From IMG/VR virus record IMGVR_UViG_3300013132_000166, positions 1 to 31,082 of that record: DNA of 31,082 bases, one strand, 5' to 3'. The position numbers and the translations under genes are program-made. Each line of letters starts with the position of its first letter. Within the stretch, counting starts at the first letter, position 1. Of the stretch, positions 1 through 31,082 are shown piece by piece. The DNA is from a virus. Below the pieces are notes generated by a model. That model ran no database searches. It worked only from the letters and a program-made list of their open reading frames with translations, and was not told the DNA's origin.

Positions 1-1
1 A

Positions 2-331
2 TTCGGCAACCTGGCCTACGACAAGCTCAACTCCATCTCCCGCCAGTGGATCAGGCAGTACTGCCTCGCCCTGTGCAAGGAGCTGCTGGGCCTCATCAGG
101 TCCAAGTTCTCCTCGGTGCCTATCCCCGGCGGCGACCTGACACTCAATGGTAGTGACCTCATCTCGCAAGGCCGCGAGGACCAGGAGAAGCTCCGCACGC
201 AGTTCAACGAGCTGCTCAACGAGCTCACCTACACCAAGCTCCTGGAGAGTGAGGCCGCCGCGGCAGACAACCTCCAGAAGATCCTCAGGGCGATACCCAT
301 TCCTAACGGCCGCGCAATCATCATAGGATAA
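2..331 (+). CDS. 13: gp13-like neck protein, C-terminal part (5' end outside window)
   Basis: The frame is open from the window edge to a TAA at 329-331, giving 109 residues of C-terminus. The visible part matches the end of T4 neck protein gp13 in layout: an Arg/Trp helix followed by an alanine/leucine helix ('YCLALCKELLGLIRSKF'), the motif IPGGDLTLNG (T4 has LPGG followed by a similar turn), a charged helix, and a hydrophobic Gly end ('AIIIG'; T4 ends 'GILVG'). In T4, gp13 and gp14 form the neck that closes the filled head and accepts the tail. The next gene, 6 nt downstream, is a gp14-like protein, which supports the call. The N-terminal part is not visible, so total length is unknown. Confidence 0.8.
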   Translation, partial: FGNLAYDKLNSISRQWIRQYCLALCKELLGLIRSKFSSVPIPGGDLTLNGSDLISQGREDQEKLRTQFNELLNELTYTKLLESEAAAADNLQKILRAIPIPNGRAIIIG

Positions 332-337
332 TGAATC

Positions 338-997
338 ATGGCGCGCCTATTCATTACGCCTAGAGAGATCGATTTCATCAGCGATCTGACCAAAGAGCTC
401 GTTAAAGACGTCCGGGGGCAAAAGGTCTACTACTATGGCGTGCGAGAGGACCTCACAGAGATCCATGACGTCTATGAGGAAGCCCGAGAGAAGGTATTCA
501 ATCCTCCTATTGAGATTGAGGCCGCTGTTGAGTGGCAGCCTGCTAAAATTGCGACCAATCGATACGGCTCTGAAGAAGTGTACACGATTTCTCTATTCCT
601 ACACAATAGAGACCTGCTCGATAGAGACATTGTAGCCCGTGTAGGAGACTACATTTCCTATGGAACCGAGTTCTACGAGATCACATCTGCCTTGACCGAG
701 AAGCAGGTCTATGGACAGATCGAGCACAGCGTGGGTATGAAGCTCACCTGTGTGCAGGCACGTAAGGGCATTATTGATAACTCCACGAATGGACCCTCCT
801 CTGAGGAGGATTCTGACAAAGACGCAGTGCAGAAAGAGTTCGTGCAGCAGCGTGGATATGTGGAGAATAAACTCGGAGAGACGGCTGACAAGAGACAGCT
901 TGTCGATGATGGTAAGCTCGACCCAGGTCTCACAGGCCCGAAGGAAGTCACCATACAGGGATCAGAGTCCACTTCTTATTTCTATGGAGATGAGTGA
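338..997 (+). CDS. 14: gp14-like neck / head-closure protein
   Basis: A 219-residue protein, somewhat shorter than T4 gp14 (about 256). Features shared with gp14 are an early 'GQKVYYYGVRED' segment (T4: a Cys-Tyr-Tyr-Val-Pro-Arg-Glu motif) and a central beta region with 'VGDYISYGTEFYEIT', followed by a tyrosine/glutamine stretch ending near residue 140 (T4: GDLIYF...LFEI). The last 70 residues are charged and probably flexible. In T4, gp14 works with gp13 in the collar region. The start ATG at 338 follows an AGGA at about 10 nt. The stop TGA overlaps the next start (TGATG), so translation of the neck-terminator operon is probably coupled. The family call rests on remembered motif spacing and neighbours. 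Confidence 0.75.
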   Translation: MARLFITPREIDFISDLTKELVKDVRGQKVYYYGVREDLTEIHDVYEEAREKVFNPPIEIEAAVEWQPAKIATNRYGSEEVYTISLFLHNRDLLDRDIVARVGDYISYGTEFYEITSALTEKQVYGQIEHSVGMKLTCVQARKGIIDNSTNGPSSEEDSDKDAVQKEFVQQRGYVENKLGETADKRQLVDDGKLDPGLTGPKEVTIQGSESTSYFYGDE

Positions 998-2283
998 TGA
1001 GTACCCGTATGACTCCAAATAATGCGCCACTCGCGACCCCTACAGGCTTCGAGTCTCCTGATGTCGCGACCGATATCAAGATTCCGCCGTGCTCGATCGA
1101 GGACCTCGACCGCGCCGTCTTCAACCTCTTTGACAATCAACTACCGCTCCAGGTGAAGCAGAAGGACGAAGGCATCAAAAAGGTGCCCATCATCTTCGCT
1201 ACTGGTGAAAGGTTCGCAATTCTCAGGAGAAAGATCTACTTGGGAGATCGCGGCGCCAACCATAGCGCTTTGATACTTCCTCTCATATCGATCCAGCGCT
1301 CTGGCATCTCTCAGGATCCTGAGAATGGTGCCATGCCAGGCCAGACCTTTCCTATTACTATCAAGCGCCGACTGAGCAAGGATAATCCTATCTACAAGCG
1401 CTTGGTAAATGAGTTGGGGTTCCAGAATCAAGATGAGATCGCTGCAGTAGGACACAATCTTTCTCCGGCAGGGTCAGGTGCCGTGCCTGGAACAGTGGGA
1501 ACTCGTAGAAATATCAACGTCAGCCAAGACGCGCTAGAGGGAAGGCTGCTTAGCCCACAGTTTTCGAATAACATCTATGAGACGCTGACAATACCTCCCA
1601 CAAAGCATTACACTGCGACGTACGAAGTTTCTATTTGGGCGCAGTACACGCAGGAAATGAATGAGATGCTCATGACGATCATGAGCCTCTACCAGAACAA
1701 CGATCGTCGGACTTTTAGACTCGAGTCCCCTAAAGGGTACTGGTTCGTGGGTTATGTTTCGAGCGACTTAAGCGCCGACAATAACACTGACGATTTCACT
1801 GACCAAGAGAGAATTATAAGGTACAGCTTCTCCATTAAGGCGAACGGTTACATCATCGCCCCTCAGTATCCAGGGTCTCCTGCATACATTAGGCGCTATG
1901 TTTCAGCACCATCAGTGAGCTTTGGGATATTCAACACCTCCGCTGCAGCCATTACAGGCAATCCCTCGCCTCAGGACGCCGATCCAAATTCATTCCTATT
2001 GGAAGACCTGTATAGCGAAACAAACGACATTATCGATTCGAAGGTCGGCGGCAACACTCCGAGAGATCTTTCTGATTCTCTTGATAAGCACACTGACTTT
2101 GGCGAATCGACCGTCGGAGGCTACACACGGTCTATTCGCGCAAATCAGCGCGTCCTTGTCACTCGGAAAGACATATTTACAGGAGAAGAGAGAAATGGTC
2201 TCCTTCGGGTTAGGTCGTCCGGCGGCAGGTCAGGTGAGACTGTCTATCGGGAACAGATAATCAAAAAGTTGGATGATATTTAG
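997..2283 (+). CDS. 15: gp15-like tail terminator / sheath stabiliser
   Basis: A 428-residue protein, clearly longer than T4 gp15 (272). The diagnostic block is 'YTATYEVSIWAQYTQEMNEM' followed by a charged Arg/Glu strand and 'RYSFSIKANGYIIAPQYPG'. This matches T4 gp15, where a 'MIYELSIFTRYEDDMFQIVE' helix is followed by 'EWSLTFEVNGWMYPP'. In T4, gp15 forms a hexamer that caps the completed tube and sheath and binds the neck. The extra length is an N-terminal extension and a polar C-terminal tail (after about residue 300). I chose the ATG at 997, which overlaps the upstream stop and has GGAGA at 986-990; an in-frame GTG at 994 is possible. It is followed by an 89-nt gap and then sheath genes, not the terminase genes found here in T4. 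Confidence 0.85.
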   Translation: MSTRMTPNNAPLATPTGFESPDVATDIKIPPCSIEDLDRAVFNLFDNQLPLQVKQKDEGIKKVPIIFATGERFAILRRKIYLGDRGANHSALILPLISIQRSGISQDPENGAMPGQTFPITIKRRLSKDNPIYKRLVNELGFQNQDEIAAVGHNLSPAGSGAVPGTVGTRRNINVSQDALEGRLLSPQFSNNIYETLTIPPTKHYTATYEVSIWAQYTQEMNEMLMTIMSLYQNNDRRTFRLESPKGYWFVGYVSSDLSADNNTDDFTDQERIIRYSFSIKANGYIIAPQYPGSPAYIRRYVSAPSVSFGIFNTSAAAITGNPSPQDADPNSFLLEDLYSETNDIIDSKVGGNTPRDLSDSLDKHTDFGESTVGGYTRSIRANQRVLVTRKDIFTGEERNGLLRVRSSGGRSGETVYREQIIKKLDDI

Positions 2284-2303
2284 AACACGACGATATGACC
2301 TGC

Positions 2304-2331
2304 GGAAAGAGGAAAGCTTGCTTTTTCTTCC
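2304..2331 (+). terminator. Candidate intrinsic terminator after the neck operon
   Basis: A purine-rich arm starting GGAAAGAGG is followed by a pyrimidine-rich arm ending CTTTTTCTTCC, forming an imperfect hairpin around AAGCTT with G-T pairs and one bulge. The 3' arm carries the T-run. It sits 21 nt after the gp15 stop and about 40 nt before the sheath start. The loop is very small and pairing is imperfect, so this is tentative. Confidence 0.35.
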
Positions 2332-2339
2332 ATACTTAC
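2330..2339 (+). promoter_or_regulatory. Shared intergenic decamer, candidate promoter element
   Basis: CCATACTTAC occurs here, 43 nt before the first sheath ATG, and again at 12007-12016, 53 nt before the ATG at 12060. Both copies lie in short intergenic gaps at similar distance from the start codon. It does not resemble a T4 late promoter. Function is inferred only from recurrence and position. Confidence 0.25.
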
Positions 2340-2372
2340 TAAGGGTTAACGTACGCCTAAGGAGTTGGTTCA

Positions 2373-5300
2373 ATGGCTGAACAGACATTTAGATCCCCAG
2401 GATTCTTCGAGCAGGAAATTGACTTGTCAGCCCGCCAGGGTACAACGCTCGGAGTTCCTGCGGGCGTGATTGGCACGTCTAAAATGGGACCCGCCTTCGT
2501 CCCAGTCACTATCGGCACGACGGTCGACTTTGAGAACCGGTTTGGATCACTCGATCCTGATCGCTTTGGTCCCTATGCTGTTCGGGAATTCCTCAAGCAT
2601 CGCAACGCAGTCACATTCGTCCGTGTTCTAGGAGCGGGCGCGAATACAACAGAGTCTGACATCTCGAACACTGAGATTCTAGGCACTGTCAAGAGCGCCG
2701 GATTTATCCTCTCTGGTTCCGGAACGAATAAGTCGCCAGGATCAGTCCAGTTCCTTTGCGCCGTGCATGAGCTCAATACACAAGAAGTTGCAGGATACCC
2801 TGTTTATAGCGACAACAAGACGTTTGCTGAGCGTCTGGCAGGTGGAGATGATCGAGTCAACCTGGTCCGCGCAGTCCTCTTTACTCCAACGGGATCCCGA
2901 TTCGAAGTCCTAGACTATAACGACTCCTATACAGCAGCGAACGTTGACGACTCTCTTGCAGAGTTCGGTGGAGCCTCTTTCCTCGGTGAGAACTTCTTCA
3001 AGCTCGTTTTGAGCTCAAGCACGAGCGCGCTATCACGCGATGAGGGTGTCAATGGAATTAGAATCTTCACGGCTTCCTTGAATCCATCAAGCAAGCACTA
3101 CGTTGGTAAGGTTCTAAACGCGAATCCAGACAAGTTCCAGGAGGAAGAGCATCTCCTTTATCTTGATTTCGCAGTCGAGAATGAGGTCGCTGCAGTTAGA
3201 GTTGCCGCTGACACGGTTGCCATTCTCTCAGGATCAGGCGCTACAACGGCAGCTGGCGGTGATACTGTAACTCCATTCCGCAATCTTTTTGGCAAGTTCA
3301 ATACTCGGTATACGACTCCCAGAACACCGGCGTTTATCTCACAGCCCTATGGATCCTCTGAGTACGACCTCTTCCACTTCGAGACGATTTCTGACGGTGC
3401 GGCTTCGAATAGCGATTTCAAGATCTCTATCGCGAATATTCGAAAGTCTCTTGATCCTGCAAACGAGTTTGGTTCATTCGACGTGCAGGTTCGCCGATTT
3501 GATGATACCGACACTGACCTCGCAATCCTCGAGGTCTATCCTGACTGTAACCTCAATCCCAAGAGCGAAAACTATGTCGCTCGTAAGATCGGCGATAAGA
3601 AGGTCTACTTCAATTTCGATACGACGGACGAAGATGAACAGCGCCTCATTGTCCAAGGTAAGTACCCCACACGTTCTTCGAGAATTCGCATCGTGATGAA
3701 TGATGCTGTGGAGCGTGAGACGGTGCCAGCCAGCTCACTTCCTTTCGGGTTCAGAGGCCTTCCAGTCCTCAAGACTGCAAATTCTCTTACGGACAACCCG
3801 CTCTCTGTGATGACTGATCGATTTGGTAATGCATTGGGAGATTCTGGTGTCCGTCTTGGGAATTACGGAGCGACAGGCACACCACTAACTGGGTCCGTTC
3901 TTCCTCCTCTTCCTTTCCGGTTCAAGGTGACGCGTGGAGCTGTCTCTAGCGATGTGACACCAGAATACATCGGTGAAGTTGGAACATCTGAGCGTGTCGA
4001 CGCCCGTCTCTACTGGGGTACCAAGTTTGAGAGAATGCCGCTTACAGGCACAGTGCTCGACGCCGCTTTGAACTCGAACGTCTCGAACGTCCCCAATCCA
4101 ATCATCAAGTCCTACGCAGCGTTCCAGGGCATCACAAAGCTCGATACGCTGGTGACAGGTGCTGGCGCCGACGAGTTCAACAATAATAAGTTCACCTTGG
4201 CGAGAGTTGCACTATACAATCAGCTTGTTGGCGGACAGATCACCAACGTTACAGGAACGGCCAGAGAGCACATGCTCGAGGCTGCGTATTTGAGAAATGG
4301 TGCTCCAGACGCGACAAGCTACACGATTACAGACACAGCGCTCGGGGCGGACAGAATCACATTGGCGACCCTAGTCCACACGGCCAGCTCGGTCTTCAAC
4401 AGGTTCCAGGAGTACTGCAAGTTCACGGCTCCCTTCTACGGCGGCTTCGATGGTGTGAACGTCCTCGATCGAGATAACCGGCTCCTTAATGATAAGGCAT
4501 CAAGCTCTGATGAAGGCGGCAAGGCGACAACCTCCACAACAGGATTTGGTCTCGCTGGAACGCTGGACGCCTCAATGTCAGGTAAGGGTAAGGACAACAA
4601 CATCGTCTCGGCCTACCGAGTCGCGACGAATATTCTCACCGATGAGATCTCCTCGAATGTGAATATCCTGGCGATCCCCGGTATCAGAGACGTTCTCGTT
4701 ACCGACTTCGCCATGGAACAGGTCAAGAACTATGGAATGGCGATCTATCTGATGGACGTGCTCAACTATGACGCGGATGTCAATCGTCTCTTCGATGATG
4801 CTGCAATCAAGCCAGACGTTCGTGAGACGACTGAGCAGTTCGACAGCCGCGCAATCAACAACAATTACGTGGCGACGTACTTCCCAGATGTGTTCCTGCA
4901 GGATCCAGTCAATCGGCGCCCAGTCAAGGTGCCAGCTTCAGTGGTCGCCCTCGGAGCTCTTGCATTCAATGACAAGGTCTCCTACCCCTGGTTCGCTCCT
5001 GCAGGCTTCAACCGCGCCGCCCTCTCGGACGTCACGAACGTGGTCACCCGGCTCAACTCCGAGGACCGCGACGTCCTCTACGACGGTCGCATCAATCCCA
5101 TTGCGACATTCCCGGAGGGTGGCTTCGTGATCTTCGGTCAGAAGACGCTCCAGCAGGCCAAGTCGGCCCTCGACCGGGTCAACGTCCGCCGGCTCCTCCT
5201 CGAGGTCAAGCGTCTCGTCTCGGCCGTCGCCAAGAAGCTCCTCTTCGAGCAGAATGATGCGACAACCCGGGCCAAGTTTGTGAGCCAAGTGACGCCTCTC

Positions 5301-5486
5301 CTCGGACTCATTCAGGCACAGTCTGGTATTGAGCAGTTCAAGGTTGTCTGTGACGCAACAAACAACACTGAGCTCGATGTCGAGGCCAATAGAATGAACG
5401 GCAGAATCGTTCTCGTCCCGACACGGGCCGTCGAGTTTATCTCCGTCGACTTCATCATCACGAACAGCGGCGTGTCTTTCGAGTGA
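2373..5486 (+). CDS. 18: Tail sheath protein, gp18-type (first paralogue)
   Basis: 1,037 residues against 659 in T4 gp18. The N-terminus 'FRSPGFFEQEIDLS' and the segment 'GVPAGVIGTSKMGPAFVPV' are the typical sheath opening that donates a strand to the neighbouring subunit. The C-terminal domain carries 'SYPWFAPAGFNRAAL', 'FGQKTL', 'SALDRVNVRRLLLEVKRLV' and a final 'FISVDFIITNSGVSFE', the conserved contractile-sheath core. The central 500 or so residues are an enlarged, sheath-specific surface insertion. Subunits form the contractile outer tube of the tail. An AAGGAG lies upstream of the ATG. A second sheath gene starts 42 nt downstream. The family call is secure; which paralogue forms the main sheath cannot be told from sequence. 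Confidence 0.95.
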   Translation: MAEQTFRSPGFFEQEIDLSARQGTTLGVPAGVIGTSKMGPAFVPVTIGTTVDFENRFGSLDPDRFGPYAVREFLKHRNAVTFVRVLGAGANTTESDISNTEILGTVKSAGFILSGSGTNKSPGSVQFLCAVHELNTQEVAGYPVYSDNKTFAERLAGGDDRVNLVRAVLFTPTGSRFEVLDYNDSYTAANVDDSLAEFGGASFLGENFFKLVLSSSTSALSRDEGVNGIRIFTASLNPSSKHYVGKVLNANPDKFQEEEHLLYLDFAVENEVAAVRVAADTVAILSGSGATTAAGGDTVTPFRNLFGKFNTRYTTPRTPAFISQPYGSSEYDLFHFETISDGAASNSDFKISIANIRKSLDPANEFGSFDVQVRRFDDTDTDLAILEVYPDCNLNPKSENYVARKIGDKKVYFNFDTTDEDEQRLIVQGKYPTRSSRIRIVMNDAVERETVPASSLPFGFRGLPVLKTANSLTDNPLSVMTDRFGNALGDSGVRLGNYGATGTPLTGSVLPPLPFRFKVTRGAVSSDVTPEYIGEVGTSERVDARLYWGTKFERMPLTGTVLDAALNSNVSNVPNPIIKSYAAFQGITKLDTLVTGAGADEFNNNKFTLARVALYNQLVGGQITNVTGTAREHMLEAAYLRNGAPDATSYTITDTALGADRITLATLVHTASSVFNRFQEYCKFTAPFYGGFDGVNVLDRDNRLLNDKASSSDEGGKATTSTTGFGLAGTLDASMSGKGKDNNIVSAYRVATNILTDEISSNVNILAIPGIRDVLVTDFAMEQVKNYGMAIYLMDVLNYDADVNRLFDDAAIKPDVRETTEQFDSRAINNNYVATYFPDVFLQDPVNRRPVKVPASVVALGALAFNDKVSYPWFAPAGFNRAALSDVTNVVTRLNSEDRDVLYDGRINPIATFPEGGFVIFGQKTLQQAKSALDRVNVRRLLLEVKRLVSAVAKKLLFEQNDATTRAKFVSQVTPLLGLIQAQSGIEQFKVVCDATNNTELDVEANRMNGRIVLVPTRAVEFISVDFIITNSGVSFE

Positions 5487-5494
5487 TGAATACC

Positions 5495-5502
5495 TATAAG
5501 AA
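5495..5502 (+). promoter_or_regulatory. Weak T4-late-like promoter before second sheath gene
   Basis: TATAAGAA matches 6 of 8 positions of the T4 late -10 (TATAAATA). It lies 26 nt before the ATG at 5529, so a transcript from it would include the AGGAG at 5516-5520. No -35 is needed for T4 late promoters. Such a site could let the second sheath gene be made separately from the first. Confidence 0.3.
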
Positions 5503-5528
5503 GAACACAAGAACTAGGAGCAAAGATA

Positions 5529-8500
5529 ATGGCTGAGCTTACCTTCAAGAGTCCAGGCGTGAGCACAAGGGAGATCGACCTGAGCGGACCTGCGAATGTC
5601 ACGCCGCAGGGGACTCCTGCCGGTGTAATTGGTATGGCCCAGAAGGGTCGGGCATTCATCCCGATCACCCTGGCCCGCTACCAGGATTTCGTCGCTGAGT
5701 TTGGTCAGACAGACGGAGAGAAGTTTGGCCCTCTGGCCATGTATGAGTGGTTCCGAAACGCGCAGGCAGGAACATATATCCGGACTCTCGGAGTGGGAGA
5801 TGGCCTTAAGAGAGAGTCTTCTGGACGTGTCAATAATGCAGGTTTTGTTGTAGGATCTGAGCAGGTCCAGGCGAATGGTCAGCTCGGACAGAACACATTC
5901 GCCGGGTCGACTGCAGTCGTCCCAGGGGTCCTTGGAAGAACTTACTTCCTTGGCGCTTTCATGTCTGAGTCGAATGGGTCTCGAGTCTTTTCGGACGCAG
6001 GAATTCAGACGAGCCTCTCCGCGTCTGCGATCATTCGCGGCGTTGTGATGGTGCCCTCAGGCGTCGTCCTTGGCCTGTCCTCTTCTTACTCAGAAAACAA
6101 CACACCTGCCAACGCCAATGCAGCATACGCGAACTTTGGAGTAGGCTCCAACGCTGGTGCCTCGCTAGGAACTGTCAATATCAATAACGGACAGTCCAAC
6201 TTCGTTATGATTCTCAACGGGCATGCACCTACGGACGAGTTTCCGAATGTGATCACGGCCTCCTTTGACCCCAACTCAGCGCAGTACTTTGGCAGGATCC
6301 TTAACTCTGATCCAACGCGTGTCGAAAAGGCCGGCCACTACCTCTACACGAACTGGGACGTCTATCCTTCGCTGGCGGTCGTTACCAGCTCGGGAGTCCA
6401 GACAGCAGGCACAACGGCATCTGGTCTCATTGAGGCTGCCTTCGCTCTCACAGGAAGCCAGGCGCGCAATACTGGCACGGCGAGCGTTCCAAACTATGAG
6501 GGCTTCGAGGACCGCTATCGCACAGCGTTCTCTCCCTATGTCACCTCACAGAAGTTCGGCGGCAAGCCTAAGAACCTCTTCCGGATTCACGCCCTCGACG
6601 ACGGTGCTGTCGCGAACAGCCTCTTCAAGGTCACGATCGAGAACATTGCGGCGACAAAGAACGAAAACAGCCCGTTCGGTACCTTCGACCTCCTCGTCCG
6701 CGACTTCTCCGATACGGATGAAGACCAGGTCGCCCTCGAGTCCTTTAGAGGTCTCAGCCTCGACCCGAGCTCAGATCGCTACATCAGTCGAATCATCGGC
6801 GATCGCCACGCCTATTATGACTTCGACCAGAAGACCGGAGCCCAGAAGCTTCGTATTGACGGCAATTTTGCCAACGTTTCCAAGTATGTTCGCGTTGAGA
6901 TTGACCCGAGCGTCGAGAGCCTCTCCGTCGATGCCTCGGCACTTCCAACAGGCTTCCGGGGTCCCCACTTCGTCCTGACCGCAGGCACTCCCGCAGGCGG
7001 AGTTCCTCTCCTTACCGGACACCTAACAGGTTCTACAGGCGCCGGCGCTCTTCATGATGTGACGTTCTCTGACCTCGCCAACGCGCAGGTCGCTCCTATT
7101 CCCTACCGCCTCAATGTCGCCAAGGGAACTGGCCTCAGCAAGAAGCCTATCGCAAATCTCACCTGGGGTGTTCAATTCGAAGTCCAGGATAAGCTTGACG
7201 ATCCCAATGGTACGGTGGGTCCGGACCTGAGTCGCCCATCCTACACCAAGTACTTCCCCCGCTGGGCCGTTGGAAACAGGAGCGTTCACACCGGCGACAC
7301 CGTGGGTACTCCTAACGACGGAACGGTGGTTCTCAACTCCGATCTCTTCCAGAACAACCTATTTTCTCTCGAGAATGTCCAGGTTGCAACTGGATCCGAC
7401 GATCGCCCTCTTTCGAAGTACTGGGATGTCGCTTCCTATCGCAGAAATAGTACCAAGTTGACTGTCCTCTCAGCTTCCGATGGTACGGTCTTCGACGACA
7501 CCAACACTCGCTTCCTCGATCCGAGCAAGGACTTCGATCACCTGCCCTCCCGCAAGTGGCTCAAGTTCTCCTTCTTCGTCCAGGGCGGCTTCGATGGAGT
7601 CAACGTCTTCGACACAGAGAAGTCCAAGATGACGGACCTTGCAGTCCGTCGAGAGTTTGACGACGCCAATCAGGGTGGACAGAATGGACCGACCCTCCGC
7701 TCCTACCGCAAGGCAGTCGACGTGATGGCGGAAAAGGCTGACGTCGATATCCAGCTCCTGGCGATCCCAGGCCTGCGCCACCCCGAGGTGACAAACTATG
7801 CGATCGAGGCTGTCGAGAACCGGTTCGACGCTCTCTTCCTGATGGATATCGAGGAAAAAGACCAGATGAACACGTTCATCACTGGGTCTGGACAGCTCCC
7901 CTCGGTCTCCTACACTGTGAACACAGTCGCTGACCGTAACCTGGACACGAGCTTCGCCGCAGCCTACTACCCCGACGTGGTGATGCAGGATCCGGCGACG
8001 CTGACCAACGTGGTGGTGCCGCCCTCCGTCGCGGTCCTTGGAGCCTTCGCGCTCAATGACACGGTGGCATACCCATGGTTCGCCCCTGCTGGTTTCACTC
8101 GAGGTGCCCTGGCACGTGTGATCGAGACACAGGTAAAGCTCAACCGGTCCAACCTCGATGACCTCTACGAGGTCGACGTGAACCCGCTCGTGGCTTTCGC
8201 GGACACCCCTGGTGTGGTCGTCTTTGGACAGAAGACGATGCTGGCTGCGCAGAGCGCGCTCGACCGGGTTAACGTCCGCCGGCTCCTCATCGAGATCCGC
8301 CGCCGGGTCCGCCGCATCGCCAACACCTTCATCTTCGAGCCCAACCGCGCTGAGACCCTCAACCGGTTCTCAGCGGCAGTGAATCCGGTCCTTCAGCAGA
8401 TCCAGTCCCAGCGTGGCGTGAGCCGCTTCAAGGTCCAGATCGACACGACGACCACGACCCAGGCAGACGTCGAGAACAACACCATCCGCGGAAAGATCTA

Positions 8501-8573
8501 CGTCCAGCCCACTCGCAGCCTTGAGTTCGTCTCTCTTGACTTCGTCGTTACGAACGCCGGCGCCGCAATCTGA
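5529..8573 (+). CDS. 18: Tail sheath protein, gp18-type (second paralogue)
   Basis: 1,014 residues, full-length and intact. It aligns end to end with the preceding sheath: 'FKSPGVSTREIDLSG', 'GTPAGVIGMAQKGRAFIPI', 'FGPLAMYEWF', then C-terminal 'AYPWFAPAGFTRGAL', 'VFGQKTM', 'SALDRVNVRRLLIEIRRRV' and 'FVSLDFVVTNAGAAI'. The middle regions differ a lot in sequence, so this is an old duplication or a recruited homologue. AGGAG at 5516-5520 gives a good ribosome binding site. It may make mixed sheaths, alternate rings, or a special first or last sheath ring; sequence alone cannot decide. The gene ends 23 nt before a strong terminator. Confidence 0.95.
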   Translation: MAELTFKSPGVSTREIDLSGPANVTPQGTPAGVIGMAQKGRAFIPITLARYQDFVAEFGQTDGEKFGPLAMYEWFRNAQAGTYIRTLGVGDGLKRESSGRVNNAGFVVGSEQVQANGQLGQNTFAGSTAVVPGVLGRTYFLGAFMSESNGSRVFSDAGIQTSLSASAIIRGVVMVPSGVVLGLSSSYSENNTPANANAAYANFGVGSNAGASLGTVNINNGQSNFVMILNGHAPTDEFPNVITASFDPNSAQYFGRILNSDPTRVEKAGHYLYTNWDVYPSLAVVTSSGVQTAGTTASGLIEAAFALTGSQARNTGTASVPNYEGFEDRYRTAFSPYVTSQKFGGKPKNLFRIHALDDGAVANSLFKVTIENIAATKNENSPFGTFDLLVRDFSDTDEDQVALESFRGLSLDPSSDRYISRIIGDRHAYYDFDQKTGAQKLRIDGNFANVSKYVRVEIDPSVESLSVDASALPTGFRGPHFVLTAGTPAGGVPLLTGHLTGSTGAGALHDVTFSDLANAQVAPIPYRLNVAKGTGLSKKPIANLTWGVQFEVQDKLDDPNGTVGPDLSRPSYTKYFPRWAVGNRSVHTGDTVGTPNDGTVVLNSDLFQNNLFSLENVQVATGSDDRPLSKYWDVASYRRNSTKLTVLSASDGTVFDDTNTRFLDPSKDFDHLPSRKWLKFSFFVQGGFDGVNVFDTEKSKMTDLAVRREFDDANQGGQNGPTLRSYRKAVDVMAEKADVDIQLLAIPGLRHPEVTNYAIEAVENRFDALFLMDIEEKDQMNTFITGSGQLPSVSYTVNTVADRNLDTSFAAAYYPDVVMQDPATLTNVVVPPSVAVLGAFALNDTVAYPWFAPAGFTRGALARVIETQVKLNRSNLDDLYEVDVNPLVAFADTPGVVVFGQKTMLAAQSALDRVNVRRLLIEIRRRVRRIANTFIFEPNRAETLNRFSAAVNPVLQQIQSQRGVSRFKVQIDTTTTTQADVENNTIRGKIYVQPTRSLEFVSLDFVVTNAGAAI

Positions 8574-8596
8574 AGTTTAGAATAGCAGAGTAGGTG

Positions 8597-8627
8597 TAAT
8601 GGGAGCGTCTTCGGATGGCTCCCATTA
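8597..8627. terminator. Strong UUCG-loop hairpin terminator, probably bidirectional
   Basis: Perfect 10-bp arms TAATGGGAGC (8597-8606) and GCTCCCATTA (8618-8627) enclose a further short stem closed by a C(TTCG)G tetraloop at 8609-8614. On the plus strand it is followed by TGCTATTTT. C(UUCG)G hairpins are a known hallmark of T4 transcription terminators. It ends the sheath transcript. Its right arm contains the stop codon (8625-8627) of the oppositely oriented endonuclease gene, so it also sits at the end of that transcript. Confidence 0.85.
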
Positions 8628-10274
8628 TGCTATTTTGAGCTCGAACACGAGGTTGGGACAGCCCCAAATCTTGACCACACCATGTTCTGCCGCGACATCA
8701 CTTTCCGATAGGCCAGCAGCTTTGTCTGCCCTGATCTTGAAGCGATCGATGCGATGACGACCGTCGGTCCACCAGAAGCGGTCTGGTGTTGCACCAGTCT
8801 GCGCCCACCCTGATGATCTGTAACCTTTTCCTGTGCCATGCCTGGTATCAACGTACGTGATCAGGCCCTGGTACCCATCTTCCTCGGCCTTGCTAAGGGC
8901 CCACCGCGTTAGACGGCCTAGCGCGCCTGGGACAGACGTGTAGAGAGAGGTACAGAATCTTGCCACCTCAAGTGACGCTCCGTACTTCTTATGAAGCGGT
9001 CTCCGGAGGGACATACAGGCTACAATCTCTCCGGTATCAGTGACGAGTGCAGCACAGTAGCTGGACTTCACATCTCCATCGATATGATTTGTCTCGAAGA
9101 ACTTCTTTCTGTCTCCCTTAGAGATCGACGCTACGTGACACTTCCTCGCGCCAATCTTTCTCTGGGCGATGCCAAGCCTGTGCGATATCATCGACTTCAC
9201 GATTTCCTGCTTGTCACGCCACTCGTCCTCGAAGATGTGCATCAAGGTCGTGTCGACTTTCGCACACATCTCCGTTTTTTGCGAGTGATACTTCTTGTTC
9301 TTGAAGATCGTGCTGTGGAAATACAGGCCGTTGTACTCGATCCCAAAGTTGAGCTCCGGAATGTGGGTATCGATCTCGTAGGGAGGAATCACGTCGCGGG
9401 AAGAGATATTGGTGTCAAATCCACAAGATCTCACGTAGCGATCGATCTCCACCTGTGCCTGTGAGCCGCCAGGAGAGCATGTCCCACAGCGACCGGTCAT
9501 CGCCTCTATGAGACTTTTCTTCTGTATAGTGCAACATGAGGAACACTCGACCTGTAGACATCGATCTTTACCAGATCGATACTCATCCAGACCTCCCACA
9601 AGTCGAATACCGGGCACTCCAGATAGCCTTCTTAAAATTTCATCATCAGAGAGGCGCTTGAGAGAATCTAGGCGATCTCTCACCTCTTTCTGAGTCATTG
9701 TGCGGGAGACGTTGATTGCCATCGCCGCGATGCGCTCGTCTGTTTCCTTCGTGCGACCCTTGGCCCAAGGAATATAGACACCCTCTTTAAAGCCCTCTAT
9801 TAGATTCTGGCGGTAATCAGCTAGCCTCTTGTCATTCAGGTGTGTGAGGCCTTTCGACCATGGGGTCCGCTGTCCTGACCTAAACTGTTGAGTCACAGTC
9901 TTTGAGCGCGTTTTCGCTGCCTGAGCAAGTCTTTCGTCGCTTTCTTTGGTGAGACCTCGAGACCAGCCTACCTTACCCTGTAGTGACACCGATCTCTTCT
10001 CGATAATTTTTTGGGCGATTTCTGGCTCATATGACGAATGGACGTTCGCGTTGTGGCCTTTGATGAAAGTCGCAAAGCCTTTGTTCCAGCCTGCGAACTG
10101 CGTCTGTTGGCCGCACCCACACTTGCAGCGGGGCGTGACACCCTTAAGGTTGGTGTCTATGTACGCTATTTCGAGTGTGCTGTATCCGTGTTCTTCGAGG
10201 TGCGAAAGAAAGCTACCGTTTCGGCCGCATGCGAAATTGCACAAAGGACATTGAAATCGTGTAGATTGAATCAT
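8625..10274 (-). CDS. Free-standing homing endonuclease, Vsr-like nuclease with zinc modules
   Basis: 549 residues. Modules in order: a C2H2 finger (C9, C12, H25, H29); a second Cys/His site (C50, C52, C54, H74); three repeats of the form W-S/A-K/R-G-L/R-T (about residues 104, 139 and 170), resembling DNA-binding NUMOD-type repeats; a zinc ribbon (C244, C247, C263, C266); a Vsr/EDxHD-like nuclease core with D302, 'GIEYNGLYFH' (E313, H320) and 'HIFEDEW' (349-350); and a C-terminal domain found behind this nuclease in other phage proteins, with 'FFETNHIDGD' and a final 'IWGCPNLVF'. The product probably cuts a phage DNA site and spreads its own gene. It is antisense to all neighbours, lies between sheath and tube genes, and does not interrupt either. 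No Shine-Dalgarno is seen before the ATG. Confidence 0.85.
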   Translation of the reverse strand: MIQSTRFQCPLCNFACGRNGSFLSHLEEHGYSTLEIAYIDTNLKGVTPRCKCGCGQQTQFAGWNKGFATFIKGHNANVHSSYEPEIAQKIIEKRSVSLQGKVGWSRGLTKESDERLAQAAKTRSKTVTQQFRSGQRTPWSKGLTHLNDKRLADYRQNLIEGFKEGVYIPWAKGRTKETDERIAAMAINVSRTMTQKEVRDRLDSLKRLSDDEILRRLSGVPGIRLVGGLDEYRSGKDRCLQVECSSCCTIQKKSLIEAMTGRCGTCSPGGSQAQVEIDRYVRSCGFDTNISSRDVIPPYEIDTHIPELNFGIEYNGLYFHSTIFKNKKYHSQKTEMCAKVDTTLMHIFEDEWRDKQEIVKSMISHRLGIAQRKIGARKCHVASISKGDRKKFFETNHIDGDVKSSYCAALVTDTGEIVACMSLRRPLHKKYGASLEVARFCTSLYTSVPGALGRLTRWALSKAEEDGYQGLITYVDTRHGTGKGYRSSGWAQTGATPDRFWWTDGRHRIDRFKIRADKAAGLSESDVAAEHGVVKIWGCPNLVFELKIA

Positions 10275-10280
10275 CGCTAT

Positions 10281-10286
10281 AATGTA
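10281..10286 (-). promoter_or_regulatory. Candidate -10 box for leaderless mRNA of the antisense endonuclease
   Basis: On the minus strand TACATT is followed by six bases (ATAGCG) and then the ATG at 10274. No Shine-Dalgarno lies in between, so transcription would begin at or near the start codon. The same TANNNT-N6-ATG layout occurs before several other genes here. The rest of the 155-nt gap to the tube gene shows no other convincing element. Confidence 0.4.
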
Positions 10287-10429
10287 AGTATACTTTCACT
10301 TGCGTATTTTACATATGGGTGCCGATAAAAGACACTGCTATTTTTACGCTCCAATAGTTAATACGGAGCCATGGCGGACAAATCTTTCATGCCGCCTAGG
10401 TTGACTGTATAGAATAAAGGAGATAAGAA

Positions 10430-10918
10430 ATGGCTGATACGCTCTCAGTTTCAGAGATGTTACCCAATAAATTCGAACCCAAGAGGAAGTTTCGGTGGGT
10501 CTTCGCCATCGAGGGCATCGACTCCTTCCTCATGAAGACGGCCGCCCGCCCGACGATCAACACCGCCGAGCAGGAGATCAACTTCATCAATGCCAAGCGC
10601 TACATCGCAGGTAAGACCACCTTCGATACGATCCAGGTGACGATCTATGACCCGATCGCTCCGTCCGGCGCCCAGCAGGTGATGGAGTGGATCCGCACCC
10701 ACTACGAGTCGGTGTCAGGCCGCGCCGGCTATGCCGACTTCTACAAGCGCGACTGCCAGCTCAAGATGCTCGACCCCGTCGGAACGGTCGTCGAGCTCTG
10801 GGACCTGAAGGGCTGCTTCATCACAGCGGCGAGCTTCGGCGATCTGGACTACGGCACCGAGGACCCCACAGAGATCCAGCTGACTCTGCGCTACGACAAC
10901 TGCGTACTGCAGTACTAG
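10430..10918 (+). CDS. 19: Tail tube protein, gp19-type
   Basis: 162 residues, nearly the length of T4 gp19 (163). Typical features are an N-terminal 'PNKFEPKRKFRWVFAIEGID', a middle 'GKTTFDTIQVTIYDPI', 'VMEWIRTHYESVSGRAGYA', and a closing beta strand 'IQLTLRYDNCVLQY'. Hexamer rings of this protein stack to form the rigid inner tube that is driven into the host. AAGGAG at 10417-10422 is well placed before the ATG. The first 20 or so codons are AT-richer; the rest uses mostly G/C-ending codons, as expected for a heavily made protein. Endonuclease genes lie on both sides, but the reading frame is uninterrupted. Confidence 0.95.
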   Translation: MADTLSVSEMLPNKFEPKRKFRWVFAIEGIDSFLMKTAARPTINTAEQEINFINAKRYIAGKTTFDTIQVTIYDPIAPSGAQQVMEWIRTHYESVSGRAGYADFYKRDCQLKMLDPVGTVVELWDLKGCFITAASFGDLDYGTEDPTEIQLTLRYDNCVLQY

Positions 10919-10924
10919 TAGAAC

Positions 10925-10947
10925 TCACCTATCAAATTGATAGGTGA
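10925..10947 (+). terminator. Perfect hairpin just after the tube gene
   Basis: Arms TCACCTATC and GATAGGTGA (9 bp) with a 5-nt loop begin 7 nt after the gp19 stop. There is no T-run behind it, so it may be a weak terminator, a processing site, or a 3'-end stabiliser of the abundant tube mRNA rather than a classical intrinsic terminator. Confidence 0.45.
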
Positions 10948-10951
10948 CCGA

Positions 10952-10959
10952 TATAATTA
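10952..10959 (+). promoter_or_regulatory. T4-late-like promoter for the second endonuclease
   Basis: TATAATTA matches 7 of 8 positions of the T4 late consensus TATAAATA. Transcription would start around 10964-10967. That is inside or just past the 5' arm of the hairpin that otherwise covers the ribosome binding site. No -35 at correct spacing is seen, as expected for a late promoter. Confidence 0.5.
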
Positions 10960-10982
10960 CCTCCGGGAGCAATCTCGGAGGT
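10959..10982 (+). promoter_or_regulatory. Hairpin sequestering the ribosome binding site of the second endonuclease
   Basis: ACCTCCG (10959-10965) is the exact complement of CGGAGGT (10976-10982), which contains the Shine-Dalgarno GGAGG four bases before the ATG at 10986. In read-through RNA from the tube gene the site would be closed. RNA started at the internal late-like promoter would lack most or all of the 5' arm and be open. Confidence 0.6.
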
Positions 10983-10985
10983 TTT

Positions 10986-11909
10986 ATGTTTAAGTGCCCT
11001 AATTGTGAATTTGGCAGTGATTCTCTCGATTCTCTTAGAATTCATGCGTCAAAGCAACATAGGCTCACATCAGAAGACCTATATCTAGCAGTCTTTTCCA
11101 ATGGTGTCAAGCCGCTCTGTAAGTGCGGATGTGGAGAGCAAACCAGGTTCGTGACCCTTCAAAAGGGCTACAACGAGTATATTCGCGGTCATGTCTCACG
11201 TGTCAGCAACAACTGGGGCCACAATTTGAAGGCAAGAGAAAAGAGTCTAGACACCAGGCGCGTGATGTGGGAAAATGGGGAAATACAGGGTTGGTGCAAG
11301 GGCCTGACAAAAGAGGACCCCAGGATCGCTGAAATTATTAGAAAGATGAACACACCGGCACGCGCTCAAAAAATATCTAAATCTTTGACAGGCATACCAA
11401 AATCTTTGGCACACAGAGAGAAGATCCAAGAGCACATGCAGTCTTATTGGTCGAGCGAGGATAATAGAAGACAACAGAGCGAAAGACAAGCTGATTGCAT
11501 TCAAAGAGGCATGTTGACAAAGGCAACCAAAGTGCATGGATACTATCATGGCGCAAAGAAATCCAAAAATATTTCTCCATACTATAGGTCAAATTTTGAG
11601 CTAAATGCGATCGCACATTTCGAGGCAAATAATGACGTGCGCATGTATGAATCTGAGCCTTTTAAGATAGAATACGTGTATGATGAAAAGACAAGATACT
11701 ACGTTGTCGATTTTCTAGTAGAAATGTGCTGTGGAAAAAAGAAGTTAATTGAAGTAAAGCCAAGCTGCTTTACTAACCCGCAGAAATATAAGGCCAATGC
11801 TGCAAAATTTCAGTATGCGAACGAGTATGCCAATCTTCATGGATATGAATTTGAGATTTGGACTGAAAAAACACACCCATTTCTGTCAAGCCATCGCAAT
11901 TCTCTCTAG
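10986..11909 (+). CDS. Free-standing homing endonuclease, PD-(D/E)XK (TnsA-like) type
   Basis: 307 residues from the ATG at 10986, which has a strong GGAGG; an in-frame GTG at 10944 lies inside a hairpin and is less likely. Modules: C2H2 finger (C4, C7, H20, H25); a second Cys/His site (C45, C47, C49, H69), both as in the antisense endonuclease; one 'GWCKGLTKEDPR' repeat near residue 102; and a C-terminal nuclease with 'SNFELNAI' (E205), 'YVVDFLVEM' (D242) and 'LIEVKPS' (E256, K258). The Glu/Asp/Glu-x-Lys set and order are those of TnsA-type PD-(D/E)XK enzymes. The gene is visibly AT-richer than its neighbours, a sign of recent arrival. It probably cuts near the tube gene and promotes its own spread. 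Confidence 0.8.
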   Translation: MFKCPNCEFGSDSLDSLRIHASKQHRLTSEDLYLAVFSNGVKPLCKCGCGEQTRFVTLQKGYNEYIRGHVSRVSNNWGHNLKAREKSLDTRRVMWENGEIQGWCKGLTKEDPRIAEIIRKMNTPARAQKISKSLTGIPKSLAHREKIQEHMQSYWSSEDNRRQQSERQADCIQRGMLTKATKVHGYYHGAKKSKNISPYYRSNFELNAIAHFEANNDVRMYESEPFKIEYVYDEKTRYYVVDFLVEMCCGKKKLIEVKPSCFTNPQKYKANAAKFQYANEYANLHGYEFEIWTEKTHPFLSSHRNSL

Positions 11910-12006
11910 CCTCTCTGGTCTTCGCATTTCTAGCCCTATATGCAACAACATCTTACGTGAATCTGCACTTCTGAGGGTCACGCACATTCCTCTGCGGACA
12001 TGAATA

Positions 12007-12038
12007 CCATACTTACAGTTGGCCCTTGAAATAGGGCC
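12007..12038 (+). promoter_or_regulatory. Intergenic decamer plus GC-rich hairpin
   Basis: In the 150-nt gap 11910-12059, the decamer CCATACTTAC (12007-12016, also at 2330) is followed by GGCCCT (12021-12026) and AGGGCC (12033-12038), a 6-bp GC-rich stem with a 6-nt loop. AT-rich TATATTATT follows. It could be a terminator for the endonuclease transcript or part of a leader for the next operon. Confidence 0.35.
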
Positions 12039-12059
12039 TATATTATTGTGGATAGAGAC

Positions 12060-12371
12060 ATGAGAATTACAGAACAGCAGCTTCGTCGAATCATTCGAGA
12101 AGAGAGGGCCCGGCTCCGGGGCCGTCGGCTCAACGAGAGCTTCAACTCTGAGCAGCTCATGCGCATGGGCACCGGCGGCGCCGCCATGGCCACTGCAGTC
12201 GACGATCTCCGCGGAGACTGGATGGGCCTGGGACAGGCAGATCCTGCGCAGCCCGTCGACCACGCAGGTTGGGAGCTGCAGGTCGATGAGGCCATCAGCT
12301 CTCTCGTCGAGCAGATCATGAACGCTGTCGATGAGGTCGAAGAGGGCCTGATCAACGGCGACTACGCCTGA
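12060..12371 (+). CDS. Small unknown protein with N-terminal head-targeting-like tag
   Basis: 103 residues from the ATG at 12060, chosen because the N-terminus then reads MRITEQQLRRIIREE, closely matching MRITEAGLRRLIRRA of the next gene; a GTG at 12048 would add four residues. A very basic N-terminal helix of 26 residues ends in L-N-E, which fits the T4 prohead-protease consensus (Leu/Ile-x-Glu). The rest is acidic, with 'AGWELQVDEAISSLVEQI' probably helical. No enzyme motif is recognised. It is 14 nt upstream of another tagged gene and forms an operon with it and a Nudix gene. Packaging in the head is inference. Confidence 0.7.
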   Translation: MRITEQQLRRIIREERARLRGRRLNESFNSEQLMRMGTGGAAMATAVDDLRGDWMGLGQADPAQPVDHAGWELQVDEAISSLVEQIMNAVDEVEEGLINGDYA

Positions 12372-12385
12372 ATCAGAGATTAGCC

Positions 12386-12709
12386 ATGAGAATCACAGAG
12401 GCAGGCCTGCGAAGGCTCATTAGAAGGGCGCTCAATGAGCGCATGGGCATGTCCTATGAGGGCACCCCTGAGATGCAGCTCCTCCGCGATGCTTACGAAG
12501 ACCCTGACCTGATGCCTGAGGACGTCCGCCATCTCACATTTCGAGTGCGCCTGGGCCGCGCCGAGAGCATTGAGATCGTGGACAGCGTCATTCACGCAGG
12601 CCATGCCCCTGTCGTGATCAGTCTCGGACTTGCCCGGTCCGCAGGTACCGATCTTCCTGCCGTCCTTGACATGCTCGAGGCCCTAGGAGCCCGCCGGGCA
12701 GGAAGATAA
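12386..12709 (+). CDS. Small unknown protein with N-terminal head-targeting-like tag
   Basis: 107 residues. The first 18 (MRITEAGLRRLIRRALNE) match the tag of the preceding gene and again end L-N-E, a possible prohead-protease site. The remainder has two predicted helical stretches and a beta-like 'HAPVVISLGLARSAG'; I recognise no family. Only a weak ribosome binding site is visible, so translation may be coupled to the gene 14 nt upstream. Its TAA directly abuts the ATG of the Nudix gene. Confidence 0.7.
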   Translation: MRITEAGLRRLIRRALNERMGMSYEGTPEMQLLRDAYEDPDLMPEDVRHLTFRVRLGRAESIEIVDSVIHAGHAPVVISLGLARSAGTDLPAVLDMLEALGARRAGR

Positions 12710-13240
12710 ATGGTTTCCAATCCGAAGGGTGAGGGCTTCTGGGGCAAGCGTGGTGCCGGAGCCCTCATGGTCGCGCGGGGTACCGGTAGGGTGCTCCTTA
12801 CGCTCCGCTCTTCTGAAGTGAAGAACCCTGGAACCTGGGGCCTGCCTGGTGGCGCTGTGGATGAAGGTGAGTCTCCTGCAGGCGGCGCTCGCCGCGAGGC
12901 AGCCGAGGAAGTTGGATTTTCAGGCTCCCTCAAGCTTTATCCGGCCTATATCTTCAGGACCAAAGGGTTCACCTACTACAATTTCGTGGGACTTGTGGGG
13001 TCTGAGTTCGAGCCTGTCCTGGACTGGGAGAATGACGCCGCCGAGTGGTTTGACTTGGATGATCTGCCTAGCCCTCTGCACTTTGGGGTCGAGAGGCTCC
13101 TCCAGCACTCTCGGGACCTCATATCCTCTGTCGTCGAAGAGGCGCTGGAGGAAGTCGATGACGAGCAGCTCGCAGGCGGAGTTTCTGGAGCGATGGCGCT
13201 CGAAGCCCACGCACACCGGATCCGCTCTTTTTCTCGTTAG
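12710..13240 (+). CDS. Nudix hydrolase
   Basis: 176 residues with a complete Nudix box at about residues 48-70: Gly48, five residues, Glu54, seven residues, then R62-E63-A-A-E66-E67-V-G69-F. The Glu residues that bind Mg2+ are present. Upstream 'GTWGLPGG' is the usual approach to the box. Nudix enzymes cleave nucleoside diphosphates linked to another group; possible substrates include oxidised dNTPs, dinucleotide polyphosphates, ADP-ribose or capped RNA, and the sequence does not say which. The last 50 residues form an acidic extension outside the catalytic fold. AGGAAG precedes the ATG, which abuts the preceding stop codon. It lacks the N-terminal tag of its two neighbours. Confidence 0.92.
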   Translation: MVSNPKGEGFWGKRGAGALMVARGTGRVLLTLRSSEVKNPGTWGLPGGAVDEGESPAGGARREAAEEVGFSGSLKLYPAYIFRTKGFTYYNFVGLVGSEFEPVLDWENDAAEWFDLDDLPSPLHFGVERLLQHSRDLISSVVEEALEEVDDEQLAGGVSGAMALEAHAHRIRSFSR

Positions 13241-13272
13241 TTGTTTACGGCCCGGTTCGCTCTAGATACTTT

Positions 13273-13304
13273 TCCTGTAGTCCAACTTCATAGGATCTAC
13301 AGGA
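13273..13304 (+). promoter_or_regulatory. Hairpin covering the ribosome binding site of the gp26-like gene
   Basis: TCCTGTAG (13273-13280) pairs perfectly with CTACAGGA (13297-13304), with a further TCC/GGA step inside. The 3' arm contains most of the Shine-Dalgarno AGGAG (13301-13305), five bases before the ATG at 13311. This would limit initiation until the hairpin is opened, for example by bound protein or by use of a shorter transcript. Confidence 0.55.
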
Positions 13305-13310
13305 GCATAA

Positions 13311-14177
13311 ATGTCAGAAGAGGAACTCACCCGGGCCGAGAGAAATGAAGTCTTCACTGCCGCCGATGCACAGCGGGCAGGAATTCCAGTTCGAAATGTG
13401 ATGAAGGATGACTTCAATTTCGAAGTCCCCGTCGAGACCGTGCCGCTTCCGAGCATGGGCTCTGTGTACAGCGCTGACTCTCCTCTTTTTAGACAGGAGA
13501 CGATCGACATCAAGGCAATGACGGCGAAGGAGGAGGATATCCTCACGTCACGTGCTCTCATCAAGAAGGGCACCGTCATCACACACCTGCTCAAGTCCTG
13601 TATGATGGACAAGAGGATCGATCCAGATGAGATGCTCACTGGAGACCGCAACGCGATCATGACGGCGGTCCGTATTACAGGGTATGGTTCAGACTATAAG
13701 GTCGAGGTCGATTGCCCAGCATGCGGTGAGAAGTCCAAGCAGGCGTTTGATCTGACTGAGCTACCAATCAAGCGGCTCAATATCCAGCCTATCGCTGAAG
13801 GTGCCAATCTCTTCGAGTTTGTGCTTCCGGTCTCCAAGAAGCGGGTTCGATTCAAGTTCCTGACCGGTGCTGATGAGGCCGAGCTCGCCACGATGCAGGA
13901 GCGCAAGAAGAAGCAGGGCATGACGGCTGACAATCTTGTCACCCAGCGCCTGATGTTCGCCCTGCAATCAGTTGAGGGTATCACCGACAAGACCAAGATT
14001 GCCATGTTCATCAAGAACATGCCCGCCCGTGACTCTCTAGAGCTTCGACGCTACATCGATTCGAACGAGCCTGGCGTCGAGATGAAGTCCTGGATGGACT
14101 GCCCTTCCTGCCTCGAGCACTCGGAAGTGAGGCTGCCAATTGGCGCCGCCTTCTTTTGGCCTGACTCCGAACGATAA
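13311..14177 (+). CDS. 26: gp26-like baseplate/tail-assembly protein with split zinc site
   Basis: 288 residues. The block 'FNFEVPVETVPLPSMGSVY', then 'MTAKEEDILTSRALIKKGTV', 'MLTGDRNAIMTAVRITGYG' and the C-terminal 'IGAAFFWP' are, from memory, characteristic of the T4 base-plate protein family that includes gp26. Two CPxC pairs (C135/C138 and C264/C267), 126 residues apart, would make one zinc ribbon. T4 gp26 is needed for hub assembly. The gene's place between tube and tape-measure genes, followed by an overlapping small ORF in another frame, is also that of tail-assembly chaperones, so it may act as a tape-measure chaperone. A hairpin overlaps its ribosome binding site. Confidence 0.8.
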   Translation: MSEEELTRAERNEVFTAADAQRAGIPVRNVMKDDFNFEVPVETVPLPSMGSVYSADSPLFRQETIDIKAMTAKEEDILTSRALIKKGTVITHLLKSCMMDKRIDPDEMLTGDRNAIMTAVRITGYGSDYKVEVDCPACGEKSKQAFDLTELPIKRLNIQPIAEGANLFEFVLPVSKKRVRFKFLTGADEAELATMQERKKKQGMTADNLVTQRLMFALQSVEGITDKTKIAMFIKNMPARDSLELRRYIDSNEPGVEMKSWMDCPSCLEHSEVRLPIGAAFFWPDSER

Positions 14178-14409
14178 AGAAGTCTTTCTCGAGATCATCT
14201 TTCTCCTGATGTACTACATGGGCTTCTCATATGAAGAGGCCTATGACCTGCCCTTGTGGCAGCGCGAGTGGTTCATCAATCGTATCAATAAGGAGATCAA
14301 GGCCTCGCAGGGACAGTCGCGCAGTCCTGATGCGAATAACGCCGAGGCGCGGGCCATGATGGGTCGCGCGCGCGCACAAGTTCCCTCGAAGCTGAGAAGG
14401 TTCACATAG
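14140..14409 (+). CDS. Small overlapping tail-assembly protein (chaperone-like), non-ATG start or frameshift
   Basis: 89 residues if started at the TTG at 14140, which has GAGG seven bases upstream inside the preceding gene; the first in-frame ATG (14209) would remove a conserved-looking part. The core 'FLLMYYMGFSYEEAYDLPLW' followed by 'REWFINRINKEI' is typical of small proteins next to gp26-like genes and resembles downstream tail-chaperone domains; T4 gp51 is the nearest functional analogue I can suggest. It overlaps the previous gene by 38 nt in the +1 frame. A TTC TTT TGG sequence at 14151-14159 would allow Phe-tRNA to slip +1 and give a 365-residue fusion. The C-terminus is basic and disordered. 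Confidence 0.6.
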   Translation: MAPPSFGLTPNDKEVFLEIIFLLMYYMGFSYEEAYDLPLWQREWFINRINKEIKASQGQSRSPDANNAEARAMMGRARAQVPSKLRRFT

Positions 14410-14422
14410 TCAGTTCCTTGAA

Positions 14423-14428
14423 TATTTA
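14423..14428 (+). promoter_or_regulatory. Candidate -10 box, leaderless layout
   Basis: TATTTA followed by six bases (GCTCGT) and ATG at 14435, with no Shine-Dalgarno. The surrounding decamer AATATTTAGC (14421-14430) is repeated exactly at 15162-15171 before the tape-measure gene. Confidence 0.4.
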
Positions 14429-14434
14429 GCTCGT

Positions 14435-14878
14435 ATGGCAAATTTCAAAGAGACTGTGTTGTTGAGATCTTACATTCGGGCGCGCCTAACAGAGGACGTA
14501 TACACAGGCGGAAAGTTTATGCCTGATCGCGCCATAGCCTCTGTCGATCGATACCTAGGAGGCGACCTACCGGCCCTAGGTGTTTCTCCAGAAATTGCCG
14601 AGGAAGTGACCTTGGATGACCTCCGGTCCACATTTGGAGAGGAGGGTTGGGACGTCGACTCGGAGCTCCAGAGAGCGGTAGAAGATCGAGATAAAAATGC
14701 AGCCCGCCGACGTGTCAAAGAGATTCTCAACACAGGCTTCATTTCTCCGACGAGCTCGCTGGGAAAGAAGGGCTTTAAGTCGATCGACGACGCACTCCTG
14801 CCTGGCGATGAAGACAGGCTGATTCAGGTGATTCTCGACGACCTCTTCGATAGCGATGGCGTGATCACGATATACTAA
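14435..14878 (+). CDS. Small unknown protein with N-terminal tag
   Basis: 147 residues. The first 20 (MANFKETVLLRSYIRARLTE) form a basic amphipathic stretch ending L-T-E, matching the pattern of the other tagged proteins. The rest is acidic with a basic stretch 'KNAARRRVKEILNTGFI' and a C-terminal 'IQVILDDLFDSDGVITIY'. No family recognised. It lacks a ribosome binding site but has a -10-like box six bases before the ATG. The following small gene starts 12 nt downstream with its own AGGAG. Confidence 0.65.
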   Translation: MANFKETVLLRSYIRARLTEDVYTGGKFMPDRAIASVDRYLGGDLPALGVSPEIAEEVTLDDLRSTFGEEGWDVDSELQRAVEDRDKNAARRRVKEILNTGFISPTSSLGKKGFKSIDDALLPGDEDRLIQVILDDLFDSDGVITIY

Positions 14879-14890
14879 TAGGAGCGCGCA

Positions 14891-15142
14891 ATGTCAGAAA
14901 GCAAAAACAGCGTATTCATAAGAGCATGCGCAAAGTACATCCTGGGCGAGTCGACAGGAGTAAAGCTCAAAGGCAGTCCGGAGACCCTCGAGTCCTTTCA
15001 GCGGGTCCTGATCGCCAGCCGTGATTTGTACAGTGCACTCCAGCAGAAGAGGTCTCTAGAGGAGATTAGGGACTTGCTCGCAAAGAAGAAGAGGGCAGCT
15101 GAGGGCTTTAGGAGCGCGACCGGCCTGACGTGGCGCCTATAA
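14891..15142 (+). CDS. Small unknown protein with N-terminal tag
   Basis: 83 residues. The N-terminus MSESKNSVFIRACAKYILGE is a basic amphipathic stretch ending L-G-E, again compatible with prohead-protease cleavage. The remainder is helical and basic ('LAKKKRAAEGF') and ends TWRL. AGGAG six bases before the ATG gives a clear start. No family recognised. It lies between the gp26-like gene cluster and the tape measure. Confidence 0.65.
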   Translation: MSESKNSVFIRACAKYILGESTGVKLKGSPETLESFQRVLIASRDLYSALQQKRSLEEIRDLLAKKKRAAEGFRSATGLTWRL

Positions 15143-15161
15143 TCGAAAATTTCCCGCCGTC

Positions 15162-15171
15162 AATATTTAGC
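15162..15171 (+). promoter_or_regulatory. Candidate promoter for the tape-measure gene
   Basis: AATATTTAGC, an exact copy of the sequence at 14421-14430, lies 36 nt before the tape-measure ATG. If TATTTA (15164-15169) is a -10 box, the mRNA would have a leader of about 30 nt including a weak GACGG ribosome site. Confidence 0.35.
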
Positions 15172-15206
15172 CTTATACGCCCCGCGGCCAAATAAAGAGA
15201 CGGTAG

Positions 15207-18200
15207 ATGGCTGACTCCAAAACACAGGAACTGCAGAACCAGTCTGATCTCCAGGCCCAGATCAACAAGATCCTGGAGAGTCGGAATGCAATTCTTGCGG
15301 CGCAGCAAAAAGCGCTATCGACCCAAGTTCAAATGGCCGTCGACATGTGCAAGGCTCTTAAATGCGAAGAGCTCGACCTGGTCGAGGCGCGCCTGAAGAC
15401 AACGCGCGATGCGATGTCTGCTGCTGCGACCGAGGCAGGCAAGCTCAAGGGCGAGCTCGGCGACGTCGCTGCAGCGGGCCAGAACGCAGGTTCTCAAGGA
15501 TCTAGCGCCCTTGACAAACTTAATGACAGTTTCGACGCGAGCAATCTAACTCTGGCAGGCTTTGGGGCAGGCATCTTGCAATTTGGCGGCATCTTCATGC
15601 AGACGTTCAAGAACGTCATCAGCATGGCAGGAGGGCTGCTAGCGTCCCTAGGAAAATTAGGATTTGCAATAATAACCCTTCCCTTTAAACTCTTGGGAGG
15701 ACTCTTTGATCTTGCGCAGAGCAGTGGCGGCGGCGGACCATCGCCAATTGCGCAGGCCCTTGAAAAGATAAGGGGCGAACTTGGAGGCCTGAATACCGCA
15801 GTAGGCAAGGCGGCTGTGTCAGCACTGCCCCAGTTTAGAAAACAGCTAAAGGATATGGCTGGCACAGGACTTCGGGTTGCCAAGGTCTTTGGTCAAGGTC
15901 GTGAAGGTCTCGCCAAGGCGATGGAGTATAACGTCGAGCTCATCAAGGCTTTGGGCCCCGCCGCAGAGCACTTTACAGGTGTCTTGAAGAAGAGTGCTGT
16001 CGAGCTCGCCATGTATCGAAAGGGCTTGGGAATATCTGCCGAATCCCAGGCACAGATCATGAAGCTTGCTGAGGCGACAGGCAAGGATCCTGCTGCTGCC
16101 ATGCATGATTTTGCCACCGTGGCCATCAACATGGGCGAGGCATTTGGAATCAGCGCTGCTGTAATTGGTAAAGATATGGCTGAGATGAAGGCCGACTTTG
16201 CGAACTTTGGAACTCTCAGCGTCCGCGAGCTCAGCCAGGCTGCAGTTTATGCGCACAAGCTTGGAATCGAAGTAAAGGCCCTACAAGGCGTCATTGGAGC
16301 CTTTGACGACTTTGAGACGGCGGCCCAGAATGCTGCGAAGCTGTCGCAGGCCTTTGGAATGAATGTCGACGCGATGAAAATGTTGAACGCAGCAAACCCT
16401 GCTGAGCGCTTGTCGATGTTGCAGCAGGCGTTCAAAGAGACCGGAAAGTCAATCGAGTCAATGTCAAGGCAGGAGATCAAGCTCCTTGCAGCACAATCAG
16501 GACTCACCGAAGAGCAGTCATTAGCTGCGTTCAGTCAGAAGGGCCTCTCACAGTCATACGATCAAATAACGAAGGCCGGTGCGAAGGCTGAGAAGAAGCA
16601 GCTCACACAGGCTGAGGCAATGTCGAAGCTGGCCGATTCGATCGAGCGCGTCTTTGGTGGTGGCGGAGGGTCGAAATTTCAGGGTTTCTTCGACGCCTTC
16701 TCTAAAGGGTTCCAGGATGGAATACTGAGGTCCAAGGAGCTCCGTGGTCTCTTTAGGGACATTCGAAAGTCTCTCAGGACAGTATTCCTCGCCGGTCGGT
16801 CTGTTGGAAAGATGTTCGCGGAGCTTTTCCCAGGCTTCCAGCAGATGGTCGCCGGCCTTCGTGATGTGTTCAATCCAAAGCGTTTTCGCGAAATGATGGA
16901 CAAGGTCAAGGACATTTTTAAGCAATTCTTCCTAGACCTTAGAACTGATCCAAAGGCCGGCGTCGAAAAATTCGTCGAGAGAATGAAGGAGGCCTTTAAG
17001 AGTCTCTTCCAGGGTCAGGGCTCTGGAGTCAACACTTTCATGGAGGGCGGTAAGACATTCCTTAAGACCATAGGCGCCATCTTCATGGCGATTCTACCGA
17101 TGGTTCTCGACGGCTTGATCAAGGCTGTCAACGCAATCGCAGACTTTATTGCGGCACCTCCTGGAATTCCAGGAGCAGTGAGTGCTCTAGGCGATCAACT
17201 TTTGGATGCGCTGATCCGAGTCTTCGATGTGCTTAAGGACAGGCTCTGGCCTCCTGTCAAGAGAATGTTCATGGCGCTGTGGGAAAAGATTGGACCGTGG
17301 GTTGAGAAAACTGTCGAGGTGATATTTTATGCATCTCTTTTCAAAGCGTTCGCTCGAGGTGCTGTAGGAGCTCTGGGAGGAGCTGCCGTTGGAGTGCTTA
17401 AGAATGTTCTTCTCAAGACCTTCACGACAACCATGGTGCAGACAGGCGAGGCCGCGGCGGCCTCAACAGGCGCTGGAGCTGCTGCACAGACCGCGACATC
17501 TTTCATGCCATCGATTGGACAGTTCTTGGTCGCCGTTGGAGCGGTTCTTCTTGTTTTTGCAGGCGTGGTTGCAATCTATAAAATTGCAGGCCTGACTCCT
17601 CTGGACGCTCTAGGGTTAGGAATCATTATGGTGTCGCTTGCGACGTCAACCCTAATGATATCAGCGGCAGTGAAGATGATACCACCTGGGGCTGCGGCTG
17701 ATGCTTCTGGACTGGCCACTGTCCTTGCGATCATGACAGCTTCTTCTATTGTTGTTATGGGTGTGATGGCAATATTGTCTATGATCGACACACCAAACCT
17801 AGGCCAGATCGCAGCATTTACTGCCGTCATTCTAACTTTGACCCTTGCTACACTTCCAATAATCTTAGCTGCCACAATTATTGGTGCAATGAAGCAGAAC
17901 GTAGCGCAGGCGGTCGAGGGAATGGGCATTATTGGCGTGTTTATGGTTGCAGTGGGCGTTGTAGGCGTTGTCGTCTCATCACTCCTTTCCCTATTCTCTA
18001 ATCCTACTGGGATTGCAGCTCTGATGGAAGGAATTTCATCTTTGATATGGGCGACCTTAGGAATGCTGCCGGCAGCATTCGCCCTAGGCATGGTCATGAC
18101 TTCAGGGATAGGAGCTATTGGTCTTGCACCAATTCTTTTGGGGTTTGCACTGATCGCAGGTCTTGCAACTGGACTTGTCGGCACGCTTCTCCCTGCTGTC

Positions 18201-20090
18201 ACAATGCTTGCTAATATTCGAATCGCCGATCCTGAGTCATTCAAGGCTGTGACAGGAGCGCTCGTCGATATCATGCAGGCAGTCAATGGATTCGTGGGTG
18301 CGCTTTCAGGTCTTGCATATATGATGAGACCGACCTTCGCGCAGATGTTCGATGGCGATGCATTCCAGGGAAATATCAACGCGATGAAGGGGCTCGTTGA
18401 TACGATTCTCAAATCAGGAGTCACCGATATTATTGACAAGCTGGCAACATTCGCACAAACTGCAAATATAAAGCAGGGCACAGGAGAGGCAATATCAGCA
18501 ATCGCGGCGGTGCTAGGAGCTGTTGGTACCCTTCTGAAGGCATTCTCCCCTGACGGCGAGGTGTTTTCCAAGCTGGCAGAAGAGGCCGGTCCGGAGTGGT
18601 ATGAGATGATTTCTCCCATGGGTCTGGTTAGCACAATTGGCCGCGCAAATAATATTAGCACGATCATGGATGGTATGAAAGAGATGCAAAATGGCGCGCT
18701 GGGACAGCTCCAGGCTGTCCTACCCTCCGTCGCTACAGGAATCCAAAGCCTACTATCCAGCATTGGCACAATTCCTGCCGGAATCAAGGACGTGGGACCA
18801 TTTATTTCTGGATTTGCTTCAGTTCTCACTGCCGTCGCTGCGATCATGAAGGCGATGTCACCCTCCGACAAGGCATTCGAGGCGGTGACCGAGGCGGCTG
18901 ACACTTACGGGGAAGATGCAACCGCGGTGATGAACTCTGCTTTTGCAGGAATGCGGGGAATTTCCACAGGAATTGTCGATCTATTGACGGACATTAAGGA
19001 TCCCCTTGTCAGCATGATGCAGGGAATGATGGAGGCTCTACAGCCTATCATAACTGCTGCGGCCTCAGTCGACCCTCAGGTAATATCAGGGCTCGGGCAG
19101 ATTCTGTCAGGGGTCATGGGCGCTGTGAGTAGCATTATGGACACCTTTATCTCGATGATGGATGTTGCGAACGAACGCGCCGGAGCCTATGAAGACGCGT
19201 TCGCACAAGAAAGCGCGTTCGACTCCATACTCACAAACATAACGGGACTCTTCGCCACCATGGGTCCATCTTTCCTCTCGCTGGTCGAGCCCATGCGAAC
19301 CATGGTCAACGCAGTCATTGCGATCGCACAGGGGATAACAAATACGCGGGGACTCAAGGCGAGAATCGAGGCCGTCACCGCGGCTCTGGCGGCGGTGGGT
19401 CAGATGTCACAGATCTTCGGACCCAGCGGTCCCTTCTATGGCGCACCTCCGCCTAATTCGACGGTGCCAGTTAGTCTAATCACTGGCATGGTTACCATGA
19501 TGGGCGAAGTTGCACGTCAAATCTTGGTGCGAGGAGGACCACTGCAGCGTGTCGTTGACGCTTTTGATGCGATTGTCGTGAAAAATCCGCGCAGTCTCAA
19601 GTCCAAGGCCGAGGCTCTCACAGGCGTCTTCGCAGGGATCCAGGCACTCAGCACTGCCATGACGACGATGAACGCAACAGGCACGCAGGGCATAGGGGCT
19701 CTAGCAGCAGAATTCAATCGACGCTTGGGTGACACAGAGACAATAACGACAGCACTCGAAAGCATGGTCGATATTCTCAACGTGGTCCCCAGAAACATGG
19801 AAAACGTTTCTTCTCGTGTTCAGGCGATGGTTCAGGCGTACACAGCCCTCCACACGGCACTTAGCACACCTCTCGGTGATGCGAACATCGCCGCGATCGT
19901 TCGGCTCAACGATTCTCTAGACGGCCAGCGTAATCTCACAGTCAGGCACGAATCGCTGCCGCCCATCAACCTTACTGTCACAGTCCACGTCGACTCCGAG
20001 GCCGTTGGCGAGGCGATTCTGAATAACGAGAGAGATATTCGGACCACAGCAGGTAGAAGATTCGCCATTACAGGACCCAATCCTGCGTAA
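15207..20090 (+). CDS. Tail length tape-measure protein
   Basis: 1,627 residues, by far the longest gene here; T4 gp29 is 590. The first 100 residues are coiled-coil-like ('LQAQINKILESRNAILAAQQ'). Hydrophobic helices follow at about 115-175 and in a dense block at about 770-1005 (for example 'VGVVGVVVSSLLSLF'). The rest is Ala/Gly/Met-rich helix with repeated amphipathic segments, ending in a polar beta-like stretch 'LTVTVHVDSEAVGEAIL'. This composition, the length and the place between tube and baseplate genes define a tape measure. It occupies the tube lumen, sets tail length and is ejected first; the hydrophobic block may insert into the host membrane. No lysozyme or peptidase motif was noticed. 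Confidence 0.9.
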   Translation: MADSKTQELQNQSDLQAQINKILESRNAILAAQQKALSTQVQMAVDMCKALKCEELDLVEARLKTTRDAMSAAATEAGKLKGELGDVAAAGQNAGSQGSSALDKLNDSFDASNLTLAGFGAGILQFGGIFMQTFKNVISMAGGLLASLGKLGFAIITLPFKLLGGLFDLAQSSGGGGPSPIAQALEKIRGELGGLNTAVGKAAVSALPQFRKQLKDMAGTGLRVAKVFGQGREGLAKAMEYNVELIKALGPAAEHFTGVLKKSAVELAMYRKGLGISAESQAQIMKLAEATGKDPAAAMHDFATVAINMGEAFGISAAVIGKDMAEMKADFANFGTLSVRELSQAAVYAHKLGIEVKALQGVIGAFDDFETAAQNAAKLSQAFGMNVDAMKMLNAANPAERLSMLQQAFKETGKSIESMSRQEIKLLAAQSGLTEEQSLAAFSQKGLSQSYDQITKAGAKAEKKQLTQAEAMSKLADSIERVFGGGGGSKFQGFFDAFSKGFQDGILRSKELRGLFRDIRKSLRTVFLAGRSVGKMFAELFPGFQQMVAGLRDVFNPKRFREMMDKVKDIFKQFFLDLRTDPKAGVEKFVERMKEAFKSLFQGQGSGVNTFMEGGKTFLKTIGAIFMAILPMVLDGLIKAVNAIADFIAAPPGIPGAVSALGDQLLDALIRVFDVLKDRLWPPVKRMFMALWEKIGPWVEKTVEVIFYASLFKAFARGAVGALGGAAVGVLKNVLLKTFTTTMVQTGEAAAASTGAGAAAQTATSFMPSIGQFLVAVGAVLLVFAGVVAIYKIAGLTPLDALGLGIIMVSLATSTLMISAAVKMIPPGAAADASGLATVLAIMTASSIVVMGVMAILSMIDTPNLGQIAAFTAVILTLTLATLPIILAATIIGAMKQNVAQAVEGMGIIGVFMVAVGVVGVVVSSLLSLFSNPTGIAALMEGISSLIWATLGMLPAAFALGMVMTSGIGAIGLAPILLGFALIAGLATGLVGTLLPAVTMLANIRIADPESFKAVTGALVDIMQAVNGFVGALSGLAYMMRPTFAQMFDGDAFQGNINAMKGLVDTILKSGVTDIIDKLATFAQTANIKQGTGEAISAIAAVLGAVGTLLKAFSPDGEVFSKLAEEAGPEWYEMISPMGLVSTIGRANNISTIMDGMKEMQNGALGQLQAVLPSVATGIQSLLSSIGTIPAGIKDVGPFISGFASVLTAVAAIMKAMSPSDKAFEAVTEAADTYGEDATAVMNSAFAGMRGISTGIVDLLTDIKDPLVSMMQGMMEALQPIITAAASVDPQVISGLGQILSGVMGAVSSIMDTFISMMDVANERAGAYEDAFAQESAFDSILTNITGLFATMGPSFLSLVEPMRTMVNAVIAIAQGITNTRGLKARIEAVTAALAAVGQMSQIFGPSGPFYGAPPPNSTVPVSLITGMVTMMGEVARQILVRGGPLQRVVDAFDAIVVKNPRSLKSKAEALTGVFAGIQALSTAMTTMNATGTQGIGALAAEFNRRLGDTETITTALESMVDILNVVPRNMENVSSRVQAMVQAYTALHTALSTPLGDANIAAIVRLNDSLDGQRNLTVRHESLPPINLTVTVHVDSEAVGEAILNNERDIRTTAGRRFAITGPNPA

Positions 20091-20093
20091 TAT
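20088..20093 (+). promoter_or_regulatory. Candidate -10 box, leaderless layout
   Basis: TAATAT, which includes the stop codon of the tape measure (20088-20090), is followed by six bases (AGACCT) and the ATG at 20100. No Shine-Dalgarno is visible. Because it overlaps a stop codon, chance is a greater risk here. Confidence 0.3.
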
Positions 20094-20099
20094 AGACCT

Positions 20100-20402
20100 A
20101 TGAAGAAAAGCGACACAGATGTTCAAGATAAAGATTTCAAGGGGCCCGTTCCCTCTGAAAGCAAACGAGATACTCATGAAGGAATTCCTATAGATGAGTC
20201 ATCAAAGTTTTTAATGAACGCGTTCGAAAAATCACTCGAGAAGCTGGAGCCGGGTGACCGTGAGGCGGTGATGGACCACCACAGCAAGCTCATGAAGAGC
20301 ATGACAATCTTGAGCGAAAAAATGAATGAGATATTTAGCTCTGAGGAAGGGCGCCGTCTCTTCCAGCAAGAGCTGCAGAATCGCGGTGGGTCTAAAAAAT
20401 GA
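20100..20402 (+). CDS. Small unknown charged protein between tape measure and baseplate genes
   Basis: 100 residues. The first 40 are polar and probably disordered; residues 30-95 are helical ('FLMNAFEKSLEKLEPGDREA', 'KLMKSMTILSEKMNEIF'). No family recognised. Its stop overlaps the next start (ATGA at 20399-20402), so the two are translationally coupled and may work together, for instance as a small baseplate partner or chaperone. Confidence 0.65.
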   Translation: MKKSDTDVQDKDFKGPVPSESKRDTHEGIPIDESSKFLMNAFEKSLEKLEPGDREAVMDHHSKLMKSMTILSEKMNEIFSSEEGRRLFQQELQNRGGSKK

Positions 20403-23400
20403 CTGACAAAAGAGGCAATCAGACCAACTATGACCTGGGGCTAAATGACTCAGGCGAGCTATCGTCTGTGGGTGATCTTTTTAACCCAGGCCATCCAGAT
20501 TCTGGAAATGAGCCCCGAGACCAGAGTGGTGCCGTTAGATTCGATCAGGGACAAGACATTCCTCGTGCCGCGAAGGTGACTTTAGGAAACTATCTCAGCA
20601 ATGCGACCAAGGGAAATGTAGGTAATTCTCGCCCTAATACATTTCAAGTATCTCCTGACAGCAGCGATGTGGGCCTAGGAATTGATACCAACCTTTCATC
20701 CAAAAGGGCTGGACTGCTGACACGAGTCGACATCAAGAACAATGGCGTGACCATGGGAACTTATCTCGATCATGTCAAGGGCCACGTCGACGCAGCCAAG
20801 GCAGCCAGAAAGTTCGAGTCTACAAAAAACTCTGATTACGGTCGAGACTCGAGCAATCCATTTGTAAGTCCCGACGTCGGTATAAAGAACTATTCAGATC
20901 CTGCTACACGTTCTCGTGGACAAGACGGAAATAGCATTCTTTTGAACGTCGACCCGCAGGGGACTGTGAGCTTTGCTGAGCCTGGAAATCCTCAAATTGG
21001 ACCGCTGAGAGACGATGCGCCTGTTGTTCAAAAGAAGATCTCCGAGGTTCTCCGGCAAAATCGCTTCAATCCTATCGAAAAAGCTTTCGTTCAAAATCGC
21101 ACATGGACTGGACCTGGCACAACACTACAGCGCCAGTTGGGCACATATGTCAAGGACTCACAGTCGATAGAGATAAAGCAGGGACTTCTGGAGCAGGTGG
21201 GACTTAAGCTCATGATTAGGGCTACAGGACACAGCGTTCCTGGACAAGATTTGCTAAATGACACAAATAGCCTTCAAGAAACGAACAACTACGCGCCTCT
21301 TATCCCTAGTGCGCCACAGCTAACAGGCCTACCACTTATACCTGTTGTCAATCTCATGGCAGGTAATGTTGATGTGTCTCAGGGCTTGGCCGGTGTGGGA
21401 GTAACGCCAGAATCAGCTCGGGCTGAGTATATCGATAAGGTAGACTTTGAGCCTGCTCCTGGATCAACTAGCTCTACGTGGAATGAGACCTTCGACGGAC
21501 GAAGCTATGGTGTGCTTAATTCTCACATTGAGCCCTTCAGCGGCGGATTACCAGTTGGCACATTTACAACAACCTTAGCTGGAATCGTGTTGATAGTAGG
21601 AGCGTCATTTTTAATCACGGCGCTTCCCCTAATTCTGAATAGAGACATGGCTACTGTAGATCACTTTGACCCTACAGGGTCCAGCATGCTGAATATTATT
21701 CCTGCCAATTTGACGATGGGTCGACACACTGAGATTAGAACCAACGGAGGCACAGGAGAGTATGCACCATATAATCGGTTGCAAGAATTCATATTTGAGC
21801 TCCTGGGAATACCAAGAACAAATCACCGTTGGGAGCAATGTCTCCTTCAGGGGATTGGAGCATTCTTTGGAGTAGGGATTAGAGAAGATTTTTCAATCGA
21901 CGGAGAGCTCCTGGGAGAAAACATCTATTACTTGTTGACGGCACCCGGATATTACGCAGTCGTGATACGAAATGCGATAAGGGACGTCGAACAGATCGTT
22001 AAGGCCATAGAAAGCTTTGCAGAAGCAGGATCTGCAGGCAATATTGTTGCAATAGTGTCAGGGATCTTTAGTCTCATCGACTCGATCACGTCATCAGCCC
22101 TTTATCGCTTTTTTATGACGATGACTGCGCTGGGAAATCAGGTCTTGAACGCATCAATTCATACCTTTGATATATCGTTGAGGGTAAATGAGGAAGACCG
22201 CGAGTACTCTGGCCCAGGCAGAGGCCACTCCGGCGAAGTCCCGGTCGGCGCCCTCAGCTGGCGTCACTCTGCGGCACTTAGCTTTCATCTCATACCAGGT
22301 TCTTTAGGCAGTCAGGTTGCTGGATTTATCGATATGGGGTATAATGGTACGCCTAGAGGACCTGGATCAAGAGTCAACCAGTTTGATCTTACGCTGCTGG
22401 GGCCCCGCCGTGTGTCGCCAGGCGGGCTTCGCAGCATCCCCGCCGAGCAGGTCCCCGCGCGCGACGCAAGGCTAACAGCTGGTGACGTTAAGACGATCGA
22501 GAGTCTGCTAGATGCTGAGCACGTGCCGTTTTATTTTCACGACCTTCGTACGAATGAGATAATCTCATTTCACGCATTTTTGTCTGATCTATCAGACGGG
22601 TTCTCTGTGAACTACACCAACACGACGGGGTATGGTCGCGCTGATGAGGTCATGATATACAATAACACGAAGAGGACGATCGGGTTTACTTTTCATGTGG
22701 TCGCAACTTCTGAAAAAGATTTTGATATTATGTACTGGAACATAAACAGGCTGATCACAATGCTGTATCCACAATATTCTGCCGGTCGTCAAATGACGAC
22801 AAGCAATATTGACTTCATTCAGCCCTTTTCTCAAATACAGACAGCGTCGCCTATGATTAGATTGAGAATAGGAGATATTGTCAAAGGAAATTATTCCAGG
22901 TTTGCGCTAGCGAGACTTTTTGGGTTTGGAACAACTAGAATGGATATCAATCGAGAGATCGCACGTCGACAAGCTGCTGTGGATAATGGGAATAATGGGA
23001 ATGCCAGAATTAGTGCTGAAAACGAGGCGATCGAAGCGCGCAATGCAGCGCGCCTCAGGTCCGCGGCTGAGACAAGAGTAAACACGTGGACTGAGGCACG
23101 CCAGGCGAGGCCTATAAATGAAAGATATGTCGTAGGCGATGAGGTGAATATTCGCCCTGTAACGATTTTGGCGGGCATTGACAACGTCGAGTTTAGAGAT
23201 TCAAGAGGTGGAGCCATGGCAGTTCTGGGCAGCGTCGCCGGCGTCCCTACAAGGACGCGTAAGCCAGACGCACCTGCTGCTTACTTGAGCATTCCAAGAA
23301 CTTTAAGCTCGGTCAGGACTCCAGCAGATCTGAGAGTAAAGATTATCTCGCTTTCTGGCCAGCCTAATTTTCCATCGCCCCCTCCGTCTGATAACCCTCC

Positions 23401-23998
23401 GTTCGGATATCATTATGCTCCTGCCACATCTCCCAGCGAGAGACATGTCATTGCTTTTGTCGAGATACAGAACATGACGTTCAATCTTCCTGAGGGTCCG
23501 GCAGGTATGGAGGTACTAGGAAATTATAGGTACATGTACATCAACCTAGATTTCATTACAAGATTCGACAATACATACGTAGTAGCACAACTTGAGAATG
23601 AGCCAGTTCCTGAAGATCAGCTCAGGCTGTTGAGCTCGAGCCTAGAGCCTACGAGAGAACTCAACAATACACGTATTGCAAATAGCACCGTCTTCCGCGA
23701 ATTTTTTGAACCCGCAACAAATCCGATCGTTCGCTCCTTCGAGAGCACAAAGGGTAAAGGCCTTGCAGGATTTATCACCGATCTAAAGATGGACTGGGGG
23801 GAGTCGACTTGGGAGATCGACAGAGGACGTCAGGCACCCAAGAGTATGAAGCTTTCTATTTCATTCTCACCAATACACGATATACCCATGGGCCTCGACT
23901 CAGACGGCGCGATGCGCAGCGTCGCGTATAACGTCGGCGAATTGTCACATTATATTGGATCTGATCCATATGCAACCGATCCAACTCCGGAGGGTTGA
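20399..23998 (+). CDS. Large baseplate protein, tube-initiator-like (gp48/gp54 or P2 gpU position)
   Basis: 1,199 residues. The first 220 or so are polar and low in structure. A hydrophobic segment lies near residues 385-413 ('IVLIVGASFLITALPLIL'). The C-terminal half has tube-fold-like stretches: 'LSWRHSAALSFHLIPGSLG' (about 615), 'FYFHDLRTNEIISFHAF', 'GFTFHVVATSEKDFDIMYW', 'MIRLRIGDIVKGNYSRFALA' (to about 842), and a final 'MKLSISFSPIHDIPMGLDSD'. Such blocks, as I recall, occur in baseplate proteins on which the tail tube starts. The order tape measure - this - LysM - hub is that of P2 T-U-X-D. The role is inferred from this order and fold-like patterns; it is much larger than T4 gp48 or gp54. 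Confidence 0.6.
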   Translation: MTDKRGNQTNYDLGLNDSGELSSVGDLFNPGHPDSGNEPRDQSGAVRFDQGQDIPRAAKVTLGNYLSNATKGNVGNSRPNTFQVSPDSSDVGLGIDTNLSSKRAGLLTRVDIKNNGVTMGTYLDHVKGHVDAAKAARKFESTKNSDYGRDSSNPFVSPDVGIKNYSDPATRSRGQDGNSILLNVDPQGTVSFAEPGNPQIGPLRDDAPVVQKKISEVLRQNRFNPIEKAFVQNRTWTGPGTTLQRQLGTYVKDSQSIEIKQGLLEQVGLKLMIRATGHSVPGQDLLNDTNSLQETNNYAPLIPSAPQLTGLPLIPVVNLMAGNVDVSQGLAGVGVTPESARAEYIDKVDFEPAPGSTSSTWNETFDGRSYGVLNSHIEPFSGGLPVGTFTTTLAGIVLIVGASFLITALPLILNRDMATVDHFDPTGSSMLNIIPANLTMGRHTEIRTNGGTGEYAPYNRLQEFIFELLGIPRTNHRWEQCLLQGIGAFFGVGIREDFSIDGELLGENIYYLLTAPGYYAVVIRNAIRDVEQIVKAIESFAEAGSAGNIVAIVSGIFSLIDSITSSALYRFFMTMTALGNQVLNASIHTFDISLRVNEEDREYSGPGRGHSGEVPVGALSWRHSAALSFHLIPGSLGSQVAGFIDMGYNGTPRGPGSRVNQFDLTLLGPRRVSPGGLRSIPAEQVPARDARLTAGDVKTIESLLDAEHVPFYFHDLRTNEIISFHAFLSDLSDGFSVNYTNTTGYGRADEVMIYNNTKRTIGFTFHVVATSEKDFDIMYWNINRLITMLYPQYSAGRQMTTSNIDFIQPFSQIQTASPMIRLRIGDIVKGNYSRFALARLFGFGTTRMDINREIARRQAAVDNGNNGNARISAENEAIEARNAARLRSAAETRVNTWTEARQARPINERYVVGDEVNIRPVTILAGIDNVEFRDSRGGAMAVLGSVAGVPTRTRKPDAPAAYLSIPRTLSSVRTPADLRVKIISLSGQPNFPSPPPSDNPPFGYHYAPATSPSERHVIAFVEIQNMTFNLPEGPAGMEVLGNYRYMYINLDFITRFDNTYVVAQLENEPVPEDQLRLLSSSLEPTRELNNTRIANSTVFREFFEPATNPIVRSFESTKGKGLAGFITDLKMDWGESTWEIDRGRQAPKSMKLSISFSPIHDIPMGLDSDGAMRSVAYNVGELSHYIGSDPYATDPTPEG

Positions 23999-24056
23999 TA
24001 AGTGATACATCACAACAAGTTAGAAAAACGACAAACATCACGCCTGCAAGCATCTC

Positions 24057-24347
24057 ATGTCACAAAGATATAGTAATACTCCTAAAATCGCTGCCGGAAG
24101 TCAATATGGCACTGCCACGGCTCACAATGGCATTCGTCGAGCTGTACAACAGGGGCAAATTAGTACGAGAGAGTACGTGCTCAATGAGGGCGAGCGCCTC
24201 GACACGATCGCGGGCCGTGTGTATGGAAACGCTCGCCTGTGGTGGATTATTGCCGCAGCTTCCGGAATCGGGTGGCCCCTGCAGGTGCCTCCTGGGACGC
24301 AGCTTTTGATACCAACTGACTTGAAGCAGACGGCGCAGTATGCCTGA
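24057..24347 (+). CDS. LysM-domain baseplate protein (gp53 / P2 gpX type)
   Basis: 96 residues, mostly one LysM domain: 'YVLNEGERLDTIAGRVYGNA', 'RLWWIIAAASGI' and 'VPPGTQLLIP'. Virion LysM domains of this kind bind neighbouring baseplate proteins rather than peptidoglycan; they occur in T4 gp53 (196 residues, so this is only the LysM portion) and P2 gpX. The ATG at 24057 is the first in the frame after an in-frame stop at 24021-24023, but its ribosome site is poor and 58 nt separate it from the preceding stop. The gene overlaps the next by 8 nt. Confidence 0.85.
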   Translation: MSQRYSNTPKIAAGSQYGTATAHNGIRRAVQQGQISTREYVLNEGERLDTIAGRVYGNARLWWIIAAASGIGWPLQVPPGTQLLIPTDLKQTAQYA

Positions 24348-27300
24348 GGGAATTAGCACTAGACTCGAAGAGATTGTGACCGCCCTAGGGCGCTATTATG
24401 GTGCTACATCTCGAAGCGACTTCGTGTCGATGCTGCTTCTCCGAGAGAGAGATTTGCCCACTGATATGTTTACAGTGCCGGATTCAACGCCAGCACGGGT
24501 GGCCGCCCAGGCACTGCTCGACGTGACTGAGGGCGGCTTCACAACTCCTGAGCTGATCAGGCGCCTCAACGAATATGTGGGATCGGCGACAGACACCAAT
24601 GACATACCTGGCCTAATAAAAATTTGCTATGAACCAGAGTTGCTGGCAGATCTTGACAATCGCGCTCGGGCTGTCCTACGCACCGGCACCGCACCCTCTG
24701 TCGATACACCCGGCGACACGAATGTGCAACAGGGCTTCAAGAGGCGTGGTGACTCGGACAACCAAGCCTTTTCGATCAAGCACACGGGCGGATTCTCAAG
24801 CGCCAGCGAAGCTGAGACGATCGTTTCTATCAATGGGACAGGAACGTCCCCAGGTACCAGCGCGCACGTCGATTGCTCGATTATTCAGGTTTTTGCGAAT
24901 AGATTAGCCCCTGCTTCAAGAGACATGGGCGCGCTGACACTATTTATGAATGCGATTCCTACGCTGGAAATAAGTCGCGCCGTTCCATTTATCGACGTGG
25001 TTCTAGTTCAGGAGGGCGATCATTTTACGAATAATCGACTCACCAGTCTGTCTCTAGGACAGTTTCTACTTGGGAACCAGACGATTCCAGATGGAACGAT
25101 GCAGCGCACGATTCTGGGTGCGAACGATGCACAGGTCGTTTCTGAGAATGCTAGAGATCCAGAGTTCGAGAGGACTGAGCGCGCCGCCGATGGAACAGAG
25201 ACCACAACTCGATCGCCTATCGCGACTGCAGGAATGGAGCTCTTTACATCGCCCCAGACCCTAGTGAATGCTGATGAGGACTACCAAGAGCTCGACGCAT
25301 TTTCTGCGAGTCGCGAGGCCCAACTCGTGAGACAATCACCTGTCATTGACAAGTTTCGCCCCTTGATGTCGCTCAAGTCTCTATCTTTCAACGTTGTCGG
25401 TACCGGCGGTATGATGTCATATAAGACAGGAAAAATGAGCGTCGTCCTCCATGATCGATCGCGACTCGCTGAAATTTCTGCGCTTGTTCGCCCGGCCAGG
25501 TTTGGCACGACACATTTGCTCATAGAGTATGGGTGGTCACACCCAGATTCACCGGCACAGTCAGGGTTTGCAGCGCTCAATAGAGACAATCTCTTTGGTT
25601 CTCTAATCGGTGCCCTCAGGGTAAAAGAGAAGTATCAGATAGTGAACTCGAGTTTCGATTTTGACGATTCAGGTCAGGTCAATATCGAGCTGCAGCTCTC
25701 AATGCTGGCGAATAGATCACTGCAGCGCGCACAGATTGGACTGGGAATCGACAATGTTCCAGCATTTCAGCAGGTGCAGCACCTCACGAATCTAATACAG
25801 GAGCTGCGCAGTAGAATTCCTTCCGCGACGGCACAGGCGGTCTTTGGAGAGTCTGATGTGCTGGGATCTCTAACAAATCCTAGCGGCGCAGTTACACCAT
25901 TGAGCGCTGATGTCGTGCGACAAATTAGAAACCTGACAGCTCTGCGCACCACAGGCGCTAGTCCTGATTTGCGCGCGCTCGGACAGGCGTTATCTGATCT
26001 CATGGGATCTTCTGGAGGTCGCGCAGGGCGCCTGAGGTCTGAGATGCGAACGGCGATAACACAGCGCATCAACAACCTCTCAAGAACGTCAGATCCGTTT
26101 CTCGTTCCTGGAGTTCCAAATGGCAGGCACGAGAATACTGCCAACGTAACAGGCGCGGACTTTGTCTCGCTGGGAAAAATATTCACGTCCTTCGCGCTCC
26201 AACCAGCTGCAGCCTCCGGACACTACAAGGACGTCCAGATCATCTTCTATAACTTCAACGAAAAGGCATCCTACATGGCGAATAGAAATATCGCCACGTT
26301 CCCGATTAAAAAGAGCGACTTCGAGGCTGTTCTCAGGCGCGAGCTCGACCAACTCATCAACATGCCTGTAGAGTCTTTCATCAACTTTGTGGGTACGTAC
26401 TTCATATCAGACCCTGCTGCGAAAGCATATGGGTTCAATAGCGCCTATGGAGAACTGCCGACCGACGAAAGTGAAGACTCACTGCGGCAACTAAACAATC
26501 GATATAAAGACGACGAGGCTGCGCTCTTCAATCTGCAGCAGAGTGTTTTGCAGCATGCCTATGGCACGGAAGACGCTGATCTCGAATTCAAGCACCCGAC
26601 CGTCTCTGTCGTGCTCGAGTCTGTTCCTGTTCGAGCAGGCGGCACGCCTGACCAGACGATACTTCGAATTCACGTCTTCGACTCTCAGGCGACGTCACAT
26701 GCGACGCTCCAGGGCTTTCTGGAATCGGCGTCATCCCGGACTTTAGGTCTCTTGAACACGACAGCGCTCGCAGTCCAGCAAACGCTTGGTAGAACCACAC
26801 AAGAGAATACCGTTGCCCGCCGCGACTATGACAATGCAATAAGCACCGCCATCGCGGCAGGTCTAATCGAGCAGTATCCTGCTGCCCCATCAGGAGGCGC
26901 AGCAGGCACCACACCTGACAGCAGAACGCGCCAGAGATATGTCCTCAGAGGGGGATTTGGTCGGCTCAAAAACTTTATCATGAGAACCGTCCCAAGCGTG
27001 CGCTATGGGGAGGGGTCATCCGGCATTCTCTCTGCCAAAGTTACTTCGATGAATGACTCAGCTCTCTCCACTGTGAATATGCTCAGACAGGGCAGGTCAC
27101 CTGAGAATCCCATAGGGACTCGCGAGCAGGGAGTGCCACTCCAGGTTTCGCCTGTCGAGTGCACTCTGGAGACGATTGGCTGCCCCCTATGGAGTTTTGG
27201 ACAGCAGATCTTTCTCGATATGGGCACAGGGACAACGATCGACGCGATCTATGGCGTGACAGGCGTCGATCACACGATCGAGCAGGGCAATTTCAAGTCG

Positions 27301-27891
27301 ACTGTCAAGCTGACGCCCATGAACTCATATGCGAGATACACGTCTCTCGTCACCAATCTCGAAAACGCTCTCGTCGCAATCAACGGAAATATTACTGGGG
27401 ACCCTATCAATATTCCTGAGCCTGGTCGCATCGTGCCTGCCCGGCGGCGCACAGGCCGCGGAGCCGCATCAGGCGGTGGCGGGTCAGGTGGCGGGTCAGG
27501 TGGCACCGCGGTGAGCGGCTCAGAGGGCGCCCCGCGGGCCCGCACAGTCGGCGGCGACCGTGCCGAGGCGCTTGTCAGAGGCTCGCTATATGCACTTGGC
27601 GGATCCGCACCGAATTATTGGCCGGGAGCCGCTGCAGCTCGAGAAGAGGGCGAGCGAGAATCAGCTGCCATATCAGCTGCCATACTGCGAGGAAATGAGA
27701 TAAATGAAGAGCTGCGGACGATCGAGAGAGATATTGCCAGATATCGCGAGAATATCCGTAGGGCCGAGGCCGAGGGCCATGGTCCATACTACGCGTCGAA
27801 CGTGCGGAGGGTTCGCGGGGAGAACGAGCCGCAAATTCGCGACGCCGAGGAGCGCCGCCGCCGCCTCGAAAACGAAAGAGCCCGGCTCTAG
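24340..27891 (+). CDS. Large baseplate hub-like protein
   Basis: 1,183 residues. Recognisable parts: a central region at about 343-404 ('SLKSLSFNVVGTGGMMSYK', 'LIEYGWSHPD') and a C-terminal domain at about 936-997 ('CTLETIGCPLWSFGQQIFLD', 'AIYGVTGVDHTIEQGNFKST', 'KLTPMNSY'). This is the usual ending of gpD/gp27-type hub proteins, which sit under the tube and carry the spike. A (Gly3Ser)-type linker at about 1045-1055 leads to a highly charged coiled-coil-like tail (about 1090-1183) rich in Glu and Arg. Start ATG overlaps the LysM stop by 8 nt, so translation is coupled. Hub function is inferred from the C-terminal domain and from the position after LysM. Confidence 0.65.
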   Translation: MPEGISTRLEEIVTALGRYYGATSRSDFVSMLLLRERDLPTDMFTVPDSTPARVAAQALLDVTEGGFTTPELIRRLNEYVGSATDTNDIPGLIKICYEPELLADLDNRARAVLRTGTAPSVDTPGDTNVQQGFKRRGDSDNQAFSIKHTGGFSSASEAETIVSINGTGTSPGTSAHVDCSIIQVFANRLAPASRDMGALTLFMNAIPTLEISRAVPFIDVVLVQEGDHFTNNRLTSLSLGQFLLGNQTIPDGTMQRTILGANDAQVVSENARDPEFERTERAADGTETTTRSPIATAGMELFTSPQTLVNADEDYQELDAFSASREAQLVRQSPVIDKFRPLMSLKSLSFNVVGTGGMMSYKTGKMSVVLHDRSRLAEISALVRPARFGTTHLLIEYGWSHPDSPAQSGFAALNRDNLFGSLIGALRVKEKYQIVNSSFDFDDSGQVNIELQLSMLANRSLQRAQIGLGIDNVPAFQQVQHLTNLIQELRSRIPSATAQAVFGESDVLGSLTNPSGAVTPLSADVVRQIRNLTALRTTGASPDLRALGQALSDLMGSSGGRAGRLRSEMRTAITQRINNLSRTSDPFLVPGVPNGRHENTANVTGADFVSLGKIFTSFALQPAAASGHYKDVQIIFYNFNEKASYMANRNIATFPIKKSDFEAVLRRELDQLINMPVESFINFVGTYFISDPAAKAYGFNSAYGELPTDESEDSLRQLNNRYKDDEAALFNLQQSVLQHAYGTEDADLEFKHPTVSVVLESVPVRAGGTPDQTILRIHVFDSQATSHATLQGFLESASSRTLGLLNTTALAVQQTLGRTTQENTVARRDYDNAISTAIAAGLIEQYPAAPSGGAAGTTPDSRTRQRYVLRGGFGRLKNFIMRTVPSVRYGEGSSGILSAKVTSMNDSALSTVNMLRQGRSPENPIGTREQGVPLQVSPVECTLETIGCPLWSFGQQIFLDMGTGTTIDAIYGVTGVDHTIEQGNFKSTVKLTPMNSYARYTSLVTNLENALVAINGNITGDPINIPEPGRIVPARRRTGRGAASGGGGSGGGSGGTAVSGSEGAPRARTVGGDRAEALVRGSLYALGGSAPNYWPGAAAAREEGERESAAISAAILRGNEINEELRTIERDIARYRENIRRAEAEGHGPYYASNVRRVRGENEPQIRDAEERRRRLENERARL
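27475..27504 (+). repeat. 12-bp tandem repeat coding a Gly-Ser linker
   Basis: GGTGGCGGGTCA is repeated exactly at 27475-27486 and 27487-27498, with half a third copy. It encodes Gly-Gly-Gly-Ser units joining the hub domain to the charged C-terminal tail. Copy number of such repeats can change by slippage. Confidence 0.8.
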
Positions 27892-27924
27892 AGCCCGGCT
27901 CGGCTGACACCGGTGTAAATTTTT
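27878..27924 (+). terminator. Composite hairpin at the end of the baseplate operon
   Basis: The hub stop codon TAG (27889-27891) sits at the centre of the palindrome GGCTCTAGAGCC. Flanking GAGCC (27878-27882) and GGCTC (27897-27901) extend it past one C-C mismatch. The same DNA can be read as a tandem repeat of AGAGCCCGGCTC. A second palindrome, ACACCGGTGT (27907-27916), is followed by AAATTTTTATT. The T-run makes termination plausible, but the stem next to it lacks a normal loop. Confidence 0.45.
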
Positions 27925-27935
27925 ATTGAGTGATC

Positions 27936-27941
27936 TAAAAT
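27936..27941 (+). promoter_or_regulatory. Candidate -10 box, leaderless layout, for the polymerase gene
   Basis: TAAAAT followed by six bases (CATCTC) and the ATG at 27948. No Shine-Dalgarno and no -35 at normal distance. It lies directly after the candidate terminator, at the change from tail genes to replication genes. Confidence 0.45.
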
Positions 27942-27947
27942 CATCTC

Positions 27948-29159
27948 ATGAGAGTCTGCCTCGACGCCACCTCTTTAGGCACGCAAAGTTCTCTGGTCAT
28001 AAATTTCGATGGGAGCTGCGAGTGGATTGACAATCCTGCGGGCTGCGCTGTATCCTTGGGGCCAAGGTCGACCGTGTCGATCGGGTCTCTAGCTCTAATG
28101 CACGGTATGTCACCTGATTCTGTACAGCTCTCTGATCCTGCGCACCAGCGCTCTTTCGAGGCCCTAGGAATTCAGGATCTCGAGATTCCATGGGCGATGG
28201 TCCTCGGGCGCCGAAAGTTTACTGCCCGACTCAAGCAGGTCGTTCGGGCAATCCAGGATGTCACTGGAGACCCAGAGCTCGTGCGGTATGTGGAAACATA
28301 TGGACAGGGAAATGAATTCTTGAAGACCCTCCAGAGGCCCCGGATCGACCTTGAGCGGATGAGACAGCACCGGTCAGATCTCACAGGGGGCGTCTCGCCC
28401 CTCACGGCTCTGGCATCGTTCTCTCCCGACGAGACCGGCCTCGCTCCTGAGATCGAGTATGACCGGGTCTCGACGGCGACCGGCCGGCTCAAGGTCGCAA
28501 GAGGGCCCTCTGTGCTCACGCTCCAGAAGGAGTGTCGCGACATTATCGCCTCTCGCCGAGGGGGCTCGGTCTGGGAGGTCGACTTCGTCTCTCTCGAGCC
28601 TCGGGTCGCCCTCAACATTATGGGAGTCGAGCCGCCTCGCGATATCTATGAGGGTGTCCGCGAGCGCATGAACATGTCAGGCGTGACCCGCTCCGCCATC
28701 AAGCAGGCGGTCATCAGCGCCCTGTATGGTTCATCATCCTCGGCCCTCGCCGAGGCGCTCGGGGGGCGCCGGGAGGCGCAGGGGCTCATCCGCGAGGTCA
28801 AGGAGTACTTCAAGGTTGCCGACTTGGTCGCGCGGCTCCGGTCTGAAATGGATCATGCAGGCGGGCGGCTGCACAACTATTATGGCCGGCCGCTCCTCGA
28901 CGCAAAGGGGGATGACCCCGACTCGAAGCTGATCAGCCACTATCTCCAGTCGACTGCCGTCGACGTCGCACTGCTCGGATTTAAAGACCTCTCCACCAGG
29001 CTCTCAGCGTCAGGAGTCCAGCCTATTTATGTCATTCACGATGCTGTCCTCTTCGACGTTCCTGCCGGCCGAGAGGTCCAGCTACAAGAAGAGTGCTCCC
29101 GCGGCGTGGACTTAGAGATCGGTCGCTTCGAGCTAGGACTTAAGAGGGTGTCGCAATGA
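27948..29159 (+). CDS. Compact family A DNA polymerase (Pol I-like palm/fingers)
   Basis: 403 residues. Pol I landmarks in order: 'TATGRLKVARGP' (T178-G-R); motif A 'VDFVSLEPRV' with D212, E217, R219; motif B R248-x3-K252-x7-Y260-G261, the exact Pol I spacing; 'YLQSTAVDVALLGF' before motif C; and motif C 'YVIHDAVLFDVP' with H364-D365. Both catalytic aspartates are present. Oddities: the residue after H-D is Ala366 where Glu is nearly universal; the position equal to E. coli Phe762 is Ile256; and the N-terminal 160 residues show no 3'-5' exonuclease motifs, so the protein is far shorter than replicative family A enzymes. T4 replicates with a family B polymerase, so this may be an accessory or repair polymerase, or a main polymerase with separate exonuclease. 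Its stop overlaps the next start (ATGA). Confidence 0.85.
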   Translation: MRVCLDATSLGTQSSLVINFDGSCEWIDNPAGCAVSLGPRSTVSIGSLALMHGMSPDSVQLSDPAHQRSFEALGIQDLEIPWAMVLGRRKFTARLKQVVRAIQDVTGDPELVRYVETYGQGNEFLKTLQRPRIDLERMRQHRSDLTGGVSPLTALASFSPDETGLAPEIEYDRVSTATGRLKVARGPSVLTLQKECRDIIASRRGGSVWEVDFVSLEPRVALNIMGVEPPRDIYEGVRERMNMSGVTRSAIKQAVISALYGSSSSALAEALGGRREAQGLIREVKEYFKVADLVARLRSEMDHAGGRLHNYYGRPLLDAKGDDPDSKLISHYLQSTAVDVALLGFKDLSTRLSASGVQPIYVIHDAVLFDVPAGREVQLQEECSRGVDLEIGRFELGLKRVSQ

Positions 29160-29689
29160 GAGATGTCAATTCATTTATCAGAGATCAGGTTCGAAAAATT
29201 CTCCTCGAAGAGAATGGGGGCACTTCCGAGTCGCCAGAACAAAAGAAAAAAGAGCCCCCGCAGCAGGGACCCAGGGTCCTTCGTGGTCGAGTTGGCAAGG
29301 GAAACTTTAGCAAAGCTACAAGGCTGGCTGGCTCTCTCGCTGAAGAAAATCCTGCGGAGCTCGTGACTAAGTTGGGACTTAAGGGCGCCTCAGGCAGGAC
29401 TGACATCGAGAAGGTGCGCAGTATCATCGATCAAGCGAGACAGGGAGCCTCGGTCATGCGCTCTGCCTATGTCAAGACCGAGATCGTGAAGGATGAATCC
29501 GGCACCGAGCTCGTTCGAATTGGGCACAGCTCTGAAATTAGTCCGCGTGACGCCGCACAGTACATATTCCTCACTTTCATCGCTGCGGAGAAGGAAGGCC
29601 TGCTGGGTGGCATCCAGGGCAAGATCGTTCCTGGTCTCGTCACACTAAGCGGAAAAGAGGAAGTCGCTGTACTCCTTCAGAAGAATTAA
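29156..29689 (+). CDS. Small unknown protein with N-terminal tag, coupled to the polymerase
   Basis: 177 residues. MRDVNSFIRDQVRKILLE (I/L-L-E at residues 16-18) matches the tag pattern; a Lys/Pro/Gln linker (about 30-40) separates it from a folded part of about 135 residues containing 'GKGNFSKATRLAGSLAEENP', 'KVRSIIDQARQGASVM' and 'ISPRDAAQYIFLTFIAAEKE'. No family recognised. The ATG overlaps the polymerase stop (ATGA), and GAGGG lies upstream. If the tag is cleaved, this would be a head-packaged protein even though it is co-translated with a polymerase. Confidence 0.65.
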   Translation: MRDVNSFIRDQVRKILLEENGGTSESPEQKKKEPPQQGPRVLRGRVGKGNFSKATRLAGSLAEENPAELVTKLGLKGASGRTDIEKVRSIIDQARQGASVMRSAYVKTEIVKDESGTELVRIGHSSEISPRDAAQYIFLTFIAAEKEGLLGGIQGKIVPGLVTLSGKEEVAVLLQKN

Positions 29690-29717
29690 TTCTGCGCTCG
29701 AATGAACAAGTCTTAGG

Positions 29718-29736
29718 ATCGCAGTAATATTGCGAT
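29718..29736 (+). promoter_or_regulatory. Inverted repeat with -10-like centre abutting the HD-domain gene
   Basis: ATCGCA (29718-29723) and TGCGAT (29731-29736) are perfect inverted arms ending exactly at the ATG (29737). The centre holds TAATAT (29725-29730), six bases before the ATG. It could be an operator around a -10 box, or an RNA hairpin; an AGGA at 29715-29718 could then be the ribosome site looped close to the ATG. Confidence 0.4.
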
Positions 29737-30306
29737 ATGAGAACAACGATCGAGCCTGAAAAAATTGAGAGCAACTGGAACACTTTCGAATCTCTGTGCA
29801 AGAGATTCAACGATGAAAACCTCAATCATCTGCTGGAGACTCTGGGGCAGCGCCTGGCCGAGTGCCCCTACGCTCCGCGGACTGAGCAGCCTGGGTGCTA
29901 CACCGGCGGTCTGATCGACCTGACCCTCAAGGTCACCTCGAGCATGCGCAAGCTCAATGACATGCTCGATGACAAGCTCCCGACGGCCTCGGTCCTCAAG
30001 GTGGGCCTGCTCCACGATCTGGGCAAGGTGGGAGACTTGGATGCCACTCATTTCCTTGAGCAGGACTCCGACTGGCACCGGGAGAAGCTGGGCCAGCTCT
30101 ACAAGTACAACGAGTCGATGGCGAAGATGGGGTACTCACACCGGACGCTCTGGCTCCTCCAGCACTTTGGAGTCGCTCTGACGCGCGAAGAGTGGGAGGC
30201 GATCTACATTGGCGGCGGTCTCCATCTCGAAGAGAATCGATTCTATGTGGGTTCTAAGAGCCCGCTGACCAGGATTTTGGCCGCCGCGAAGACCCTGGTT
30301 CTCTGA
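29737..30306 (+). CDS. HD-domain phosphohydrolase-like protein
   Basis: 189 residues. 'VGLLHDLGKVGDLD' (H93-D94) is the HD motif, with further candidate metal ligands H135, H143 and H163. Upstream 'YTGGLIDLTLKV' (about 55-66) corresponds to the first HD-fold helix; from memory, related phage proteins have His after 'GGLID', but here it is Leu62. HD proteins of this size hydrolyse nucleotides or phosphodiesters; the missing first histidine may mean altered or lost activity. The location between the polymerase and gp32 suggests nucleotide or RNA metabolism during replication. There is no ordinary Shine-Dalgarno; an inverted repeat abuts the ATG. Confidence 0.75.
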   Translation: MRTTIEPEKIESNWNTFESLCKRFNDENLNHLLETLGQRLAECPYAPRTEQPGCYTGGLIDLTLKVTSSMRKLNDMLDDKLPTASVLKVGLLHDLGKVGDLDATHFLEQDSDWHREKLGQLYKYNESMAKMGYSHRTLWLLQHFGVALTREEWEAIYIGGGLHLEENRFYVGSKSPLTRILAAAKTLVL

Positions 30307-30310
30307 TCCT

Positions 30311-30324
30311 GCCTATTTATAGGC
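30311..30324 (+). promoter_or_regulatory. Inverted repeat with -10-like centre abutting the next gene
   Basis: GCCTAT (30311-30316) and ATAGGC (30319-30324) form a near-continuous palindrome ending at the ATG (30325). TATTTA at 30314-30319 lies five bases before the ATG, and TATTTATA is the reverse complement of the T4 late consensus. No Shine-Dalgarno is present. Confidence 0.4.
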
Positions 30325-30603
30325 ATGAGGGAAGAGAGACTTCGGCAGCTGGTGCGACTGATAATCGAGTCTGAGCCTGAAGATCATGAAGATGAAGACC
30401 TGCTACTCGAGCCTGATCGCCTCACCGGCGCAGATGCCGAGGAAGGCTCAGGCGCTGCCGCAGCTGGTGGTGGACCTGCGATGCCCCTGGGCGCCGGGCC
30501 CTCGTATCCAGGTCCGGAGCGCCGGAGCGCAAAAACCGCTCGCCGCGAGACTGCGAGAGCAGTTGGTCGCGCATTTGGCGGAGCCTCCCCAGCAAGAAAA
30601 TGA
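30325..30603 (+). CDS. Small low-complexity protein with N-terminal tag
   Basis: 92 residues. MREERLRQLVRLIIE is a basic amphipathic stretch ending I-I-E, compatible with prohead-protease cleavage. It is followed by a very acidic part ('SEPEDHEDEDLLLEPD'), an Ala/Gly/Pro-rich stretch, and a basic C-terminus ('RRSAKTARRETARAVGRAF'). The cleaved product would be a small disordered protein with an acidic and a basic end, reminiscent of DNA-binding internal head proteins. No family recognised. It lies upstream of gp32 and lacks a ribosome site. Confidence 0.6.
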   Translation: MREERLRQLVRLIIESEPEDHEDEDLLLEPDRLTGADAEEGSGAAAAGGGPAMPLGAGPSYPGPERRSAKTARRETARAVGRAFGGASPARK

Positions 30604-30707
30604 CCGACGGCCCCTCGGGGTCGCTTGAACAATTGAGCACTAAGGATTACACTTTACTGTCAACTGAACAGGCATTTGACACAACCACTAACAATTGAGG
30701 TATTGAT
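30604..30707 (+). promoter_or_regulatory. Leader of the gp32 gene with hairpin and repeated decamer
   Basis: The 104-nt gap starts with a GC-rich palindromic stretch (CCCC/GGGG at 30611-30620). AACAATTGAG occurs at 30628-30637 and again at 30690-30699, the second copy including the GAGG ribosome site. Between them GTCAACTG (30659-30666) pairs with CATTTGAC (30673-30680) with one mismatch. T4 gene 32 is autoregulated through a structured, then unstructured leader, so this may be its counterpart. Confidence 0.45.
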
Positions 30708-31082
30708 ATGGCGATCGATTTTGAAGCAATTCGCAAGAAGTTGAACAAGCTCTCCGGTAACAGCTCGAAGCGTGATGTCCTCTGGCGTCCACAGGAAGGC
30801 GAGGAGGCGACTGTACGTCTGCTCTCATTCCCGAACAACGACGGCCAGCCCTTCAAGGAGCTCTGGTTCTACTACAACGTGGGTAACAGCCCCGGCCTCC
30901 TGGCGCCCTACCAGTTCAGCCGCCCCGATCCCATCCAGGAGCTCATCAACAAGCTCCGCGACGATGGCACCAAGGAGTCCTATGAGCTCGCCAAGAAGCT
31001 CTACCCGAAGATGCGCGCCTATGCCGCCGTCGTCGTTCGTGGCGAGGAGGACAAGGGAGTCCGTCTCTGGTCCTTCGGCAAG
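30708..31082 (+). CDS. 32: gp32-type single-stranded DNA-binding protein, N-terminal part (3' end outside window)
   Basis: 125 codons are visible, open to the window edge. The N-terminus 'MAIDFEAIRKKLNKLSGNSS' is a basic helix like the self-association region of T4 gp32. It is followed by 'DVLWRPQEGEEATVRLLSFP', 'ELWFYYNVGN', 'LLAPYQFSRPDPIQEL', 'LAKKLYPKMRAYAAVVVRGE' and 'VRLWSFGK', the standard start of the gp32 core. The protein coats single-stranded DNA and organises replication, recombination and repair. GAGG at 30697-30700 precedes the ATG by seven bases. Codons are strongly G/C-ending, fitting high expression. The zinc site and acidic tail lie beyond the window. Confidence 0.93.
   Translation, partial: MAIDFEAIRKKLNKLSGNSSKRDVLWRPQEGEEATVRLLSFPNNDGQPFKELWFYYNVGNSPGLLAPYQFSRPDPIQELINKLRDDGTKESYELAKKLYPKMRAYAAVVVRGEEDKGVRLWSFGK

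Follow-up and report, generated by a model that had tools for sequence, protein, structure and literature searches.

The free-standing HNH endonuclease gene mobE of phage Aeh1 has been shown to carry an RBS-sequestering hairpin together with a late promoter whose RNA avoids that hairpin, and the same logic is implicated for the free-standing endonuclease gene segB of T4, according to two reviews (PMC2988022; PMC3014915). The leaders of the T4 endonucleases I-TevI, I-TevII and I-TevIII likewise have a late promoter within the hairpin region; RNA arriving from upstream is closed and late RNA is open. I-TevI additionally represses itself through an operator. A related arrangement occurs in T4 genes e, soc and 49, where the SD and/or the AUG is paired in long RNA; at gene e, late promoters cut off the 5' strand (PMC3014915).

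We analysed a 31-kb fragment of viral DNA (31,082 nt, label G000; the whole stretch is referred to as the window) in which a leader of this kind precedes an endonuclease gene. Like the window gene, mobE is a free-standing endonuclease gene of a T4-type phage with an RBS hairpin and a late promoter evading it. It differs in nuclease type (HNH vs TnsA-like here), neighbour (nrdA vs tail tube here), phage lineage and promoter motif, which in the window is TATANTTA. segB shares the free-standing state, a predicted late promoter and an RBS structure, but encodes a GIY-YIG enzyme and sits among tRNA genes. The I-Tev enzymes are intron-encoded GIY-YIG or HNH proteins with early or middle upstream RNA, and genes e, soc and 49, whose closed RNAs are early, are not mobile-type endonucleases. 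Unlike in these cases, the closed RNA of the window locus probably comes from a late gene. Judged from sequence, the feature is a well-supported case of a known control scheme, set apart by nuclease type, phage lineage, promoter motif and breadth of conservation. The original prediction, which described an I-TevI-like switch and regarded such control on a free-standing nuclease as new, is partly supported overall; the novelty falls away, as mobE and segB already have it according to the two reviews cited above.

The endonuclease gene and its insertion site

The window carries T4-type tail genes (sheath-like, tail tube and baseplate). The upstream neighbour of the endonuclease gene encodes a T4 gp19-like tail tube protein of 162 aa (10430-10918, + strand; phrog_4542, E 9.6e-35), which matches Pfam Phage_T4_gp19 at E 6.9e-5, under the gathering score of that family. 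Its nearest cultured-phage match is Microcystis phage Mel-JY01, and it also matches Rhodothermus phage RM378, the reference Far-T4 phage (PMC4360716). A DNA-level search of cultured phages with window positions 9800-12900 gave no match; an Rfam search gave no hit, and a tRNA search found none. Two neighbouring sheath-like genes encode proteins of about 1000 aa each (2373-5486 and 5529-8573), and a NUDIX hydrolase gene (12710-13240) lies within the tail gene cluster.

The endonuclease gene starts at the ATG at 10986 and encodes 307 aa (10986-11909, + strand); the mechanical ORF start at 10944 is wrong. The N-terminus is cysteine-rich and zinc-finger-like. Residues 215-294 match PF08722 (E 1.5e-15), which places the C-terminus, by domain match, in the TnsA-like, PD-(D/E)XK class of nuclease folds; in the profile search of this protein PF08722 alone exceeded its cut-off, and neither a GIY-YIG nor an HNH domain was found. 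In the window, as in its close relatives and the 18 distant loci checked, the gene lies behind the tube gene. It is absent from the close relative G007, whose post-tube gene resembles the gene 3' of the window endonuclease. The protein is a free-standing, probably homing, endonuclease. In the 11628-11867 region its nuclease domain is matched by head completion/head closure proteins of the T4 gp4 type (phrog_218). In a tblastn search of cultured phages with the endonuclease, only the nuclease domain was matched, in T4 gp4-type head completion and hypothetical proteins, and no cultured phage carrying such a leader was found. Among the post-tube endonucleases L148-L205 the N-terminal half is shared and the C-terminal half mostly aligns poorly to the window protein, which looks like an exchange of nuclease domains at a single site.

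The window also holds a first endonuclease-like gene on the - strand (8625-10274), between the sheath and tube genes. The two endonuclease-like proteins are ~35% identical at the N-terminus. The first gene has hardly any leader and shows no SD hairpin; its TATACTTA is at 10292-10285. The same flanking pair also occurs in G005 and G006.

The leader hairpin and the promoter motif

The inner helix of the leader has 10 bp, formed by the 5' arm ACCTCCGGGA (10959-10968, + strand) and the 3' arm TCTCGGAGGT (10973-10982, + strand) around a GCAA loop. The 3' arm holds the SD, GGAGG at 10977-10981, and the 5' arm is its anti-SD. ACCTCCG (10959-10965) pairs with CGGAGGT (10976-10982) exactly as originally predicted, within a helix longer than the one described: beyond the 10 bp, an outer helix of 7 bp joins GATATAA (10950-10956, + strand) to TTATGTT (10984-10990) and thereby also pairs the AUG at 10986-10988. 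The SD-to-AUG spacing is short, at 4 nt. The segment 10919-10998, which includes a second hairpin at 10925-10947, folds at -34.7 kcal/mol (z -7.3), a value equalled by 0 of 200 shuffles; folded alone, the inner hairpin gives -15.7 (z -3.1). The SD-hiding hairpin in front of the endonuclease gene is confirmed as a real feature by this predicted fold. The second hairpin is a perfect 10-bp inverted repeat with an AAT loop (TCACCTATCA/TGATAGGTGA) and has no U-tract. It precedes the promoter box by 4 nt and could be an operator; weaker palindromes occur at this place in the relatives L134, L136 and L011.

The motif TATAATTA (10952-10959, + strand) overlaps the 5' arm. It had been proposed as a T4-type late promoter with 7 of 8 matches to the consensus TATAAATA. 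The count and the overlap stand, but this match is weak by itself because one-mismatch matches to TATAAATA are common in the window (20 on both strands vs 6.3 expected). In the upstream regions of relatives, over-represented 8-mers were collected de novo, with T4 not used as a guide. This gave TATANTTA in G001 (27 occurrences vs 2.5 expected) and G003 (9 vs 0.45), together with ATANTTAT in G001 (30 vs 3.1) and ATANTTAG in G005 (12 vs 0.37); ATATTTAT is the top upstream motif in nine further contigs. On these sequence counts, TATAATTA is better taken as an exact copy of the phage group's own motif, TATANTTA, and as a predicted -10 box of a late promoter, than as a degenerate form of TATAAATA. 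For the Far-T4-like group the analysis yields a promoter-like motif found de novo (TATANTTA, ATATTTAT), and its carriers in the group are G001 (L101-L114), G005 (L115-L122), G003 (L127-L129), G014, G015 and G018-G024. Two other motifs were over-represented upstream of genes, GTGCAANG in G001 (10 vs 0.55 expected), which may mark a further class of promoter or a regulator site, and TANCTTTG in G015 (12 vs 0.57).

Scanning the window for ATANTTA gave 10 sites, nine of them on the + strand. These lie shortly upstream of a sheath gene, the tube gene, the endonuclease gene and the genes at 12048/12386, 14435, 15207 and 20399, with two more near 2173-2276; the lone - strand site directly precedes the large gene 8625-10274 on that strand. 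ATAGTTA at 10354-10360 (+) stands in front of the tube gene and would be the source of read-through RNA, and ATACTTA at 12009-12015 (+) is the promoter-motif site that belongs to the following phage gene and is retained 3' of the inserted endonuclease. A gp55-like late sigma factor (phrog_234) is encoded in G001, G002, G014 and G019, the window itself being a 31-kb fragment; phrog_12791, another late-sigma family, gave nothing in any sequence searched. The first survey of Far-T4 genomes reported that it detected none of the T4 core genes that regulate transcription (PMC4360716), whereas a gp55-like sigma factor is present in these related phages.

T4 late promoters consist of a TATA box of 8 bp that precedes the start by roughly one helical turn (PMC2988020). 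Applied to the box at 10952-10959, this spacing predicts a start near 10965 (+ strand; range 10964-10967), so that, by sequence and T4 spacing, RNA from the endonuclease gene's own promoter should lack the CCUCC of the 5' arm. In the calculations the SD was unpaired with a probability of 0.000 in RNA from 10361 or 10919 and of ~0.32 in RNA from 10965, a partial opening only, and the predicted cost of opening it fell from 15.3 kcal/mol in the long RNA to 2.3 kcal/mol in the short one. Predicted accessibility rises only when the 5' end lies at 10961 or beyond (0.004 at 10960, 0.18 at 10961 and 0.34 at 10964).

Conservation and the terminator question

A first protein search returned 18 relatives with 56-100% identity, and an alignment search extended the set to 80 loci. 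In all 18 relatives of the first search the gene stands behind the tube gene, the hairpin is kept and the SD lies in the 3' arm. Every one except L012 has TATAATTA at the base of the 5' arm. In L012 TATAAACA replaces it; there the hairpin is kept and the other strand has changed to match, ATAATTACC becoming ATAAACACC and GGTTTTTAT becoming GGTGTTTAT. Beyond the close group, the protein match lies mainly in the N-terminal half, and 18 of 18 loci checked are post-tube.

All leaders examined fold into a long hairpin that buries SD-like purines. Many AT-rich relatives have a weak SD. In 49 of 51 endonuclease leaders the SD has a predicted probability of at most 0.02 of being unpaired (0.03 and 0.20 in the other two); among 1317 leaders of ordinary genes, taken from 15 sequences and including some of these endonucleases, 5.0% fall below 0.02. 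The stem is supported by sequence covariation in two independent groups. In group 1, four pairs have changed on both sides, with a score reached by 0 of 500 shuffles, and the inner four pairs of the outer helix are kept in 11 of 11 relatives; in group 2, six pairs covary (0 of 500 shuffles) and 97.9% of cells are paired. The promoter strand TTTG is nearly invariant in group 2 and its partners drift, mostly via G-U wobble, which argues that the 5' strand is under a second constraint, as a promoter would be. The leaders of L020/L192 (G005) and L022/G006 have a stem sequence unrelated to that of the window and the same plan, with the SD in the 3' arm.

Nearly all endonuclease leaders have the motif within the hairpin. 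In the majority of distant relatives it is in the loop or in the 5' arm beside the loop, so their predicted RNA would lack the whole 5' arm. L192/G006 keep the hairpin with no motif inside, and for these and L012 an open RNA is not predicted. A test of promoter position relative to the hairpin gave 32 of 37 vs 65% expected (P 0.002), a moderate result on leaders that are not independent of each other, given that a place 10-50 nt in front of a gene is in any case usual for promoters in these phages. Chance overlap of an AT-rich site with a hairpin might be suggested by the frequency of one-mismatch TATAAATA matches in the window. It is hardly credible given conservation, covariation and recurrence at dozens of diverged loci whose C-terminal halves differ, and we consider it refuted by the comparative data. 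Taken together, the sequence comparisons indicate that the layout of promoter and SD hairpin is real and evolutionarily maintained.

The hairpin has a second possible identity. It consists of a GC-rich stem followed by UUUUAUGUUU, and could be the intrinsic terminator of the tube gene, with the overlap of SD and AUG a by-product of insertion behind or inside that terminator. In a terminator scan the window hairpin, 10 pairs followed by TTTTATGTTT, scores as terminator-like; its U-rich tail, TTTATGTTTA, spans 10983-10992 (+ strand). An intrinsic terminator is present at the same place in 30 of the 38 endonuclease-free relatives that were examined, in some with nearly the sequence of the window hairpin (L055, L056; for example GACCTCCCGACGTATATGCGTCGGGAGGTTTTATTTTA in L056), and the interval from the window endonuclease to the next gene showed no strong terminator. 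The post-tube terminators of endonuclease-free L021, L055, L056 and L090 share the position, the CCTCC...GGAGG stem and the U-rich tail; they differ in that the SD is not used and no promoter lies inside, the motif, where present, following the terminator. Of the 16 endonuclease-free relatives with both elements, 15 show this order; the first motif precedes the terminator in the remaining one and lies inside it in none, and the overlap of promoter and hairpin is therefore peculiar to endonuclease leaders. The leaders of the L020/L022 type, moreover, have the SD hairpin without a U-tract (CAGTATG, CATTATG), and the leader stems of AT-rich phages have a median GC of 0.19 and 19 pairs, as against 0.46 and 12.5 pairs for the tube terminators of relatives. 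L152 and L196 have a separate terminator behind the endonuclease gene. These differences make a terminator with an incidental SD an improbable account of the hairpin.

The hairpin might instead serve both roles, as a reused tube terminator at which upstream RNA either stops or reads through in the closed state, and which RNA from the internal promoter, having no 5' arm, escapes on both counts. The resemblance of the window hairpin to the tube terminators of endonuclease-free relatives fits such a dual role, as do a similar U-tailed hairpin on both sides of the endonuclease gene in L190 and, in L152, a repeat of ~40 nt of the leader behind the endonuclease gene, next to a terminator. The AT-rich stems, however, would be poor terminators, and flank duplication is significant in only three of ~37 loci tested, one of them doubtful. 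We regard the dual role as quite possible, though not the more probable reading. Duplication of the flanks as a general rule was rejected, since it is clear in L152, likely in L190 and doubtful in L150. The sequences of L190 and L152 nevertheless suggest an origin from the tube terminator, though not a general one. The downstream copies in L152 and L190 are possibly insertion scars with terminator duplication.

A probable promoter-in-hairpin lock on the post-tube endonuclease

The explanation we favour, and think likely, is a promoter-in-hairpin lock on a free-standing post-tube endonuclease. RNA entering from the tube gene holds both arms, so that SD and AUG would be paired and the endonuclease hardly translated. 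The TATANTTA promoter overlaps or lies in the hairpin; if it fires and starts RNA near 10965, the gene's own RNA would begin past the anti-SD strand. With this short leader the SD would become accessible, and the endonuclease would be produced solely from RNA of its own promoter. Some of the tube transcripts may, in addition, end at the hairpin.

Originally, the switch was expected to act in time, as in I-TevI, with early or middle RNA from upstream closed and late RNA open. The layout on which that expectation was built is real and maintained and works on paper, and the anatomy is the same as in I-TevI, mobE and segB. The early-closed, late-open timing finds no support in the window, as the gene upstream encodes a virion protein and shares the promoter class of the endonuclease gene (ATAGTTA at 10354), and a non-exhaustive search identified no early or middle promoter upstream. 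We consider such timing unlikely. Given that the promoter of the tube gene belongs to this class too, the lock probably serves above all to insulate the endonuclease gene from the abundant tube mRNA rather than to separate early from late expression.

A more speculative extension of this lock concerns its history. The post-tube endonuclease lineage may have turned a host-gene terminator into a combined lock, which stops or closes incoming RNA and opens only RNA from the buried promoter, and may have kept it across diverged Far-T4-like phages despite exchange of the nuclease half and a complete change of stem sequence and base composition. The control scheme was known in a handful of T4-type phages, and its anatomy is now seen across dozens of uncultured phages. 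This suggests that silence on the neighbour's mRNA is a general condition for tolerating a mobile endonuclease beside an essential, highly expressed gene.

Burial of an SD in a hairpin was also seen at other genes, in the leader of window gene 13311-14177 and at G005:105104 and G005:115668. The hairpins of the two G005 genes contain an ATANTTA site, for example CTCCGCTAG..ATACTTA..CTAGCGGAG, and the leaders resemble those of T4 gene e and soc.
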